Position numbers and translations under genes: made by a program. Positions 1 to 64,000 of a DNA stretch of 64,000 nt are shown one piece after another (within the stretch, counting starts at the first letter, position 1; each line of letters opens with the position of its first letter). The stretch spans positions 62,001 to 126,000 of the forward strand of contig NZ_AUEW01000004.1 in assembly GCF_000426185.1 (NCBI RefSeq). The letters are read 5' to 3'. The stretch is from Cellulomonas sp. URHD0024. GTDB lineage: Bacteria; Actinomycetota; Actinomycetes; Actinomycetales; Cellulomonadaceae. Below the pieces are notes generated by a model. The model saw nothing but the letters and a program-made list of their open reading frames with translations. It had not been told where the DNA came from and ran no database searches.

Positions 1-136
1 CGCCCCTGAGTTCAAGGAGCTGCGGGAGAAGGGCCAGAACCACCCGATCGAGCCCGTCGGCCGTGAGCTGCGCAAGCTGTTCGCGTGGGTGAAGCCCTCG
101 GAGACCGACTACGTCGAGGGTTCCGCGGCGCGCTGA
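1..136 (+). CDS. ilvC: Ketol-acid reductoisomerase, C-terminal fragment
   Basis: This is the last 44 codons of a gene that enters from the left edge; the reading frame starts at base 2. The visible peptide contains the block ELREKGQNHPIEPVGRELRK followed by LFAWVKPSE, which matches the C-terminal end of actinobacterial IlvC (HPIE-x-VG-x-x-LR-x-x-x-WV). IlvC is the NADPH-dependent isomeroreductase that makes the dihydroxy acids of valine and isoleucine synthesis. leuB, ilvE and cimA lie downstream, which supports the call. The final residues and the stop codon lie inside the first unit of a 93-bp tandem repeat, so the terminal VEGSAAR may have been altered by the duplication. Confidence 0.85.
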   Translation, partial: APEFKELREKGQNHPIEPVGRELRKLFAWVKPSETDYVEGSAAR

Positions 137-306
137 CGGAGGTACGGGCCGCCCGAAGGGTGGCACGTGCCGGAGGCAGCGCACAGCGGGGGACCCGACC
201 ACAGGTTCGAGGGTTCCGCGGCGCGCTGACGGAGGTACGGGCCGCCCGAAGGGTGGCACGTGCCGGAGGCAGCGCACAGCGGGGGACCCGACCACAGGTT
301 CGAGGG
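114..306. repeat. 93-bp perfect tandem repeat, two units plus a stub
   Basis: Bases 114-206 and 207-299 are identical 93-bp units. A third copy starts at 300 but keeps exact identity for only about 7 bases; it then continues as a degenerate match (GAGGGCACCGCCGCGCGCTGA against GAGGGTTCCGCGGCGCGCTGA). Unit 1 begins inside ilvC and contains its stop codon. Each unit contains the palindrome GGCACGTGCC and a GCGCTG...CAGCGC pair that could form an outer stem, so the transcript may fold. The 93-bp period is 31 codons. No transposase or known repeat family was recognised. Confidence 0.95.
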
Positions 307-545
307 CACCGCCGCGCGCTGATCCTCCTCTCGACGACGAACGGCACCGCAGGCTCCGGCCGCGGTGCCGTTCGCGTTCCCGGGCCGCGGCGCCCGAACG
401 CCGCGACGGCGCCCGGTGCAGCGCGTGCCGCCGGGAGGGACGGCGCCGTCGGCGGCGAAGTGCGTGGAGGCGCGGGGGTGTGGCGGCCCGTTAGGGTCTG
501 CTTGGGCGTGCGCACAGAGGGCGTACCGACGACGGAGGGACGACG
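307..545. other. Rest of the ilvC-ASCH intergenic region
   Basis: Together with the 93-bp repeats this makes a 409-bp stretch with no convincing gene. It holds one strong hairpin (339-373) and a GC-rich segment running up to the ASCH gene. The small open frames seen on both strands are repeat-derived or have no ribosome binding site. Confidence 0.6.
339..373 (+). terminator. Terminator hairpin downstream of ilvC
   Basis: GAACGGCACCGC (339-350) and GCGGTGCCGTTC (362-373) form a perfect 12-bp stem with an 11-nt loop. There is no long T run, as is common in high-GC actinobacteria. It sits after the tandem repeat and probably ends the ilv transcript. Confidence 0.75.
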
Positions 546-1094
546 ATGACCGACGAGCAGGCACCGACGCAGGCAGCGGCCGGAGAGGTCGAGGATCTGC
601 GGATCGCGGCGTTCTGGCAGGCGGCCCGCGGCCACGTCGGACTCGGCAAGATGGACGCGGTCATGGGCGGTACCCCGGACGACGTCGTGCCGCCGCCCTC
701 GTGGTCGTACGGCCCGGGCCCCGAGGCCGACGAGCTGCTGGGTCGCGTGCTCTCCGGCGCCAAGACCGGTACGGCGACCCTGCTCGCGCAGCTGGAGGGC
801 GCCGGTCTCGAGGCGCCACGCGTGGGGGACCTGTCGATCGTCACGGACGGCGCGGGCGAGCCGAAGGCGGTGCTGCGGACCTCGGACGTCGAGGTGGTCC
901 CGTTCGACCAGGTCACCGCAGAGCACGCGTCCGCCGAGGGCGGGTCCGACGCGTCGTTGGAGTCCTGGGTCGCCGAGCACGAGGTGTCGTTCGGCGAGGT
1001 GCTCGGCGACGGGTTCTCGCCGGCGACCGAGGTGGTGCTGGAGCGGTTCGAGATCATCTACCCGACGAGCGGCCCGACGCCCGCCGTCGACTGA
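546..1094 (+). CDS. ASCH domain protein
   Basis: This 182-aa protein has the ASCH signature: a WSYGPGPEADELLGRVLSG stretch, then GAKTGTATLL, a variant of the G-x-K-x-x-T-x-x-L core, then strands reading GDLSIVTDGAGEPKAVLRT. ASCH domains have a PUA-like beta-barrel thought to bind RNA or modified nucleosides, and some members are nucleoside deaminase-like hydrolases. The substrate here is unknown. A GGAGGGACGACG ribosome binding site precedes the ATG. It lies alone between ilvC and leuB, and nothing ties it to branched-chain metabolism except position. Confidence 0.85.
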   Translation: MTDEQAPTQAAAGEVEDLRIAAFWQAARGHVGLGKMDAVMGGTPDDVVPPPSWSYGPGPEADELLGRVLSGAKTGTATLLAQLEGAGLEAPRVGDLSIVTDGAGEPKAVLRTSDVEVVPFDQVTAEHASAEGGSDASLESWVAEHEVSFGEVLGDGFSPATEVVLERFEIIYPTSGPTPAVD

Positions 1095-1171
1095 CGGCCG
1101 TGCGGGGCGCTGCCGGAGCCACCATCTGAGACGCTCGTCCCGAGCCGTGGGACGGGGTTTACGCTCGACCC

Positions 1172-2245
1172 ATGGTCGAGACCTCTGCTGCCCAGCACAT
1201 CAACCTCGCCGTCGTCGCAGGCGACGGCATCGGCACGGAGGTCGTCGAGCAGGGCCTTCTGGCACTGAACACCGTGCTGGACGCCGCTGGCGGTAGCCGC
1301 GTCACGGTGTCGACGACGGACTTCGACCTCGGTGCGCGCCGCTGGCACGCGACGGGCGAGACGTTGACAGATGCGGACCTCGAGGCGATCCGCACGCACG
1401 ACGCGATCCTGCTGGGCGCCATCGGTGACCCGAGCGTCCCGTCCGGCGTGCTGGAGCGCGGGCTGCTGCTCAAGCTGCGCTTCGCCCTGGACCACTACGT
1501 CAACCTGCGCCCGAGCCGTCTGTACCCGGGCGTGACGTCGCCGCTCGGCAACCCGGGCGAGATCGACTTCGTGGTGGTCCGCGAGGGCACCGAGGGTCCG
1601 TACGTCGGCAACGGCGGCGCCATCCGCGTCGGCACCCCGCACGAAGTCGCCAACGAGGTCAGCGTGAACACGGCGTTCGGCGTGGAGCGCGTGGTGCGTG
1701 ACGCGTTCGCCCGCGCCGCTGCCCGCCCGCGCAAGAAGCTGACGCTGGTGCACAAGCACAACGTGCTGGTCCACGCCGGCCACCTGTGGCGTCGGACGGT
1801 CGAGGCCGTGAACGCCGAGTTCCCCGACGTGACCGTCGACTACCTGCACGTCGACGCGGCGACGATCTTCCTCGTCACCAACCCGTCCCGGTTCGACGTG
1901 ATCGTCACCGACAACCTGTTCGGCGACATCCTCACGGACCTCGCGGCGGCGATCACGGGTGGCATCGGCCTGGCGGCCTCGGCGAACATCAACCCGGACC
2001 GCACGGCGCCGAGCATGTTCGAGCCCGTGCACGGCTCCGCGCCGGACATCGCGGGCCAGGGCAAGGCCGACCCGACCGCCACTGTGCTGTCGGTCGCCCT
2101 CCTGCTCGAGCACCTCGGTCTGGCGGACGCCGCTGCGCGCGTCGAGAAGGCCGTGGCCGACGACATCGCGGACCGTGGCAACGCCGAGCGAGTACGGTCG
2201 ACGGCCGAGGTGGGCAAGGACCTCGCCGCGCGCATCGCGGGCTGA
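1172..2245 (+). CDS. leuB: 3-isopropylmalate dehydrogenase
   Basis: This 357-aa protein is normal length for the family. It catalyses NAD-dependent oxidative decarboxylation of 3-isopropylmalate in leucine synthesis. Visible features are the N-terminal GDGIG loop, the substrate arginines in [19 protein letters not shown], the VREGTEGPY segment, the conserved Lys/Asp sites ([21 protein letters not shown]) and the cofactor-side [18 protein letters not shown] motif. TACGCT at 1160-1165 is exactly 6 nt before the ATG and there is no Shine-Dalgarno, so the gene is probably leaderless. ilvE follows after 94 bp. Confidence 0.95.
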
Positions 2246-2339
2246 GCCCTACCGCTCGACGGCGTAGCCGTCCGGCGCTGTCCCCCCGGCCGTCCTCACC
2301 GGTACCGTCGTTTCCGACTCTGGTGAAAGGCCCCCGATC

Positions 2340-3449
2340 ATGAGCACTCTCGCAACCTCCACGTCCGCCGACTCCTTCGAGATCACGCGGACGGACACAC
2401 CCGTCCCCGACGCCCAGCGCGAAGCCGCGCTCGCCGCGCCGAAGTTCGGCACCGTGTTCACCGACCACATGGCCCGCATCTCGTACGCGCAGGACACCGG
2501 GTGGACCAACCGGCGCGTCGAGAAGTACGGCCCGCTCCAGATGGACCCGGCCACCGCCGTCCTGCACTACGCCCAGGAGATCTTCGAGGGCCTGAAGGCC
2601 TACCGGCACCCCGACGGTTCCGTCTGGACGTTCCGTCCGCAGGCCAACGCCGCCCGGTTCGCCAAGTCCGCGCACCGGCTCGCGCTCCCGCAGCTGTCCG
2701 AGACCGACTTCCTGGGTGCGATCCAGGCCCTCGTCGCGACCGACGTCGCGTGGGTGCCGGGTGGCGAGGAGACCAGCCTCTACCTGCGTCCCTTCATGTA
2801 CGCGTCCGAGACGTTCCTCGGCGTGCGCCCCTCGCTCGAAGCGGAGTTCCTCGTCATCGCGTCGCCGGTCGGTCCGTACTTCGCGGGCGGCGTGCGACCG
2901 GTGGACATCTGGGTCGCCGAGGACTACCACCGCGCTGGTGCCGGTGGAACCGGCGACGCGAAGTGCGGAGGCAACTACGCGGCGAGCCTGCTCCCGCAGC
3001 AGGAGGCCTACGCCAAGGGTTTCGAGCAGGTGTGCTTCCTCGACGCGTCGACCAACACGTATCTCGAGGAGCTCGGGGGCATGAACGTCTGCGTCGTGTA
3101 CGCGGACGGAAGCGTGGCGACGCCTCCCGTCTCGGGCTCGATCCTGGAGGGCGTCACGCGCTCGTCGATCCTGCGGCTCCTCGCGGACGCCGGGCACGAG
3201 GTCTTCGAGCGCCCGATCCCGCTGGCCGACCTCAAGGCCGGGCTGGCCGACGGATCGGTCAGCGAGGTGTTCGCCTGTGGCACCGCCGCCGTGATGACCC
3301 CGATCGGCCGGCTCGCCGGCGAGGGCTTCGACCTGAGCGTCCGCGACGGCACGGCGGGCCCGGTCACGACGACGATCCGCGCCGAGCTCACGGACATCCA
3401 GTACGGTCGCGCGGCGGACCGTCACGGCTGGCTGCACCGGCTCGCGTAG
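2340..3449 (+). CDS. ilvE: Branched-chain amino acid aminotransferase
   Basis: This 369-aa PLP fold-type IV transaminase performs the last step of leucine, isoleucine and valine synthesis, with glutamate as amino donor. The PLP lysine is about residue 208 in GDAKCGGNYAAS. Other family blocks are HYAQEIFEGLKAYR, LYLRPFMYA, LEELGGMNVCVV and GTAAVMTPIG. GAAAGG 10 nt upstream of the ATG is a plausible ribosome binding site. It lies downstream of leuB and upstream of cimA, giving a branched-chain amino acid neighbourhood. Confidence 0.96.
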   Translation: MSTLATSTSADSFEITRTDTPVPDAQREAALAAPKFGTVFTDHMARISYAQDTGWTNRRVEKYGPLQMDPATAVLHYAQEIFEGLKAYRHPDGSVWTFRPQANAARFAKSAHRLALPQLSETDFLGAIQALVATDVAWVPGGEETSLYLRPFMYASETFLGVRPSLEAEFLVIASPVGPYFAGGVRPVDIWVAEDYHRAGAGGTGDAKCGGNYAASLLPQQEAYAKGFEQVCFLDASTNTYLEELGGMNVCVVYADGSVATPPVSGSILEGVTRSSILRLLADAGHEVFERPIPLADLKAGLADGSVSEVFACGTAAVMTPIGRLAGEGFDLSVRDGTAGPVTTTIRAELTDIQYGRAADRHGWLHRLA

Positions 3450-3466
3450 AGCAGCACGCACACGAG

Positions 3467-3499
3467 ACGGCCGGGCTCCCGCACGGGGCGCCCGGCCGT
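3467..3499. terminator. Bidirectional terminator after ilvE
   Basis: ACGGCCGGGC (3467-3476) pairs perfectly with GCCCGGCCGT (3490-3499). The hairpin lies between the convergent ends of ilvE and the minus-strand membrane gene and probably serves both. Confidence 0.8.
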
Positions 3500-3515
3500 T
3501 CGTCGTGCAGCGGCG

Positions 3516-4169
3516 TTACTCGATGACGATGCCGGGGCGCAGCGTCCGCGCCAGCACGCTGGACAGCAGCGACCAGATCGCGATGCCCACGATGAGGTTG
3601 ATGACACCGGCGGCGACGGCCGACTTGGTGACGTCGGTCCACGTCAGCGGGATCAGGGTCGCGACGACGATGGCGAGGAACATGATCCAGCCGAAGAAGG
3701 CCCGGGGCCGGGGCGTGGTCATCACGAGCAGCTGCAGCAGCGCGCCGGCGACGACGGTGGACAGCACGCCGCCCACGGCGTAGGCCGCGGCGACCGAGTC
3801 CGTGCCGAACACGTCCTTGACGGCGCCACCGAGCTCGATCTTGAGGATCTGGTCGACGATCACCACGCCGACCAGTCCCACGAGCGCGGCGACGACCGCC
3901 GTCGCGGCCACGCCCGCCCAGTAGCGCGCGTTGTCCACCGACGGGGAGGCGGGACGTGCCGGAACGGGGGGACCGGGTACGGCGACAGGGGCGACCGCGG
4001 GTGGCATGGCCACGGGTGCGGGCTGGGGCGCCGGCGGGGGCACGGCGGGCTGAGGCGCGGCAGGGCCGGCGAGGTTGGGCGGGACCGCGGAGGCCGGGGG
4101 AACCGACGCGGCCGGTTGGCCGGTCTGGTAGGCGGAGTGGCGGTCGGGCGGCGGGTTGGGGATCGACAT
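3516..4169 (-). CDS. Four-helix membrane protein, DUF6069-like
   Basis: This 217-aa protein has a Pro/Ala/Gln-rich cytoplasmic N terminus of about 75 residues followed by four hydrophobic helices (VAATAVVAALVGLVGVVIVD, a segment around AVGGVLSTVVAGALLQLLV, FFGWIMFLAIVVATLIPLTW and VAAGVINLIVGIAIWSLLSS). The arrangement resembles the actinobacterial DUF6069 family; that assignment is from memory of the topology. The start at 4169 is preferred because AGGAG lies 6 nt before its ATG; an in-frame start 24 nt upstream has no such site. Function is unknown. Confidence 0.7.
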   Translation of the reverse strand: MSIPNPPPDRHSAYQTGQPAASVPPASAVPPNLAGPAAPQPAVPPPAPQPAPVAMPPAVAPVAVPGPPVPARPASPSVDNARYWAGVAATAVVAALVGLVGVVIVDQILKIELGGAVKDVFGTDSVAAAYAVGGVLSTVVAGALLQLLVMTTPRPRAFFGWIMFLAIVVATLIPLTWTDVTKSAVAAGVINLIVGIAIWSLLSSVLARTLRPGIVIE

Positions 4170-4304
4170 GCGGTCTCCTGGTGCTCGTCCCACGTACGGC
4201 CGGACGGCCGCAACGACCCCACGCTAGCGACGACGGGACATACCGTGCGATCCGGCACGCGCCGGGCGCGTGGGCACGGACAGACTGTCCAAAGGGTGGA
4301 ACGC

Positions 4305-4334
4305 GTGACCTCGGCACGTGACGTGTGCCACGAT
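4305..4334 (+). promoter_or_regulatory. Candidate promoter of the cimA leader
   Basis: GTGACC (4305-4310) as -35 and CACGAT (4329-4334) as -10 are separated by 18 nt. The -10 ends 6 nt before the GTG of the leader peptide, so transcription would start at or next to that codon. Confidence 0.4.
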
Positions 4335-4340
4335 GCCAGG

Positions 4341-4370
4341 GTGAACAGCACCACCCTCATTATCGAGTAG
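4341..4370 (+). CDS. Leader peptide of the cimA attenuator
   Basis: This is a 9-codon frame, GTG to TAG, encoding MNSTTLIIE. The consecutive Leu-Ile-Ile codons (CTC ATT ATC) near the end are typical of branched-chain amino acid leader peptides, and ATT is a rare codon in DNA this GC-rich. The stop codon abuts the first of two tandem hairpins, the second of which is an intrinsic terminator. Translation probably starts on a leaderless transcript, because AGG lies directly against the GTG with no usable Shine-Dalgarno spacing. By analogy with characterised ilv and leu leaders, stalling at scarce charged Ile or Leu tRNA would relieve termination. Confidence 0.75.
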   Translation: MNSTTLIIE

Positions 4371-4424
4371 CGCGTCGGCACACCCGCTGACGCGCAGACC
4401 TCCCGTACCCCGGGGGGTCTTTTT
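4370..4424 (+). terminator. Transcription attenuator upstream of cimA
   Basis: Hairpin 1 pairs GCGCGTC (4370-4376) with GACGCGC (4389-4395). Directly after it AGACCTCCCG (4396-4405) pairs with CGGGGGGTCT (4411-4420) with one G-U pair and a 5-nt loop. Five T residues (4420-4424) follow, giving a canonical intrinsic terminator, which is notable in a genome where T-tailed terminators are rare. It lies between the LII leader peptide and cimA. I could not identify a clear alternative antiterminator pairing by eye. Confidence 0.8.
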
Positions 4425-4547
4425 GTTGGTCGAGGCACCACCTCCGCCCCGGCTAGCGTCGACTGCACCGGCACACCCCCGCCGGTCGTGAGCACCACCG
4501 CAGCACCGACGTCGTCCGAACGCAGCACGCACCGAAGAGAGCCCATC

Positions 4548-6176
4548 GTGTCCGTCCCCGCACTGAACTCCTCGTCGTTCCAGGTCTACGACACGACCCT
4601 GCGCGACGGCGCCCAGCAGGAAGGCATGAACCTCTCCGTCGCGGACAAGCTGCTGATCGCGCCCCTGCTCGACGAGCTCGGGGTCGGCTTCATCGAGGGC
4701 GGCTGGCCGGGCGCGGTGCCGAAGGACACGGAGTTCTTCAAGCGCGCCGCCAAGGAGCTCGACTTCCGCAACGCGGAGCTGGCCGCGTTCGGCAGCACCC
4801 GCAAGGCCGGGACGCGTGCGGTCGACGACCCGCAGGTGCGGGCGCTCGTCGACTCGGAGGCTCCCGTCGTCACTCTCGTCGCGAAGCACGACCTCCGGCA
4901 CGCCGAGCGCGCTCTGCGCACGACCGGCGAGGAGAACGTCGCGATGATCGCGGACACGGTCGCGTTCCTCGTGGGCGAGGGGCGCCGGGTGATCGTCGAC
5001 GCGGAGCACTTCTTCGACGGCTACCGGTTCGACCCGGCCTACTCGCGGGCAGCCGTTCTGGCGGGCTTCGAGGCGGGCGCCGAGGTGGTCTGCCTGTGCG
5101 ACACCAACGGCGGGATGGTTCCTGCCTGGGTGGCGGACATCGTGCTCGAGATCCGTGACGCGGTCGGGCCGGACGCCATCCTCGGGATGCACGCGCACAA
5201 CGACTCGGGCTGCGCGGTGGCCAACACTCTCGCCGCGGTCGAGGCGGGCTGCACGCACGTCCAGGGCACCGTGAACGGGTACGGCGAGCGGACCGGCAAC
5301 GCCGACCTGCTGGCCGTCGTCGCCAATCTGGAGCTCAAGTACGACCTGCCGGTGCTGAAGACCGCCGAGGGTCACCCGGGCGGCCTGCGCGACCTGACGC
5401 GCATCGCGCACGCGATCAGCGAGATCACGAACATCTCGCCGTTCGCCCGGTCGCCCTACGTCGGAGCGAGCGCCTTCGCGCACAAGGCCGGGATCCACGC
5501 GTCGGCGATCCGGGTGGACCCCGACCTCTACCAGCACATCGACCCCGAAGCAGTGGGCAACGACATGCGGATGCTCATCTCGGACATGGCAGGTCGGGCG
5601 TCGATCGAGCTGAAGGGTCGCGAGCTGGGCTTCGACCTGTCCGACCGGCCGGACGTGCTCGGGCGGGTCACCGACCGGGTCAAGGACGCCGAGGCCAACG
5701 GGTACACCTACGAGGCGGCCGACGCGTCCTTCGAGCTGCTCCTGCTCGAGGAGCTCAACGGCCAGCGCGCGCAGTACTTCACCGTCGAGTCGTGGCGGGC
5801 GATCGTCGAGCGTCGCGGACCACGTGGGACGCCCGCGACGGCGGAGGCGACCGTCAAGCTGCACGCCGGCGGTGAGCGGATCGTCAGCACCGGTGAGGGC
5901 GTCGGACCGGTCAACGCCCTGGACCACGCGCTGCGGCAGGCGCTGCTCCGCGTCTACCCAGAGCTCGAGGAGTTCGAGCTCATCGACTTCAAGGTCCGGA
6001 TCCTCGACTCGATGTACGGCACCGACGCGGTCACGCGCGTGCTCATCGAGATGAGTGACGGCAAGGACGTCTGGAGCACGGTCGGTGTGGGACCGAACCT
6101 GCTCGAGGCCTCGTGGGAGGCGCTCACGGACTCTGCCATCTGGGGGCTGTACCACCACGGCATCGCTCCGCGCTGA
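4548..6176 (+). CDS. cimA: (R)-citramalate synthase
   Basis: This 542-aa protein belongs to the 2-isopropylmalate/homocitrate/citramalate synthase family. CimA condenses acetyl-CoA with pyruvate, opening a threonine-independent route to 2-oxobutyrate and isoleucine. The N-terminal HMGL-like barrel carries [18 protein letters not shown] and the metal-site motif [12 protein letters not shown]; the C-terminal regulatory LeuA dimer domain follows (about residue 400 on). The [17 protein letters not shown] block and the length fit CimA better than LeuA. The GTG at 4548 is preferred over the GTG at 4488 because it has a GAAGAGAG site upstream. The LII leader fits feedback by isoleucine or leucine supply. 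Confidence 0.88.
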
Positions 6177-6263
6177 CGTTTCGTCCCTGCCGGATCATCG
6201 GCGCGGCTAACCTCGGGACCTGACGGCCGCGGAGTGCGGCCTCGACTGCGAGAGGGGGCCGTC

Positions 6264-7130
6264 GTGTCCGGATCCACCTCGCTGCCGGCGGATCCGGAGG
6301 GCGCAGACCCGTCCCGGGTACCACCCCCCGCCCGCGGGTGGTGGTGGCTCGTCGGCGCCCTCGCGGCGTTCGCCCTCCTGATCCTGCTCGTGGCGGAGCC
6401 GTGGTCGGTCCAGACGGAACCCACGCCGACCGAGCCGGCCCTGTCGTCACCGTCCGCGACCCTGCCGCAGCCGTCCGCGACGCCCTCGGTCTCCGTCGCG
6501 CCTCCCGGCTCCACGGAGATCTTCGACGCGACGACGAGCCTGGGACTGTTCGTGACGGCGGCGGACCTCGTCGAGGACGTGCCCGCCGCCAAACCCGGGG
6601 TGGACGAGCTGGTGACCTCCGGGCAGGTGCCCTGGGGTCTGCCCGCGGGGACGGTCGTGGAGCCGGCGTCCTGTGTGCTCGCCGTGACCGTCGTCGGATC
6701 CCCGCCCTCCTTCTTCGACGTCCGAGGCTGGGGGAACCCGGGGATGGACTTCCGGCAGTCGGTGACCGTCCTGCCCGATCCGGCGGCGGCCCAGGAGGCG
6801 TTCCGGGAGCTCGTCACCACGATCGACGCGTGCCCGACGTACCGCGAGATCGCCGACGGCGTCGACGGTGCCCACTGGGCGGCGCAGCCGGCCATCGAGG
6901 GGCAAGGGGTCTACCCGTCGGTCGTGCTGCGGATCGACCGGACCGTCGACGGGACGACCGTGCCCGGCTACCAGGGCCGGATGCTCGTCGGCAACACCAT
7001 CGTGTCGTGGACGGCGCAGGCGCTCTCGGCGGAGACCCCGCAGGCCGCGCTCGCCACCCTGGGGGATCCCGCCTCGCTGTCCGCGATGGTGCAGGGGCGC
7101 GCTCAGCTGGCGGTCCGGGCGCTCGGGTGA
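6264..7130 (+). CDS. Membrane-anchored extracellular protein, unknown function
   Basis: This 288-aa protein has a short cytoplasmic Pro-rich N terminus, one membrane segment (GWWWLVGALAAFALLILLVA), a Pro/Ser/Thr-rich linker of about 45 residues and an extracytoplasmic domain of about 200 residues. That domain holds two well-placed cysteines (ASCVLAV and IDACPTYR). The layout resembles PknH-type extracellular sensor domains of actinobacteria, but I cannot confirm the family. GTG at 6264 is chosen because GAGAGGGGG precedes it. The downstream gene has its own leaderless promoter. Confidence 0.65.
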   Translation: MSGSTSLPADPEGADPSRVPPPARGWWWLVGALAAFALLILLVAEPWSVQTEPTPTEPALSSPSATLPQPSATPSVSVAPPGSTEIFDATTSLGLFVTAADLVEDVPAAKPGVDELVTSGQVPWGLPAGTVVEPASCVLAVTVVGSPPSFFDVRGWGNPGMDFRQSVTVLPDPAAAQEAFRELVTTIDACPTYREIADGVDGAHWAAQPAIEGQGVYPSVVLRIDRTVDGTTVPGYQGRMLVGNTIVSWTAQALSAETPQAALATLGDPASLSAMVQGRAQLAVRALG

Positions 7131-7164
7131 CCGCCCAGGCCGCCGCGGTGCCTAGGCTCAGGGG

Positions 7165-8223
7165 GTGCATGGTGAGTACAAGGTGGCCGGTGGCAAGCTC
7201 GTCGCGGTCGACCTCGACGTGGTGGACGGCCTCCTGCGCGACGTGAGCGTCAGCGGGGACTTCTTCCTCGACCCGGACGAGGCCCTGGAGGTGTTGTCGG
7301 CGTCTCTCGACGGGCTCCCGTTCGATGCCAGCACCTCGGTGCTGACGCAGAGCGTGACGGAGGCGCTGCGCTGGTTCCCGGTGCCGGTGACGATGGTGGG
7401 CTTCGATGCGCGTGCCGTGGCGACCGCGGTGCGGCGCGCACTCGGTTACTCGACCGTCTGGAGCGACCACACCTTCGAGCTGATCCACCCCGGTCCGCTT
7501 CCGCCGGCCCTGCACGCAGCTCTCGACCAGGTCCTTACCGAGGAGCTCGCTGCCGGGCGGCGCGGGCCCACCGTGCGGTTCTGGGAGTGGGTCGAGCCGG
7601 CCGTGATCATCGGGTCGTTCCAGTCGCTGCGCAACGAGGTGGACCTGGCCGCCGCGGCCGAGCTGGGCATCACGGTGGTCAGGAGGATCTCGGGCGGCGG
7701 GGCCATGTTCATGGAGGCCGGCAACTGCATCACCTTCTCGCTGGTGGTGCCCGCCTCGCTGGTCGACGGCCTGACGTTCGAGGAGTCCTACGCGTTCCTC
7801 AACCAGTGGGTCCTGGGGGCGCTCGCGGACGTCGGCGTGCAGGCGACGTTGACCGGGCTGAACGACGTCTCGTCGCCGGCCGGCAAGCTGGCGGGTTCGG
7901 CGCAGAAGCGGGTGGTCGGGGGAGCGGTCCTGCACCACGTGACGATGTCCTACGACATCGACGCGGACAAGATGATGCGGGTCCTGCGGATCGGGCGCGA
8001 GAAGCTCTCGGACAAGGGGACAGCCAGCGCCGCGAAGCGCGTCGATCCCGTGCGCTCGCAGACGAACCTGCCGCGCGAGGCGGTGATCGACGCGTTCGTC
8101 GCCCACTTCCGTCGCCAGTACCCGACCGTGGACGGTGCACTGCGGCCCGAGGAGCTGGAGCGTGCACAGACCTTGGTGGACACCAAGTTCGCGGATCCGT
8201 TGTGGACGGCGCGCGTTCCCTAG
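7165..8223 (+). CDS. Lipoate-protein ligase family protein with N-terminal accessory domain
   Basis: This 352-aa protein attaches lipoate, or a related acyl group, to E2/GcvH proteins by family inference. The catalytic domain (about residues 105-340) has RRISGGGAMFMEAGN, the lipoate-binding signature, and GKLAGSAQKR with the catalytic lysine. Residues 1-55 (KVAGGKLVAVDLDVVDGLLR, then GDFFLDPDEAL) look like the accessory domain that normally follows the catalytic domain in LplA or is a separate chain in some archaea. The order is therefore permuted. TAGGCT (7153-7158) ends 6 nt before the GTG, so the gene is probably leaderless. Confidence 0.85.
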   Translation: MHGEYKVAGGKLVAVDLDVVDGLLRDVSVSGDFFLDPDEALEVLSASLDGLPFDASTSVLTQSVTEALRWFPVPVTMVGFDARAVATAVRRALGYSTVWSDHTFELIHPGPLPPALHAALDQVLTEELAAGRRGPTVRFWEWVEPAVIIGSFQSLRNEVDLAAAAELGITVVRRISGGGAMFMEAGNCITFSLVVPASLVDGLTFEESYAFLNQWVLGALADVGVQATLTGLNDVSSPAGKLAGSAQKRVVGGAVLHHVTMSYDIDADKMMRVLRIGREKLSDKGTASAAKRVDPVRSQTNLPREAVIDAFVAHFRRQYPTVDGALRPEELERAQTLVDTKFADPLWTARVP

Positions 8224-8238
8224 GGCGTCTCGGCGTCT

Positions 8239-8553
8239 TCAGGCGCCGGTGAGCAGGACGAACGCGACGGCGCCGGCTCCGAGCAGGACGAGGCCGCACG
8301 CGCAGACCGTGACGAGGCGTCCGTCGATGCGGGCGGTGTCCGCCTTCTCATCCAGGTGCCGGCGCCGGGACGTGATCGCGAGGGCGGATGCGAGGACCGC
8401 ACCGACTGCCGCGAGGCTCCACGCCGCGGGACCGCCGAAGTCCTGCAGCAGGTGCGCGGCCGCGACGGACCCGGCGGTCAGCCCCAGAGCGGTCCGGCGC
8501 CAGGCGAGGTGGGTGCGTTCCGCCGCGAGGCCGGTAGCGGCGTCCTCGGTCAT
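8239..8553 (-). CDS. DUF202 membrane protein, second of a pair
   Basis: This 104-aa protein starts with AAERTHLAWRRTALGLTAG, the DUF202 signature (ERTxLAWxRT), and has three predicted membrane helices. Its function is unknown. Its ATG overlaps the stop of the upstream paralogue by 4 bp (ATGA), so the two are translationally coupled and may form a hetero-oligomer. It converges closely with the lipoate ligase gene. Confidence 0.85.
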   Translation of the reverse strand: MTEDAATGLAAERTHLAWRRTALGLTAGSVAAAHLLQDFGGPAAWSLAAVGAVLASALAITSRRRHLDEKADTARIDGRLVTVCACGLVLLGAGAVAFVLLTGA

Positions 8554-8915
8554 CCTGTGGCCAACCCGATCAGGACGAGCAGGCCCGCCACGCACACTCC
8601 CACGATCAGCAGCCCGAACGCGGACGGGGACGGCAGGTGGGTGCCGAGCCGGACGGCCCGCTCGGCCTGCGCCCACCCGATCCACGCCGTCACCGGCGCG
8701 ACGAGCCCGACGACCACGAGCACGATCGCCGCCGAGAAGCGCAGGTGCTCCTCGATCGGCAGGTCCAGTGCCTCGAGCGCGACACCACCCGCGAGCAGCG
8801 CGAGCGACGTGCGGATCCACGCGAGGAACGTGCGCTCGTTGGCCAACGAGAACCGCGCGTCGGGGTCCGTGCCGACGCCGTACACCCACCGGGGAAATCG
8901 CTTGTCGTCGGCCAC
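8550..8915 (-). CDS. YidH family DUF202 membrane protein
   Basis: This 121-aa protein has SLANERTFLAWIRTSLALLAGG, the core DUF202/YidH motif, and three membrane helices (LALLAGGVALEAL, AIVLVVVGLVAPVTAWIGW, FGLLIVGVCVAGLLVLIGLA). It is the first gene of a two-gene DUF202 unit, and tandem DUF202 genes are common. The molecular role is unknown. Confidence 0.88.
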   Translation of the reverse strand: MADDKRFPRWVYGVGTDPDARFSLANERTFLAWIRTSLALLAGGVALEALDLPIEEHLRFSAAIVLVVVGLVAPVTAWIGWAQAERAVRLGTHLPSPSAFGLLIVGVCVAGLLVLIGLATG

Positions 8916-8930
8916 GTGCCCATCTTCGTC

Positions 8931-9365
8931 TCAGGAACGGCGGCTGAGCACGACGAACGCGCCGACGAGCACTGCGAGCAGCAGGATCTGGGTGGAGGCG
9001 ATCACGGCGACGGAGTCGACCCCCAGCGTGATGGCGACGCCCGCGGCCGTCGTCGCCACGAGGGCAGTGACGCCGGTCCACATCAGCGCGCCCCGCAGGA
9101 TCGCCTTGTCACGCTCGTCGGCGGTGCCCGTCATCGTCCGACCGGTCGTGCCGCCGGTATCCGGTCGGCGGCGCGCTCGCAGCGCGGCGCCGCCGAGGAA
9201 GGCCAGCGCGATCCCGCCGCCCAGGAGCGCGCCCGATGCGGCGTCGTGCTCGTCGGCCGCCGTCAGTATCGCCCAGACCACCGCGAGCCCGACGGCGGCG
9301 CAGACCAGCGCGATCAGGGTCGTGAACGACCAGCGGGGCCGGCGCTCGTCACGGGACGTCGACAT
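8931..9365 (-). CDS. Four-helix membrane protein paired with an XRE regulator
   Basis: This 144-aa protein has four membrane helices and a cytoplasmic loop containing TADERDKAILRGALMWTG. This resembles the DER...A motif of DUF2178-type proteins that are usually encoded beside small XRE regulators. Its ATG lies inside the last codons of the upstream HTH gene (17-bp overlap), so the two are co-translated. Function is unknown; a link to envelope sensing is only a guess. Confidence 0.75.
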   Translation of the reverse strand: MSTSRDERRPRWSFTTLIALVCAAVGLAVVWAILTAADEHDAASGALLGGGIALAFLGGAALRARRRPDTGGTTGRTMTGTADERDKAILRGALMWTGVTALVATTAAGVAITLGVDSVAVIASTQILLLAVLVGAFVVLSRRS

Positions 9366-9546
9366 GGAAGATCTCCTCGATGGTGAGCCCGAAGTGGCGG
9401 GCGATGCTGAAGGCCAGGGGAAGGGAAGGGTCGTAGCGGCCGGTCTCGAGGGAGTTCACGGTCTGCCGCGACACGGTGAGCGCCTCGGCGAGGGCGGCCT
9501 GGGACAGTCCCGACTCTTCGCGCAGGCGACGGATCTCGTTCCTCAT
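9349..9546 (-). CDS. Small XRE-family transcriptional regulator
   Basis: This 65-aa protein is almost entirely a helix-turn-helix: IRRLREESGLSQAALAEALT, then VSRQTVNSLETGRYDPSLPL and an IFHV tail. It resembles YozG-like regulators that partner with DUF2178-type membrane proteins. Its start overlaps the stop of a 38-codon upstream frame (ATGA), and it overlaps the membrane gene downstream, giving a compact three-gene unit. It is the obvious candidate to bind the GTCAAG/CTTGAC palindromes upstream. Confidence 0.88.
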   Translation of the reverse strand: MRNEIRRLREESGLSQAALAEALTVSRQTVNSLETGRYDPSLPLAFSIARHFGLTIEEIFHVDVP

Positions 9547-9659
9547 GTCGCGACGACCGTGCGCACGGTGGGCAGCGCGGAGCCGACACCGACGACGGTC
9601 GGCACGCCACTGGTGGTCAGCAGGTCGGTCCCCTGGAGGTGCGTGAGTGTGGCGTCCAT
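9543..9659 (-). CDS. Possible 38-aa leader or small protein ahead of the XRE gene
   Basis: An ATG frame encodes MDATLTHLQGTDLLTTSGVP followed by 18 more residues. A GGGGGGA ribosome binding site lies about 8 nt upstream, and its stop overlaps the XRE start (ATGA). The sequence is not strongly hydrophobic and matches no family I know. The coupling and ribosome binding site argue that it is translated. Confidence 0.5.
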   Translation of the reverse strand: MDATLTHLQGTDLLTTSGVPTVVGVGSALPTVRTVVAT

Positions 9660-9684
9660 CGAGCGGTTCCCCCCGGTCCGGTGT

Positions 9685-9746
9685 GTCAAGCGACCTTGAC
9701 GTGACAAGGGTGCTTGACATGCGTGTCGATGTCAAGCGACCTTGAC
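9685..9746. promoter_or_regulatory. Three-palindrome operator region
   Basis: GTCAAGCGACCTTGAC occurs twice as an exact copy (9685-9700 and 9731-9746), each an inverted repeat with 6-bp arms GTCAAG/CTTGAC. Between them GACAAGGGTGCTTGAC (9703-9718) is a third, imperfect palindrome. The sites lie in the divergent region between the XRE operon and the small plus-strand gene at 9797. TTGACA at 9714-9719 is a perfect -35 consensus, so binding would block transcription. Confidence 0.75.
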
Positions 9747-9796
9747 GTATCTGGGCGAGGGCAGGCTCCTCCTTCCTTGCGACGAAGGAGAACGAG

Positions 9797-9964
9797 ATGA
9801 CCGCCGACACGAGCCTGGACCGCGAGATCCGGCGCATGAGCGTCCTGCATGCCCGCGAGCTGGCGAACGCTCGCCGCCGCACGAGCAGTGCCCGGTCGGC
9901 CGCGGCTCGGGCCGTCGTGCTCCGGGGCGGCGGTCGGACGTCGTCGCGACGCCTCGCGTCCTGA
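9797..9964 (+). CDS. 55-aa basic small protein
   Basis: The ATG is preceded by GAAGGAG with 6-nt spacing, one of the best ribosome binding sites in the window. The peptide starts MTADTSLDREIRRMSVLHAR and becomes Arg/Ala/Ser-rich at the C terminus. It has no membrane segment and no known family. It is transcribed away from the XRE operon and downstream of the shared palindromes, so it is probably co-regulated with it. It ends 3 bp from the convergent yggS stop. Confidence 0.6.
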   Translation: MTADTSLDREIRRMSVLHARELANARRRTSSARSAAARAVVLRGGGRTSSRRLAS

Positions 9965-9966
9965 GC

Positions 9967-10680
9967 TCAGGCCGGACGCGCCCCGAACAGGGCGCTACCG
10001 ACGCGCACCAGGGTCGCGCCCTCCGCGACCGCAAGCTCCAGGTCGCCGCTCATGCCCATCGACAGCTCGCGCGCGTCGGCGGTGCCCGGGGCGCCCGAGG
10101 CGACCACCTCGTCGCGCAGGCTTCGCAGCAGTGCGTAGCCGGCGCTCACCACCGAGGCGTCGGGGGAGTTGGCGCCTACGGTCATCCACCCGCCCAGCCG
10201 CAGCCCGTCCAGCGCACCGATCGCGCGGGCGAGCTCGACGGCGTCGCCCGGAGCGACCCCGTGCTTCGTCGGCTCACCCGACACGTTGACCTGCACGTAC
10301 ACCTCGACGCCGCTGGCCCGTGCGGCCAGGCGCTGCGCCAGGTCCAGCGACGCGACGGACTCGATGCACGACGCCCACCGCAGCGCCGCGTTGACCTTGT
10401 TCGACTGCAACGGGCCGATGAGGTGCGTCGTCACGCCCAGGTCGCGCAGCTGGGGTCCCTTGGCCACGAGCTCCTGGACGCGGTTCTCCCCGACGAGCAC
10501 GGGGTGCGGGGCGCCCGCGTCGGCAACGACCGCCGCCCGGATCGTCTCGGCGTCCTGGGTCTTCGTGGCCAGCAGCAGACGCACCGAACCCGGGGGACGG
10601 CCGGCGGCGCTCTCGGCGGCGGCGATCCGGGCTCGCAGGCGGGCGAGCCGGTCGGCCACCGCGGCGGGGTCGACGGTCAT
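9967..10680 (-). CDS. yggS: YggS/PROSC family PLP homeostasis protein
   Basis: This 237-aa single-domain alanine-racemase-like barrel binds pyridoxal phosphate and buffers PLP and amino-acid pools. The PLP lysine is in LLLATKTQ. Further signatures are GENRVQEL, HLIGPLQSNK and the phosphate-binding ELSMGMSGDLELAVAEGAT with the terminal RVGSALFG. The start at 10680 gives the usual family length. Here it is apart from ftsZ and sepF, its neighbours in many bacteria. Confidence 0.93.
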   Translation of the reverse strand: MTVDPAAVADRLARLRARIAAAESAAGRPPGSVRLLLATKTQDAETIRAAVVADAGAPHPVLVGENRVQELVAKGPQLRDLGVTTHLIGPLQSNKVNAALRWASCIESVASLDLAQRLAARASGVEVYVQVNVSGEPTKHGVAPGDAVELARAIGALDGLRLGGWMTVGANSPDASVVSAGYALLRSLRDEVVASGAPGTADARELSMGMSGDLELAVAEGATLVRVGSALFGARPA

Positions 10681-10722
10681 GGGATGCCACCCTATCCGGC
10701 GCTCGTGGTGCACTCTGAGGTC

Positions 10723-11100
10723 GTGAAGACGCTGCTGAACATCATCTGGTTGGTGCTCGCCGGGTTCTGGCTCGCGCTCGGCTACGTCCTCGCGGGGATC
10801 GTGTGCTGCATCCTCATCCTCACCATCCCGTTCGGCATCGCGTCGTTCCGGATGGCGAGCTACGCGCTGTGGCCGTTCGGCCGGACGGTCGTCGACAAGC
10901 CGACGTCCGGCGCGCTGGCGTTCATCGGCAACGTCGTCTGGTTCCTCGTCGCGGGCTGGTGGCTCGCTCTGATGCACCTCGTCACGGGCCTGCTGGAGGC
11001 GGTCACCATCATCGGCATCCCGCTCGCCCTGGCCAACTGGAAGATGGTGCCGATCTCGTTGGCGCCGCTCGGCAAGCAGATCGTCCGGGACGAGGCGTGA
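10723..11100 (+). CDS. YccF domain membrane protein
   Basis: This 125-aa protein has the twin YccF repeats: NIIWLVLAGFWLALGYVLAG with LTIPFG, then GNVVWFLVAGWWLALMHLVT with IGIPLA, each followed by a cytoplasmic segment ending in LWPFG or LAPLGK. This is an inner-membrane family of unknown function. GTG at 10723 is the sensible start; CACTCT 6 nt upstream could be a leaderless -10. Confidence 0.88.
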   Translation: MKTLLNIIWLVLAGFWLALGYVLAGIVCCILILTIPFGIASFRMASYALWPFGRTVVDKPTSGALAFIGNVVWFLVAGWWLALMHLVTGLLEAVTIIGIPLALANWKMVPISLAPLGKQIVRDEA

Positions 11101-11121
11101 TGCGCGCGCGGGACCTGGGCA

Positions 11122-11592
11122 TCACCGGGGCGTGAGTCGGACGACCCGTGCGCCCCCGGCCCACGCCGCGTGCAGGTCCGTCGGGTCCGCGCTTCCGTCC
11201 CGGCCCACCCGAACCCTGCTGAACCGGGCGAACGCCGGGTTCGCGGCCGCCATGCGCGCGAAGGTGCCCACGACGTCCGCCTCCTCGGTGGACGTCTCGA
11301 CGTCTGCCCAGGCGAGCCGGCCCTTGAGCCGGACGGCCACGCGGTCGCCGGTCCGGAGGTTGCGCGCCCAGCCGAAGCTGGTGCCGACGAGGAGGTCGGG
11401 ACCGTCGGCCAGGTAGGAGACGGGAACGGCGTACCGGCGCCCGCTCTGTCGTCCCACGACGTACAGGGTGACCAGCCGCCCGCCGACGATCCGGTTCAGG
11501 CCCGGGATGCGCAGCAGGCCTCGGACGACCAGGTTCACCAGTCGCTGACCGCGGATCGTCCGTGCCGTCGGGGTCGGCGGTCGGTCAGTCAT
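11122..11592 (-). CDS. Deazaflavin (F420)-dependent nitroreductase family protein
   Basis: This 156-aa protein matches the actinobacterial F420-binding split-barrel family related to Ddn: LVTLYVVGRQSGRRYAVPVS, then DGPDLLVGTSFGWARNLRTG and VRLKGRLAWADVET. Such proteins transfer hydride from reduced F420 to small molecules; the substrate is unknown. Its ATG overlaps the end of the upstream gene by 8 bp, so the pair forms an operon opposite a MarR regulator. Confidence 0.82.
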   Translation of the reverse strand: MTDRPPTPTARTIRGQRLVNLVVRGLLRIPGLNRIVGGRLVTLYVVGRQSGRRYAVPVSYLADGPDLLVGTSFGWARNLRTGDRVAVRLKGRLAWADVETSTEEADVVGTFARMAAANPAFARFSRVRVGRDGSADPTDLHAAWAGGARVVRLTPR

Positions 11593-12244
11593 CGTGGTGG
11601 GTGGACACGGCTCGGACGGGCGGGAGCGCGGTGGCCCTGGTCGGGACCATCCGGGAGACCGCACCCGGGAGGGGGCCGACGGTGAATGCACTGACGGCTG
11701 GACCGACCGACACCGTGAGGAACGACGCCACGGCCGGGACCTCGTCGGGGACCTGGACGACGGACGTGCCGGCGTCGAACCGGGAGTCGACCACACGCAT
11801 CGAGGTGCTCGTCGGCTCGGGTGGTGTGAGCGAGGTGGCCCACCAGGCGTCGACGACCACCTGAGCCGGCTCTCCCAGCACCAGCCGCACGGTCCTCGTC
11901 GCGGGGTCGTATGCCGCACCACCGTCGCCATTCCCGGTCGCGCCCTCGACCTGACGCGCGATCAGGCCGGGGATCCCCGCGAGCCCCTGGACGAACGTGA
12001 CGCTGTCGTTGACGGTCGAGATCTGGTCCCGGAGGTACTGCTTCGTGCCCGGTGGCACCATGCCTCCGAACACGACGACGTCGAGGTCGGCGGGGTCGTA
12101 GTCCGCCAGCACGTCGTCGAACTGGTTGGTCGCGTCGGCGCGGAAGCCCGTGCGCCGCAGGATGTCCACGGCGTCGAGGATCACGCCCGGGCTTCTCCCG
12201 ATGACCAGCACCCGTTCGGTTCGGCCGGTGGTTGGATCGTCCAT
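11585..12244 (-). CDS. Rossmann-like protein in a MarR-controlled operon
   Basis: This 219-aa protein starts with a nucleotide-binding-like or receiver-like fold (ERVLVIGRSPGVILDAVDIL, FGGMVPPGTKQYLRDQI) followed by a C-terminal beta-rich half (YDPATRTVRLVLGEPAQVVV). It has no catalytic motif that I can name. The same architecture is seen beside MarR genes and nitroreductase-like genes in actinobacteria; that is recollection, not a search. Two MarR-type palindromes lie directly upstream. Confidence 0.65.
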   Translation of the reverse strand: MDDPTTGRTERVLVIGRSPGVILDAVDILRRTGFRADATNQFDDVLADYDPADLDVVVFGGMVPPGTKQYLRDQISTVNDSVTFVQGLAGIPGLIARQVEGATGNGDGGAAYDPATRTVRLVLGEPAQVVVDAWWATSLTPPEPTSTSMRVVDSRFDAGTSVVQVPDEVPAVASFLTVSVGPAVSAFTVGPLPGAVSRMVPTRATALPPVRAVSTHHDD

Positions 12245-12264
12245 CGCGCGGGCTCCTTGGAAGA

Positions 12265-12305
12265 TGTTGGCGCTGCCAACATAATCCATGTTGGCGCGGC
12301 CAACA
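12265..12305. promoter_or_regulatory. Twin MarR operators
   Basis: TGTTGGCGCTGCCAACA (12265-12281) and TGTTGGCGCGGCCAACA (12289-12305) are 17-bp palindromes with perfect 7-bp arms. Their centres are 24 bp apart. They fill the divergent region between the Rossmann gene and the MarR gene; the right-hand site ends 5 bp before the MarR -10 box. Binding would shut both directions. Confidence 0.9.
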
Positions 12306-12310
12306 ACTGC

Positions 12311-12316
12311 TAGCGT
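12311..12316 (+). promoter_or_regulatory. Leaderless -10 box of the MarR gene
   Basis: TAGCGT fits TAnnnT and ends 6 nt before the GTG at 12323. There is no Shine-Dalgarno, so the mRNA probably begins at the start codon. The adjacent operator covers the -35 region. Confidence 0.65.
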
Positions 12317-12322
12317 CGGGAC

Positions 12323-12796
12323 GTGCCGATCCACGATCAACAGAGCCGCACGCCTGCCCGCGTGAAGGACCGCCCGACCTGGCTCATCAGCCGTGCCTTC
12401 GCCCGCTCCTCGGGCCTGCTCGCCGCCGCGTTCGAGTCGTCCGGCAGCGGCCTGCGCAGCTACCACTACCGCATCCTGGCCGCGCTCGACGAGTGGGGTC
12501 CGGCGAGCCAGGCGGACCTGGGCCGCGGGACCGGGATCGATCGCAGCGACGTCACCGCAGCCGTGTCCGAGCTCGAGTCGCGTGGGTTCGTCGCGCGGTC
12601 TGCCGACCCCGAGCACGGGCGTCGGAACATCGTCAGCCTGCTGCCTGCGGGAGCCGAGCAGCTCCTGGCGCTCGACGATGTCATCGACGCGGTGCAGGAG
12701 CAGGTCCTCCGCCCCCTGAGCCCTGCCCAGCGCCGCCAGCTCGTGGCCCTGCTGCTGAAGCTCCTGCCAGACCAGGGTGGGCCGACGAACGGATGA
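12323..12796 (+). CDS. MarR family transcriptional regulator
   Basis: This 157-aa winged-helix repressor has the family core: LRSYHYRILAALDEWGPASQ, ADLGRGTGIDRSDVTAAVSE, LESRGFVARSADPEHGRRN (wing) and a C-terminal dimerisation helix. MarR proteins usually repress their own gene and a divergent operon until they bind a phenolic or oxidant ligand. The twin palindromes between it and the nitroreductase operon fit this. The ligand is unknown. Confidence 0.93.
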   Translation: MPIHDQQSRTPARVKDRPTWLISRAFARSSGLLAAAFESSGSGLRSYHYRILAALDEWGPASQADLGRGTGIDRSDVTAAVSELESRGFVARSADPEHGRRNIVSLLPAGAEQLLALDDVIDAVQEQVLRPLSPAQRRQLVALLLKLLPDQGGPTNG

Positions 12797-12807
12797 CCCT
12801 GGATGCA

Positions 12808-13203
12808 CTACGGGCTCTCGGGCCCGTCCGGGTGCTCGTCCAGCCACTGCGTGGCGAGCGTCTTCGGGGCGGTCGCCAGCCACGCCTCAGCGACCGCGTC
12901 CGTGAGCTCGTCGACGTCGATGTCGTCGAGCCGGACCAGCACCGCGGGATAGCCGTTGAAGTGCGGCGTGACGAAGTAGGCATCGGGCCGGCGCGCCAGG
13001 AGCTCGTCCTTCGCGTCGAGCGTCCCGGTGTGCACCATGAGGATCGGACCCTCCGGCACCGCGTCGCCGAGGGCTTTGAGGTCCGCCGGTCGCAGCCGTC
13101 GCTCCTTGACGACGACCTTGCCCCGCACCGACCAGACGAGGCCGTCCTGTGTCGTCTCGGGCAGCGCCGAGGCGATCGCGGCGACGTCCTCGAAGGTGGC
13201 CAT
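12808..13203 (-). CDS. MmcQ/YjbR family protein
   Basis: This 131-aa protein shows the YjbR double-wing fold signature: ALPETTQDGLVWSVRGKVVV, then PDAYFVTPHFNGYPAVLVRL and AEAWLATAPK. The family is annotated as DNA-binding on structural grounds and its role is unknown. It starts 6 bp downstream of the ybaK stop, as the last gene of a helicase-ybaK-yjbR unit. Confidence 0.9.
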   Translation of the reverse strand: MATFEDVAAIASALPETTQDGLVWSVRGKVVVKERRLRPADLKALGDAVPEGPILMVHTGTLDAKDELLARRPDAYFVTPHFNGYPAVLVRLDDIDVDELTDAVAEAWLATAPKTLATQWLDEHPDGPESP

Positions 13204-13208
13204 CGGAA

Positions 13209-13706
13209 TCAGGCCGACGCTCGTGCGATGTCCGCGACGGTCGCGCCGGTCAGGCGGACCAGGTCGTCCGGGGAGAGCTCCACGTCGAGCCCGCGTCGAC
13301 CCCCCGAGACGAACACCGTGTCGAACAGCCAGGCGGTCTCGTCGACGACCGTCGGGTGCGCGCTGCGCTGGCCCAGGGGCGAGATGCCTCCGACGACGTA
13401 CCCGGTGGCGCGCTCGGCCGCCTGCTTGTCCGCCATCGCCGCCTTCTTGCCGTCCACGGCGTGCGCGAGGGCCTTCAGGTCGAGCTGGCCGGTCACCGGC
13501 ACGACAGCGACCGTGAGCGTGCCGTCCACCGTCGTCATGAGCGTCTTGAACACCTGCTCGGGCGGCACGCCGATCGCCGCGGCCGCCTCGAGGCCGTAGC
13601 CGAGCTCGGAGGCCGGGTCGTGCTCGTAGGCGTGCGCGGTGTGCTCGACGCCCGCGGCGGTCAGGGCGACGAGGGCAGGCGTGCCGGTCGGTGCGTGCTT
13701 GGACAC
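13209..13706 (-). CDS. ybaK: YbaK/EbsC family aminoacyl-tRNA deacylase
   Basis: This 165-aa protein matches Cys-tRNA(Pro) deacylases: the FKTLMTTVDGTLTVAVVPVT strand-loop with the catalytic lysine, KALAHAVDGKKAAMADKQAA, and GYVVGGISPLGQ. It hydrolyses cysteine mischarged on tRNA(Pro), acting in trans to prolyl-tRNA synthetase. It lies 13 bp downstream of the helicase gene, so co-transcription is likely. Confidence 0.92.
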   Translation of the reverse strand: MSKHAPTGTPALVALTAAGVEHTAHAYEHDPASELGYGLEAAAAIGVPPEQVFKTLMTTVDGTLTVAVVPVTGQLDLKALAHAVDGKKAAMADKQAAERATGYVVGGISPLGQRSAHPTVVDETAWLFDTVFVSGGRRGLDVELSPDDLVRLTGATVADIARASA

Positions 13707-13719
13707 ATCGGCAAGACTG

Positions 13720-16275
13720 TCACAACGGTCCGACAGCCGTGATCCGCAGCTGGACCTCGCTCGTCTCGTCGGACCCCGCCAGGTCCACGACGGCGTCGAT
13801 ACGCCAGTCGTGGTCGCCCTCGGGGTCGTCGAGAAGCTGGCGGACGGTCCACGCGGCCCGGCTGGGCGTCACCTGGAACAACGCCGGTCCGCGCGCGGGC
13901 GATCCCGTGAGGATCTCGTCGTGGTCGTCGTAGAACGGGTCCAGCGCGTCGCGCCACCGGTCGACCGTCCACGGCTCGCCGTCGGCGTCCAGGTCGCCCA
14001 GCTGCGCCAGCCCGCCGTAGAACTCGCGGGCGGCCAGCTCGACACGCCGGAACAGCGCACCGCGGACGAGGGCGCGAAACACGCGCGGGTTCGCCGTGAT
14101 GGGCTCGGGCACGTCCTCGTCCAGACCGCCGGGCGCATCGGCACCGTGCTCGTCCAGCGGGTTGGACAGCCGCTCCCACTCGTCGAGCAGGCTCGAGTCC
14201 GTACGCCGGACCAGGTCGCCCAGCCACTCGATGAGCTCCCAGAGCTCTTCCGTCCGCGCGTCCTCGGGAACGGTCTGGCGCAGGGCACGGTAGGCGTCGG
14301 CGAGGTAGCGCAGAAGGACGCCCTCGGTGCGGTCGAGCTGGTAGTAGGCGACGTACTCGGCGAAGCTCATGGCGCGCTCGTGCATGTCGCGGACGACCGA
14401 CTTGGGGGACAGGGCCAGGTCCGCGACCCACGGGTTGGTCTGCCGGTACGTGACGAACATGGCCTCGAGCAGCTCGGCCAGCGGTTTGGGGTAGCTGACG
14501 CCCTCCAGCAGGGCCATGCGCTCGTCGTACTCGATCCCGTCGGCCTTCATCGCGGCGACCGCCTCGCCGCGGGCCTTGTTCTCCTGCGCCGACAGCACCT
14601 GGCGGGGGTCGTCCAGGGTCGACTCCAGCACCGACACGACGTCGTGCGCGTACGCCGGATCCTCCTGGTCGAGCAGGTCCAGGGCCGCGTACGCGAACGG
14701 GGAGAGCGCCTGGTTCAGCGCGAAGTTCGGCGGCAGGTCCGTGGTCAGGCTCAGGCCCCGGTGACGGTGCCCGAAGCCGTCGTCGATCCAGGGTCGCTCG
14801 ATGACGCCGGCCGCCTTCAGGGACCGGTAGACGGCGACGGCGCGGCGCACGTGCCTGCCCTGGGCTCCGGCGGGCTCGTGGTTGTCGGTGAGCAGCCTCG
14901 TCATCGCGGCGACGGCGTCCGTGCCCTTCGCCTGCCTCGCCAGCACGTTCAGGACCATCGCGTGCGACACGGCGAAGCTGCTGGTCAGCGGCTCGGGCGG
15001 GGCGTCGCGCAGGCGCTCGAACGTCTTGTCCGTCCAGTTGACGTGCCCCTCGGGAGCCTTCTTGCGGACGATCTTCTTGAGCTTCTTCGGGTCGTCGCCG
15101 GCCCGCTCGAGCAGCTTGCGGTTCTCGATGACGTGCTCGGGTGCCAGCACGATGACCTCGCCGACCGTGTCGAAACCGGCCCGGCCCGCGCGCCCGGCGA
15201 TCTGGTGGAACTCCCGCGCCGACAGGTGCCGCATCCGGACGCCGTCGTACTTCACGAGGCTGGTGAGCAGGACCGTGCGGATGGGCACGTTGATGCCGAC
15301 GCCCAGGGTGTCCGTGCCGCAGACCACGGGCAGCAGCCCCTTCTGCGTCAGCCGCTCGACGACCCGCCGGTACTTGGGCAGCATGCCCGCGTGGTGCACG
15401 CCGACCCCGTGCCGCAGCAGCCGGTTGAGCGTGCGGCCGAATCCGGGACCGAACCGGAACCCCGCGATCTCGTCGCCGATCCGGTCGCGCTGCTCACGGC
15501 TGGCCAACGGGGTGGACAACAGCGTCTGCGCGCGCTCGACGGCCTCCTTCTGCGTGAAGTGCACGACGTAGACGGGGGCGCGGCGGGTCTTCACCAGCTC
15601 GTCGAGCAGCTCGTGCAGCGGCTCGATCGCGTAGGTGAACGTCAGCGGCACCGGGCGCTCGGCGTTCGCGATGACGGCCACGGGCTGGTGCGTCCGGCGG
15701 GTCAGGTCCTCCGCGAAGAAGGCGACGTCGCCGAGCGTCGCGGACATGAGCACGAACTGGACCGTGCTGAGCTCGAGCAGCGGCACCTGCCACGCCCAGC
15801 CGCGCTGCGGGTCGGAGTAGAAGTGGAACTCGTCCATGACGACCTGGCCGACGTCGGCGTCGTCCCCGTCCCGCAGCGCCACGTTCGCCAGGATCTCCGC
15901 CGTGCAGCAGATGATCGGCGCGCCCGGGTTGACGGCCGAGTCGCCGGTCATCATGCCGACGTTCGCCGACCCGAACGCCTCGACGAGGGCGAAGAACTTC
16001 TCGCTCACCAGGGCCTTGAGGGGGGCGGTGTAGTAGGTCCGGCGACCCTGCGCCAGCGCCACGAAGTGGGCCGCGACGGCGACGAGCGACTTGCCCGACC
16101 CGGTCGGGGTCGACAGGATCACGTGCGCGCCGGTCACCAGCTCGAGCAGCGCCTCGTCCTGGTGCGGGTAGAGGGCGAGCCCCTGGTCCTGCGCCCAGCC
16201 GGTGAACGCCTCGTACAGAGCGTCGGGGTCTGTGGGGTCTGCCGGGATGCGTTCGGTCAGCGTCGGGGTGCTCAT
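13720..16275 (-). CDS. Ski2-like DEAD/DEAH-box helicase with DUF3516
   Basis: This 851-aa superfamily 2 helicase has Walker A STPTGSGKS (about residues 55-63), TAPLKALVSEK, motif II VMDEFH, motif III SATLGD, motif V DTLGVGINVPIRTVLL and motif VI QIAGRAGRAGFD. The C-terminal half (about 450-851) is the DUF3516 region found on actinobacterial homologues. By relation to Mtr4/Ski2 it probably unwinds structured RNA, but no exonuclease partner is encoded here. It leads the helicase-ybaK-yjbR unit. Confidence 0.93.
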   Translation of the reverse strand: MSTPTLTERIPADPTDPDALYEAFTGWAQDQGLALYPHQDEALLELVTGAHVILSTPTGSGKSLVAVAAHFVALAQGRRTYYTAPLKALVSEKFFALVEAFGSANVGMMTGDSAVNPGAPIICCTAEILANVALRDGDDADVGQVVMDEFHFYSDPQRGWAWQVPLLELSTVQFVLMSATLGDVAFFAEDLTRRTHQPVAVIANAERPVPLTFTYAIEPLHELLDELVKTRRAPVYVVHFTQKEAVERAQTLLSTPLASREQRDRIGDEIAGFRFGPGFGRTLNRLLRHGVGVHHAGMLPKYRRVVERLTQKGLLPVVCGTDTLGVGINVPIRTVLLTSLVKYDGVRMRHLSAREFHQIAGRAGRAGFDTVGEVIVLAPEHVIENRKLLERAGDDPKKLKKIVRKKAPEGHVNWTDKTFERLRDAPPEPLTSSFAVSHAMVLNVLARQAKGTDAVAAMTRLLTDNHEPAGAQGRHVRRAVAVYRSLKAAGVIERPWIDDGFGHRHRGLSLTTDLPPNFALNQALSPFAYAALDLLDQEDPAYAHDVVSVLESTLDDPRQVLSAQENKARGEAVAAMKADGIEYDERMALLEGVSYPKPLAELLEAMFVTYRQTNPWVADLALSPKSVVRDMHERAMSFAEYVAYYQLDRTEGVLLRYLADAYRALRQTVPEDARTEELWELIEWLGDLVRRTDSSLLDEWERLSNPLDEHGADAPGGLDEDVPEPITANPRVFRALVRGALFRRVELAAREFYGGLAQLGDLDADGEPWTVDRWRDALDPFYDDHDEILTGSPARGPALFQVTPSRAAWTVRQLLDDPEGDHDWRIDAVVDLAGSDETSEVQLRITAVGPL

Positions 16276-16312
16276 CGTGGGTCGATGGTCCCACGCGCGC
16301 AGGAAAGGGCGG

Positions 16313-16870
16313 TCAGCTCCAGCGCCACGAGGCGATCATGGCCTCGACCGTCGGTCGCCGGGGGTCGTCGGGGCTGTGCATCCACTCGACGACGAACAGG
16401 TGGCCGTCGTGCTCGACGGCCCACTGCGTCGTTGTCACGTTCGCGCTCATGCGCAGGTCCTTGCGCACCGCATCGCCGAGCGCGCTGTGCTCGACGACGG
16501 GATCGCCGGCGATGTGCGAGTCCGCGGGGTGCCGACGCTGCCGGTCCGTGAACTCGTCCAGGGAGCCGGCCTGGGGCATCTCCTCGACCACCCCGAACTG
16601 CGACCACTCGGGCCGTGGTGCGAGCTGCACGGTCACGATCGTCTCCTCCTGCTTGCCCTCGACCGGGGCGTCGAAGGAGTAGAGGTCCCCACGCTCGCCG
16701 TGGCCGACGACCCGGACGGGCAGGTCGATGCCGGTCGGCGGGCTCAGGGTCTCCACGGCGAGCGGTGGCAGTGGCGGTGGGGCTGGCTCGCGACTCGTCC
16801 AGACGAACGCCGCGACGCCGGTCAGCACCAGGCCGACGACGGGAACCGCGACCCTGCGGATGATGGGCAC
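16313..16870 (-). CDS. Secreted or membrane-anchored protein, unknown function
   Basis: This 185-aa protein has an N-terminal signal anchor (RRVAVPVVGLVLTGVAAFVW), a short Pro-rich linker and an extracytoplasmic domain of about 130 residues ending in EAMIASWRWS. The WAVEHDGHLFVVEWMHSPDD stretch looks like a beta strand pair. No family is recognised. It may be independently transcribed; the helicase starts 37 bp downstream. Confidence 0.6.
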   Translation of the reverse strand: MPIIRRVAVPVVGLVLTGVAAFVWTSREPAPPPLPPLAVETLSPPTGIDLPVRVVGHGERGDLYSFDAPVEGKQEETIVTVQLAPRPEWSQFGVVEEMPQAGSLDEFTDRQRRHPADSHIAGDPVVEHSALGDAVRKDLRMSANVTTTQWAVEHDGHLFVVEWMHSPDDPRRPTVEAMIASWRWS

Positions 16871-16934
16871 GCGCCATTGTGGCGGCCGGTCCCGGCGACC
16901 GTCCCGGCGGTCACCCGATCAGCGCAGGGAGCAG

Positions 16935-17708
16935 TCAGTCGACGGGGGTCGGCGTCCCCAGGTCGAGCCAGCGGACGTCGGCGCCCGTCGCGGCCAGTGC
17001 CGGCTCGAAGGTGTCCCGCCCCCGGAAGTGTGACCAGCCCTCGTAGTGCACCGGGACGACGACACGTGGCTGCAGCAGGTTCACCACCTCGGCGGCCTCG
17101 GAGGCGTCGAACGTGAACCGCACCGGGCCGGTCACCCCGAACTTCACCGCGCCCAGGTGCAGTACCGCGACGTCGACCTTCAGCCGCGACGTGACCTCCC
17201 GGACGCCGTCGAACAGCACCGTGTCACCGGACACCCACACGGCGACGTCGTCGGAACCCTCGACCTGGACGGCGAACCCGACGACGTCCCCGACGATGGG
17301 CTGGCTGAACCGCGGACCGTGCCGACCGGGGGTCGCGGTGATCGTCAGGGTCGGTCGACCGGGTGCCTCCAGGACGGTTGTGGCCCAGGGCGCGAGTCCC
17401 TCGGCACCGGCGCCGAGGCGGCGGGCGCCCGAGACGGTGGTGAGCACCCGGGCGACCGACGGCAGCAAGGTCCGACCCGCGGCATCGAGGTTGTCGTGGT
17501 GCTGGTCGTGGGACAGCAGTACGGCGTCGACCGTGCCGAGGTCCGACGGCTGGAGCGCAGGGCCGCTGAGCTTGCGGGCCCGGGCGCCGTAGCCCATCGA
17601 GTACGTCCGACCCGGCGCCTCGAACGTCGGGTCGGTGAGCAGACGCCAGCCCTCGATCTCGATGAGGAGGGTCGGTCCGCCGATGTGCGTGAGTGTCGGT
17701 GCGGTCAT
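16935..17708 (-). CDS. MBL-fold hydrolase, UlaG-like
   Basis: This 257-aa protein belongs to the L-ascorbate-6-phosphate lactonase (UlaG)-like metallo-beta-lactamase branch: THIGGPTLLIEIEGWRLLTD, then the metal motif VLLSHDQHHDNLDAAGR, TATPGRHGP, VSGDTVLF and VPVHYEGWSHF. The first motif reads H-D-Q-H-H-D-N rather than canonical HxHxDH, so one histidine position is Gln. Related actinobacterial proteins often read HDHHFDN. Metal content may be altered. It is divergent from the MpaB-like gene. Confidence 0.85.
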   Translation of the reverse strand: MTAPTLTHIGGPTLLIEIEGWRLLTDPTFEAPGRTYSMGYGARARKLSGPALQPSDLGTVDAVLLSHDQHHDNLDAAGRTLLPSVARVLTTVSGARRLGAGAEGLAPWATTVLEAPGRPTLTITATPGRHGPRFSQPIVGDVVGFAVQVEGSDDVAVWVSGDTVLFDGVREVTSRLKVDVAVLHLGAVKFGVTGPVRFTFDASEAAEVVNLLQPRVVVPVHYEGWSHFRGRDTFEPALAATGADVRWLDLGTPTPVD

Positions 17709-17840
17709 GTCGGCATCGTGTCGGAGCCCAGCCGGTTGCCCGGGGAACCAGCACAGAACTGAGACGGCGCCCGGCCGAGCGTCGACCTACCATCGAGCCG
17801 TCGGACGGCGAACGTTGCGTCGGCCCGCGACCGAGAGGCG

Positions 17841-18734
17841 GTGGAACAGATGTCCGTGAGCCTGTCGAGCGTGCGTGACCGGGCCGGCACGGAGCTCTTC
17901 CTGCGCGTCGCCGGACCCGACGGCCTTGCCCAGCGCGACCGGATCCACCTGACCCCCGGCCCGCGCTGGTACCTGCCCGGCTCGCCGATCCGCACGGTGC
18001 ACGGCGATGCCTCGATGTTCGTCGGCGGCATGCGGGCCCTGCTCCTGCAGTCGCTGCACCCGGCGGCCATGGCGGCCGTCGCCGCGCACTCCGGGTACAA
18101 GGGTGACCCCTGGGGCCGGCTCGCCCGGACGAGCACCTTCCTCGCGGTCACGACGTTCGGCACGGCCGACGACGCGCAGGCCGCGATCGACCGGGTCCGC
18201 GCCGTCCACGAGCGCATCCGTGGCACCACGCCGGAGGGGATCGCCTACGTCGCGTCCGACCCGACGCTCCTGCGCTGGGTGCACGTGGCCGAGGTGGACA
18301 GCTTCCTGCGCGCCTACCGGTTGTACGGGCAGCACCGGATCGACGCGGTCGACGCCGACCGGTACGTCGCCCAGGCCGCTCGGGTCGCCGTCGCCCTGGG
18401 CGCGGAACGGGTGCCCACCTCCGTCACCGAGCTGGCCTTCGCCCTGCGGGAGTTCCGGACGGCCCTCGGGCCGTCCGCCGCCGCACGCGAGGCCGCCGAC
18501 TTCCTCCTGCACGAACCGCCCGTTCCCCGGACGCTGCGGCCCGCCTACGCCGGGCTTGCACGGGCGGCCGTCGCGTCCCTGCCGCTGTGGGCGTGCGAGC
18601 AGCTCGGCGTGCGGCACCCCGGACCGGTCGGCCGCGCCGGCGCGCGTGTCGCGGGTGGGGCAGTGACGCGACTGATCCGCTGGATGCTGGGCCCGGACGA
18701 CGCCCGCCGCGTCGCCGGCGGCGGACGCCCCTGA
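17841..18734 (+). CDS. MpaB-like oxygenase, DUF2236 family
   Basis: This 297-aa protein carries the DUF2236 signatures: FVGGMRALLLQSLHPAAMAA, HSGYKGDPWGRLARTSTFLA, FGTADDAQAAI and WVHVAEVDSFLRAYRLYG. The family is named for the rubber oxygenase Lcp and mycotoxin oxygenase MpaB and is proposed to bind b-type haem through a conserved histidine. The substrate is unknown. The start may be the GTG at 17841 or the ATG at 17850; neither has ideal spacing to the GAGAGG upstream. Confidence 0.88.
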   Translation: MEQMSVSLSSVRDRAGTELFLRVAGPDGLAQRDRIHLTPGPRWYLPGSPIRTVHGDASMFVGGMRALLLQSLHPAAMAAVAAHSGYKGDPWGRLARTSTFLAVTTFGTADDAQAAIDRVRAVHERIRGTTPEGIAYVASDPTLLRWVHVAEVDSFLRAYRLYGQHRIDAVDADRYVAQAARVAVALGAERVPTSVTELAFALREFRTALGPSAAAREAADFLLHEPPVPRTLRPAYAGLARAAVASLPLWACEQLGVRHPGPVGRAGARVAGGAVTRLIRWMLGPDDARRVAGGGRP

Positions 18735-18741
18735 CGAGCCC

Positions 18742-19647
18742 CTAGCCCGAGCTTCGGACGGTTCCGTCCTGGACCGAGCCGCACACCGCGAGCAACCGTC
18801 CGCGCAGCACGTTGCCGCGCTCCGCGAACACCTTCTGCGCCGCGGCGTACGTCGCCTTGCCCTCCGCGGTCTCGATCGCGACGGGGTCGAGCCCGTACGA
18901 GGAGACGTCGTACGGAGACGCCTGCATGTCGAGCGTGCGGATGTCGCGGGCGAGCTCGAAGCAGTCCAGAAGAAGGTCGCCCGGCACCACCGGGCCGAGC
19001 TTGGTGGCCCACTTGTAGACGTCCATCCCCGCGTGCAGGCAGCCCGGCTGCTCCAGGTCGACCTGGTTCGCGCGCGTCGGGTGCAGCGTGTTGAGCGGGA
19101 CCGCCTCGGGCGTGAAGAACCGGTAGGCGTCGAAGTGCGTGCAGCGGATGCGGTGCGACTCGACGACCGCGTCGGTGCCGGCGGCGCCGAGGCGCAGCGG
19201 CAGCGGGTGTCGGTGCTCGTCGTCCCCCTCGCGGTAGACCATCGCCCACTCGTGGAGCCCGAAGCAGCCGACGAACGCGGGACGCGAGCTGGTCGCGCCG
19301 AGCAGACCGGCGATGAACCGGAGCGAGTCGCCGCGCTCGGCCAGGTAGCTCTCGACGTCCAGGCTGACGAGGCCGTCGGGATCGGTCGCGTACCAGCGCC
19401 ACTGTGCGTGGGGGACGGGGCCCGGAGCGAGGACGACACCGGCGCCGGGGTGCCAGCGGCGCAGTGCGCCCGGGGAGACCGGGTAGTACTCGAACAGGAA
19501 GTCCTCGATCGCGTGCGTCTCGTGCCGTGACCTGCGCGCGCGACGACCAGCCGTGAACGCGTCGGCGCGGGCAGCGTGCTCGTCGGCGAACGACTGCCAG
19601 GTGTCCTGCTCGAGGACGATGCCTCGGCGCGGCGCACTGGTGGTCAT
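18742..19647 (-). CDS. Conserved actinobacterial protein, often named 3-methyladenine DNA glycosylase
   Basis: This 301-aa protein is rich in conserved aromatic and histidine blocks: DFLFEYYPVSPGALRRWHPG, FVGCFGLHEWAMVYR, HRIRCTHFDAYRFFTPEAVP and QPGCLHAGMDVYKWATKLGP. Automated pipelines call it 3-methyladenine DNA glycosylase, but I see no helix-hairpin-helix or AAG-type motif, so the enzymatic name is unproven. Clustered His and Cys residues suggest a metal site. It converges on the MpaB-like gene with only 7 bp between stops. Confidence 0.75.
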   Translation of the reverse strand: MTTSAPRRGIVLEQDTWQSFADEHAARADAFTAGRRARRSRHETHAIEDFLFEYYPVSPGALRRWHPGAGVVLAPGPVPHAQWRWYATDPDGLVSLDVESYLAERGDSLRFIAGLLGATSSRPAFVGCFGLHEWAMVYREGDDEHRHPLPLRLGAAGTDAVVESHRIRCTHFDAYRFFTPEAVPLNTLHPTRANQVDLEQPGCLHAGMDVYKWATKLGPVVPGDLLLDCFELARDIRTLDMQASPYDVSSYGLDPVAIETAEGKATYAAAQKVFAERGNVLRGRLLAVCGSVQDGTVRSSG

Positions 19648-19673
19648 CTCACCAGGGTAGGCAGACTGACCCG

Positions 19674-20057
19674 ATGCTCATCGCCACCGCGATCTTCGCC
19701 GTGCTCGCCGCCCTGGTGCACGTCCTGTTCTTCGCGTACGAGTCGGTGCTCTTCGAGCGGCCCGCGGTGCACGCGCGGTTCCGCACGCGGACCCAGGACG
19801 TGCCTGCCGTGCGGCCCTGGGCGTACAACCAGGGCTTCTACAACCTGTTCCTCGCGATCGGGACGACGGTCGGGGTGGCGTTCGCCTTCAGCCAGGAGGA
19901 TGTCGGGCTTGCGCTGGTCCTGTTCGGCTGCGGGTCGATGCTCGCCGCGGCAGTGGTCCTGGTCACGGCCGACCGACGCATGGCACGGGCCGCGGTGACA
20001 CAGGGCCTGTTCCCGCTGCTCGCGGTGGTTCTCGCCGTCGTCACCCTGATCGCCTGA
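19674..20057 (+). CDS. DUF1304 membrane protein
   Basis: This 127-aa four-helix protein matches DUF1304: the first helix ends in LVHVLFFAYESVLFE, followed by PWAYNQGFYNLFLAIGTTVG and two more helices. The N-Q-G-x-Y-N motif is typical. The family is uncharacterised. It diverges from the glycosylase-named gene with a 26-bp gap. Confidence 0.9.
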   Translation: MLIATAIFAVLAALVHVLFFAYESVLFERPAVHARFRTRTQDVPAVRPWAYNQGFYNLFLAIGTTVGVAFAFSQEDVGLALVLFGCGSMLAAAVVLVTADRRMARAAVTQGLFPLLAVVLAVVTLIA

Positions 20058-20138
20058 CGTTCCCGACGGACGGACCCCCAACGTCGGACAGCGCGACAGT
20101 CGTTGTCTGTGCAGGACGTCGATGGGACGAGGGGCATC

Positions 20139-20690
20139 GTGGCAAGACACTGGGAGGACCTGCTCGAGCAGGTCGTGCGTGAGCGGTACCAACGGCTGCT
20201 CGCGCACGCGACGCTCGTCAGCGCGTCGCGCGCCGATGCCCAGGACCTGGTCCAGGAGTCGCTGATCGCGGCGTTCTCCGGGAAGGCCCGGTTCGGTTCG
20301 GTCGAGCAGGCCGAGGCCTACGTCCGACGGGCCATCGCCACGCGGGCGATCGACGCGTCCCGGCAGCGGGCCCGCGAGGCGCGCCTGATGGCACGAGCGG
20401 CGGGTCGTGCGACGGAGGTCGCCGTCGTGGAGGACCGGCTGCCCGGCGCCGACGTCGTCCGCGCGCTCGCGGCGCTGAGCCCGCGTGAGCGGGCGTGCGT
20501 CGTGCTCCGGATGATGGAGGACTTCTCCGTGGTCGACACAGCGGCGGCCCTCGGTCTCAGCGAGGGCGCGGTCAAGCGGTACACGTCGGACGGAATCGCG
20601 CGGCTCAACGCCACGCTCGGCACCACCTCGGCGCCGGTCGAGCGGATCGACGTGCAGCAGACACCTACGGAGGTGCGCAATGAGCGATGA
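20139..20690 (+). CDS. ECF RNA polymerase sigma factor
   Basis: This 183-aa protein has sigma region 2 (YQRLLAHATLVSASRADAQD, LVQESLIAAFS) and region 4 (LAALSPRERACVVLRMMEDF, then DTAAALGLSEGAVKRYTSDG). It resembles the SigE-family ECF factors of actinobacteria, which lack a ZAS-type anti-sigma factor. The GTG at 20139 is preferred for its GAGGGG upstream site; starts at 20103 and 20109 are possible. It overlaps the next gene by 11 bp, so the partner is co-translated. Confidence 0.88.
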   Translation: MARHWEDLLEQVVRERYQRLLAHATLVSASRADAQDLVQESLIAAFSGKARFGSVEQAEAYVRRAIATRAIDASRQRAREARLMARAAGRATEVAVVEDRLPGADVVRALAALSPRERACVVLRMMEDFSVVDTAAALGLSEGAVKRYTSDGIARLNATLGTTSAPVERIDVQQTPTEVRNER

Positions 20691-22068
20691 CCTGCAGGCG
20701 CGCCTCTCTGAGGCGGCCCACGAGATCGAGCGGACGGCCGCGCCGCTGGATGCCCTGTCGGTGCAGCGGATCCGGAGCGTCGCGCGGCGTCACCGGGTGC
20801 AGCGCCGTACGACGCAGTCGTTCGCGGGGGTGGCCGCGGTCGCGGTGCTCGCGCTGGTGGTGACGCTGGGCGCCGAGCTCCGGGACGACCCGGCTCCGGT
20901 ACCGCCCGCCGTGACGCGGACGCCCACACCGACTCCGGCGACGCCGACCCCGGCGCCGACGCCCACAGCGACGCCCACGGCGACGCCGACGCCGACGCCG
21001 ACCCTCGCGGGCCCGCCGGTCCGGGCGGCGGACCTCAGGGACTCGGACGTCGTCGCTCACCTGCAGCACCCCCGGACCGGAGAGGTCTGGGCGCCCGCCA
21101 CGGCGGCGCCCGAGTTCGCGACGCAGATCGGCAGCTACGACACGGCCTACCGGATGGGTACGCGTGGCGACGCCGAGATCTTCATGACGGTGTCGGGCCC
21201 GGGCTATGCCTGGGGGGACACCGTGACGGGTCTCTACGAGCGTGATGCGTCCGGGGTCCGCCTCATCGCGTGCCCGAGCGCGCGGTCGGGCGATCCGTGC
21301 GTGCTCGCGGCGAACTCCCTGCCGACGATCCCTCGGGACGAGTCGACCTTCTACGACTCGCTCACGCTGCCCGCGAAGGTCTCGCTCGCTCCCGGGTTCG
21401 AGCTGACGACCGCGGCCACCCGGGAGCTGAACGGCACCTACGGCCAGCCGTACGGCAGCCTGCCGAACCGGGACGCGACAGCATCGGACGAGCAGGTCGA
21501 CCCGCTCCGCGACCTCGGGGCGCTCGACCTCGTGGCTGTGACGTGGGGGTCCGAGGTATCCGGGCTGAAGAACCTCTGGTACGCGTTCACCACACCGCTG
21601 GGCACCCAGGTGCGGCTCGAGGCGAACGATGTCCCGGCGGGCGACTTCGCGAGCATCCGGTGGGACGACGGGGTCGACCCCGGCTCCGTCGACAAGCAGG
21701 GCCAGCCGGTCGTCACCTACTCGCCCGGTGCCGGTCTGTGCTTGCCGGCGCGGTACGCGGTGGACGGTGCCCACGACCCGACGCAGTGGCGCCGGGCGGG
21801 TACCAGTGCCGACGGGCTGTCGGTCTATCTCCCGGTCGACGGTGGGAACCCGACCTCACGAGCCGTCCGGGCCTGGCAGGAGTCGAACTCGTGGACCTAC
21901 TCCGAGGAGGTGGGCGGCATGGTCACCGGCGCGGACGCGGGCTACGCGTTCCCCACCGACGAGTCGTTCCTCGCCGCACGCGCGCTCTACGCGGTCTCCG
22001 GGCCCGACGGGCAGTGGTTCCTCGTCATGCGGTCGGACGCCCAGCAGATCGTCTACGAGTGCGCGTAG
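20680..22068 (+). CDS. Membrane-anchored protein coupled to the ECF sigma factor
   Basis: This 462-aa protein has a cytoplasmic N terminus of about 48 residues (DDLQARLSEAAHEIERTAAP onward) resembling the anti-sigma stubs that accompany SigE-type factors. One membrane helix (SFAGVAAVAVLALVVTLGAE) and a Thr-Pro linker (about residues 85-107, many TPTP units) follow, then an extracytoplasmic domain of about 350 residues with few cysteines. It is probably the sensor or anti-sigma factor for the overlapping sigma gene. The external domain matches nothing I can name. Confidence 0.72.
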   Translation: MSDDLQARLSEAAHEIERTAAPLDALSVQRIRSVARRHRVQRRTTQSFAGVAAVAVLALVVTLGAELRDDPAPVPPAVTRTPTPTPATPTPAPTPTATPTATPTPTPTLAGPPVRAADLRDSDVVAHLQHPRTGEVWAPATAAPEFATQIGSYDTAYRMGTRGDAEIFMTVSGPGYAWGDTVTGLYERDASGVRLIACPSARSGDPCVLAANSLPTIPRDESTFYDSLTLPAKVSLAPGFELTTAATRELNGTYGQPYGSLPNRDATASDEQVDPLRDLGALDLVAVTWGSEVSGLKNLWYAFTTPLGTQVRLEANDVPAGDFASIRWDDGVDPGSVDKQGQPVVTYSPGAGLCLPARYAVDGAHDPTQWRRAGTSADGLSVYLPVDGGNPTSRAVRAWQESNSWTYSEEVGGMVTGADAGYAFPTDESFLAARALYAVSGPDGQWFLVMRSDAQQIVYECA

Positions 22069-22145
22069 TGCGTCGGAATCTCGCATGTCGAAACGTTTTG
22101 TTCCGGTTGTTGAAATCTGACCACCCGAGATGATTAGAGTTCGAT

Positions 22146-22967
22146 GTGAACTCTCCGGCGCACCCTGACGTCTACACCCACGGACACCACGAGTCCGTGC
22201 TGCGGTCGCACCGCTGGCGCACGGCCGAGAACTCCGCCGCGTACCTCCTGCCGGCACTCGTGCCGGGCTCTCGGCTGCTCGATGTGGGGTGCGGTCCGGG
22301 GTCCGTGACGATCGACCTCGCCGCACGGTTGGGCACCGGGTCGGTGGTCGGCGTCGACACCTCGTCGGCCGTCGTCGAGATCGCCCAGAAGGCCGCCGCG
22401 GACGCCGGTGCGACGAACGTCGAGTTCCAGGTCGCCGACGCCTACGAGCTCCCGTTCGAGGACGACTCGTTCGACATCGTGCACGCGCACCAGGTCCTGC
22501 AGCACCTCAACGACCCCGTCACCGCCCTGCAGGAGATGCGCCGGGTCGCGCGCCCGGGCGGGATCGTCGCGGTCCGCGACGCCGACTACGCCGGCATGAC
22601 CTGGTACCCGCAGTCGAACGGCCTGGACGACTGGCTCGCGCTCTACCACGAGGTCACGCAGGCCAACGGCGCCGAGGCGAACGCCGGGCGCAGGCTGCTG
22701 TCGTGGGTCCGCGAGGCCGGGTTCGACCCTGCGGGCATCGTGCCGAGCGCTGGTGTCTGGTGCTACGCCACCCCCGAGGACCGCACCTGGTGGGCCGATC
22801 TGTGGGCCGACCGCTCCGTCGCGTCGAACTTCGCGGCGCAGGCCATCGCGCACGGCCTTGCCGACGAGGTCGGCCTCGAGCTGCTCGCCGACGCCTGGCG
22901 CGAGTGGGGTGCTCAGCCCGAGGGCTGGTTCGCCGTGCTGCACGGCGAGGTGCTCGCCCGCGCCTGA
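22146..22967 (+). CDS. Class I SAM-dependent methyltransferase
   Basis: This 273-aa protein is UbiE/MenG-like: SAM motif I LLDVGCGPGSVTIDLA, acidic strand 2 VVGVDTS, motif II FQVADAYELPFEDDSFDIVH, and RVARPGGIVAVRDADY. The acceptor is unknown; a small-molecule substrate is likely. A TAGAGT -10 ends 5 nt before the GTG with TTGAAA upstream, in an AT-rich patch, so it is probably leaderless. A terminator hairpin overlaps its last codons. Confidence 0.92.
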   Translation: MNSPAHPDVYTHGHHESVLRSHRWRTAENSAAYLLPALVPGSRLLDVGCGPGSVTIDLAARLGTGSVVGVDTSSAVVEIAQKAAADAGATNVEFQVADAYELPFEDDSFDIVHAHQVLQHLNDPVTALQEMRRVARPGGIVAVRDADYAGMTWYPQSNGLDDWLALYHEVTQANGAEANAGRRLLSWVREAGFDPAGIVPSAGVWCYATPEDRTWWADLWADRSVASNFAAQAIAHGLADEVGLELLADAWREWGAQPEGWFAVLHGEVLARA

Positions 22968-22994
22968 TCTACCGACCGGCGGGCGAGCACCTCG
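22946..22994. terminator. Bidirectional terminator overlapping the methyltransferase end
   Basis: CGAGGTGCTCGCCCGC (22946-22961) pairs over 16 bp with GCGGGCGAGCACCTCG (22979-22994). The left arm encodes the final residues EVLARA. The hairpin lies between convergent genes. Confidence 0.85.
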
Positions 22995-22998
22995 ACGG

Positions 22999-25179
22999 TC
23001 AGGCCCGGCGTCGCCGGGAGAAGGCCACGGCCGCCGCGCCGAGGAGCAGCGCGGCAGCGCCGACGAACCCCGGCGTCAGGTCCGAACCGGTGTTGGCGAG
23101 GTCGTCGTCCGCCGAGGCCTGCGCGGTCGGGTCGTCCGCCGAAGCCTGGTCGGTCGGGTCCGTCGGGACCGCGGGCGGGTCGGTCGGGCCCGCGGTCGGG
23201 TCGCTCGGGACCGCGGGCGGGTCGGTCGGGTCCGCGGGCGGGTCCCTGGGGTCGGTCGGGCCCGTGGGCGGGTCGGTCGGGTCGGTCGGGACCGCGGGCG
23301 GGTCCACGGTGACGAAGGCCGTGCTCGGCGCGGTCGTGACCGTCGTCCCCACGCCGGCGACGGAACCACGCGCCCACGCCGTGCTGGAGACCGTGCCGTT
23401 GGCGATGTCGTCGTCAGTCACCAGCGTCACGACGGATGGCTCGTCGCAGGTGAAGGTGTCTCCTCGGGCCAGGTCGACCGTGCCGCAGGCGAGGACGTCG
23501 CCGTTCGCCGTCTGGATGGTGACGTCGTGGAGGTCGACGGCGGAGTCGTTCACCACGGTGTAGGTCCAGTGCACGACGTCGCCGATGTCGGCCAGGCCGT
23601 CGTTGTCGGCGTCGTAGACGAGCGTCGCCGTCGTCGTGATGGTCCCGTGCGGCGCCGTCAGCGTCGCGGGGGCGAAGGACTCGGGGGAGATGAGCGTCTC
23701 GCCGGGCACCTTGCCGTGGGCGGTCGCCGGCTCGGAGTAGACGAGGGGGTCTCCGGGGGTGACTGCGGCGTCGACGCTGTCCTGGAGGTCCTGCGCGGTG
23801 ACGACGTGCGTCCCTGTGCAGATGGTGGAGGCGCCGGGAAGCAGCACGGAGGTCTGGCAGCTCGGCGCCGCGACCGACGGGTCGTCGATGCCGAGCTCCG
23901 TGACCGTGCTGGCCCCGGTGTTGTAGACGACGTACTCGTAGGGGATCGTCTCGCCGATGACATAGCCCCCGGGGTGCGCCCCACCGTTCGGGATCTGCTT
24001 GGTGACGCTGAGCTCCTTGAGGGGCACCTGCGTGTCGACGTGCACGTTGCGCACCAGGTGCACGTCAGTCTGGCCGCCCGTGGAGGCCGAGAACCCGAAC
24101 TTGTACGTCGGGGGCGCGGGGGTGGGCATGGTCGCGGTCAGGACCTGGACGAAGGTTCCCGACCCGAAGTCCATGCTCACGGTGACGGCAGGCCCCGTGG
24201 TGCTGTTGTCGGGCTGCGGCGTGATCGACACCTGCACCCGCCGCTGCATCGCGGCCGTCGTGCCCGACGTGTCGGACGGGGGCCCAGGCAGCGTGCTCCG
24301 CAGCGACGCCCCGACGGGGAGCCCCGGGGCGGTAGAAAGGTTCGTCGAGGCGAGGAGGCAGTAGCCGTTGACCCAGTCGGTCGCGGGGTAGGTGTCGCCG
24401 TCGATCGGAGACTGGGTCTTGAGGCGTCCCGGGCCCCGCAGCGACACAGCGTTGGGGCTGAGGTACTCGGCCGGGACCGAGGACTGGATGGCGCGCGACT
24501 CGCACCCCCGCCCTCGGGCCTCGTTGTCGTTGCTGAAGTTCCCGTACGCGTCGAGGCCGACGCCCAGATACCCACCGGCGACGCCGGGGGCGATCGGCCC
24601 GTTCGAGGCGTTGTCGTCCGCACCGCGCTGTGCGTAGCCGAGCGAACCGCCGGAGCCGCCAGGGTTGATGAGGTTGTAGGTGCCATCAGTGAGGAAGAAC
24701 GCGATGCCGTCGGCACCCGTACCGCCGTACTGGACCTGGTCGAACGTCACGACGAGCCCCGCAGACGCCGGCAGCGGCTTGTCGTACAGGAGCGAGCCTG
24801 CGACGCCCTCCCACGCGCGACCCGTGGTCTTGGCGGTCAGCTGGAGCCACCCAGAGTCGCGACTGGCCGACGGCAGCGGGATGGGGCCGGGATCGAGGTC
24901 GCGGTCGTCCGAGTGGGCGTTCTGGCACGTCAGCCGGTCGGTGTTCTCGGCTTCGGTCAGGCAGGCCCGGTCGAGGAAGCTGTAGCCGGCCGGTGCGGCG
25001 CCGGTCTTGAAGTCCCACATTCCCAGCGTCGTGCCGCCGCCCGGCGCCCCGGCCGCGTTGGCTGCGGTCACACCCGCGGCGAGCAGTGCGACCGCGAGCA
25101 CCGCCGAGGCGGCGGCCTTCGTCGAGCCGATGGGCTTTCGCGGACGCCGATCGGATCGGTGTGCTGCGCGGGTTCTCAT
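22999..25179 (-). CDS. Cell-wall-anchored lectin-like surface protein
   Basis: This 726-aa secreted protein has a basic N terminus and signal peptide (STKAAASAVLAVALLAAGVT, cleavage near NAAGA). A concanavalin/L-type lectin-like domain of about 250 residues follows (LVVTFDQVQYGGTGADGIAF, GYLGVGLDAYGNFSN), then DUF11/DUF7507-like repeats around YEYVVYNTGASTVTELGI and HWTYTVVNDSAVDLHDVTI. A Pro-Thr-Asp wall-spanning repeat and a sorting signal complete it: LANTG, a hydrophobic helix and RRRR. LANTG fits the LAxTG motif of class E sortases. No sortase is encoded in the window. The ATG at 25179 is favoured over 25227 because GGACAG lies upstream. Confidence 0.82.
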   Translation of the reverse strand: MRTRAAHRSDRRPRKPIGSTKAAASAVLAVALLAAGVTAANAAGAPGGGTTLGMWDFKTGAAPAGYSFLDRACLTEAENTDRLTCQNAHSDDRDLDPGPIPLPSASRDSGWLQLTAKTTGRAWEGVAGSLLYDKPLPASAGLVVTFDQVQYGGTGADGIAFFLTDGTYNLINPGGSGGSLGYAQRGADDNASNGPIAPGVAGGYLGVGLDAYGNFSNDNEARGRGCESRAIQSSVPAEYLSPNAVSLRGPGRLKTQSPIDGDTYPATDWVNGYCLLASTNLSTAPGLPVGASLRSTLPGPPSDTSGTTAAMQRRVQVSITPQPDNSTTGPAVTVSMDFGSGTFVQVLTATMPTPAPPTYKFGFSASTGGQTDVHLVRNVHVDTQVPLKELSVTKQIPNGGAHPGGYVIGETIPYEYVVYNTGASTVTELGIDDPSVAAPSCQTSVLLPGASTICTGTHVVTAQDLQDSVDAAVTPGDPLVYSEPATAHGKVPGETLISPESFAPATLTAPHGTITTTATLVYDADNDGLADIGDVVHWTYTVVNDSAVDLHDVTIQTANGDVLACGTVDLARGDTFTCDEPSVVTLVTDDDIANGTVSSTAWARGSVAGVGTTVTTAPSTAFVTVDPPAVPTDPTDPPTGPTDPRDPPADPTDPPAVPSDPTAGPTDPPAVPTDPTDQASADDPTAQASADDDLANTGSDLTPGFVGAAALLLGAAAVAFSRRRRA
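23121..23307 (-). repeat. Pro-Thr-Asp repeat coding region
   Basis: Tandem degenerate units encode PTDPP, with GP, VP or AD variations, read on the minus strand between the DUF11-like repeats and the LANTG signal. Such low-complexity spacers carry surface domains through the peptidoglycan, and their copy number is likely variable between strains. Confidence 0.8.
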
Positions 25180-25348
25180 GAGTGCTGTCCTGCCTTGTGA
25201 GCGTGGAAACTGTTCAGGATCTGACAAAACCTAGGTGCTAGTACCCATGTGATCGGGCGGTGTCGGGCCTCATGAGGTGTGACGTCCGTCGGACCAGGGT
25301 GAAATCCCGACCGTCCAGGTGGACGTAAGCGGTCGAATACGATGAGTC

Positions 25349-26134
25349 GTGCGCATCGCGAGGTTCACCACCGGCCAGGACCCCCGCTACGCAGTCGTCC
25401 AGGGTGATCCCGGCTCCGAGGAGCTCGTCGTCATCACCGGGGACCCGCTGTACACGCCGGTCCAGCCGACCGGCGAGCAGATCCGGCTCGACGACGACAG
25501 CGTCCGTCTGCTGGCACCCGTGATCCCGCGGTCCAAGATCGTCGGCGTCGGCCGCAACTACGCCGACCACGCCGCCGAGCTGGGCAACGAGGTGCCGTCG
25601 GCCCCGCTGCTCTTCCTCAAGCCCAACACGTCCGTGATCGGCCCCGACGACCCGATCGTCCTGCCCGACTGGACCGAGCACGTCGAGCACGAGGCCGAGC
25701 TGGCGATCGTGATCGGCAAGGTCACCAAGGACGTCCCCGCGGACCGCGCGCTCGACCACGTCTTCGGGTTCACCGTCGCCAACGACGTCACGGCCCGCGA
25801 CGCCCAGCGCGCCGACAGCCAGTGGACGCGCGGCAAGGGGTTCGACGGCTCCTGCCCGATCGGCCCGTGGATCGTCCCGGGTCTCGACGTCGACGACCTC
25901 TACGTCCGCGCCCGCGTCAACGGCGACCTCAAGCAGGACGGCCGCACGTCGCAGATGGTGTTCGACGCCGCCTTCCTCGTGTCGTACGTCTCCGAGGTGT
26001 TCACGCTCCTGCCCGGTGACCTCATCCTCACGGGCACCCCCGCAGGCGTCAGCCCGATCGTCGACCGCGACATCGTCGAGGTCGAGGTCGAGGAGATCGG
26101 TGTCCTGCGCAACCCGGTCCTGCGGCGCCGCTGA
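25349..26134 (+). CDS. Fumarylacetoacetate hydrolase family protein
   Basis: This 261-aa protein has the FAH catalytic fold: IVGVGRNYADHAAELG, PLLFLKPNTSVIGPDDPI, the metal-ligand glutamates in HVEHEAELAIVIGK, NDVTARDAQ and GKGFDGSCPIGPW, and the terminal LTGTPAGV. Members hydrolyse or decarboxylate beta-diketone acids or act on oxaloacetate-type substrates. The substrate here is not evident. TACGAT ends 5 nt before the GTG, so the gene is probably leaderless. gltX follows. Confidence 0.92.
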   Translation: MRIARFTTGQDPRYAVVQGDPGSEELVVITGDPLYTPVQPTGEQIRLDDDSVRLLAPVIPRSKIVGVGRNYADHAAELGNEVPSAPLLFLKPNTSVIGPDDPIVLPDWTEHVEHEAELAIVIGKVTKDVPADRALDHVFGFTVANDVTARDAQRADSQWTRGKGFDGSCPIGPWIVPGLDVDDLYVRARVNGDLKQDGRTSQMVFDAAFLVSYVSEVFTLLPGDLILTGTPAGVSPIVDRDIVEVEVEEIGVLRNPVLRRR

Positions 26135-26197
26135 CCGCCGAGCGGACGGATGACCAGGCGGCGGGCCTGACCGCACCGCCCGACTAACCTGGAGCCC

Positions 26198-27697
26198 GTG
26201 ACCTCCCCCGCCGTGCGTGTCCGCTTCTGTCCCTCGCCCACCGGAACGCCGCACGTCGGCCTCATCCGCACGGCTCTGTTCAACTGGGCGTACGCGCGCC
26301 ACACCGGGGGCACGTTCGTGTTCCGCATCGAGGACACCGACGCGGCGCGGGACTCGCAGGAGTCGTACCTGCAGCTGCTCGACGCGCTGCGGTGGCTCGG
26401 CCTGGACTGGGACGAGGGCGTCGAGGTCGGGGGCCCGCACGAGCCCTACCGGCAGTCGCAGCGCTCGGACCTGTACAAGGACGTCGTGCGTCGACTCGTC
26501 GAGGGCGGGTACGCGTACGAGTCCTTCAGCTCGCCCGAGGAGATCGAGGCGCGGCACAGGGCTGCCGGTCGGGACCCGAAGCTCGGCTACGACGGCGCCG
26601 ACCGCGACCTGACCGACGAGCAGAAGGCGTTCTTCCGCGCGGAGGGCCGCGAGCCCACGCTGCGCCTGCGGATGCCCGACGACGACATCACGTTCACGGA
26701 CCTGGTCCGCGGCGAGATCACGTTCCAGCCGGGCTCGGTCCCCGACTTCGTCATCGTGCGCGCCAACGGTCAGCCGCTGTACACGCTGGTCAACCCGGTC
26801 GACGACGCCCTCATGGGCATCACGCACGTGCTGCGCGGCGAGGACCTGCTCTCGTCGACCCCCCGTCAGATCGCGCTCTACCGCGCACTGCTGGAGCTGG
26901 AGATCGCGAGCGTCATGCCCGTGTTCGGCCACCTGCCGTCGGTGCTCGGCGAGGGCAACAAGAAGCTGTCCAAGCGTGAGCCGGAGGCCAACCTCTTCCT
27001 GCACCGCGACCGCGGCTTCACGCCGGAGGGCCTGCTCAACTACCTGGCGCTGCTCGGCTGGTCGATCGGGCCCGACCGCGACATCTTCACGATGGCGGAG
27101 ATGACCGCGGCGTTCGACGTCGCCGACGTCAACCCGAACCCGGCGCGCTTCGACCAGAAGAAGGCCGAGGCCATCAACTCGGCGCACATCCGGCTCCTCG
27201 CGCCCGACGACTTCCGGAATCGTCTTGTGCCCTACCTGCACCGCGCCGGCATCGTCCCCACGGACTCCTACGCCGATCTCGAACCCGCGCACCGCGCCCT
27301 GCTCGACGCGGGCGCGCCGCTCATCCAGGAGCGGATCACGCTCCTCGGTGAGGTCGAGGGCATGCTCGGCTTCCTGTTCGTCGCGGACGACGCCCTGCAG
27401 ATCGCCGACGATGCGCGAGCGGCGCTGCGCGAGGAGACGCCGGCCGTGCTGGACGCGTCGCTCGCCGCCCTCGCCGCGATCCCGGCGGACGGCTTCACGA
27501 CGGAGGCCACACAGGCCGCCCTGCAGGCCGCCCTCGTCGACGAGGGTGGTCTGGCGCTCAAGCCACGGTTCGCGTTCACGCCGCTGCGCGTGGCGATCAG
27601 CGGCCGGCGCATCTCGCCGCCGCTGTTCGAGTCGATGGAGATCCTCGGCCAGGACGCCACGCTCGCGCGGCTGAGGTCGCTGCGAGAGGCTGTGTGA
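26198..27697 (+). CDS. gltX: Glutamate-tRNA ligase
   Basis: This 499-aa class I synthetase charges tRNA(Glu) and is the only aminoacyl-tRNA synthetase in the window. It has the HIGH-like [17 protein letters not shown], the [14 protein letters not shown] block, the KMSKS-like [10 protein letters not shown] and the C-terminal anticodon-binding helices. TAACCT (26185-26190) lies 7 nt before the GTG with no Shine-Dalgarno, suggesting a leaderless transcript. psuG starts 1 bp after the stop, so these genes may be co-transcribed. Confidence 0.97.
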
Positions 27698-27698
27698 G

Positions 27699-28604
27699 AT
27701 GACGACGATCCGGGTGTCCGACGAGGTTGCCGACGCGATCCGCGACGGGCGGCCCGTCCTGGCACTCGAGTCGACGATCTTCACGCACGGCCTGCCGAGG
27801 CCGCGCAACCTCGAGGTGGCGCTGGAGGCGGAGGCGAGCCTGCGGGCGCAGGGAATCGTCCCTGCGACGATCGGCGTCTTCCGCGGCGTCCCGACCGTCG
27901 GGCTCAGCACGCCGGAGGTCTCCGAGCTCGCGTACACCGACGGCATCGACAAGGTGTCGCTGCGCGACCTGCCGGTGGCGATCGCGCTCGGCCTGCACGG
28001 CGGCACGACGGTCGCGGCGACGGCGTTCCTGGCGCATCGCGCGGGCATCCGGGTCTTCTCGACCGGCGGGCTGGGCGGCGTGCACCATGGCGCGGCGGAG
28101 TCGTTCGACGAGTCGGCGGACATGACGGTCCTGGCGGCCACCCCGATCCTGGTGATCAGCGCCGGGGTGAAGTCGATCCTGGACGTCGCGGCGACGCTGG
28201 AGCGGTTCGAGACGCTCAACATCCCGGTGCTCGGGTACGGCACCACCCGCTACCCGGGCTTCTACGTCTCCGACTCCGGTCACTCGATCGGCTACTCGGT
28301 GGACACGCCGCAGCAGGTCGCCGCGGTGATCCAGGCGCGCGACGCGCTCGCCCTGCCGCAGGCGATCCTGCTGGCCAACCCGGTGGCAGAAGACAAGCAG
28401 CTGCCGCCCGAGGAGCTCGACGCGATCCTCGACCGGGCCTGGACGCAGGCGGCCGCGGAGGGGATCACCGGCAACGCGACCACCCCGTTCCTCCTCGACT
28501 TCATCCAGCGCGACACGGGCGGGCGCAGCCTGGACGTCAATGTGGAGGTCTACCGCGGCAACGTGGCGCTCGGCGGCCAGGTGGCCGCGGCTCTCGCGAG
28601 CTGA
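27699..28604 (+). CDS. psuG: Pseudouridine-5'-phosphate glycosidase
   Basis: This 301-aa enzyme splits pseudouridine 5'-phosphate reversibly into uracil and ribose 5-phosphate. It has LALESTIFTHGLPRPRNLEV, the FSTGGLGGVHHGAAESFD metal/active-site loop and LANPVAEDKQLP near the C terminus. The length is normal. A PfkB-family kinase follows 13 bp later, the usual psuGK pairing for pseudouridine salvage. Confidence 0.95.
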   Translation: MTTIRVSDEVADAIRDGRPVLALESTIFTHGLPRPRNLEVALEAEASLRAQGIVPATIGVFRGVPTVGLSTPEVSELAYTDGIDKVSLRDLPVAIALGLHGGTTVAATAFLAHRAGIRVFSTGGLGGVHHGAAESFDESADMTVLAATPILVISAGVKSILDVAATLERFETLNIPVLGYGTTRYPGFYVSDSGHSIGYSVDTPQQVAAVIQARDALALPQAILLANPVAEDKQLPPEELDAILDRAWTQAAAEGITGNATTPFLLDFIQRDTGGRSLDVNVEVYRGNVALGGQVAAALAS

Positions 28605-28617
28605 GCGGGTCGACACC

Positions 28618-29466
28618 GTGCTCGGCGTCACGGGCGACCTCGTCGAGGACGTCGTCGTCTGGCTCGCCGAACCGTTGCGGCACGGGACGGACGCCCGCGC
28701 ACAGGTGTTCCGCACCCCCGGGGGGAGCGGGGCGAACGTCGCCCGGTTCGCCGCGGGCCTGGTCCCGACGAGGTTCCTGGGCTGCGTCGGCCCGGACCGG
28801 ACCGGGGACGCGCTCGTCGACGAGCTGACCGCCGCCGGCGTCGACGTGCGCGTGCGCCGCACCGGACGGACCGGGACGGTCGTGCTGCTGATCGACGAGA
28901 CCGGCGAGCGCACGATGTTCCCGGACCGGGCGGCGTCCGCGCTCCTGGACGACATCCCGTCGGCGTGGCTCGACGGGCTCGACCTGCTGCACGTCCCCGG
29001 CTACTCGTTCGAGGGCGGGCCGACCGCGGCCTCCGTCGACACGGCGATCCGGGAGGCCCGGGTCCGCGGAATCCCGGTGTCCGTCGACGCGTCCTCGACC
29101 GGCATGCTCACGCACTACGGCGTCGACGCCTTCCGCGCGCTCCTGGCCGACCTGGCCCCCGACCTCCTGCTCGCGAACGCGTCGGAGGCGGCGCTGCTCG
29201 GCATGCAGATCTCGCCGCGCACGACGGTCGTGGTGAAGGCGGGCGCCGACCCGACGGTCGTGCACCTGCCGGACGGTGCACGCCTCGAGATCCCTGTGCC
29301 ACCGGTGCCCGACGTCCGTGACCTCACCGGCGCCGGGGACGCGTTCGCCGCCGGGTTCCTGGCCGCGTTCGTGGTGGGCCGCGACCTGCGGACGGCATGC
29401 GACGCGGGCCACCGGAGCGCAGCCCGGGTGCTGTCCTCCCCGGGCGCGACCACGAACGGTTCGTGA
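28618..29466 (+). CDS. PfkB-family sugar kinase, probable pseudouridine kinase
   Basis: This 282-aa ribokinase-like protein has the N-terminal GGSGANVARFAAGLVPTRFL, a DE/TG region (LLIDETGERTMFPDR), and the anion-hole/catalytic motif DLTGAGDAFAAGFLAAF. Its place directly after psuG suggests PsuK, which phosphorylates pseudouridine; sequence alone does not prove the substrate. GTG at 28618 is the start that leaves the gene just clear of psuG. Confidence 0.85.
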   Translation: MLGVTGDLVEDVVVWLAEPLRHGTDARAQVFRTPGGSGANVARFAAGLVPTRFLGCVGPDRTGDALVDELTAAGVDVRVRRTGRTGTVVLLIDETGERTMFPDRAASALLDDIPSAWLDGLDLLHVPGYSFEGGPTAASVDTAIREARVRGIPVSVDASSTGMLTHYGVDAFRALLADLAPDLLLANASEAALLGMQISPRTTVVVKAGADPTVVHLPDGARLEIPVPPVPDVRDLTGAGDAFAAGFLAAFVVGRDLRTACDAGHRSAARVLSSPGATTNGS

Positions 29467-29479
29467 CTAGCCTGGCGCC

Positions 29480-30217
29480 GTGAGTCCGCACCAGATCGAC
29501 GGCATCCTGTTCGACATCGACGACACCCTCGTCGACACACGCGCGGCGTTCGGCACCGCGCTGGCGACGATCGCCCGGCGGTACCTGCCGGACGTCACGC
29601 CGGACCAGGACGCCGACGTGGTGTCGTTCTGGCGGGCCGACGCGAGCGACCACTTCGGGCGCTACACGCGCGGGGAGATCGGCCAGGTCGAGCAGCGGAT
29701 GTCCCGCGCCAACGAGCTGCACGAGCGGTTCGGCGGCCCGGCCCTCGACGACGAGGGCTTCGCGGCCTGGGACGGCGTGTTCGACTCGACGTTCCGGGAG
29801 GCATGGTCGGCGCACGAGGACGTCGACGCGGTCCTGGGACGTCTCCTCGACGCGGGCCTGCACCTCGGCGCCCTGACCAACGCCGCGACGGCCTACCAGA
29901 CCGACAAGCTCGAACGCACCGGCCTGGCCGACCGCATGCCTCTGCTGGTCGCGCTCGACACCCTCGGCTTCGGCAAGCCGGACCCGCGGGTCTTCGCCGA
30001 GGCCTGCCGCCTGCTGGGTACGGACCCGGGGCGCACCGCCTACGTCGGCGACGAGCTCGACGTGGACGCCGCGGCGGCTCGTCGGGCAGGCCTGATCGGA
30101 ATCTGGCTGGACCGACCGTGCGCGCGCCGGCTGCCGGTCACGGACGAGGAGATCGTGGCCGCGGGCGTGCTGGTCATCTCGTCGCTCGACGACCTCCCCG
30201 GCCTGCTCGGGATCTAG
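29480..30217 (+). CDS. HAD-superfamily hydrolase
   Basis: This 245-aa phosphatase-type protein has motif I DGILFDIDDTLVDTRAA (nucleophile DxD), motif II LTNAAT, motif III with K in FGKPDPRVF and motif IV YVGDELDVDAAAARRAGL. The helical cap lies between motifs I and II. Subfamily IA members dephosphorylate small phosphosugars or pyrimidine nucleotides; adjacency to psuG and the kinase hints at 5'-nucleotide chemistry. TAGCCT is 6 nt before the GTG, so the gene is leaderless. Confidence 0.93.
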   Translation: MSPHQIDGILFDIDDTLVDTRAAFGTALATIARRYLPDVTPDQDADVVSFWRADASDHFGRYTRGEIGQVEQRMSRANELHERFGGPALDDEGFAAWDGVFDSTFREAWSAHEDVDAVLGRLLDAGLHLGALTNAATAYQTDKLERTGLADRMPLLVALDTLGFGKPDPRVFAEACRLLGTDPGRTAYVGDELDVDAAAARRAGLIGIWLDRPCARRLPVTDEEIVAAGVLVISSLDDLPGLLGI

Positions 30218-30243
30218 CCCGCAGCGGTCCCGTCGCGCTCGCC

Positions 30244-30429
30244 GTGCTCGCACAGCTGGCGACGTTCTGGTGGTGTGCGCGCACGAGCACGCGTCTGATC
30301 CACACCTGGGCGGGTCTGGTCGGGGTGCCGTACGACCCCATGGCCGAGGGGCTCACGGCCCTGACGCCCGAGCAGGTGGCGACGGTGCAGTCCGCGTTCG
30401 CCCGGGGCGAGCTCGACGTGACGCCGTGA
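30244..30429 (+). CDS. Small protein coupled to a membrane-protein gene
   Basis: This is a 61-aa frame starting MLAQLATFWWCARTSTRLIH and ending ALTPEQVATVQSAFARGELD. The first 15 residues are hydrophobic. Its stop overlaps the start of the next gene (GTGA). There is no clear ribosome binding site at the GTG, and an upstream non-standard start is possible, so the N terminus is uncertain. No family is recognised. Confidence 0.5.
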   Translation: MLAQLATFWWCARTSTRLIHTWAGLVGVPYDPMAEGLTALTPEQVATVQSAFARGELDVTP

Positions 30430-31013
30430 GCGTGTGGCGGTCGTGGGTCGGGGTGCACCTGTGGCGCCCTGCGGCGGTCCTGCTCCTGGCGACGGCGCTC
30501 GCCGCCGCCCTGACCCGCGCGCTCGTCGTCGATCGGGTGGGGGCGCAGCCCCTGGTCAATCCCGTTGCGGTCGTGCTGCTGCTCCCCGTCCTCGCGGGGG
30601 TGGCCGTCGCCGTGGGGTGCGTGGGTCGGCGGCTCCGGTTGCCGGACCCGCCGCGGGCGCGAGCGGCCCGGGGCGCGTGGGTCGTCGGCCTCACGGCGTC
30701 GGCTGCGCTCGCGGTCGCGCCGGCGGCCCGAGCGGCCGCGGTCCAACCGGCGGCGGTCGTCCGGAACGTGCTGCTGTGCACGGCGCTCGCGCTCGCGGCG
30801 GTGGTGGCGGGCCGACCCTCGCTCGCGTGGCTCGGCCCGCTGCTCTACACCACTGTCGCCATGCAGTTCGGGGGCGCCGACCGTGGCGGCCGCCTGTGGT
30901 GGGCCGTGGCCATCGATCCCACGTGCAGCGCCATCGCCTTCGCGGTGGCTGCGACGCTGTACGGCGTCGCGATGGCGGCGTTCGTCGTGCGTGCGCCGCG
31001 CTCCTCGCCCTGA
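30426..31013 (+). CDS. Polytopic membrane protein, possible ABC-2-like subunit
   Basis: This 195-aa protein has about six hydrophobic helices (AVLLLATALAAALTRALVV, VAVVLLLPVLAGVAVAVGCV, VVGLTASAALAVAPAARAA, LLCTALALAAVVAG and others) and few charged residues. The size and topology recall permease or ABC-2-type subunits, but no motif proves it. It is coupled to the 61-aa frame upstream. Confidence 0.6.
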   Translation: MSVWRSWVGVHLWRPAAVLLLATALAAALTRALVVDRVGAQPLVNPVAVVLLLPVLAGVAVAVGCVGRRLRLPDPPRARAARGAWVVGLTASAALAVAPAARAAAVQPAAVVRNVLLCTALALAAVVAGRPSLAWLGPLLYTTVAMQFGGADRGGRLWWAVAIDPTCSAIAFAVAATLYGVAMAAFVVRAPRSSP

Positions 31014-31031
31014 CCAAGGGACTGCGGTGAC

Positions 31032-31916
31032 TCAGGACTTGCGCTGGTCCATCTTCAGGCCCTCGAACGAGTGCTCGGTGTGATGTCGCGGCAGCTCGGC
31101 CTCGGTCTCGGCGACGATCTCGTGGCTGAGGTGCGGGCGCAGGGTCGGGTCCACGCGGTCGTAGGCCTCGGCGGACAGCCGGATGCGCGGCGGGTGCGGG
31201 TCGTCGGGGTCTCGGAGGCGGTCGACGATCGCGCGGTCGTCGGGCGAGACGATGCCGAGGATCATGACCGGGCGCATGCGGGAGCCGTTGCCCATCGCTG
31301 AGCCGCGGTGCAGCATCAGGCCGGACCGGACCGAGAAGTTGCCGCCCTTGGCGAAGAACGCCTGCAGGCGCGCGTCGTACTCGGGGGTCCGCTCGTCGGG
31401 CGGGAACATCGCGCCCTCGAAGTCCTCGCCCGGGTCGAGCTGCGTCCCGAGGACGCCCTGGAACGGTCCGTCCACGACGTCGACCGCGGAGGCGTTCACC
31501 GCGATCGACGTCAGGCGGCCCTCGTCGCGCGTCGCGGCCGGCATGGGGAAGTCGCGGTGCCACGGCTGGTTCTCGGCACCCGGCAGAGGGATGTCGGACC
31601 CCAGCTCGACGATCTGCCAGTCCGGGCCGAACATGTGCTCGGCGAGCGACGTGACGACCGGATGCGTCGCGAGGTCCCAGAAACCACGCACCCGCTCGGC
31701 GTACGGCTCGAAGTAGAACCGGTTCCAGCCACGTGGCGCCGCTCCGCCGGGGCTGCGCAGCGCGTCCATGAACTCTCGGGCGAGGTCCGCGTCGAGGTCC
31801 CGGGCCCAGTCCGGCGGGAACGCCCCACGGACCACCGTGATGCCCTGCTCGTAGATCTCGCGGCTCAGGTCCTCCGCGCGGTACTCGTGCGCCGTCCGCT
31901 CCGTCGTCGTCGCCAT
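31032..31916 (-). CDS. Phytanoyl-CoA dioxygenase family protein
   Basis: This 294-aa Fe(II)/2-oxoglutarate oxygenase-like protein has an iron-site HxD in ENQPWHRDFPMP, the distal histidine in SGLMLHRGSAMGNGSRMRPV with the 2OG-binding arginine nearby, and a jelly-roll between them. The substrate is unknown; related enzymes hydroxylate small metabolites such as ectoine, amino acids or fatty acyls. GGGAGG upstream of the ATG at 31916 supports this start. It converges on the membrane gene at 31013. Confidence 0.87.
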   Translation of the reverse strand: MATTTERTAHEYRAEDLSREIYEQGITVVRGAFPPDWARDLDADLAREFMDALRSPGGAAPRGWNRFYFEPYAERVRGFWDLATHPVVTSLAEHMFGPDWQIVELGSDIPLPGAENQPWHRDFPMPAATRDEGRLTSIAVNASAVDVVDGPFQGVLGTQLDPGEDFEGAMFPPDERTPEYDARLQAFFAKGGNFSVRSGLMLHRGSAMGNGSRMRPVMILGIVSPDDRAIVDRLRDPDDPHPPRIRLSAEAYDRVDPTLRPHLSHEIVAETEAELPRHHTEHSFEGLKMDQRKS

Positions 31917-32094
31917 CCTCGACCTCCCGGTCGACCGCCCGCGCGCCCGTACGCGGGCTCCCGGACAAGCGTAGGCACGTCCCGACGCCATGTCAGACCG
32001 GGTGCCGCAGCAGCGACGGGCGGGGCGCGTCGTGCCGCGGAGACCGTCGCCGGCCTGGAGGCCGGGCTGCAGAGCCTGGACGACGAGCCGGCCG

Positions 32095-32874
32095 CTAGGC
32101 CCGCAGCCGCGCCCGGTAGCACTCGGTGCGGTACGGCACGTCGACCAGGTCGCGTCCCCGCAGGTCGGGATGCGTCGCGACGAGCTCGTCGACGGCGTCG
32201 AGCAGCACCGCACGCTCGTCGTCGGGAAGCAGGATGAGGTGGCTGCGGCTGGCCGCCAGCAGCCGGAGGTCGGCCGGTCGCATGGTCTGCGCCCAGTGGA
32301 ACGTGGCGTGCTCGACGTCGCCGAACAGCTCGGGAAGGTCCGGGGCGTCGTACCGCAGGCCGCCGCCGAGCTCGTCGCCGCGGTGCACGATCTCCGTCCA
32401 GCGGGCCACCCAGTCGACCGAGTCGTCGCGGATGTTCCAGATCGCGGCCAGCTGCCCGCCGGGGCGCAGCACACGCGCGATCTCGGCCGCGGCCGCCGGT
32501 GGGTCCACCCAGTGCCAGGCCTGCGCGACGGTCACCGCGTCGACGCAGGAGTCGGGAAGGTCGGTGTGCTCGGCGGTCCCTCGGCGCGCATCGACGGACG
32601 GCAGCAGGACGGTCAGCTCGGCGCGCATCGCGTCCGACGGCTCGACCGCGACCACCGTGTACCCGAGGGCGACCAGGCGCTCGGTGAGCTTGCCTGTGCC
32701 GGCGGCCAGGTCGAGCACGTCGCGCGCACCGTCCGGCACGGACCAGCGGACCGCCTCGTCGGGATAGCTGGGGCGGACTTCGCGGTAGACGGACGCGCCC
32801 GCGTCGAACGAGGAGGCGCGCGCGGCCCGGTCGTCGGTACGCCGGTCTGGGGTGCTGCCCTCGTCCGTGCTCAC
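32095..32874 (-). CDS. Class I SAM-dependent methyltransferase
   Basis: This 259-aa protein has SFDAGASVYREVRPSYPDEA (typical of the YafE/UbiE-like subgroup), motif I VLDLAAGTGKLTERLVALG, strand 2 VVAVEPSD, and RVLRPGGQLAAIWNIRDDSV. The AQAWHWVDP block is typical of the subgroup. The acceptor is unknown. The GTG start lies 4 bp after the hisN stop, so it sits at the tail of the aroA-rsgA-hisN unit. Confidence 0.9.
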   Translation of the reverse strand: MSTDEGSTPDRRTDDRAARASSFDAGASVYREVRPSYPDEAVRWSVPDGARDVLDLAAGTGKLTERLVALGYTVVAVEPSDAMRAELTVLLPSVDARRGTAEHTDLPDSCVDAVTVAQAWHWVDPPAAAAEIARVLRPGGQLAAIWNIRDDSVDWVARWTEIVHRGDELGGGLRYDAPDLPELFGDVEHATFHWAQTMRPADLRLLAASRSHLILLPDDERAVLLDAVDELVATHPDLRGRDLVDVPYRTECYRARLRA

Positions 32875-32878
32875 ATGC

Positions 32879-33682
32879 TCAAGCCTGCGGCAGCGGGTCC
32901 AGCACGTCGAGCGCAGCCTGGTGGAGCCGGCCGTTGGACACCAGCGCCGACCCGCCGAACGGTCCGGGCACACCGCGGATCGAGGTGAACGTGCCACCGG
33001 CCTCCGTGACGATCGGCACCAGCGCGGCCATGTCGTGCAGGGCGAGCTCCGGCTCGGCGGAGAGGTCCACCGCACCCTCCGCGACCAGCACGTGCGACCA
33101 GAAGTCGCCGTACGCGCGGGTGCGCCAGGTGCGACGCGTGAGGTCGAGGAACGGGTCGAGCAGCCCGCGCTCCTCCCACCCCGACAGGCTGGAGTAGGAC
33201 AGCGAGGCGTCGGACAGCCGATCCACGGCGGACACCTGCAGGCGGCTGGCGGCGGCGAGCGACTTGCCCGTCCACGCGCCCGATCCCTGAGCGGCCCACC
33301 AGCGTCTGCCCAGTGCCGGGGCGCTGACCAGGCCGAGCACCACCTGGTCGCCGTCGAGGAGCCCGATGAGGGTGGCCCAGACGGGCACCCCGCGGACGAA
33401 GTTCTTGGTGCCGTCGATCGGGTCGACCACCCACCGGCGCGGCCCATGGCCCGTGTCGCCCATCTCCTCGCCGTGCACCGCGTCCCGCGGACGCGCACGG
33501 GACAGCTGGCCCCGGATGGCCTCCTCGGCCGTCTTGTCGGCGTCGGACACGGGCGTCAGGTCGGGCTTCGTCTCGACGCGCAGGTCGAGGGCCTTGAACC
33601 GGGCCATCGTGATCGAGTCCACCTGGTCGGCGATGACGTGGGCGAGGCGCAGGTCGTCGTCGTACCCGGGGCGAATACTCAT
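32879..33682 (-). CDS. hisN: Histidinol-phosphatase, inositol monophosphatase family
   Basis: This 267-aa Mg-dependent phosphatase has the metal ligands in HGEEMGD, WVVDPIDGTKNFVRG (D-x-I-D-G-T) and the C-terminal HDMAALVPIVTEAGG. In actinobacteria this branch is the histidinol-phosphate phosphatase of histidine synthesis, and its conserved place beside rsgA and aroA supports the name. Activity on inositol phosphates cannot be excluded from sequence. Confidence 0.88.
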   Translation of the reverse strand: MSIRPGYDDDLRLAHVIADQVDSITMARFKALDLRVETKPDLTPVSDADKTAEEAIRGQLSRARPRDAVHGEEMGDTGHGPRRWVVDPIDGTKNFVRGVPVWATLIGLLDGDQVVLGLVSAPALGRRWWAAQGSGAWTGKSLAAASRLQVSAVDRLSDASLSYSSLSGWEERGLLDPFLDLTRRTWRTRAYGDFWSHVLVAEGAVDLSAEPELALHDMAALVPIVTEAGGTFTSIRGVPGPFGGSALVSNGRLHQAALDVLDPLPQA

Positions 33683-33717
33683 GGCCGACACGGTATCGGC
33701 TGGACCAACGCCGCACG

Positions 33718-34785
33718 TCAGGGGCGCGCGGTCTCCCGCTGCTCGGGTTCCCCGGTGCCCAACCGACTGGCGAGCAGCCGCCGGAACGACTCGACGCGTG
33801 CCCCGCGCGCCGCTCTCGACGAGTCGTCGGGTGCCTCCTGCACCCACGCGTCGAGCGCGCAGTCCGGGGCGTCGTCGCCGTGCGTGCAGCCGCGCGGGCA
33901 CTCGTCGGCGACGGTCGCCAGGTCCGCGAACGCCCCGAGCAGGTGCTGGGGGTCCACGTGCGCGAGGCCGAACGACCGCACCCCTGGGGTGTCGATCACC
34001 CAGGTCGGCTCGCGGGTCCCGGGCACCCGCAGCGCGACCGCGGAGCTGGAGGTGTGCCGACCGCGACCGGTCACGTCGTTCACGACGCCGACGGCGCGAC
34101 CGGTGCCCGGCACGAGCGCGTTCACGAGCGTCGACTTCCCGACGCCCGAGTGCCCGACGAGCACCGACGTCCGGCCGTCCAGGGCGTCGCGCACAGCCTC
34201 GAGGCCGTCGATGACGCGCCCGTCCCCGCGGCTGCTGACCACGACCTGCACCCCGATCGGCGCGTACATGTCCACCAGCGTCGCGGGGTCGGCCAGGTCC
34301 GCCTTGGTCAGCGCGAGCAGGGCGTCCATGCGGGCGTCGTACGCGGCGGCGACGCAGCGGTCGATCATCCGGGTGCGCGGCTCGGGGTCGGCCAGCGCGG
34401 TCACGATCACGAGCTGGTCGGCATTGGCGACGATGATCCGTTCCACCGGGTCGGTGTCGTCGGCCGTGCGGCGCAGCACCGTCTTGCGCTCCTGGATGCG
34501 CACGATCCGGGACAGGGAGCCGTCGGCGCCGGACGTGTCGCCGACGATGTCGACGCGGTCCCCGGGCACCACACGGTCACGGCCGAGCTCCCGGGCCTTC
34601 ATCGCGATAGCGACGCGTTCGTCGGGCCCGTCGGGGTCGACGAGGATCGCGTACCGCCCACGGTCGACGGCGGTGACCAGGGCCACCTCGGCGTCGGCGT
34701 GCTCGGGGCGCTGCTTGGTACGGGGGCGCGAACCTCGACCGGGACGGATGCGGACGTCTCGCTCGTCGTAGCGCCGTTGAGCCAT
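33718..34785 (-). CDS. rsgA: Ribosome small-subunit GTPase RsgA
   Basis: This 355-aa circularly permuted GTPase acts in 30S maturation. An N-terminal OB-like domain is followed by G motifs in permuted order: LTKADLAD (G4), then GHSGVGKSTLVNALVPG (G1), IDTPGVRSFGL (G3) and a C-terminal zinc site in DECPRGCTHGDDAPDC. It overlaps the aroA stop by 1 bp (translational coupling) and precedes hisN by 35 bp. Confidence 0.96.
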   Translation of the reverse strand: MAQRRYDERDVRIRPGRGSRPRTKQRPEHADAEVALVTAVDRGRYAILVDPDGPDERVAIAMKARELGRDRVVPGDRVDIVGDTSGADGSLSRIVRIQERKTVLRRTADDTDPVERIIVANADQLVIVTALADPEPRTRMIDRCVAAAYDARMDALLALTKADLADPATLVDMYAPIGVQVVVSSRGDGRVIDGLEAVRDALDGRTSVLVGHSGVGKSTLVNALVPGTGRAVGVVNDVTGRGRHTSSSAVALRVPGTREPTWVIDTPGVRSFGLAHVDPQHLLGAFADLATVADECPRGCTHGDDAPDCALDAWVQEAPDDSSRAARGARVESFRRLLASRLGTGEPEQRETARP

Positions 34786-36086
34786 CAGACGGGCGTCCGC
34801 GTCCCCAGCAGCATGTCCGACCAGAGGCCGACGAAGTCGGGCAGCGTCTTGGCGGTCGTCGCGACGTCCTCGACCTCGATGCCCGGGACCCGCAGCCCGA
34901 CGAGGGCGCCGGCCGTGGCCATCCGGTGGTCCTCGTAGGTCCGCCAGACCGCGCCCGACAGCGGTCGGGGTGTGATGACCAGGCCGTCCGACGTCTGCTC
35001 CGCCTGCCCACCGACGCGGGTGATCTCGGCGGCGAGAGCGGCGAGCCGGTCGGTCTCGTGACCGCGCAGGTGCGCGATGCCACGCAGGCGGGTGGGGGAG
35101 TCGGCCAGCGCGGCCAGCGCCGCGATCGTCGGGGCGATCTCGCCAGCGGCGTGCAGGTCGAGGTCCACGCCGTGGATCGCGCCGGTCCCGGTCACGGTGA
35201 GCACGTCACCGTCCAGGGCGGTGCGCGCCCCCATGCGCTCGAGGATCCCGGGCAGCAGGCCGCCGGGCTGCGTCGTCCGCGTGGGCCAACCAGGAACGCT
35301 CACCGACCCGCCGGAGACGAGTGCCGCGCACAGGAACGGCGCGGCGTTCGACAGGTCCGGCTCGACACGCACGTCTCGGCCGGCGATCGGTCCGGGGGCG
35401 ACCTGCCAGATGGCCGGCCGGGAGTCGTCGACCTCGACGCCGGCCTCACGGAGCAGGGCGACGGTCATCTCGATGTGCGGCAGGCTCGGCAGGGTGCGGC
35501 CGGTGTGCCGCAGCGTCAGGCCGCGCTCGAAGCGCGCCGCGGCGAGCAGCAGGCCGGAGACGAACTGGCTGGACTCGGACGCGTCGATGTCGACCTGGCC
35601 ACCGGCCAGGCTGCCGCGCCCGTGGACCGTGAACGGAAGGTGCCCCGGCTCGCCGTGCTCCTCGACACGCACGCCCAACGTCCGCAGCGCCGTCACGACC
35701 GGACCCATCGGACGGGCCAGCGCCGCCGTGTCCCCGTCGAACCGCACCGGCCCGTCGGCGAGCGCCGCCACCGCGGGCAGGAAGCGCATGACGGTCCCGG
35801 CGAGCCCGCACTGGATCGTCGCGCCGCCGCGCAGCGCACCGGGTGTGACCGTCCAGTCGTTGCCGTCCTCGTCGATCTCGGCGCCCAGTGCGCCGAGCGC
35901 AGCAGCCATCAGGTGCGTGTCCCGCGACCGCAGCGCGCCGCGCAGGCGTCCGGGGGCGTCCGCGAGCGCGGCGAGCACGAGGTACCGGTTGGTCAGCGAC
36001 TTCGACCCGGGCACCTCGACGCGTGCGGCGAGGGGGCCGGTGGTGACCGGCGCCGACCAGAGGTCGACGGAGGGTGCAGACGTCAT
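34785..36086 (-). CDS. aroA: 3-phosphoshikimate 1-carboxyvinyltransferase (EPSP synthase)
   Basis: This 433-aa enzyme joins shikimate 3-phosphate and phosphoenolpyruvate in aromatic amino acid synthesis. It has the PEP/S3P lysine in [71 protein letters not shown] and [17 protein letters not shown]. The length is normal. It is the first gene of the minus-strand aroA-rsgA-hisN unit. Confidence 0.97.
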
Positions 36087-36095
36087 GCGCCCAGG

Positions 36096-36596
36096 TTAGT
36101 CGGCCTTCGAACGCACGAGGCGCGCCCGGTGGACCCGCCAGGCGACCCCCGGCCGCCCTTCGTAGTCCGCCGCCGCGAGGATCGCACCGGCCGTGAAGGC
36201 CAGCGCGCGGACGAACCGCTCGCGTCGTGCCTGCCGCTCCGCCTTGCTCTCGGTGCCTCGTCTGCGGGGGAGGTTGACCAGGACCAGGGGAGCCGTGAGG
36301 GCGGCGAGCGCCAATGCCGCCGTTCGGGGCGCCTTGTTCATCGAGAGCAGGATGCCCGCACCCGCGAGGGCGACGCCGTGCACCTGGACGACGGTCGTCA
36401 GCTGCCGGTCGGACAGCTCGTAGCCGAGCACCTCACCCGCGGGCCCCTGCCGGACCGGCGCGGGCAGACGGTCGAGCAGGGTGGTCAGCGCGCCACGCGC
36501 CTCGGCAGCGTGGGACGACGGGTGACGGACCACGTCGAGACCTTCGGAGACGAACCACGACGCGAACAGCGGTCGGACGACACGGCGCAGCAGCAC
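36096..36596 (-). CDS. DoxX family membrane protein
   Basis: This 166-aa four-helix protein has the DoxX N-terminal block RRVVRPLFASWFVSEGLDVV and the central VVQVHGVALAGAGILLSMNKAPRTAALAL. DoxX-like proteins are linked to thiol/redox balance and to quinone chemistry in the membrane. It lies 12 bp from the ferritin gene and close to sigR, so a redox role is plausible but inferred. Confidence 0.87.
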   Translation of the reverse strand: MLLRRVVRPLFASWFVSEGLDVVRHPSSHAAEARGALTTLLDRLPAPVRQGPAGEVLGYELSDRQLTTVVQVHGVALAGAGILLSMNKAPRTAALALAALTAPLVLVNLPRRRGTESKAERQARRERFVRALAFTAGAILAAADYEGRPGVAWRVHRARLVRSKAD

Positions 36597-36608
36597 GGGA
36601 GGCCTCCT

Positions 36609-37154
36609 CTACAGCGCGCCGCCGGCGGCGGCCGGTGCGTCGGTGGAGACGCCACCGTCACCGATCTGCTCGCGGGCGACGTAGTTCTCGAGGTCGAACA
36701 GGTTGTCGCCGGCACGGGTGGCGACGGTCAGCAGCGTGGTCGCGGAGGAGACCTCCTCGACCTGCTCCTTGAGGAACCAGAGCAGGAACTGCTCGCCCAG
36801 CGCGTCGTTCTCGGCGCGGGCCGCCCGGAAGATCGCCTCGATCTGCGAGGTCACCTGCTGCTCCTGCGCGAGCGCGAGCGCGATCGGCTCGGTGACCTTG
36901 TGGAAGTCGTTGCGCACGGGGCTGCCGGCCGGGATCTCGACGGCGAGGTCCCGGTCGAGGAGGTAGCGCACGATCATCAACGCGTGGTTGCGCTCTTCGA
37001 GGGCCTGCCGGTAGTAGTGCGAGGCCAGCTGCGGGAGGTCCTGGCCGTCGAACCAGACGGCGATCGCGACGTACTGCTGGTGGGCGTCGAACTCGTGGCC
37101 GATCTGCTCTCGCAGCAGTCGCAGGTAGGTGGAGTCGTCCGAGATGGTCGTCAT
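36609..37154 (-). CDS. Ferritin
   Basis: This 181-aa four-helix iron-storage protein has the ferroxidase ligands [15 protein letters not shown] and [19 protein letters not shown] (E-x-x-H), and the distal site in a helix with [13 protein letters not shown]. It resembles BfrB-type bacterial ferritins, with a C-terminal Ala-rich tail of about 20 residues. TAGCGT lies 7 nt before the ATG, so it is probably leaderless. It diverges from sigR, and DoxX follows. Confidence 0.93.
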
Positions 37155-37251
37155 GTCCGCCACGCTAGTGCCGGTCAGGCCGTTCGGCGACGCCGAACCG
37201 GACGCTGTCCAGCGTCCCGGTCGTGCCCGCGGCCCGCCGGCGGGGGCAGCG

Positions 37252-37280
37252 GGGAATGGCTCGCGGGCCTGGGCCGTTGT
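37252..37280 (+). promoter_or_regulatory. SigR-type autoregulatory promoter
   Basis: GGGAAT (37252-37257) and GTT (37276-37278) are separated by exactly 18 nt, matching the known SigR/SigH consensus GGGAAT-N18-GTT. It lies 146 bp upstream of the short sigR start and just before an in-frame ATG at 37288. Confidence 0.8.
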
Positions 37281-37411
37281 GCCTCCCATGACCTGCGCCG
37301 CCCTCGAGACGCGATCCAGCACACCCCTCACGACCGGATGGGCCCTCGGTGTCCCGGACCCCGTCACTGTGGCGTGGCCCACGCCGGTCGGTGGCCCGGC
37401 CGCTGCCGGAC

Positions 37412-37417
37412 TAGGCT
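37412..37417 (+). promoter_or_regulatory. Second, housekeeping-type sigR promoter -10
   Basis: TAGGCT fits TAnnnT and ends 8 nt before the ATG at 37426. Together with the SigR-type promoter upstream this gives a two-promoter arrangement as in Streptomyces sigR. Confidence 0.5.
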
Positions 37418-37425
37418 CGACCGCG

Positions 37426-38049
37426 ATGAGCGAGGACACCAACCGCGCCCCCGAGGCCGAGGACGACGCGGCCCGCACCGAGCGGTTCGAGGCTGAGGCG
37501 CTGGTCTACCTGGACCAGCTCTACGGTGCTGCCCTGCGCATGACGCGCAACCCGGCGGACGCCGAGGACCTGGTCCAGGAGACGTTCGCCAAGGCTTTCG
37601 CGGCGTTCCACCAGTACCGCCCGGGCACGAACCTCAAGGCGTGGCTGTACCGGATCCTGACGAACACCTACATCAACTCCTACCGCAAGAAGCAGCGCGA
37701 GCCGCAGCAGTCCCGTTCCGAGGAGATCGAGGACTGGCAGCTGGCCCGTGCGGAGTCGCACACGTCGGCCGGGCTCCGGTCCGCCGAGGCGGAGGCGCTC
37801 GACCACCTGCCGGACTCCGACGTGAAGGACGCTCTGCAGCGCATCCCGGAGGAGTTCCGCATCGCGGTGTACCTGGCCGACGTCGAGGGCTTTGCGTACA
37901 AGGAGATCGCGGAGATCATGGGAACGCCGATCGGGACGGTGATGTCCCGGCTGCACCGCGGGCGAGCCCAGCTCCGCGAGATGTTGTCGGACTATGCGCG
38001 TGGCCGTGGTCTTGTCGCCGCGGCGCCCACCACGCCGGAGGGTTCGTGA
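37426..38049 (+). CDS. sigR: Thiol-stress sigma factor SigR
   Basis: This 207-aa ECF sigma factor has region 2 ([40 protein letters not shown]), [20 protein letters not shown] and region 4 ([40 protein letters not shown]). These blocks match SigR/SigH, which controls thioredoxin, mycothiol and protein quality genes. An open frame continues in phase upstream to an ATG at 37288, so a 253-residue isoform could also be made. It overlaps rsrA by 1 bp. Confidence 0.95.
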
Positions 38050-38348
38050 TGAGCGAGTTTGACGAGTCGGCGACGTTGCCGGCGATGCACGCAGGGAGCT
38101 GCGGCAACAACTGCGCCGACGCGCTCGACCGGCTGTGGGAGTACCTCGACGCGGAGCTGGAGGCTCCCGACTCGGACGTCGTCCGAGCGCACCTGTCGGA
38201 GTGCCAGGGCTGCCTCGAGGAGTACGACGTCGAGGTCGTCGTGAAGAACCTCGTGCGCCGGGGCTGCCAGGAGGTCGCACCGGACGCGCTGCGCATGCGG
38301 ATCCACGAGCAGCTCACGGTCATGCGGGTCACCACGTCTCTCGACTGA
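38049..38348 (+). CDS. rsrA: Zinc-containing anti-sigma factor RsrA
   Basis: This 99-aa redox switch holds SigR inactive until oxidised. It has the ZAS motif HLSECQGC (H-x3-C-x2-C) and an N-terminal SCGNNCADALDRLWEYLDAE with an additional cysteine pair. Disulphide formation would release zinc and SigR. It overlaps the sigR stop (TGATG). A terminator hairpin follows at 38381. Confidence 0.94.
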   Translation: MSEFDESATLPAMHAGSCGNNCADALDRLWEYLDAELEAPDSDVVRAHLSECQGCLEEYDVEVVVKNLVRRGCQEVAPDALRMRIHEQLTVMRVTTSLD

Positions 38349-38380
38349 CCCCGCAGGACGCTGCGCGTCAGGGCATGAAG

Positions 38381-38408
38381 AAGGCCCGGTGCAGATGCAC
38401 CGGGCCTT
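38381..38408. terminator. Bidirectional terminator between rsrA and bL37
   Basis: AAGGCCCGGTGCA (38381-38393) and TGCACCGGGCCTT (38396-38408) are perfectly complementary over 13 bp with a minimal loop. It separates the convergent rsrA and bL37 genes. Confidence 0.88.
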
Positions 38409-38418
38409 GTCCGTTCCG

Positions 38419-38493
38419 TCAGGCGTTCGGACGGTTGCCGTGGTTCGCGGCGCTGCCCTTGCGGGAACGGCGCTTGCGGCCTCGCTTGCTCAT
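38419..38493 (-). CDS. Ribosomal protein bL37
   Basis: This 24-residue gene encodes MSKRGRKRRSRKGSAANHGN followed by RPNA. It matches the tiny basic large-subunit protein bL37 described from mycobacterial ribosomes (MAKRGRKKR...NHGKRPN pattern). A GGAAGA site lies about 5 nt before the ATG. It is easily missed because of its length. It lies alone, convergent to rsrA. Confidence 0.88.
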   Translation of the reverse strand: MSKRGRKRRSRKGSAANHGNRPNA

Positions 38494-38625
38494 GGGATCT
38501 TCCAATCTTCGACAGACCTGGGGGGCCGACGCGATGTCGTGAGGTGCGTGCGCGCCGGACTCGTTCCATGGTCCCACATCCTGCGGGTGCTCAAGTCACG
38601 TCGTCGTACGTCCGATGACTACGGG

Positions 38626-39714
38626 GTGAGCCAGCCGACACAGTCAGTGATCCCGTTCCTGCACGCCCTCTCGAGCAACGGTGGCTCCGACCTGCACTGC
38701 AAGGTCGGGTCCGCGCCTCGAGTCCGGGTCGACGGCCGCCTGCGCAAGCTCCAGGTGCCGGACCTCAAGCCGGCGGACACCGAGCGCATGCTCGAGGAGG
38801 TCATCCCGGACGACCTCGTGGACCACTTCCGCGAGAACCACGAGGCGGACTTCGCGTACTCGATCCCCGGCGTCGGCCGGTTCCGGGTGAACGCGTACCA
38901 GGCCCGTGGCACGTACGGCATGGTGTTCCGGCGGGTCGCTGTCGGCGCGCAGTCGCTGGGTGACCTGGCGCTGCCCGAGGTGGTCGGCCAGCTGGCCCTC
39001 GAGCCTCGCGGTCTCGTGCTGGTGACCGGCCCGACCGGATCGGGCAAGACGACGACGCTGGCGTCGATGGTCGACCTCATCAACACGTACAAAGAGGTCA
39101 ACATCGTCACGATCGAGGACCCGATCGAGATCCTGCACCAGGACAAGAAGGCGATCGTCTCGCAGCGTGAGGTTCGTCAGGACACGGCCGACTTCACCGT
39201 GGCGCTGCGTGCCGCCATGCGGCAGGACCCCGACGTCATCCTCGTCGGTGAGATGCGCGACGTGGAGACCGTCCGGGCGGCCCTGTCCGCCGCCGAGACC
39301 GGTCACCTCGTGCTGTCCACGCTGCACACGATCGACGCGGCCGAGACGATCAACCGCATCATCGACTTCTTCCCGCCGCACGAGCAGAAGCAGGTGCGCA
39401 TCGCGCTCGCGCAGTCCTTGCGGGGGATCGTCTCGCAGCGCCTCGTCCGGCTGGCCGACGGCACGGGTCGTCGCCCGGCGATCGAGGTCATGGTCAACAC
39501 CGGTCGCACCCGCGACGCCATCCTCGAGCCGGCAGATGCGCCGCCGCTCATCGACCTGATCCGCGACGGCGACTTCTACAAGATGCAGACCTTCGACCAG
39601 CACCTGTTCCAGCTGGTCCGCGACGACGCGATCACGTTCGACGAGGCGCTGACCGCGTCGACCAGCCCGCACGACCTCACCGTCGAGCTGCGCCAGGCCG
39701 GTCTGGTCAGCTGA
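38626..39714 (+). CDS. PilT-like twitching motility ATPase
   Basis: This 362-aa hexameric AAA-type ATPase has the PilT N-terminal domain, Walker A VTGPTGSGKTTTLASM, Asp box (NIVTIEDPIEILH), Walker B DVILVGEMRDVETV and His box GHLVLSTLHT, then VSQRLVRLADGTGRRPAIEV. PilT retracts type IV pili. No type IV pilin, PilB or PilC gene is nearby; the Tad cluster at 55 kb is a different system with its own ATPase. The GTG at 38626 gives the usual N terminus. Confidence 0.92.
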   Translation: MSQPTQSVIPFLHALSSNGGSDLHCKVGSAPRVRVDGRLRKLQVPDLKPADTERMLEEVIPDDLVDHFRENHEADFAYSIPGVGRFRVNAYQARGTYGMVFRRVAVGAQSLGDLALPEVVGQLALEPRGLVLVTGPTGSGKTTTLASMVDLINTYKEVNIVTIEDPIEILHQDKKAIVSQREVRQDTADFTVALRAAMRQDPDVILVGEMRDVETVRAALSAAETGHLVLSTLHTIDAAETINRIIDFFPPHEQKQVRIALAQSLRGIVSQRLVRLADGTGRRPAIEVMVNTGRTRDAILEPADAPPLIDLIRDGDFYKMQTFDQHLFQLVRDDAITFDEALTASTSPHDLTVELRQAGLVS

Positions 39715-39727
39715 TCCTCTGACACGC

Positions 39728-39761
39728 ACGAGCCCGGACCCGTACGGGGGTTCGGGCTCGT
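39728..39761 (+). terminator. Terminator after the pilT-like gene
   Basis: Left arm 39728-39741 pairs with 39748-39761 over about 14 bp (core ACGAGCCCG / CGGGCTCGT, one G-U) with a 6-nt loop. Confidence 0.85.
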
Positions 39762-39783
39762 TCGTCTCTCCGTGCCGGTTGTC

Positions 39784-39834
39784 ATTCGCGACACGCGATA
39801 TAACGTGTTCTCAGAAACGAGATATATCGCGAAT
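39784..39834. promoter_or_regulatory. Palindromic operator of the DUF4097-padR operon
   Basis: CGCGATATA (39794-39802) faces TATATCGCG (39823-39831), perfect 9-bp arms spaced 20 bp. Outer half-sites ATTCGCG (39784-39790) and CGCGAAT (39828-39834) add a second nested inverted repeat. The region is AT-rich for this genome. It lies just before the DUF4097 gene whose operon encodes a PadR regulator. Confidence 0.82.
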
Positions 39835-39844
39835 GGAGAACGTC

Positions 39845-40669
39845 ATGGCAACCGAGTCGTGGGTCGTCGCCGGCCCGCAGATCATCGAGATCGAGGCGAT
39901 CAGCGCCGTGCAGGTCCAGCTGGCGGGGGGACGGGTCGACGTCGTCGCGCACGACGACGGGCCGGGAGCGCGGATCGAGGTGCACGCCGTCGACGGGAGG
40001 CCCCTGGAGATCACGCTCTCCGGCGGCGAGCTGCGCGTCGGCTACCAGTTCACGCTCGGCGGCTGGGAGGGCTTCCTGGAGAGGTTCCGCAACTTCGGCG
40101 GCAAGGACCGCGCGGACGTGCACATCGCCGTCCCGCGCGACGTCGGGTCGAATGTCGGCACCGTGAGTGCGGACGGACTGCTCGCCGGTGTCGTGGAGGA
40201 CGCCTCGGTCTCCACGGTGTCCGGCACGCTGATCACGGACAGCACTCGCGGCCGTCTGTCGGCGAAGACGGTCTCGGGCGAGATCGTCGTGCGCGACCAC
40301 CAGGGCGACCTGCGGCTCAACTCGGTCTCCGGGGAGCTCGCCGCCTCCGGCGAGCTGAGCCTGGTGCAGGCGAAGACCGTGTCCGGCTCGGTGACGCTCG
40401 ACGTCCGCACCGGCACCTCCAGCGTCACCGCCTCGAGCGTGTCCGGCGACGTCACCGTGCGACTCCCGCAGGGCAAGGGTGTCCACGTGAAGGCGCAGTC
40501 GGTCTCCGGGAGGCTCGTCGTGGACGGCGAGGAGTACAAGGGTTCCGCGCCCGGCCAGCGCAAGATCGACCTGTGCAACGGTGACGGCGCCTGCTTCGTC
40601 TCGGCCAGCACGGTGTCCGGTCACGTCACCGTCCTGCGCGGCTCCGGCGTCGCCGGCGGGGTGGCCTGA
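39845..40669 (+). CDS. DUF4097 beta-helix protein
   Basis: This 274-aa protein is built of short repeats with the motif (K/S)TVSG or SVSGE (DASVSTVSGTLITDS, SAKTVSGEIVVRD, NSVSGELAASGEL, QAKTVSGSVTLDV, ASSVSGDVTVRLP), typical of DUF4097 parallel beta-helix-like adhesin folds. The N terminus lacks a signal peptide, so it is probably cytoplasmic. Start 39845 is chosen because GGAG lies 6 nt upstream. It overlaps padR by 1 bp. Its role is unknown; operon position suggests it is controlled by or works with PadR. Confidence 0.85.
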   Translation: MATESWVVAGPQIIEIEAISAVQVQLAGGRVDVVAHDDGPGARIEVHAVDGRPLEITLSGGELRVGYQFTLGGWEGFLERFRNFGGKDRADVHIAVPRDVGSNVGTVSADGLLAGVVEDASVSTVSGTLITDSTRGRLSAKTVSGEIVVRDHQGDLRLNSVSGELAASGELSLVQAKTVSGSVTLDVRTGTSSVTASSVSGDVTVRLPQGKGVHVKAQSVSGRLVVDGEEYKGSAPGQRKIDLCNGDGACFVSASTVSGHVTVLRGSGVAGGVA

Positions 40670-41280
40670 TGATGGCGCCGGTCTTCGCGCACGGACAGCT
40701 GCGGCTCTACCTGCTGTCCCTCCTGGAGTCCGGGCCGAAGCACGGCTACGAGCTGATCACCGACCTGTCGGACCGCTTCGGCGGCACCTACCGGCCGAGC
40801 CCCGGAACGGTCTACCCGCGCCTGGCCCGGCTCGAGGAGGAGGGTCTGGTCGTGCGTGTCGACGAGGAGCGCAAGAGCACGTACGCCCTCACCGACGCCG
40901 GCCGCGCCGAGCTCGAGGCGCGCCGTGGAGACCTGGCTTCGCTCGAGGAGGGGATCGCCGAGTCGGTCCGCGAACGGGCCGCGCAGGTGCGCGACGACGT
41001 CCGAGGGTCCATGCGTGGGCTCCGTGCGGACCTGGCCGCGGCGGCTCAGCGTGCCCGCGCCGAGGCGGTGCCCCGCACGGCCTCCACCTCGGGCGACGCC
41101 CGCACCGCGTCCCACGTGCGCTGGGCCGATGCCGAGGTCATGCTGCAGCGGTTCTGCGACGAGATCCGCGCCGAGCTGCGCAAGGCGGACGCGCAGGGCA
41201 AGGTCGAGCAGCTCACCGTCGACACCTTGCGGACCGTGCTCGACACCGCGCTGACCGCCGTCCGTGGAACTCTGCGGTGA
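40669..41280 (+). CDS. PadR family transcriptional regulator
   Basis: This 203-aa protein has the PadR winged helix: LRLYLLSLLESGPKHGYELI, RFGGTYRPSPGTVYPRLARL and EEEGLVVRVDEERKSTYALT, followed by a C-terminal helical dimerisation and effector region (PF10400-like). It probably represses its own operon through the nested CGCGATATA palindrome. Confidence 0.93.
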   Translation: MMAPVFAHGQLRLYLLSLLESGPKHGYELITDLSDRFGGTYRPSPGTVYPRLARLEEEGLVVRVDEERKSTYALTDAGRAELEARRGDLASLEEGIAESVRERAAQVRDDVRGSMRGLRADLAAAAQRARAEAVPRTASTSGDARTASHVRWADAEVMLQRFCDEIRAELRKADAQGKVEQLTVDTLRTVLDTALTAVRGTLR

Positions 41281-41316
41281 CCCGGGTCTGCGACGACCCG
41301 GTGGGGGCGGTGGTGG

Positions 41317-41928
41317 TCAGGCGCCGCCGTCGTCCGGCAGGCCCAGCCAGGAGTGCCAGCCGGTGTGCAGCACCAGCCAGGCCATGAGCCCGTAGCCCGC
41401 CTGACCGGGCAGCGTCCCGTCGCCCGCCGCAAGGTCGCCGAGCCACTGGTCGTGCGAGGCGAGCGGGGTGAACGTGTCGACGAACGGCACGCGACGCCGG
41501 GTGGCGACGTCCGCGAAGGCCGCTGACAGGTCACCGAGCTTCTCGGACTCGGCCGTGCTTCCCGGCGGCGGGCCGACGACGAACGCCGGGATCCGGCGCT
41601 GCTCGGCCACGTCGAGGATGTTCGCCAGGTTCAGGCGGCTGCGGGCGAGCGACAGGCCCGCAGCGACGTCTGCCCGACCCAGTGCGACGACCAGCCGGTT
41701 GTCGGCGTCGGCGGAGAAGCGCCGCGTGACCTCGTCGTCCCAGCGGGCGCCCAGGCCCGTGCTCGTCTCGCCGGGCACCGCGAGCGCCATGGCGATCAGG
41801 GGAGTCGGGGTCGGGGTGCGGGCGGCCACGCGACCCAACCAGCCCAGTCCCTTCGGGTCGCCCGCGCCGGCCACGAGCTCGTCGCCGACCACCGCCAACC
41901 TCAGCGGCAGCTCGCCCACAGGTGTCAC
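41317..41928 (-). CDS. GDSL/SGNH-fold protein with degenerate catalytic motifs
   Basis: This 203-aa protein follows the SGNH layout, but key residues differ. Block I reads AVVGDELVAGAGDPK where the nucleophile serine of GDSL would be Glu. Block III reads VVALGRADVAAG where Asn is expected. Block V reads GDGTLPGQAGYGLMAW where the D-x-x-H histidine is replaced by Leu. The fold is probably kept and esterase activity lost. It converges on padR. Confidence 0.72.
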   Translation of the reverse strand: MTPVGELPLRLAVVGDELVAGAGDPKGLGWLGRVAARTPTPTPLIAMALAVPGETSTGLGARWDDEVTRRFSADADNRLVVALGRADVAAGLSLARSRLNLANILDVAEQRRIPAFVVGPPPGSTAESEKLGDLSAAFADVATRRRVPFVDTFTPLASHDQWLGDLAAGDGTLPGQAGYGLMAWLVLHTGWHSWLGLPDDGGA

Positions 41929-42132
41929 CTCTCGTCGCCGGACCGGTCACGCGACCGCCACCGGCGACCGCGCTCCCAGTGTCTCAGGGCGTGCACGCGG
42001 ACCCGGGTTCATCGCCGGGCCTGTCGCGGGTGAGCGCGACGCGCCGGCGGCTCGCGACGACGCCCCGCGCGGTCAGCGCCGTCGCGCGAGTGCCGGGCGT
42101 CCGGGACCGGTGCCGGTGTCATGCGCCGCGGA

Positions 42133-42183
42133 TGGCAGAAGTCCTGGCGATCGTTGACTTTCTGCCACGAGCCTCCGCATGCT
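42133..42183 (+). promoter_or_regulatory. Promoter and inverted repeat of the GlxA-type regulator
   Basis: TTGACT (42154-42159) and CATGCT (42178-42183) are separated by 18 nt, and the -10 ends 6 nt before the ATG (leaderless). TGGCAGAA (42133-42140) and TTCTGCCA (42160-42167) form a perfect inverted repeat around the -35, a likely autoregulatory site. Confidence 0.7.
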
Positions 42184-42189
42184 GGAGTC

Positions 42190-43143
42190 ATGCTCCGCTC
42201 CGTCGCCGCCATCGTTCTGCCCAACGTCGCTCCCTTCGAGCTCGGGGTCGCCTGCGAGGTGTTCGGCATCGATCGCGCCGACACGGGCGGCCCGTCGTTC
42301 GACTTCGTCGTCTGCGCCGAGCAGCCGGGCCTGGTCACCACCAAGGGCGGTCTCTACTCGATCACGGTCGAGCACGGGCTGGAGTCGACCGCGGACGTCG
42401 ACCTGGTCATCGTGCCCGCCTACGGCTCGGGCGCGGTCCCTGCCGCCGTGCTCGATGCCGTGCGCGCGGCCCACGCGCGCGGGGCGTGGGTGCTGAGCAT
42501 CTGCAGCGGCGCGTTCGCCCTGGGGGAGGCCGGGCTCCTCGACGGTCGCCGGTGCACGACCCACTGGATGCACAGCGACGAGCTGCGTCGGCGGTTCCCC
42601 GCCGCGCAGATCGACCCCGCGGTGCTGTACGTGGACGACGACCGCGTCATCACGAGCGCCGGGACGGCCGCGGGCATCGACGCCTGCCTGCATCTGATCC
42701 GTCGTGAGCTCGGCGCCTCGATGGCCGCCGCGGTGGCCCGTCGGATGGTCGTGCCGCCGCACCGCGACGGCGGGCAGGCGCAGTTCGTCGACACCCCGCT
42801 GCCGTGCGACGCGGACACGCTGGCGCCGCTGCTCGCGTGGATGGTGGAGAACCTCGAGACCGAGCTGAGCGTTCCGGACCTGGCTGCCAGGGCGTTCGTC
42901 TCGGAGCGCACGTTCGCCCGCCGGTTCCGCGCGGAGACCGGCACGACGCCGGCCGCGTGGGTCACCCGGCAACGCGTGGTGCGTGCCCAGGAGATGCTCG
43001 AGCGCTCGGACGCGAGCATCGAGGAGATCGCGCGGCTGTGCGGCTTCGGCACGGCGGCCGTCCTGCGTCACCACTTCGCCCGCACCCTGGGCACCAGCCC
43101 GCAGGCCTACCGGCGCACCTTCGCACTCAGCCCGGTCGGCTGA
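42190..43143 (+). CDS. GlxA-type transcriptional regulator (DJ-1/PfpI plus AraC)
   Basis: This 317-aa fusion has an N-terminal DJ-1/PfpI domain (about 1-175: PNVAPFELGVACEVFGIDRA, LSICSGAFALGEAGLLDGRR with the elbow Cys, ACLHLI) and a C-terminal AraC DNA-binding domain (DLAARAFVSERTFARRFRAE; TPAAWVTRQRVVRAQEMLER; IARLCGFGTAAVLRHHF). Such regulators respond to small amines or stress; the ligand is unknown. The start is fixed by the leaderless promoter. Confidence 0.93.
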   Translation: MLRSVAAIVLPNVAPFELGVACEVFGIDRADTGGPSFDFVVCAEQPGLVTTKGGLYSITVEHGLESTADVDLVIVPAYGSGAVPAAVLDAVRAAHARGAWVLSICSGAFALGEAGLLDGRRCTTHWMHSDELRRRFPAAQIDPAVLYVDDDRVITSAGTAAGIDACLHLIRRELGASMAAAVARRMVVPPHRDGGQAQFVDTPLPCDADTLAPLLAWMVENLETELSVPDLAARAFVSERTFARRFRAETGTTPAAWVTRQRVVRAQEMLERSDASIEEIARLCGFGTAAVLRHHFARTLGTSPQAYRRTFALSPVG

Positions 43144-43146
43144 GCG

Positions 43147-43185
43147 CGACGACGGCCGCACCCCCGAAGGGCGCGGCCGTCGTCG
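43147..43185. terminator. Bidirectional terminator between GlxA-type regulator and kgd
   Basis: CGACGACGGCCGC (43147-43159) pairs perfectly over 13 bp with GCGGCCGTCGTCG (43173-43185). It separates convergent genes. Confidence 0.88.
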
Positions 43186-43192
43186 TCGAGCG

Positions 43193-46100
43193 TCAGCGCC
43201 GGAAGGCGGTCTCCACCAGGGTGGCCTGCTGCGCCTGGTGCTTCTTGGCCGAGCCGGCCGCCGGCGAGGCCGACTCCTTCCGGGAGATCACGCGCAGCGT
43301 GCGGCCGAGCAGCTGGGGCAGGTGCATGGACAGGAACGTCCAGGGGCCCTGGTTGCCCGGCTCGTCCTGCACCCAGACCAGCTCGGCTCCCTCGAACGGC
43401 GCGACCGCGGCGCGGGCCGCGTCGACGTCGAGCGGGTACAGCTGCTCGAGCCGGACGATCGCGGTGTGCTCGTCTCCCGACTTCACGCGCTCGGCGAGCA
43501 GGTCCCAGTAGACCTTGCCCGAGCAGAGCAGGACGCGGTCGACCTGCCCCGCCTTGGCGGCGGCGAGGTCGTCGCCGATCACGGTCCGGAACGTGCCGGT
43601 GGTGAAGTCCTCGATCGGCGACGAGGCGGCCTTGAGCCGCAGCATCGACTTCGGCGTGAACACGATGAGCGGCTTGCGCGGGCGGTCGTAGGCCTGACGA
43701 CGCAGCAGGTGGAAGTGCGACGCCGGCGTCGACGGCTGCGCGATCACCATGTTGTCCTCGGCCGCGAGCTGCAGGAACCGCTCGATGCGCGCGGACGAGT
43801 GGTCGGGTCCCTGACCCTCGTAGCCGTGCGGCAGCAGGAGGACGACCGACGAGCTCTGCGCCCACTTCTGCTCGGCCGACGAGATGAACTCGTCGATGAT
43901 CGTCTGCGCCCCGTTGACGAAGTCGCCGAACTGGGCCTCCCAGAGGACGAGCGCGTCGGGCCGCTCGACCGAGTAGCCGTACTCGAAGCCGAGGCACGCG
44001 TACTCCGAGAGGGAGGAGTCGTAGACCCAGAACTTCGCCTGGTCGGCAGACAGGTAGAGCAGGGGCGTCCACTCGGCGCCCGTCTCGCGGTCGTGCATGA
44101 CCGCGTGGCGCTGGACGAACGTACCGCGACGCGAGTCCTGGCCGGCGAGCCGGACGGGCGTGCCCTCGACCAGCAACGACCCGAACGCGAGGAGCTCGCC
44201 GTAGCCCCAGTCGATACCGCCCTCGCGGCTCATCTGCTCCCGCTTGGCCAGCAGCTGTGCGAGCTTGGGGTGGACCGTGAAGCCCTCCGGCGGACGCACG
44301 TGCGCCCGGCCGATCCGCTCCAGCATCCCGGCGTCGACGGCGGTCTTCCAGCCGACCATCACCCCGGCGTCCTCGAGCTGCGACTCCGGACGCTCCAGGC
44401 CCTTCACGGCCTGGTCCGGCGGCGCGTAGCTGTCGTCACGGGTCTCGGCGAACACGCGCTCGAGCTGGTTCTGGTAGTCCTGCAGCGCCTGCTCGGCGTC
44501 GGTGATGGTCAGGTCGCCGCGCGCCACCAGCGTCTCGGTGTAGAGCTTGCGCACCGAGCGCTTGGCCTCGATCAGGTTGTACATGAGCGGCTGGGTCATC
44601 GAGGGGTCGTCGCCCTCGTTGTGACCGCGGCGGCGGTAGCAGACCATGTCGATGATGACGTCGCGGTCGAACTGCTCGCGGTACTCGAACGCCAGCTCGG
44701 CCACCCGGACGCACGCCTCGGGGTCGTCGCCGTTCACGTGGAAGACCGGCACCTGCAGGCCCTTGGCCACGTCGGTCGCGTACTGCGAGGAGCGTGACGA
44801 CGACGGCCCGGTGGTGAAGCCGACCTGGTTGTTGATGATCACGTGGATGGTGCCGCCGGTGCGGTACCCGCGCAGCTGCGCGAGGTTGAGCGTCTCGAAG
44901 ACGACTCCCTGCCCCGCGAACGCGGCATCGCCGTGGATAAGGATCGGCAGCACGGAGAAGCCGTCGCCACCCAGGTCGATGCGGTCCTGCTTGGCGCGGA
45001 CGATGCCCTCGAGGACCGGGTTGACGGCCTCCAGGTGGGACGGGTTGGCGGCCAGGTAGACCGACGTCGTCGCGCCGGACTGGGCCGTGAACGTGCCCTC
45101 CGTGCCCAGGTGGTACTTCACGTCGCCCGAGCCCTGGACCGACTTCGGGTCCTGGTTCCCCTCGAACTCGCGGAAGATCTGCCCGTAGGACTTGCCGGCG
45201 ATGTTCGCCAGGATGTTCAGGCGGCCACGGTGGGCCATCCCGATGCCGACCTCGTCCAGACCGTTGTCGGCCGCCTTCGACAGGATTGCGTCGAGCAGCG
45301 CGATGACGGACTCCCCGCCCTCGAGCGAGAACCGCTTCTGGCCGACGTACTTGGTCTGCAGGAACGTCTCGAACGCCTCCGCCGCGTTGAGCCGGCGCAG
45401 GATCCGCAGCTGGTCCTCACGGGGCGTGCGGGTGTACCCGGACTCGAGCCGCTCCTGCAGCCAGCGCCGCTGGCGCGGGTCCTGCAGGTGCATGTACTCG
45501 CTGCCCACGGTCCGGCAGTACGAGTCGCGCAGCAGACCCAGGACCTCGCGGAGCTTGGCCCGGGGCTTGCCCGTGAACCCACCGGTCGGGAAGGTGCGGT
45601 CCAGGTCCCAGAGCGTCAGGCCATGGGTCTGCACGTCCAGGTCGGGATGCTTGCGCTGGCGGTAGGCGAGCGGGTCGGTGTCCGCCATCAGGTGGCCGCG
45701 CGAACGGTAGGCGTGGATCAGCTCGGCGATGCGGGCGGGCTTGATCGCCTCGGCGTCCGGGTCGTTGGACTCGCGGACCCAACGCACCGGCTCGTACGGC
45801 ACGCGCAGGGCGGCGAAGACGCGGTCGTAGAAGCCGTCCTCGCCGAGCAGCTTGCGGGCGATGATGCGCAGGAAGTCGCCCGACTGCGCACCCTGGATGA
45901 TCCGGTGGTCGTACGTCGAGGTGAGCGTCAGCACCTTCGAGACGCCCATCTTGTTCAGCGCCTCCTCGGAGGTGCCCGCGAACTCGGCCGGGTAGTCCAT
46001 GGCGCCGACGCCGACGATGGTGCCCTGGCCCTGCATGAGGCGGGGGACCGAGTGGACGGTGCCGATCGTGCCCGGGTTGGTCAGCGAGATCGTCGTGCCC

Positions 46101-46990
46101 GCGAAGTCGTCGACCGAGAGCTTGTTGCCGCGCGCCCGGCGCACGACGTCCTCGTACGCGGCCCAGAAGCCGGCGAAGTCGAGGGTCTCGCACTTCTTGA
46201 TCGACGGGACCAGCAGCTGGCGTGTGCCGTCCGGCTTGGCCAGGTCGATCGCGATGCCGACGTTCACGTGCGCCGGCGTCAGGATGCTCGGCTTGTCGTC
46301 GGCGACCGTGAAGGAGGCGTTCATCGCCGGCATCTCGGACAGCGCCTCGACCATCGCGAAGCCGATCAGGTGCGTGAACGAGATCTTGCCGCCGCGCCCC
46401 CGGGCGAGGTGGTTGTTGATGACGATCCGGTTGTCGACCATCAGCTTGGCGGGCACGGCACGCACGGAGGTCGCGGTCGGGACGTCGAGCGAGGCCTCCA
46501 TGTTCGTCACGACCCGCGCGGCCGGGCCCCGCAGCTTCTGGACGTCGTCCGTGGCGTCCCTCTGCGCTGCGTCGTCGTGCTGCGGGCGCTGCGCGACCTG
46601 CGCGTAGGGCGCCGTCGACGGCTGGGCGGTCGCGATCGGCGAGGTGGTCGTGGGCGGCTCGACGAACGACGGAGCGGCAGGCGCGGAGGACGGCGCGACA
46701 TGGGCGCCCTGCTGGCGCGGCGGCGGGATCTGCGCGGGCGCGACGAGCGGCGTGGACCTCACGGAGACGCGACCCTCGGCACCGACAGCTGCGCCGTTGG
46801 TGGCAGCCGGTGCTGGGGCCTGGGTGCCGTTGGTGGCGGGCTCTTCGGGCTTGTAGCCCTCGAAGAAGTCCCACCACGCGGGGTCCACCGCGTTCTTGTC
46901 CTTGAGGTACTGCTGGTACAGCTCGTCGACGAGCCACTCGTTCGCTCCGAAGACGGCGCGCACCGAGTCGGGATCGGCCTTCTGGGTCAC
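43193..46990 (-). CDS. kgd: Multifunctional 2-oxoglutarate decarboxylase/dehydrogenase (Kgd)
   Basis: This 1265-aa fusion is the actinobacterial E1o of the TCA cycle. The N-terminal SucA peptide (VFGANEWLVDELYQQYLKD) leads to a Pro/Ala/Thr linker, then an E2-like succinyltransferase domain (about 130-370, with the catalytic TSTYDHRIIQGAQSGDFL). The ThDP-dependent E1 domain has GMAHRGRLNILANIAGKSYG, GDAAFAGQGVVFETLNLAQL and NNQVGFTTGPSSSRSS. There is no lipoyl domain, as is usual. The start is uncertain: GTG at 46990 gives the typical N terminus, and an in-frame start at 47080 would add 30 residues. Confidence 0.95.
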   Translation of the reverse strand: MTQKADPDSVRAVFGANEWLVDELYQQYLKDKNAVDPAWWDFFEGYKPEEPATNGTQAPAPAATNGAAVGAEGRVSVRSTPLVAPAQIPPPRQQGAHVAPSSAPAAPSFVEPPTTTSPIATAQPSTAPYAQVAQRPQHDDAAQRDATDDVQKLRGPAARVVTNMEASLDVPTATSVRAVPAKLMVDNRIVINNHLARGRGGKISFTHLIGFAMVEALSEMPAMNASFTVADDKPSILTPAHVNVGIAIDLAKPDGTRQLLVPSIKKCETLDFAGFWAAYEDVVRRARGNKLSVDDFAGTTISLTNPGTIGTVHSVPRLMQGQGTIVGVGAMDYPAEFAGTSEEALNKMGVSKVLTLTSTYDHRIIQGAQSGDFLRIIARKLLGEDGFYDRVFAALRVPYEPVRWVRESNDPDAEAIKPARIAELIHAYRSRGHLMADTDPLAYRQRKHPDLDVQTHGLTLWDLDRTFPTGGFTGKPRAKLREVLGLLRDSYCRTVGSEYMHLQDPRQRRWLQERLESGYTRTPREDQLRILRRLNAAEAFETFLQTKYVGQKRFSLEGGESVIALLDAILSKAADNGLDEVGIGMAHRGRLNILANIAGKSYGQIFREFEGNQDPKSVQGSGDVKYHLGTEGTFTAQSGATTSVYLAANPSHLEAVNPVLEGIVRAKQDRIDLGGDGFSVLPILIHGDAAFAGQGVVFETLNLAQLRGYRTGGTIHVIINNQVGFTTGPSSSRSSQYATDVAKGLQVPVFHVNGDDPEACVRVAELAFEYREQFDRDVIIDMVCYRRRGHNEGDDPSMTQPLMYNLIEAKRSVRKLYTETLVARGDLTITDAEQALQDYQNQLERVFAETRDDSYAPPDQAVKGLERPESQLEDAGVMVGWKTAVDAGMLERIGRAHVRPPEGFTVHPKLAQLLAKREQMSREGGIDWGYGELLAFGSLLVEGTPVRLAGQDSRRGTFVQRHAVMHDRETGAEWTPLLYLSADQAKFWVYDSSLSEYACLGFEYGYSVERPDALVLWEAQFGDFVNGAQTIIDEFISSAEQKWAQSSSVVLLLPHGYEGQGPDHSSARIERFLQLAAEDNMVIAQPSTPASHFHLLRRQAYDRPRKPLIVFTPKSMLRLKAASSPIEDFTTGTFRTVIGDDLAAAKAGQVDRVLLCSGKVYWDLLAERVKSGDEHTAIVRLEQLYPLDVDAARAAVAPFEGAELVWVQDEPGNQGPWTFLSMHLPQLLGRTLRVISRKESASPAAGSAKKHQAQQATLVETAFRR

Positions 46991-47287
46991 GCTGGGATCG
47001 CCCACTTCCGATGCGGTCCGCGACCGCGTCTCTGCTGGTTCGCATGTCGGCTCACATGCGCGTTCTGTCGATGACAACACTACGGCCTAGGTGCCTCCTG
47101 ACCTGCCTCAGGAGGGGTCCCCGGACGGGATCCGCACGCGTCTTCACCTTGCCGACACCACCGGGTCAACACGGGGCAACGAGGCAGTTCGGGGGACTTC
47201 AAGGCGAGGTTGTCGGCGGCCCTGCGAGGTCATGCGATCGCACGATCGTGCATACGGCGTGAACGGGACGAATCGACGGCCGCCGGG
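46991..47287. other. Kgd upstream region with several palindromes
   Basis: About 297 bp upstream of kgd without a convincing gene. It contains CGCATGT/ACATGCG (47041-47060), CCTCCTGA/TCAGGAGG (47094-47115), and the overlapping palindromes TGCGATCGCA (47233-47242) and GCACGATCGTGC (47240-47251). The CCTCCTGA hairpin could terminate the histidine kinase transcript; the others may be regulator sites. Confidence 0.5.
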
Positions 47288-48358
47288 TCAGGGCTTCGTC
47301 GCCGGCAGCGTGATGCGCATCGTGCACCCGACGTCGGAGTCGGCGACCTCGATACGACCGCCGTGCAGGTCGATGGCCCAGCGCACGATCGCGAGCCCCA
47401 GCCCGGTCCCGCCGGTGGAGCCCTGACCGGTGAGCGCGGGGCTGTTCCCGCGGACGAACCGCTCGAACACGTGGGCCCGCTGGTCCCGCGCGATGCCGGG
47501 TCCGTGGTCGACGACGTCGATCCGGACCTCTCCGCCCACGACGGACGCCTCGAGGCGGACCTCGTCGTCGTCGGGCGAGTGCCGGACCGCGTTGTGCAAC
47601 AGGTTGGCGACGACCTGGTGCAGACGGTCAGGGTCGGCCGGGACGGTGAGGTCCTCGGGAACGACGACGACCGGAAAACGCAGGCGCTTGGCCGAGCCGA
47701 CCAGCATGGCCCCCTCGGCGGCCTCCTCGAGGAACCCGCGCAGGCGCAGGTCGGTCAGCTCGAGGGTGACGTCCCCGGCCTCGAGCCTCGACAGGTCGAG
47801 CAGGTAGGTGACGAGCCTGCCGAGGCGTTCGGTCTGCGCGAGCGCCGCCTGCATGGTCGTCGGGTCGGCCACGCTGACGCCGTCGACGATGTTCTCGAGC
47901 TGCGCCTGCAGGGCGGTGACCGGCGTCCGCAGCTCGTGGGAGACGTTCGCGATGAGCTCGCGCCGGAACGTGTCGGACTGCTCGAGGTCGTCGGCCATGG
48001 TGTTGAAGGCGCTGGCCAGCTGACCGACCTCGTCCATGCTCGTCGCCCGCACCCGCTGGCTGTAGTCGCCGGACGCCATCCGCTGCGCCGCGTGCGTCAT
48101 CTCGCGCAGTGGCGAGGTCATGCCGCGGGCGAGCAGCTGGGTCACGATCAGGGACGCGAGGATCGCGAGCGGCAGCGTCCGGGAGGGGCCGAGGTGCTTC
48201 TGCGTCAGGCCCCACCAGGTGATGGCTGCGGCGAGCGTCACGCTGGCGGCGACGAGGATGCCGAGCTTGATCTTGATCGAGCGGAAGCTGTCGAGCGGGC
48301 GCACGTCGGGGATCCGCGAGCGGCCCGCCTCGCCGCGCACGTGCCGCGGTGCGTTCAC
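47288..48358 (-). CDS. Sensor histidine kinase with very short external loop
   Basis: This 356-aa kinase has two membrane helices (KIKLGILVAASVTLAAAITW and LPLAILASLIVTQLLARGM) separated by only about 10 residues, so it probably senses within or near the membrane. Then come HAMP (TSPLREMTHAAQRMASGDYS), the H box VSHELRTPVTAL, N box HQVVANLLHNAVRHSP and G boxes DHGPGIA and GGTGLGLAIV. The GTG start overlaps the response regulator stop by 4 bp (GTGA), so the pair is coupled. Confidence 0.93.
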   Translation of the reverse strand: MNAPRHVRGEAGRSRIPDVRPLDSFRSIKIKLGILVAASVTLAAAITWWGLTQKHLGPSRTLPLAILASLIVTQLLARGMTSPLREMTHAAQRMASGDYSQRVRATSMDEVGQLASAFNTMADDLEQSDTFRRELIANVSHELRTPVTALQAQLENIVDGVSVADPTTMQAALAQTERLGRLVTYLLDLSRLEAGDVTLELTDLRLRGFLEEAAEGAMLVGSAKRLRFPVVVVPEDLTVPADPDRLHQVVANLLHNAVRHSPDDDEVRLEASVVGGEVRIDVVDHGPGIARDQRAHVFERFVRGNSPALTGQGSTGGTGLGLAIVRWAIDLHGGRIEVADSDVGCTMRITLPATKP

Positions 48359-49134
48359 GCGCCCTGCGTCGCCGCGTCGCCGGTGGCCGTGCCCTCGATC
48401 GGTTCGAACGCGTACCCGACGCCGTGCACGGTGCGGATCAGGTCCGCACCGAGCTTGCGGCGCAGCGCCTTGATGTGCGAGTCGACCGTGCGTGTCCCGC
48501 TGGCGTCGACCCAGTCCCACACCTCGGCGAGCAGGCGCTCACGGGTGAGGACCGTGCGCGGGAACGCCGCGAGCGCCAGCAGCAGGTCGAACTCGGTCGG
48601 TGTCAGGTGCACCTCGGTGTCACCGCGTGTCACGCGTCGCTGCGCGCGGTCGACGGTGACGTCGCCGAACACGAGCGGGGGATCGGGCTGCTCCGCGGCG
48701 ACCATCTCGACCGCCCGCGCAGCCCGCTCGGTGCGCCGCAGGAGCGCCTTCGTGCGCGCGACGAGCTCTCGCATCGAGAACGGCTTGGTCATGTAGTCGT
48801 CCGCGCCGACACCCAGGCCGATCAGCATGTCGGTCTCGTCGTCGCGGGCCGTGAGCATGAGCACCGGCACGGGCCGCTCCGCCTGGATCCGTCGGCACAC
48901 CTCGAGACCGTCGATGCCGGGCAGCATCACGTCGAGCACCACCACGTCGGGCCTGAGGCGGCTCGCCGCGGCGACCCCGGCCAGTCCGTCGCCGGCCGAC
49001 TCGACCGACCAGCCCTCTGCCGAGAGCCGGTGCACGATCGCCTGCGCGATGGCCGGCTCGTCCTCCACCACGAGCACCGTCGTGGAGGCACCTGCCCCGG
49101 GCGCCGTCGTCGGCCCACCGTTCACGTTCGCCAT
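48355..49134 (-). CDS. OmpR-family response regulator
   Basis: This 259-aa protein has a receiver domain with phosphoacceptor Asp in DVVVLDVMLPGIDGLEV, TARDD and K in YMTKPFSMRELVART, and a C-terminal winged helix (LTPTEFDLLLALAAFPRTVL, VDSHIKALRRKLG, IRTVHGVGYAFE). The first 19 residues are a Gly/Ala-rich extension. It is transcribed ahead of its partner kinase. The target regulon is unknown; kgd lies downstream on the same strand. Confidence 0.95.
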   Translation of the reverse strand: MANVNGGPTTAPGAGASTTVLVVEDEPAIAQAIVHRLSAEGWSVESAGDGLAGVAAASRLRPDVVVLDVMLPGIDGLEVCRRIQAERPVPVLMLTARDDETDMLIGLGVGADDYMTKPFSMRELVARTKALLRRTERAARAVEMVAAEQPDPPLVFGDVTVDRAQRRVTRGDTEVHLTPTEFDLLLALAAFPRTVLTRERLLAEVWDWVDASGTRTVDSHIKALRRKLGADLIRTVHGVGYAFEPIEGTATGDAATQGA

Positions 49135-49213
49135 GCCGCCAGAGTGGCACACGGCGCCCGAAATGACGCTCGCACCCCGCCGCCCGACCCTGCGCGGCGC
49201 GTGGCCGTCACCG

Positions 49214-49219
49214 TATGAT
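49214..49219 (+). promoter_or_regulatory. -10 box of the CNNM leader RNA
   Basis: TATGAT is close to the consensus -10 and is the only such box in the region. Transcription would begin about 49225-49227, giving a leader of about 155 nt before the CNNM start. Confidence 0.5.
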
Positions 49220-49229
49220 GTGCCCCACC

Positions 49230-49385
49230 ATGAGCAGCTCAAGTAGCTGCCGGCGTCTTCACCGGTTCAGACCCGGCGGAGCGTGTGCCGGCCACCCGCA
49301 GGTCCTTGCCCAGCTCGTTCTGCAGCCCCACCTCGACGCCGACCCGCGGGTCGGCGTTCCGCTTCAACCGAGGGCGACCGCGTGA
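49230..49385 (+). CDS. 51-codon upstream ORF with five serine codons
   Basis: The ATG frame encodes MSSSSSCRRLHRFRPGGACA and 31 further residues, and its TGA overlaps the GTG of the CNNM gene (GTGA). The five Ser codons are AGC AGC TCA AGT AGC; TCA and AGT are rare in DNA this GC-rich. GCAGCT...AGCTGC can form a small hairpin across them. The remainder has no protein-like features, so it is probably a regulatory upstream ORF rather than a functional protein. Confidence 0.5.
   Translation: MSSSSSCRRLHRFRPGGACAGHPQVLAQLVLQPHLDADPRVGVPLQPRATA
49336..49357 (+). promoter_or_regulatory. Perfect palindrome in the CNNM leader
   Basis: A 22-nt perfect palindrome (left arm ACGCCGACCC at 49336-49345, right arm GGGTCGGCGT at 49348-49357) sits 24 nt before the GTG at 49382. 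It could act as a terminator or pause hairpin. The GAGGG ribosome binding site lies just downstream of it. Confidence 0.7.
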
Positions 49386-50707
49386 TCGCCGAATGGCTCC
49401 TCGTCGCGCTGGGCGTTCTGCTGACGCTCGGAACGGCCGTGTTCGTCGCCAGTGAGTTCTCCCTGGTGACGCTCGACCCGGGCGTCGTCGAGAAGCAGAC
49501 GTCGACCGACGACCGTCGCAGCCAGTCCGTGCTCAAGGCGTTGCGCCGGCTGTCCACCGAGCTCTCGGGCGCTCAGGTCGGCATCACGTTGACCACCGTC
49601 CTGCTCGGGTACACCACCCAGCCCGCCGTCGTGCGTCTCCTGCGGATTCCGCTCGAGGACTCGGCCCTCGGAGCCGTGGTGGGAGGTGTCGTCGCGGCGC
49701 TGCTCGCGATCGTGCTGGTCAACGGCTTCTCGATGGTCGTCGGGGAGCTCATCCCCAAGAACCTCGCCATCAGTCGGCCGCTGGCGACCGCCCGCTCCGT
49801 CGTGCCGTTGCAGCGCGCGTTCACGAGCGCGCTGCGGCCGCTCATCACGTTCTTCAACGGGACGGCCAACGCGCTCCTGCGACGGGTCGGCGTCGAGCCG
49901 CGCGAGGAGCTGTCCGGCGGGCGGTCACCCCAGGAGCTCGCCGCGCTGGTCCGGCGTTCCGCCGAGGTGGGCACCCTCGACTCGTCGACCGCGACGCTGC
50001 TCACCAACTCGATCGACTTCACCCAGCTCACCGCGGTCGACGTCATGACCGACCGCCTGCGGCTCGTGGTGGTGAGCAGGGGCGACTCCGCGGCCGACGT
50101 GATCGCCCTGGCCCGGCGGACCGGGCACTCGCGGTTCCCGGTGATCGGGGACGACAGCGACGACATCGTGGGCCTGGTGCACCTGCGCCGCGCGATCGGC
50201 GTGCCGTACGAGCGTCGCGCGGACGTACCCGCGGGCGCGCTGATGGTCGAGGCGCCGCAGGTTCCCGAGACCGTGCACCTCGGTCCGCTGCTGGTGGGGC
50301 TGCGAGAGCAGGGACTGCAGATGGCCGTCGTCGTCGACGAGTACGGCGGGACGTCGGGCGTCGTGACGCTCGAGGACGTGGTCGAGGAGCTGGTCGGTGA
50401 CGTGGCGGACGAGCACGACCGTCGTCGCCAGACCGCGGCCAGGACCGCGGACGGTTCCTGGCTGCTGCCGGGCGTCACCCGACCCGACGAGCTGACCGAG
50501 ACCACCGGTCTGGAGGTCCCCGCCGACGGTCCCTACGAGACGCTCGGCGGGCTGCTGATGTTCGTGCTCGGCCGGATCCCGGTCGAGGGCGACCACGTCA
50601 CGGTCGGTCGCGTGCGCCTCCAGGTGGACGCCATGGCGGGCCGACGGGTCGAGCGCGTCCGCGTCGCCGAGCTGCCCCCCGTCGACGACCAGGAGGTCGA
50701 GCGATGA
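49382..50707 (+). CDS. CNNM/CorC-type transporter (hemolysin family), first copy
   Basis: This 441-aa protein has an N-terminal DUF21/CNNM domain with four helices (WLLVALGVLLTLGTAVFVAS, SGAQVGITLTTVLLGYTTQP, LLAIVLVNGFSMVVGELIPK), two CBS domains (VDVMTDRLRLVVVSRGDSAA, FPVIGDDSDDIVGLVHLR, VVVDEYGGTSGVVTLEDVVE) and a C-terminal CorC_HlyC domain (EVPADGPYETLGGLLMFVLG). Family members move or sense Mg2+. GAGGG 7 nt before the GTG gives the start. The second copy overlaps by 4 bp. Confidence 0.93.
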   Translation: MIAEWLLVALGVLLTLGTAVFVASEFSLVTLDPGVVEKQTSTDDRRSQSVLKALRRLSTELSGAQVGITLTTVLLGYTTQPAVVRLLRIPLEDSALGAVVGGVVAALLAIVLVNGFSMVVGELIPKNLAISRPLATARSVVPLQRAFTSALRPLITFFNGTANALLRRVGVEPREELSGGRSPQELAALVRRSAEVGTLDSSTATLLTNSIDFTQLTAVDVMTDRLRLVVVSRGDSAADVIALARRTGHSRFPVIGDDSDDIVGLVHLRRAIGVPYERRADVPAGALMVEAPQVPETVHLGPLLVGLREQGLQMAVVVDEYGGTSGVVTLEDVVEELVGDVADEHDRRRQTAARTADGSWLLPGVTRPDELTETTGLEVPADGPYETLGGLLMFVLGRIPVEGDHVTVGRVRLQVDAMAGRRVERVRVAELPPVDDQEVER

Positions 50708-51747
50708 GCGTCGGGGTGGCCTCCGCGATCGCGGCGCTGCTCCTCGCGGCGAACGCGTTCTTCGTCGGTGCCGAGTTCGCCATCATCTCGGCGCGGCGCT
50801 CGTCGATCGAGCCGCTCGCCCGCGCGGGCAACCGTCGGGCCGGCACCGTCCTGTGGGCGATGGAGCACGTGTCGCTCATGCTCGCGTGCGCGCAGCTCGG
50901 CATCACGGTCTGCTCGACCAGCCTCGGCGTCGTGGCCGAGCCCGCGATCGCGCACCTCATCGCGGCACCGCTGGAGTCGTGGGGTGTGAGCCCCGAGATG
51001 GTGCACGTGATCGCCTTCTTCGGGGCCCTGGCGATCGTCGTCTACCTGCACGTCGTATTCGGCGAGATGGTGCCCAAGAACCTCGCGGTCGCCGGCCCGG
51101 AGCGAGCGGTCCTGTGGTTCGGCCCGCCGCTCGTGTGGATCGCCCGGGTGGTCCGGCCCGTGATCACGCTGCTCAACTGGCTCGCCAACCACGCCCTGCG
51201 TGCGGCGGGCGTCGAGCCCAAGGACGAGGTGTCGTCGGCGTTCACGGCACAGGAGGTGCACTCGATCGTGGAGCGCTCCCAGGCGGAGGGTCTGCTCGAC
51301 GACGAGCAGGGCCTGCTCACCGGCGCGATCGAGTTCTCGGACCGCACCGCCGCCGACGTGATGATCGCGCCGGACGAGCTGGTCACCGTCGGGGCGGGGA
51401 GCACTCCCGAGGAGATCGAGCGGCTGGTCGCCAAGACGGGGTTCAGCCGGTTCCCCGTCCTGGACGACCAGGGCGTGCCCACCGGCTACCTGCATCTCAA
51501 GGACGTGCTGTACGCCGAGGAGGCAGACCGGGCCGTCCCCGTACCACAGTGGCGTGTCCGTCCGCTGGCCGTCGTCGGTCCGGACGACGAGGTCGAGGAG
51601 GCGCTCGCGGCGATGCAGCGTTCCGGTTCGCACCTCGCGCGCGTCGACTCGGCGGGGTCGACGGTGGGCGTCGTCTTCCTGGAGGACATCCTGGAGGAGC
51701 TCGTCGGCGAGGTCCGCGACGCGATGCAGCGGGAGCAGATGTCCTGA
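50704..51747 (+). CDS. CNNM/CorC-type transporter, second copy without CorC domain
   Basis: This 347-aa paralogue has the CNNM membrane domain (AIAALLLAANAFFVGAEFAI, QLGITVCSTSLGVVAEPAIA, HVVFGEMVPKNLAVAGPERA) and two CBS domains (ADVMIAPDELVTVGAGSTPE; FPVLDDQGVPTGYLHLKDVL), but stops shortly after EDILEELVGEVRDAM, so it lacks the CorC_HlyC domain of its partner. The two genes overlap (ATGA) and may form a heterodimer. Confidence 0.93.
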   Translation: MSVGVASAIAALLLAANAFFVGAEFAIISARRSSIEPLARAGNRRAGTVLWAMEHVSLMLACAQLGITVCSTSLGVVAEPAIAHLIAAPLESWGVSPEMVHVIAFFGALAIVVYLHVVFGEMVPKNLAVAGPERAVLWFGPPLVWIARVVRPVITLLNWLANHALRAAGVEPKDEVSSAFTAQEVHSIVERSQAEGLLDDEQGLLTGAIEFSDRTAADVMIAPDELVTVGAGSTPEEIERLVAKTGFSRFPVLDDQGVPTGYLHLKDVLYAEEADRAVPVPQWRVRPLAVVGPDDEVEEALAAMQRSGSHLARVDSAGSTVGVVFLEDILEELVGEVRDAMQREQMS

Positions 51748-51924
51748 TCCGGGGTTTTCCCGGCAGTTGTGCCGCGTGTCGGCCACTGTTGTCCCGGTAG
51801 GTGGACTGGACATTCGTCCAGGGACTTGGATGCCTCGCTCTCACCCGTTATGGTTTCGTGACCGCGGTCGCGCGCTCCAATCTTTGCGACACGGATCGAC
51901 AACGCACGGTGGACGGGAGGTGTC
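51748..51924. other. Intergenic region upstream of the M15 peptidase
   Basis: 177 bp. TTATGGT near 51849 could be a -10, giving a 5' UTR of about 60 nt that ends in GGGAGG. I see no complete riboswitch and no small gene. Confidence 0.4.
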
Positions 51925-53880
51925 GTGGGATCGCACAGCGTCGAGCCTGAAGCCGCCCCGCTGACCCGCCGCCGCCTCCGTGAGGCGAACCGCACCGCAG
52001 ATCCCGCGCCCGACGTGCGTGCCGCGTCGACCACGCGCCCCGACCCGCACTCGCCGGTGTCCGTGCGGAGCGGGTCGACGCCGGCTGTTGCGCCGTCGCC
52101 GAGCGCCCCTCGCAGCGTCGACGCCGGGCCGGTGCCGGCGCCCGCAGCCGATGCCCGTGCAGGACATGCGCCGACCGCCCGGCTCGCCTCGCGATATGTG
52201 TCCCGCCCGTCCGTCGAGCCCGCCGACGTCAGCCCCGTGCGACCGACGGCCGCGCAGGCCGCCCCGACGGCGCCGCCCAGCGGGCCGACGTCGCCGCCCA
52301 GCGGTCGTCGTGCGGCTCGAGCTGCTGACCCGTCCTCCGCGGTGGCGCCGTCCGAGGCCGCGGTCGCTGGCCCCGCGCCAGCTGCCTCCAGGCGTGCCGC
52401 TCACGCAACCGCCCCCGCACCCCGTGCTCAGGGGACCGCTGCCTCGGCGTCCGGTGCTCACGCGACCGCTGGCTCTCCGTCCGGTGCTCCCTCCTCCGCA
52501 CCGGCCGAAACGGCCGCCGCCGGGAGGTCGTTGCCGACGAGTGCCCCGGCAGCCGCACCGACCTCCCGCCGGGCAGCTCGCGCGACGCAGTCGCCTGCCG
52601 AGGCTGCAGACTCTGCACCGCCGTTGCGTCGTGCCCGCCCCAAGGCGCACAGCTCGGTGGCCATCCCCGTCCTGCCCGACCGTGTCACGCCGACGGAACA
52701 GCCGGTCCCGACAGCTCCCGACGGACGACCGGCCGACACGCAGCCGGCGCGCTCGACCAGCGTCCTGCTCTCCCACGCTCCCGCGAGCCGGCCGGCTCCG
52801 CAGACGGCAGCGCCCGTGCCGGTGGCCGCGCAGCCGTCGATTCCGGCGCCTCGTGTCGCGCAGCCCGCGAAGCCGGACGCCACTGCGGTCCTCCCGGCGG
52901 CACGAGTCGTCGACACTGCGACCGCCGCCGACGTCGCGCCTGTGGCACCCGTCGCGCCTGTGGCACCCGTCCTGCCTGAGCCCGTCCTCGTGAAGGCGAG
53001 CCGGGCGGTCCGGGCCGTGGCCCCCGCTGAGCAGACAGCGGTCGTGCCCGCGGGCCCTACGGCCGACCCGGAACCCTGGGAGCTCGCAGACACGGGCGAG
53101 GTGCCCACGCAACGACCTTCGGACGCCGTGTCGCGAGGCATGGCGACCCGGCGGTCCGGGCGCCCGACGCGGGTCGCAGCTCGGCTCGGCGTCCTGAGCG
53201 TGCTGGCCGGCATCACGGTGATCATCCCGGTGAGCCAGGGCGTCGTCGCGGGCCCGGTCGCCTTCGGGTCCGACGCGCTCGCGGACTCCACGCTGCCCAG
53301 CACGGTCACGGCGCTCGCCGGCTCTCAGCTGTCCGAGCTGCCGCCGGCGTCGCTGGTCTCGGCCGACGGGGCACTCGGGGACCGCGAGGTCACCACCGGT
53401 GCGAGCCGCAGCGACCTTCGCTCCAGCCTTCCGGGGTGTGACGGAGCGGTGCGCGAGGCAGGCCAGAACGGGCAGCTCAAGCAGGTGGACCTGTGCACCC
53501 TCTGGGACAACCACACGCAGCTGCGCGCGGATGCCGCCGTGTCCCTCGCCGAGTTCAACCAGGCGTTCGCCGCCCGGTTCGGAGCCGACCTCTGCTTGGC
53601 CTCCGGCTACCGGACCCTCGGCGAGCAGCGCGCGGTCAAGGCGCAGAAGGGTGGCCTCGCGGCTGCGCCCGGGAAGAGCAACCACGGCTGGGGCCTGGCG
53701 GTCGACCTGTGCCAGGAGCAGACGGCCGGGGCGAAGTGGGCCTGGCTCAACGAGAACGGTCCGGCGTTCGGCTGGGCCAACCCGGAGTGGGCCAAGCCGG
53801 GCGGCAGCGGGCCGCACGAGAAGTGGCACTGGGAGTACGTCAAGGGCGTCCAGCAGGACGGCGAGTACTACGACGGCTGA
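51925..53880 (+). CDS. D-alanyl-D-alanine carboxypeptidase (M15) with long low-complexity tail
   Basis: This 651-aa protein has about 415 residues of Ala/Pro/Ser/Thr-rich sequence, a signal anchor (ARLGVLSVLAGITVIIPVSQ, about 420-440) and an external VanY-type zinc peptidase. The catalytic motifs are KSNHGWGLAVDLC (about 582-595; S-x-H-x-x-G-x-A-x-D) and EKWHWEY (about 630). The tail repeats a basic motif: LTRRRLREA (13-21), GRRAARA (127-133), SRRAAHA (155-161) and SRRAARA (214-220). The catalytic domain would trim peptidoglycan stem peptides. The tail is probably cytoplasmic. Confidence 0.9.
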   Translation: MGSHSVEPEAAPLTRRRLREANRTADPAPDVRAASTTRPDPHSPVSVRSGSTPAVAPSPSAPRSVDAGPVPAPAADARAGHAPTARLASRYVSRPSVEPADVSPVRPTAAQAAPTAPPSGPTSPPSGRRAARAADPSSAVAPSEAAVAGPAPAASRRAAHATAPAPRAQGTAASASGAHATAGSPSGAPSSAPAETAAAGRSLPTSAPAAAPTSRRAARATQSPAEAADSAPPLRRARPKAHSSVAIPVLPDRVTPTEQPVPTAPDGRPADTQPARSTSVLLSHAPASRPAPQTAAPVPVAAQPSIPAPRVAQPAKPDATAVLPAARVVDTATAADVAPVAPVAPVAPVLPEPVLVKASRAVRAVAPAEQTAVVPAGPTADPEPWELADTGEVPTQRPSDAVSRGMATRRSGRPTRVAARLGVLSVLAGITVIIPVSQGVVAGPVAFGSDALADSTLPSTVTALAGSQLSELPPASLVSADGALGDREVTTGASRSDLRSSLPGCDGAVREAGQNGQLKQVDLCTLWDNHTQLRADAAVSLAEFNQAFAARFGADLCLASGYRTLGEQRAVKAQKGGLAAAPGKSNHGWGLAVDLCQEQTAGAKWAWLNENGPAFGWANPEWAKPGGSGPHEKWHWEYVKGVQQDGEYYDG

Positions 53881-53926
53881 TCGGCCGACCTTCGGATGAC
53901 GACCCGGCGCGTTGCGGACCTCGTCG

Positions 53927-54847
53927 TCAGACGAGCTGCAGGCCCCAGGTGAGCTCGCGGCTCTCGCCCGGCGCCAGCCGGATCAGGTCGTCACCGGTGC
54001 GGAACGCGTCCGCGATGCAGGTCATCGGCTCGATCGCGACGCCACGACGCTTGATCGGCGGCACGAGGTCGCCCGTGCACACCTGCCACGCGTGGAAGCT
54101 CGCGTCGGCCCACATGGCCACCGTGCGCCCGTCGGCCCCACCGAAGCGCGCCCACGTCAGGCCGTCCTCGTCGCGGATCGGCTGTACCCAGGCGTCGTCG
54201 AGCGCGATCCCGCGCAGCGGAGTCGCAGCACGCAGGTCGTAGCGGCCGGCGAGCGCCTCGGTGCCGGTGGGCAGCAGTCGGGTGTCGACGGTGACGTGCC
54301 GCGCCGCATCGACCTGCAACGTGGTCTCGTCGACGGGCCCGTCGCCGGGCGAGAGCCAGGGGTGGAAGCCGAGCCCGAACGGCGCGGTCGACGTGCCGAG
54401 GTTGGTGACGTCGGTGCTCACGCGCAGGCCCGCCCCGGTCAGGGTGTACGTCACCTGCAGGCGAACCGGCCACGGGTAGCCGGTCGTCGGCACGACGACG
54501 TGCTCGAGCGTGACCGAGCTCGGGGTCTCGTCGACGGTCGTGAACGTCGTGTGCGCGACCAGGCCGTGCAACGAGGTCTGCCGGTCGTGCTCGGTCAGCG
54601 GCACCTCGTAGGTGACGCCCTCGAACCGGAACTCCCCGTCGCGCAGGCGGTTCGGCCAGGGAGCGAGGACGGTGCCGGAGAACGCCGGCGCCATCGCGTC
54701 CTGCGCGTAGGGCAGGACCACGTCGCGTCCACCGACCGCGTACTCACGCAGGCTCGCACCGACCGCGGCGACGACCGCACGCTGATCGTCGAGCTCCAGC
54801 ACGTGCTGTCGGCCGGTGGGCAGGGGAGGCGGGGGAGTCGGGGCCAC
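53927..54847 (-). CDS. Aldose 1-epimerase family protein
   Basis: This 306-aa galactose mutarotase-like beta-sandwich has APWPNRLRDGEFRFEGVTYE, HGLVAHTTFTTVDETPSSVT, the catalytic-side LGFHPWLSPGDGPVDET and a terminal CIADAFRTGDDLIRLAPGES. It interconverts alpha and beta anomers of hexoses or sugar phosphates. The catalytic His/Glu pair appears to be present. It converges on the M15 gene and diverges from the Tad cluster. Confidence 0.92.
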   Translation of the reverse strand: MAPTPPPPLPTGRQHVLELDDQRAVVAAVGASLREYAVGGRDVVLPYAQDAMAPAFSGTVLAPWPNRLRDGEFRFEGVTYEVPLTEHDRQTSLHGLVAHTTFTTVDETPSSVTLEHVVVPTTGYPWPVRLQVTYTLTGAGLRVSTDVTNLGTSTAPFGLGFHPWLSPGDGPVDETTLQVDAARHVTVDTRLLPTGTEALAGRYDLRAATPLRGIALDDAWVQPIRDEDGLTWARFGGADGRTVAMWADASFHAWQVCTGDLVPPIKRRGVAIEPMTCIADAFRTGDDLIRLAPGESRELTWGLQLV

Positions 54848-55032
54848 CGCAACACGCTAGTCGGCCGCGGCCTCTCGCCCCAGACGAACCACCGCTCCCG
54901 GACGGGTGAACGAGTCTCGCCTGTGCACAAGTGGCTGCGGGATGCGTGTCGTATCCCCTAGGGTTCCGGCCATCGTGCGATGGGACATGACGGACGAATC
55001 AGGCACCGACGCGGACATCAAGGGGGCACACG

Positions 55033-56259
55033 GTGGACAGTGTTGCCATCCTCGAGACCGAGGTCCGCGAGCTGATCCGCCGCCGGGGGATGGACCCGGT
55101 GCGCGATCGACCGGGGGTCGTGGCGCTCGTCGCGGACGTCATCGCGGACTACGACGAGCGGTCCGTGGTCGGTGCGGTCCCGCCGCTCATCGACCCCGTC
55201 GCGGCCCACAAGGCCGTGCTGGACGCGGTGGCCGGGCTGGGCCCGCTGCAGCGCTACCTGGACGATCCCGAGATCGAGGAGATCTGGATCAACGCCCCGA
55301 CACAGGTCTTCGTCGCGCGCCGCGGTGAGCCTGAGCTGACCAACACGATCCTGACGGACGGGCAGGTGCGCGACCTCGTCGAGCAGATGCTGAAGGTGTC
55401 GGGGCGTCGCCTGGACCTGAGCAGCCCGTTCGTCGACGCGTCGCTGCCGGGCGGGGAGCGTCTGCACGCCGTGATCCCGGACGTCACCCGGCGGCACTGG
55501 TCGGTGAACATCCGCAAGTACGTCGTGCGCGCGACCAACCTCGACGAGTTGGTCGGGCTCGGCTCGCTGACGCCACAGGCCGCGGCGTTCCTGCATGCGG
55601 CGGTCCGGGCCGGGCTGAACGTGCTGGTCTCCGGGGCCACGCAGGCGGGCAAGACGACGATGCTCAACGCGCTGGCCGGTGCGATCCCGGCGCGCGAGCG
55701 GATCATCAGCTGCGAAGAGGTGTTCGAGCTCCGGCTCGTCGCCCGTGACTGGGTGGCCATGCAGTGCCGCCAGCCGAGCCTCGAGGGCACCGGGGAGATC
55801 CCGCTGCGCCGGCTGGTCAAGGAGGCGCTGCGGATGCGGCCGAGCCGGCTGCTGGTCGGCGAGGTGCGGGAGGCCGAGGCGCTCGACCTGCTGATCGCGC
55901 TCAACGCCGGCGTCCCCGCGATGTGCACGATCCACGCGAACTCGGCGCGCGAGGCGCTCACCAAGCTCTGCACGCTGCCGCTGCTGGCCGGCGAGAACAT
56001 CTCGGACCGGTTCGTGGTGCCGACGGTCGCGTCCGCCGTCGACCTCGTCCTGCACCTCGACGTCGACGTCTCCGGGCGACGGGTCGTGCGCGAGATCGTC
56101 GCGGTACCCGGACGGGTCGAGCAGGGAGTCGTCGAGACGGCCGACGTCTTCACCACGCGCAACGGTCACCTCGTCCGGGCCGACGGGTTCCCGCCGCACG
56201 CCGAGCGCTTCGCCCGGACCGGCACCGACCTGGCGGCGCTGCTGCGCGGGCGCAGCTGA
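55033..56259 (+). CDS. Tad-system secretion ATPase TadA/CpaF
   Basis: This 408-aa VirB11/CpaF-family ATPase powers assembly of Flp pili. Walker A reads VLVSGATQAGKTTMLNALAG, Asp box ERIISCEEVFELRL, Walker B RLLVGEVREAEALDLLIALN and His box MCTIHANSAREAL. AAGGGGGCACACG precedes the GTG. It starts a seven-gene run in which each pilus gene overlaps or closely follows the last. Confidence 0.93.
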   Translation: MDSVAILETEVRELIRRRGMDPVRDRPGVVALVADVIADYDERSVVGAVPPLIDPVAAHKAVLDAVAGLGPLQRYLDDPEIEEIWINAPTQVFVARRGEPELTNTILTDGQVRDLVEQMLKVSGRRLDLSSPFVDASLPGGERLHAVIPDVTRRHWSVNIRKYVVRATNLDELVGLGSLTPQAAAFLHAAVRAGLNVLVSGATQAGKTTMLNALAGAIPARERIISCEEVFELRLVARDWVAMQCRQPSLEGTGEIPLRRLVKEALRMRPSRLLVGEVREAEALDLLIALNAGVPAMCTIHANSAREALTKLCTLPLLAGENISDRFVVPTVASAVDLVLHLDVDVSGRRVVREIVAVPGRVEQGVVETADVFTTRNGHLVRADGFPPHAERFARTGTDLAALLRGRS

Positions 56260-57122
56260 TGGGCGTCGTCGTCGGGCTCCTCCTCGGCGCGGGCGTCGCC
56301 TGCGTCTGGTCGTCGTTCTGGGTCCGGCCCACTGATCAGCCGGGGCGCAAGCGTGACGGCTGGCACGCTCGGACGCAGGACATGCTCGTCCAGGCCGGCG
56401 TCACCGGCGCCACACCCGGCGGGCTCGTCGCCGCGTGCGCCGCCGTCGGGTTGGTCGTCCTCGTCGTGGCGCTCGGGCTCACGCGCACGCCGTCGATCGC
56501 CCTGTGCTTCGCCGCGTTCGTGTCGGCGGGCCCGTGGGCGCTCGTGCGCGGTCGGGCTCGTCGTCGGCGGGCGCGGCTGCGGCAGCTCTGGCCCGAGGTC
56601 GTCGACCACCTGGGCTCAGGCATCCGGGCCGGCCTGGCGCTGCCCGAGGCCGTCGCGCAGATCGGGGAGCGCGGACCGGTCGAGCTGCGGCCCGCGTTCG
56701 TTGCGTTCGCCGAGGACTATCGCGCGACCGGGCGGTTCGGCGACTGCCTGGACGCCCTGAAGTCGAGACTGGCCGACCCCGTCGCGGACCGGATCATCGA
56801 GGCCTTGCGGCTGACCCGGGACGTCGGCGGCACCGACCTGGGCCGGCTCCTGCGGACCTTGGCCAGCTTCCTGCGCGACGACGTGCGCACGCGCGGGGAG
56901 CTGGAGGCACGACAGAGCTGGACAGTGAACGCCGCTCGGCTGGCAGTGGCCGCGCCGTGGATCGTGCTCGCCCTGCTGTCCACGCGGCCCGAGGCGGCCG
57001 CGGCCTACAACACGCCGACCGGCGCCGCGGTCCTCGTGGGCGGCGCCGCCTGCACGGTCGTCGCCTACCTGCTCATGCTGCGCATCGCCCGGCTCCCCGA
57101 CGACCCGCGGGTCCTGCGATGA
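56259..57122 (+). CDS. Tad-system inner membrane protein TadB
   Basis: This 287-aa type II secretion F-domain protein has two N-terminal helices, the cytoplasmic WPEVVDHLGSGIRAGLALPE and LARTSLRD-like region with LLRTLASFLRDDVRTRGELE, and two C-terminal helices. It forms the platform for pilus assembly with TadC. The ATG overlaps the tadA stop (TGATG). Confidence 0.9.
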   Translation: MGVVVGLLLGAGVACVWSSFWVRPTDQPGRKRDGWHARTQDMLVQAGVTGATPGGLVAACAAVGLVVLVVALGLTRTPSIALCFAAFVSAGPWALVRGRARRRRARLRQLWPEVVDHLGSGIRAGLALPEAVAQIGERGPVELRPAFVAFAEDYRATGRFGDCLDALKSRLADPVADRIIEALRLTRDVGGTDLGRLLRTLASFLRDDVRTRGELEARQSWTVNAARLAVAAPWIVLALLSTRPEAAAAYNTPTGAAVLVGGAACTVVAYLLMLRIARLPDDPRVLR

Positions 57123-58051
57123 GCCCGGCGCTGCAGGGCGCGCTCATCGGGCTGCTCGGCGGCCTCGGGCTGGTGATGGTCGTCGCGCGGTTGCGATCGC
57201 GGCGGGTGAGCCTCGACCAGAGGCTCGCCCCGTACCTGCGTCCGCAGCGGACGTCGTCGGGTCTCCTGCGGCTGCCGACGGCCCGCGGTCCCTTCTCGAC
57301 GATCGAGCGCCTCGTCTCCCCGCTGATGTCCGACGCGGTCCGGCTGGTGACCCGGCTGGGCTCGCCCGCCGCCGAGCTGCGCCGCCGGCTCCTGCGTGCG
57401 GGACGGACCGAGTCGGTCGAGCAGTTCCGCGCCGGGCAGGTCGTCTGGGGAGTGCTGTCGCTGGCGGCCGGGCTCGCTCTCGCGCTCGTGACAGCGACGA
57501 CCCGCGGCGGCAGCCCGGTGGCGCTCATCCTGCTGGTCGCCGTCTTCGGGCTGTCCGGGGTGCTCGTCCGGGACTGGTTGCTCACCCGGCAGATCAGGGC
57601 CCGAGAGTCGCGGATGATGGCCGAGCTGCCCACCGTCGCGGAGCTGCTGGCGCTCGCGGTCGGCGCGGGGGAGGGAGCGATCGGGGCCCTGGAGCGGGTC
57701 GTTCGGACCACCCACGGCGAGCTGACCGGGGAGCTCGCGCGGACCCTCGCCGACGCACGCGCAGGCATGCCGCTCACTGCCGCGCTCGACGGGCTGGCCG
57801 ACCGCACCGGGCTGTCGGCGCTCGCCCGGTTCGCGGAGGGTGTCGCGGTGGCGGTCGAGCGGGGGACGCCCCTGGCCGACGTCCTGCGGGCACAGGCGCA
57901 GGACGTCCGCGAGGAGGGCCGGCGCGAGCTCATGGAGGCCGGCGGACGCAAGGAGGTGGCGATGATGGTTCCGGTCGTGTTCCTGATCCTTCCGATCACC
58001 GTCGTCTTCGCCGTCTTCCCGAGCATGGTGGTGCTGCGGGTCGGCCTGTGA
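57119..58051 (+). CDS. Tad-system inner membrane protein TadC
   Basis: This 310-aa second type II secretion F-domain protein has N-terminal helix LQGALIGLLGGLGLVMVVAR, LLALAVGAGEGAIGALERVV, FAEGVAVAVERGTPLADVLR and KEVAMMVPVVFLILPITVVF. It overlaps tadB by 4 bp. Confidence 0.9.
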   Translation: MSPALQGALIGLLGGLGLVMVVARLRSRRVSLDQRLAPYLRPQRTSSGLLRLPTARGPFSTIERLVSPLMSDAVRLVTRLGSPAAELRRRLLRAGRTESVEQFRAGQVVWGVLSLAAGLALALVTATTRGGSPVALILLVAVFGLSGVLVRDWLLTRQIRARESRMMAELPTVAELLALAVGAGEGAIGALERVVRTTHGELTGELARTLADARAGMPLTAALDGLADRTGLSALARFAEGVAVAVERGTPLADVLRAQAQDVREEGRRELMEAGGRKEVAMMVPVVFLILPITVVFAVFPSMVVLRVGL

Positions 58052-58111
58052 GCCACCCGCACTTTCGCCCCCGGATCCGGGAGCGAACTCAGATCGACGA
58101 GAGGACGACCG

Positions 58112-58312
58112 ATGAAGACCAACGCAGGGGGTCGCCTGTGGGGTGCGCTGCTGGAGCGGGTCGGGGGCGAAGACCCCGAACGCGGGGACGTGCCCGGCTG
58201 GGTGCTCGTGACCTTGATGACGGCCGGGTTGGTCACCGCTCTGTGGCTCGTCGCCGGTCAGGCGCTGTCCAAGCTGTTCTCGCAGGCGATCGGAAGCGTC
58301 AGCGGTCCCTGA
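58112..58312 (+). CDS. Small membrane protein, candidate pilin-like component
   Basis: This 66-aa protein has one helix (PGWVLVTLMTAGLVTALWLV) after a charged GGEDPERGDV segment. The size and position between tadC and tadE fit a Flp-like major pilin, but no canonical G-x4-E(Y) prepilin cleavage site is seen. It may be a divergent pilin or an accessory protein. ACGAGAGGACGACCG before the ATG supplies a ribosome binding site. Confidence 0.65.
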   Translation: MKTNAGGRLWGALLERVGGEDPERGDVPGWVLVTLMTAGLVTALWLVAGQALSKLFSQAIGSVSGP

Positions 58313-58692
58313 CCGGGTCCACGGCGCAGGACGGGTCGGCGATCGTCGACTTCGCGCTCGTCGGAGCCTTGGTCACCGTGCTGTTCGTCGGGGTCCTCCA
58401 GCTGACGATCGTCCTGCACGTGCGCAACACGCTCATCGACTCGGCGTCGGAGGGCGCGCGCTACGCGGCGCAGTCGGGTCACGTGCCCGCCGACGGCGCG
58501 GCGCGCACGCGAGAGCTGGTCGGGCAGTCGCTCGCCGACTCCTACACGCACGGTGTGACCGCGACGACGACACGCATCGACGGGCTGGACGAGATCGAGG
58601 TCGAGGTCGTGGCGCCGCTGCCGCTGCTCGGGCTCCTCGGCCCCGCAGGGTCGCTGACCGTCCAGGGGCACGCCCTGGCGGAGACGCCATGA
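58243..58692 (+). CDS. TadE-like pseudopilin, start uncertain
   Basis: The recognisable part begins at about 58306: GSAIVDFALVGALVTVLFVG is the TadE hydrophobic helix with acidic residue, followed by an external domain of about 95 residues. The only standard in-frame start near it is GTG at 58243, which overlaps the upstream gene by 70 bp; a CTG at 58306 next to that gene's stop would give a more usual length. TadE-type proteins are minor pilins. Confidence 0.75.
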   Translation: MARRRSGAVQAVLAGDRKRQRSLTGSTAQDGSAIVDFALVGALVTVLFVGVLQLTIVLHVRNTLIDSASEGARYAAQSGHVPADGAARTRELVGQSLADSYTHGVTATTTRIDGLDEIEVEVVAPLPLLGLLGPAGSLTVQGHALAETP

Positions 58693-59150
58693 CGCTGCGG
58701 CGCCGCCTCCGGATCCAGCCGGGCGACGACAGCGGCAACGCGGTGGTGGAGTTCCTGGGTCTGGCCCTCGTCCTCCTCGTGCCGCTCGTGTACCTGGTCC
58801 TCGTGCTCGGCCGACTGGAGGCCGCGTCCTTCGCCGCCGAGGGCGCCGCGCGCGAGGCTGCGCGGACGTACGTCGCCGCCGACACGTCCGAGCAGGGCTC
58901 GGCTCGAGCAGCGGCCGCGGCCGGCATCGCGTTGCGGGACCAGGGTTTCGACGACGACCCGGTCGACGCGCTGACGCTGCGGTGCTCGTCGACACCCTGC
59001 CTGAAGCCTGGCAGCGACGTGGCCGCGCGCATCGACCTGATGGTGCCGCTGCCCTTCGTCCCGGGGTTCGTGCGTTCCGTCGTCCCGCTCGAGGTGCCCG
59101 TCAGCGCGCAGCGGGTTGCGCCGGTCGACGCCTACCGGGCGCACGGGTGA
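58689..59150 (+). CDS. TadE/TadF-like pseudopilin
   Basis: This 153-aa protein has the N-terminal segment DSGNAVVEFLGLALVLLVPL with the helix and conserved Glu, then an external region with a Cys pair (RCSSTPCL). It overlaps the previous stop by 4 bp and the next start by 4 bp. Confidence 0.85.
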   Translation: MTLRRRLRIQPGDDSGNAVVEFLGLALVLLVPLVYLVLVLGRLEAASFAAEGAAREAARTYVAADTSEQGSARAAAAAGIALRDQGFDDDPVDALTLRCSSTPCLKPGSDVAARIDLMVPLPFVPGFVRSVVPLEVPVSAQRVAPVDAYRAHG

Positions 59151-59614
59151 GGGCCCCCACGGCGAGGGCCGGCGCCGCGGGCGACGACGGCCAGATCATG
59201 ATCCTGACGCTCGGGTTCGTGGTGATCGCGCTGCTTCTCATCACCGTCGTAGCGTCGGCCGCGCACGTGCACCTCGAACGCAAGCGCCTGCTCGCGCTCG
59301 CGGACGTCCTGGCGCTCGAGGGGTCCGACGCCGTCGGCGCGGACCGCTACTACGCGCCTGGCGCGGACCGGGAGGCCGGGGTGCCGCTCACGGACGCTGC
59401 CGTGCGGCGCAGTGTCGACGAGTACCTGCGAGACAACCCCGACGCCACCGCGCAGTGGGACCAGTTCACGGTGCTGTCCGCGACGACACCCGACGGCACG
59501 TCGGCACACGTGCACCTGGGCGCGGTGACGCACCCCGTCCTGCTGAGCTGGGTGCTCGCACCGTGGCAGGACGGGATCGCCTTGGAGGCGGAGTCGACGG
59601 CGCGGTCGTCCTGA
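59147..59614 (+). CDS. TadG-like pilus protein
   Basis: This 155-aa protein has [20 protein letters not shown], the pseudopilin-like helix of TadG/Rv3654c-type proteins, and an external domain of about 110 residues ([20 protein letters not shown]). GTG at 59147 overlaps the upstream TGA. It ends the Tad cluster; no prepilin peptidase, TadZ or RcpC homologue follows. Confidence 0.82.
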
Positions 59615-59705
59615 CGGCGAAGGGCCCGATGCCGACCTGCGATCCCCGTGTTCCCGCACGATGCACGGCGCGGGCGACAGACGCCCTCCGGTAGCCTGGA
59701 CGGTT

Positions 59706-60821
59706 GTGGCCACCACCGACTTCAGCACCGCGATCCATGACCTGCGCACCACCCTCGGCACCATCCAGGCGGTGAGCGACCCGGCGGCGCTCGAGGCGAA
59801 GGTCGCGGAGCTCTCGGAGCAGGCGTCGGCACCGGACCTGTGGGACGACCCGGACGCGGCGCAGAAGATCACGAGCGCCCTGTCGTCGACCCAGGCCGAG
59901 CTGGACCGCATGAGCAAGCTGAGCGGCCGGATCGACGACCTCGAGACGCTGGTGGAGATGGCGGCCGAGGAGAACGACGAGGACACCCTCGCCGAGGCCG
60001 AGGCCGACCTGCTCAAGATCAAGAAGGACCTGGGCGAGCTCGAGGTCCGGACGCTCCTGGCGGGCGAGTACGACCAGCGCGAGGCCGTCGTCACCATCCG
60101 CTCCGGAGCGGGCGGCGTGGACGCGGCGGACTTCGCCGAGATGTTGCTGCGCATGTACCTGCGCTGGGCGGAACGGCACGGCTACCCGACGACGGTGCTC
60201 GACACCTCCTACGCCGAGGAGGCGGGTCTGAAGTCGGCGACGTTCGAGGTGAAGGTGCCGTACGCCTTCGGCAACCTGTCCGTCGAGGCCGGCACGCACC
60301 GGCTGGTCCGCATCTCGCCGTTCGACAACCAGGGTCGCCGGCAGACGAGCTTCGCGGCCGTCGAGGTGATCCCGCTGATCGAGTCGAGCGACTCGGTGGA
60401 CATCCCCGAGTCCGAGATCAAGGTCGACGTCTTCCGCTCCTCGGGTCCCGGCGGCCAGTCCGTCAACACGACCGACTCCGCCGTGCGCATGACGCACATC
60501 CCGACGGGCATCGTCGTCTCGATGCAGAACGAGAAGTCGCAGATCCAGAACCGTGCGGCCGCGCTGCGGGTGCTGCAGTCCCGGCTGCTGCTGGTGCGCA
60601 AGGCCGAGGAGGACGCCAAGAAGAAGGCGCTCGCCGGCGACGTCAAGGCCAGCTGGGGCGACCAGATGCGCTCGTACGTCCTGCAGCCGTACCAGATGGT
60701 CAAGGACCTGAGGACCGAGCACGAGGTCGGCAACCCGGCGGCCGTCTTCGACGGGGACATCGACGACTTCATCGAGGCGGGCATCCGCTGGCGGCGTTCT
60801 GCGGAGAAGTCTGCGTCCTGA
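59706..60821 (+). CDS. prfB: Peptide chain release factor 2
   Basis: This 371-aa protein terminates translation at UGA and UAA. It has the codon-recognition SPF block ([15 protein letters not shown]) and the catalytic GGQ in [18 protein letters not shown]. The reading frame is continuous, so the programmed +1 frameshift found in many prfB genes is absent. TAGCCT lies 8 nt before the GTG, suggesting a leaderless or very short leader. Confidence 0.97.
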
Positions 60822-60954
60822 ACGGCCGAGATCTGATTGTTGCCGGATCAGACATTGTCGATCAGGGCCGCACACGAGTTGCCCCGAGTGGCCCCGTGCT
60901 AGGTCACGGAAGGGTGACAAGATCACAGTTTGGCCACCAATGGCGGTGCTGACC

Positions 60955-60999
60955 TTGTGACTTGTGCGGCCGTCCGCATATGTTGTCGCCCGCAACATA
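60955..60999 (+). promoter_or_regulatory. Promoter and palindromic operator of the sugar ABC operon
   Basis: TTGTGA (60955-60960) and TATGTT (60979-60984) are 18 nt apart. ATGTTGTCGCCCGCAACAT (60980-60998) is a palindrome with ATGTTG/CAACAT arms, extended by one pair on each side, covering the -10 and start point. It is a likely repressor site, perhaps for a LacI or ROK regulator encoded elsewhere. Confidence 0.72.
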
Positions 61000-61065
61000 G
61001 TCCGAGCGCCCGTAAGCGCCGGGTGGAGACGAGCGCGACGGAGCGTCGTCACGAGAGGGAGCACA

Positions 61066-62190
61066 ATGCGACGGAGCATGATTCTGGCGTCGGCGGCCGT
61101 AATGGCCTCCGGACTCCTGCTGGCCGGTTGTGGCAGCAGCGACAAGCCGAGCGACAACACGAGTGCAAGCGGCGATTCGACCGGCTCTGCGGCCAAGCCG
61201 AAGGTGGGCGTGATCCTTCCGGACACGAAGTCCTCGGCTCGGTGGGAGACGGCTGACAAGAAGTACCTGACGGAGGCCTTCGAGGCAGCCGGCGTCGACT
61301 ACGACATCCAGAACGCCCAGGGTGACAAGACGCAGTTCCAGACGATCGCCGACGGCATGATCACGGAGGGCGTCGACGTCCTCATGATCGTCAACCTGGA
61401 CTCCGGTTCGGGCAAGGCCGTGCTCCAGAAGGCCAAGGACCAGGGCATCAAGACGATCGACTACGACCGTCTCACGCTGGGCGGCGGGGCTGACTTCTAC
61501 GTCTCGTTCGACAACACCAAGGTCGGCGAGCTGCAGGGTGAGGGCCTCACCAAGTGCCTCACCGACGACAACAAGACCAAGGCGAACATCGTCTACCTCA
61601 ACGGCTCGCCGACGGACAACAACGCCACGCTGTTCAAGGCCGGTGCCGAGAAGGCGCTGAAGCCGAAGGAAGACAGCAAGGACTACACCCGCGTCGCCGA
61701 CCAGGCCGTTCCGGACTGGGACAACCAGCAGGCCGGCACGATCTTCGAGCAGATGTACACCGAGCAGGGCGGCAAGATCGACGGTGTCCTCGCGGCCAAC
61801 GACGGTCTCGGCAACGCCGCGATCGCCATCCTGAAGAAGAACGGCGTGAACGGCACCGTCCCGGTGACCGGTCAGGACGCGACCGACCAGGGCCTGCAGA
61901 ACATCCTCGCGGGCGACCAGTGCATGACGGTCTACAAGGCGGTCAAGAAGGAAGCCGACGCTGCCTCCGCGCTCGCCATTGCGGCCGCGAAGGGCGACGA
62001 CACGTCGAGCCTGGCCACCGGCTCGGTCGACGACTCCGAGACGAAGGGGAAGGTCGCCGCGGTCCTGCTGGACCCCCAGGCCATCTACTTCGAGAACGTC
62101 AAGGACGTCATCGCTGACGGCTACACCACCAAGGAGAAGGTCTGCACCGCGGACTACGCCGCCAAGTGCACTGAGGCCGGCATCTCCTGA
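61066..62190 (+). CDS. Sugar ABC transporter substrate-binding lipoprotein
   Basis: This 374-aa protein has a lipobox LLLAGCGSS, a Ser/Asp linker and a type I periplasmic-binding fold of the XylF/ChvE branch: KVGVILPDTKSSARWETADK, DYDRLTLGGGADFYVSFDN and GVLAANDGLGNAAIAILKKN. It probably binds xylose, glucose or another pentose/hexose. GAGAGGGA precedes the ATG. Two strong hairpins separate it from the ATPase gene, a common device for making more binding protein than transporter. Confidence 0.92.
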   Translation: MRRSMILASAAVMASGLLLAGCGSSDKPSDNTSASGDSTGSAAKPKVGVILPDTKSSARWETADKKYLTEAFEAAGVDYDIQNAQGDKTQFQTIADGMITEGVDVLMIVNLDSGSGKAVLQKAKDQGIKTIDYDRLTLGGGADFYVSFDNTKVGELQGEGLTKCLTDDNKTKANIVYLNGSPTDNNATLFKAGAEKALKPKEDSKDYTRVADQAVPDWDNQQAGTIFEQMYTEQGGKIDGVLAANDGLGNAAIAILKKNGVNGTVPVTGQDATDQGLQNILAGDQCMTVYKAVKKEADAASALAIAAAKGDDTSSLATGSVDDSETKGKVAAVLLDPQAIYFENVKDVIADGYTTKEKVCTADYAAKCTEAGIS

Positions 62191-62198
62191 GTACGGCG

Positions 62199-62226
62199 CC
62201 GGGGTGGCCGAACACGGCCACCCCGG
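62199..62226 (+). terminator. First intergenic hairpin after the binding-protein gene
   Basis: CCGGGGTGGCCG (62199-62210) pairs with CGGCCACCCCGG (62215-62226), a perfect 12-bp stem with a 4-nt AACA loop. Confidence 0.85.
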
Positions 62227-62234
62227 TCACAGGC

Positions 62235-62263
62235 GGGGCCGGTCCGCGCGAGCGACCGGCCCC
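62235..62263 (+). terminator. Second intergenic hairpin
   Basis: GGGGCCGGTC (62235-62244) and GACCGGCCCC (62254-62263) form a perfect 10-bp stem with a 9-nt loop, 9 bp after the first hairpin. Together they probably stabilise the upstream message and lower read-through into the ATPase gene. Confidence 0.82.
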
Positions 62264-62336
62264 GGCCTGTGCACAGGACAGAACGCACAGACCCGCGACG
62301 ATGCGGGGTGAACCGAGTGACACGACGAGGTGGACG

Positions 62337-63173
62337 ATGACCCAAGCAGCGCATTACGCACCCGACCTGGCCCCGCCCCCGACGCTCGAGGTGCGCGGAG
62401 GCCGCAAGAACTTCGGCGCGGTGCACGCGCTGCGAGGTGTCGACCTGGTCGCCCGAGCCGGTGAGGTCACGGCCCTCGTCGGCGACAACGGCGCCGGTAA
62501 GTCGACGATGATCAAGTGCATCGCGGGAATCTTCCCGTTCGACGCCGGCGAGGTCTTCTTCGAGGGCCGCCCGACGCACATCTCGTCCCCCGGCGACGCG
62601 AACGCCCTGGGTGTCGAGGTCGTGTACCAGGACCTGGCGCTGTGCGACAACCTCGACATCGTGCACAACATGTTCCTCGGACGTGAGCTCAAGAAGGGCT
62701 TCCGCCTCGACGAGTCCGCCATGGAGACGCGTGCCGCCGAGGTCCTGGCATCGCTGTCGGTCCGCACGGTCCGGTCGATCCGCCAGCACGTCGCCAGCCT
62801 CTCCGGTGGCCAGCGGCAGACCGTCGCCATCGCGCGCGCGGTGCTGTGGAACTCCAAGCTCGTCATCCTCGACGAGCCGACCGCCGCCCTCGGCGTCGCG
62901 CAGACGGAGCAGGTGCTGCAGCTGGTCCGACGCCTGGCCGACGCCGGTCTCGCGGTCGTGCTCGTCTCGCACAACATGAACGAGGTCCTCGAGGTCGCCG
63001 ACTCCGTGAACGTCCTCTACCTGGGCCAGACGGCCGCGCAGGTGCGCGCCCAGGACACGTCGCGCAGCGAGATCATCGAGCTCATCACCAGCGGCTCGGC
63101 CGCCCTTGGGGCTCCTCCCGTGGCTTCGGCCTCGACCATCAACGACGCACCGAACGGGAGCACCCCCGCATGA
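62337..63173 (+). CDS. Sugar ABC transporter ATP-binding protein
   Basis: This 278-aa ATPase has Walker A VGDNGAGKSTMIKCIAGI, Q-loop VVYQDLALCDN, signature LSGGQRQTVAIARAV and Walker B LVILDEPTAALG with H-loop VSHNM. It is a single-domain ATPase, unlike double-domain XylG/RbsA, so it probably works as a homodimer. GAGG 6 nt before the ATG supports the start. It overlaps the permease gene by 4 bp. Confidence 0.95.
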   Translation: MTQAAHYAPDLAPPPTLEVRGGRKNFGAVHALRGVDLVARAGEVTALVGDNGAGKSTMIKCIAGIFPFDAGEVFFEGRPTHISSPGDANALGVEVVYQDLALCDNLDIVHNMFLGRELKKGFRLDESAMETRAAEVLASLSVRTVRSIRQHVASLSGGQRQTVAIARAVLWNSKLVILDEPTAALGVAQTEQVLQLVRRLADAGLAVVLVSHNMNEVLEVADSVNVLYLGQTAAQVRAQDTSRSEIIELITSGSAALGAPPVASASTINDAPNGSTPA

Positions 63174-64000
63174 GCACGCCCACCGTCTCCCGCAACGACC
63201 GCAACGACGCCCCGCCCTCGCTCCTGGCCGGCTCGGTCGAGCAGCCGACCTTCGGCGAGGCCGTCAACAACTACGTGAGCAAGGTGCGCGGCGGCGACAT
63301 GGGGTCGCTGCCGGCCATCCTGGCGCTCCTCGTGCTGCTCGCGATCTTCGTCGTCATGAAGCCGGAGACGTTCCCGTCGGCGCTCAACATCGCCAACCTG
63401 TTCCAGCAGGGTGCCGTCGTCGCGACGATCGCCATGGGCCTGGTCTTCGTGCTCCTGCTCGGCGAGATCGACCTGTCGGCCGGCTTCACGTCCGGCGTCA
63501 GCGGCGCCGTGCTGGCCACGCTGCTCACCAAGAACGGGGCTCCCTGGTACGTGGCCGTCATCGGCGCGCTGATCACCGGCCTCGTGGTCGGCCTGATCAA
63601 CGGCACGCTGGTCGCGCGGCTCGGCATCCCGTCGTTCGTCGTCACCCTGGCGATGTTCCTCGCCCTGCAGGGCGCCGTGCTGCTGATCATCGGCACCGGT
63701 GGCAACATCTCGATCCACGACCCGGTGATCGTCGCGATCCAGAACAAGAACGTGCCGCCCCTGCTGGGCTGGGCCATCGGGATCCTGTCCGTCGTCGCGT
63801 ACGGCGTCTCGAGCCTGCGGACCTGGCAGCTGCGCCGCCAGCGCGGTCTGCTCGCCGCACCCGTCGGCGTCATCGCCATCAAGATCGCTGCGATCGCCGT
63901 CCTCGTGCTCGGCATGATCGCGATCCTCAACCAGGAGCGGAGCCTGCACCCGCTGCGGGTCTCGATCATCGGCGTGCCGATCGTGGTGCCGGTCATCGTC
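63170..64000 (+). CDS. Sugar ABC transporter permease, 5' part
   Basis: This frame stays open to the window edge (277 codons) and has no stop. It encodes a XylH/RbsC-like permease: ILALLVLLAIFVVMKPETFP, ATIAMGLVFVLLLGEIDLSA, GVSGAVLATLLTKNGAPWYV, VVGLINGTLVARLGIPSFVV with the family G-x-x-x-A/G motifs, and further helices. The ATG overlaps the ATPase stop (ATGA). Confidence 0.93.
   Translation, partial: MSTPTVSRNDRNDAPPSLLAGSVEQPTFGEAVNNYVSKVRGGDMGSLPAILALLVLLAIFVVMKPETFPSALNIANLFQQGAVVATIAMGLVFVLLLGEIDLSAGFTSGVSGAVLATLLTKNGAPWYVAVIGALITGLVVGLINGTLVARLGIPSFVVTLAMFLALQGAVLLIIGTGGNISIHDPVIVAIQNKNVPPLLGWAIGILSVVAYGVSSLRTWQLRRQRGLLAAPVGVIAIKIAAIAVLVLGMIAILNQERSLHPLRVSIIGVPIVVPVIV

Follow-up and report, generated by a model that had tools for sequence, protein, structure and literature searches.

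The sigR gene of the Cellulomonas strain analysed here probably carries two nested promoters giving rise to two leaderless or near-leaderless mRNAs, one for each of two isoforms of the sigma factor, a reading to which we assign a probability of about 0.8. From the sequence we infer the transcription start points, induction by stress, the existence of two proteins and the breakdown of the longer one. In unstressed cells, a housekeeping-type promoter (p1) with TAGGCT at 37412 would produce an mRNA starting within 0 to 2 nt of the ATG at 37426, and this mRNA would yield a short SigR kept by its anti-sigma factor RsrA. Thiol oxidation would free SigR, which would then fire its own promoter (p2) at 37252-37278. 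The resulting mRNA would begin at or beside the ATG at 37288, and its leaderless translation would give SigR', a long isoform with a disordered tail of 46 residues. With no ribosome-binding site at either start, the choice of isoform would fall to the promoter, and the stress mRNA would yield mainly the long form. The tail of SigR' would most likely target it for quick degradation, and the amplified response would thereby shut itself off.

The sigR-rsrA locus and its relatives

The stretch of DNA that we analysed, hereafter the window, is 64,000 nt long and comes from a Cellulomonas whose closest named species are C. humilata, C. biazotea, and C. fimi (SigR identity of 94-96%). Its features of interest are listed in Table 1. 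The product of sigR is an actinobacterial SigH/SigR-type ECF sigma factor, scoring above the TIGR02947 cut-off, and the ATG of rsrA overlaps the sigR stop codon. The RsrA translation contains HLSECQGC, an H-x3-C-x2-C arrangement that we take to be the zinc motif. Judged by its sigma factor and adjacent RsrA, the pair fits the SigR/SigH-RsrA thiol-stress system. A preliminary description of this DNA had noted 1) GGGAAT-N18-GTT at 37252-37278, 2) an ATG at 37288, about 9 nt past the -10, in frame with sigR and adding 46 residues, and 3) a TAGGCT 8 nt before the short start at 37426. We confirmed all three, with the promoter on the + strand upstream of sigR, the ATG at 37288-37290, and the hexamer at 37412-37417. 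Read in the long frame, TAGGCT lies inside CTA-GGC-TCG (Leu-Gly-Ser), and the 46-residue extension, which is free of stops, ends in ...GLGSTA. A perfect palindrome, GTTCGGCG-A-CGCCGAAC, occupies 37182-37198 between the ferritin gene and p2; we rejected it as a conserved operator, its core being found in 2 of 365 loci, both copies of the same place.

Table 1. Features of the sigR locus (positions in the window)
Feature	Position	Strand	Basis
Ferritin-like neighbour gene, divergent	36609..37154	-	PF00210 (query 36612-37154)
SigR-type promoter p2, proposed autoregulatory, GGGAAT-N18-GTT	37252..37278	+	Pattern scan and family counterparts
N-terminal extension of long isoform, 46 codons, predicted disordered	37288..37425	+	ATG 9 nt past GTT
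Long open frame SigR', 253 aa and stop	37288..38049	+	TIGR02947, 362.2 bits (cut-off 251.55)
Putative p1 -10 element TAGGCT, 8 nt 5' of short ATG	37412..37417	+	Sequence and relatives
sigR short isoform, 207 aa and stop	37426..38049	+	ATG at 37426
rsrA, zinc-binding anti-sigma factor	38049..38348	+	zf-HC2; TIGR03988, 84.5 bits (cut-off 62.5)

On both strands of the window, GGGAAT-N17-19-GTT has a single match, the one at 37252-37278; shuffled windows contain a mean of 0.14 matches, and 14 of 100 shuffles contain at least one. Taken by itself, the p2 motif in the window is weak evidence and mildly unusual. Genome-wide, GGGAAT-N17-19-CGTT matches six times and the reversed pattern not at all. 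We consider the arrangement to be more than chance because all 140 family loci preserve it, while a random upstream position passes the same in-frame open-start test (8-10 nt) 5.3% of the time.

The family sample consists of 80 Cellulomonas loci and 60 loci from other members of the GTDB family. In the genus, 80 of 81 genomes were matched (the miss being a 67% complete genome) and all 80 loci were taken; in the family, 117 of 121 were matched, and from the 107 matches in other genera we took 60, by score and genus coverage. Every one of the 140 loci has a SigR-type promoter, which is an exact GGGAAT-N18/19-GTT in 130, has one mismatch in 9, and two mismatches in 1. An in-frame ATG or GTG follows 8-10 nt past the GTT in 140 of 140, mostly at 9 nt. 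These findings bear out the long start proposed in the preliminary description and, as conserved anatomy, its suggestion that a Streptomyces-like two-isoform logic exists in another actinomycete family. An exact promoter lies within 450 nt in 79 of 80 Cellulomonas and 49 of 60 other loci, and all 128 have the in-frame start at 8-10 nt, the gap being exactly 9 nt in 71 of the 79 and 39 of the 49. When starts at this distance were counted in any frame, there were 79 in the 79 Cellulomonas loci, all in frame, and 50 in the 49 others, with 49 in frame, so the result is not an artefact of frame choice. The 12 remaining loci (2 with exact promoters farther upstream, 9 with one mismatch, and 1 with two) have an in-frame start as well, 9 or 10 nt past the GTT, and they are weaker evidence since sites with fitting starts were sorted first.

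Outside the family, we sampled 40 loci from 109 matched genomes elsewhere in the order and 47 from 131 elsewhere in the class. With up to one mismatch allowed, the promoter was matched in 33 of 40 and 45 of 47, respectively, and the in-frame start at 8-10 nt was found in 15 of 40 and 10 of 47. The order loci have 21 in-frame starts at distances of 3-15 nt, and 13 of these sit at exactly 9 nt. In a named set of 60 loci, 14 have the 8-10 nt start (nine Nocardioides, four from the Cellulomonas family group, and one Kineosporia), none of them Streptomyces. The arrangement is thus present in every Cellulomonas-family locus used and patchy beyond.

The N-terminal extension and its possible fate

Frequent stop codons in the extensions of relatives, earlier named as evidence that would count against a long isoform, were not found. 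Across the 128 extensions checked, the sigR frame contains 0 stops, while stops occur in frame +1 in 127 and in frame +2 in 24 (104 of 128 are open); the frame +1 stop is presumably in most cases the TAG of the p1 -10. Extensions come in 41 distinct lengths, from 16 to 102 aa, and the 130 behind an exact promoter fall into 79 clusters with less than 40% similarity, all of which have a gap of 8-10 nt and an ATG or GTG. We reject an open frame arising by chance in view of the in-frame starts in 140 of 140 loci, the open extensions, and the random expectation of 5.3%.

As a protein segment, the extension is poorly conserved and appears weakly constrained. Its pN/pS is 0.65 versus 0.01 in the SigR core (28 close pairs, which share species and are not independent), and its GC content and substitutions by codon position are weakly coding-like. 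In an AlphaFold model, residues 1-51 of the long form have pLDDT below 50; this model, used for the disordered tail alone, is of low confidence overall (mean pLDDT 64.3, pTM 0.39). The predicted disorder is compatible with, and no more than compatible with, an unstable Clp substrate.

We lean slightly toward a tail that marks SigR' for rapid breakdown. A less probable but serious alternative is that SigR' is made without being unstable, its tail tuning activity or RsrA binding, or merely permitting a leaderless start. This would fit the weak constraint on the tail and the clpP loci that we scanned. The genome has two clpP pairs, and a scan of 4 of its 12 Clp loci found no SigR-type site (at least five of six positions in the -35, GTT exact) at either clpP-pair locus or at one further Clp locus, and CGGAAT-N19-GTT before a Clp_N gene. 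At the clpP genes scanned, motifs lend the Clp arm of the Streptomyces loop no support. Against a stable SigR', the start and frame have been preserved through many length changes, and its Streptomyces counterpart is a Clp substrate (PMC5472188).

A short motif, [VLIM][ED]RP, turns up close to the tip in long isoforms from several families and is a candidate degron element. In the upstream frame it occurs in 21 of 80 Cellulomonas loci, where shuffles give 1.24 on average and at most 7, in 6 of 60 loci from the rest of the family (mean 0.91, maximum 5), and in 9 of 47 class loci (mean 0.65, maximum 4), while its 2 of 40 elsewhere in the order (mean 0.76, maximum 3) is not above shuffles. Since it is missing from most loci, we keep it as a lead.

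The tip of the long isoform also tends to carry a cysteine. Of 130 family loci, 80 encode Cys as residue 3, here at 37294-37296, and in 38 of 39 Streptomyces-type loci a Cys lies within the first nine residues of the long form. The SigR core, by comparison, is almost devoid of Cys, with one counted among 51,975 residues from 315 loci that include duplicates, and a mostly-Streptomyces set has none beyond the first nine residues of the extensions that were recognised (3,227 residues with those nine counted). It is conceivable, if distinctly improbable, that SigR' carries its own thiol switch, whereby oxidation or mycothiolation of the tip Cys would protect the tail against the protease while stress lasts; the tail would be exposed once thiols recover, and breakdown would be timed by redox state. 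Nine Nocardioides long forms examined by eye lack the tip Cys, which speaks against a universal role. At residue 3, TGT codons outnumber TGC (52 vs 28), which may also reflect selection on the nucleotides that begin the mRNA.

Ribosome-binding sites and promoter-to-start distances

The preliminary description had suggested that the long form may be translated from a leaderless mRNA, and the anatomy of the family loci fits this. Shine-Dalgarno tetramers (GGAG, GAGG, AGGA, or AAGG between -16 and -5) precede the long start, always ATG or GTG, in 9 of 130 loci, which is the chance level (8.3% for random upstream 12-mers), and precede the short start in 0 of 140. A tetramer is found before rsrA in 14 of 14 loci, the only ones among the 140 that were scored as having an rsrA start overlapping the sigR stop. 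A long start was recognised in 39 of 40 Streptomyces-type loci; it lies 44-104 nt past the promoter, and every one of the 39 is preceded by a tetramer (slightly wider window, -18 to -5). By these counts Streptomyces looks leadered and the Cellulomonas family does not. In mycobacteria, a leaderless start needs just an ATG or GTG at the 5' end, TTG and CTG being poor (PMC4633059), and the exclusive use of ATG or GTG at the long start fits this rule. As far as sequence and conservation can establish, the locus has both motifs, both starts, an open frame, and no Shine-Dalgarno sequence at either start.

The same spacing recurs away from sigR. We searched 80 Cellulomonas genomes for GGGAAT-N18/19-GTT-N4-20-ATG, the reversed control giving 9 matches in total. 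Among the 150 matches listed (to about genome G047), 46 are at sigR and 104 elsewhere; 47 of these 104 have an overall length of 39-40 nt, as at sigR, many of the listed non-sigR matches being orthologous, so that a binomial value overstates significance. A second group of 26 is at 43-44 nt. An own-genome site at C15:5464-5507 belongs to this recurring length, with an ATG some 13-14 nt past the GTT, and precedes a gene that by eye resembles a flavin-dependent oxidoreductase. Among 13 exact SigR-type sites examined in the genome itself, three including sigR have a start at 9 nt and the other ten do not, one of the latter preceding a frame recognised by eye as DnaK. The two further starts 9 nt past the GTT belong to an F420H2-dependent quinone reductase (ATG) and GPx (GTG), which are likely leaderless SigR targets.

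The short form, too, looks leaderless or near-leaderless, which extends the preliminary description, as its -10 element appears fixed 8 nt upstream. All 140 family loci have a TANNNT whose distance to the short ATG is exactly 8 nt, and in 133 of them the hexamer is TAGGCT. Our search required an ATG with a Ser, Thr, Asn, or Asp codon after it and a TANNNT at a distance of 6-9 nt on its 5' side; neither the uniform spacing nor the one hexamer was imposed by the method. Across the genome, the gap in TAGGCT-ATG pairs peaks at 6-7 nt (21 of 34), sigR being one of two at 8 nt, and the reversed control is commoner than the pattern (71 vs 34). The p1 mRNA may hence carry one or two leader bases, and TAGGCT alone is not a strong signal. 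A sigma-70 consensus scan of 36900-38500 found no promoter. GGTG, common in Cellulomonas 22-19 nt before the p1 hexamer, could be a -35 or mere codons, and no AT-rich WhiB7-type stretch as in Streptomyces was seen by eye before p1.

It is unlikely that the long isoform is made from an mRNA with a short leader of some 3-6 nt, transcribed from a point a few bases closer to the -10, on which ribosomes would still begin at ATG 37288. Start points may shift by a few bases, and the 6-7 nt favoured by own-genome TAGGCT-ATG pairs suggests that spacing rules are not fixed, but the gap at sigR is 8-10 nt, the same distance recurs at 47 of the 104 other sites listed, and the exclusive use of ATG and GTG points to transcription starting at the codon itself. 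That p2 merely amplifies short SigR, with the upstream frame a high-G+C by-product and its ATG there by chance, is barely credible: such frames are easily open (as frame +2 is in 104 of 128 loci), but a start in frame 8-10 nt past the GTT is present in all 140 loci, where a random position would provide one 5.3% of the time, and in none of the 140 does a Shine-Dalgarno tetramer precede the short start. What counts against our explanation as a whole is the 6-7 nt peak of the TAGGCT gap with its commoner reversed control, the weak constraint on the extension, the null sigma-70 scan, the 9-nt start in 3 of 13 exact own-genome sites, the patchiness outside the family, and the two scanned clpP loci, where no SigR-type site was found.

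Relation to known systems

An unstable, N-terminally extended form of SigR is known from Streptomyces coelicolor, where the promoters for sigma-R and sigma-R' are sigRp1 and sigRp2 (PMC5472188, PMC4921905). Common to both systems are a SigR-dependent upstream promoter, an in-frame upstream start, an extended isoform, a downstream promoter for the short form, and rsrA as the next gene, the Cellulomonas promoters being predicted (PMC5472188, PMC4921905). The two differ in how the starts are built. The Streptomyces long start lies 44-104 nt past its promoter with a Shine-Dalgarno sequence in 39 of 39, whereas the distance in the Cellulomonas family is 8-10 nt and such sequences are at chance level. 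In addition, the Streptomyces short form starts at a GTC with an extensive ribosome-binding site (PMC5472188), whereas the Cellulomonas short start is an ATG that appears leaderless or nearly so. The Cellulomonas locus is best read as a variant of the Streptomyces sigma-R' switch with a different build.

Another likeness is to Mycobacterium tuberculosis sigE, an ECF sigma gene in which three promoters set the isoform, one of them giving a leaderless mRNA and one being SigH-dependent (PMC10027907). However, the SigH-dependent promoter of sigE is internal and leads to shorter forms with noncanonical starts (PMC10027907), whereas the predicted stress promoter of Cellulomonas sigR is upstream and would lead to a longer form. 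For mycobacterial leaderless mRNAs, a 5'-end ATG or GTG suffices, as we propose for Cellulomonas sigR, but they represent a general mode of translation, and the available text of that study describes no sigma isoform switch of this kind (PMC4633059). Our literature search, whose coverage leaves out most subscription papers, returned no paper joining Cellulomonas, SigR, and RsrA, nor any title dealing with leaderless isoforms of SigR or with a cysteine at the tip, which is weak evidence of novelty.

If the two-promoter reading is true, another lineage has assembled a switch between short and long SigR out of two leaderless promoters, and the choice of promoter alone would set the form of the protein without a ribosome-binding site between them. 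The tip cysteine of the stress isoform would be a possible thiol switch, and sigR of Cellulomonas would offer a simple, testable case of leaderless translation as a regulatory device.
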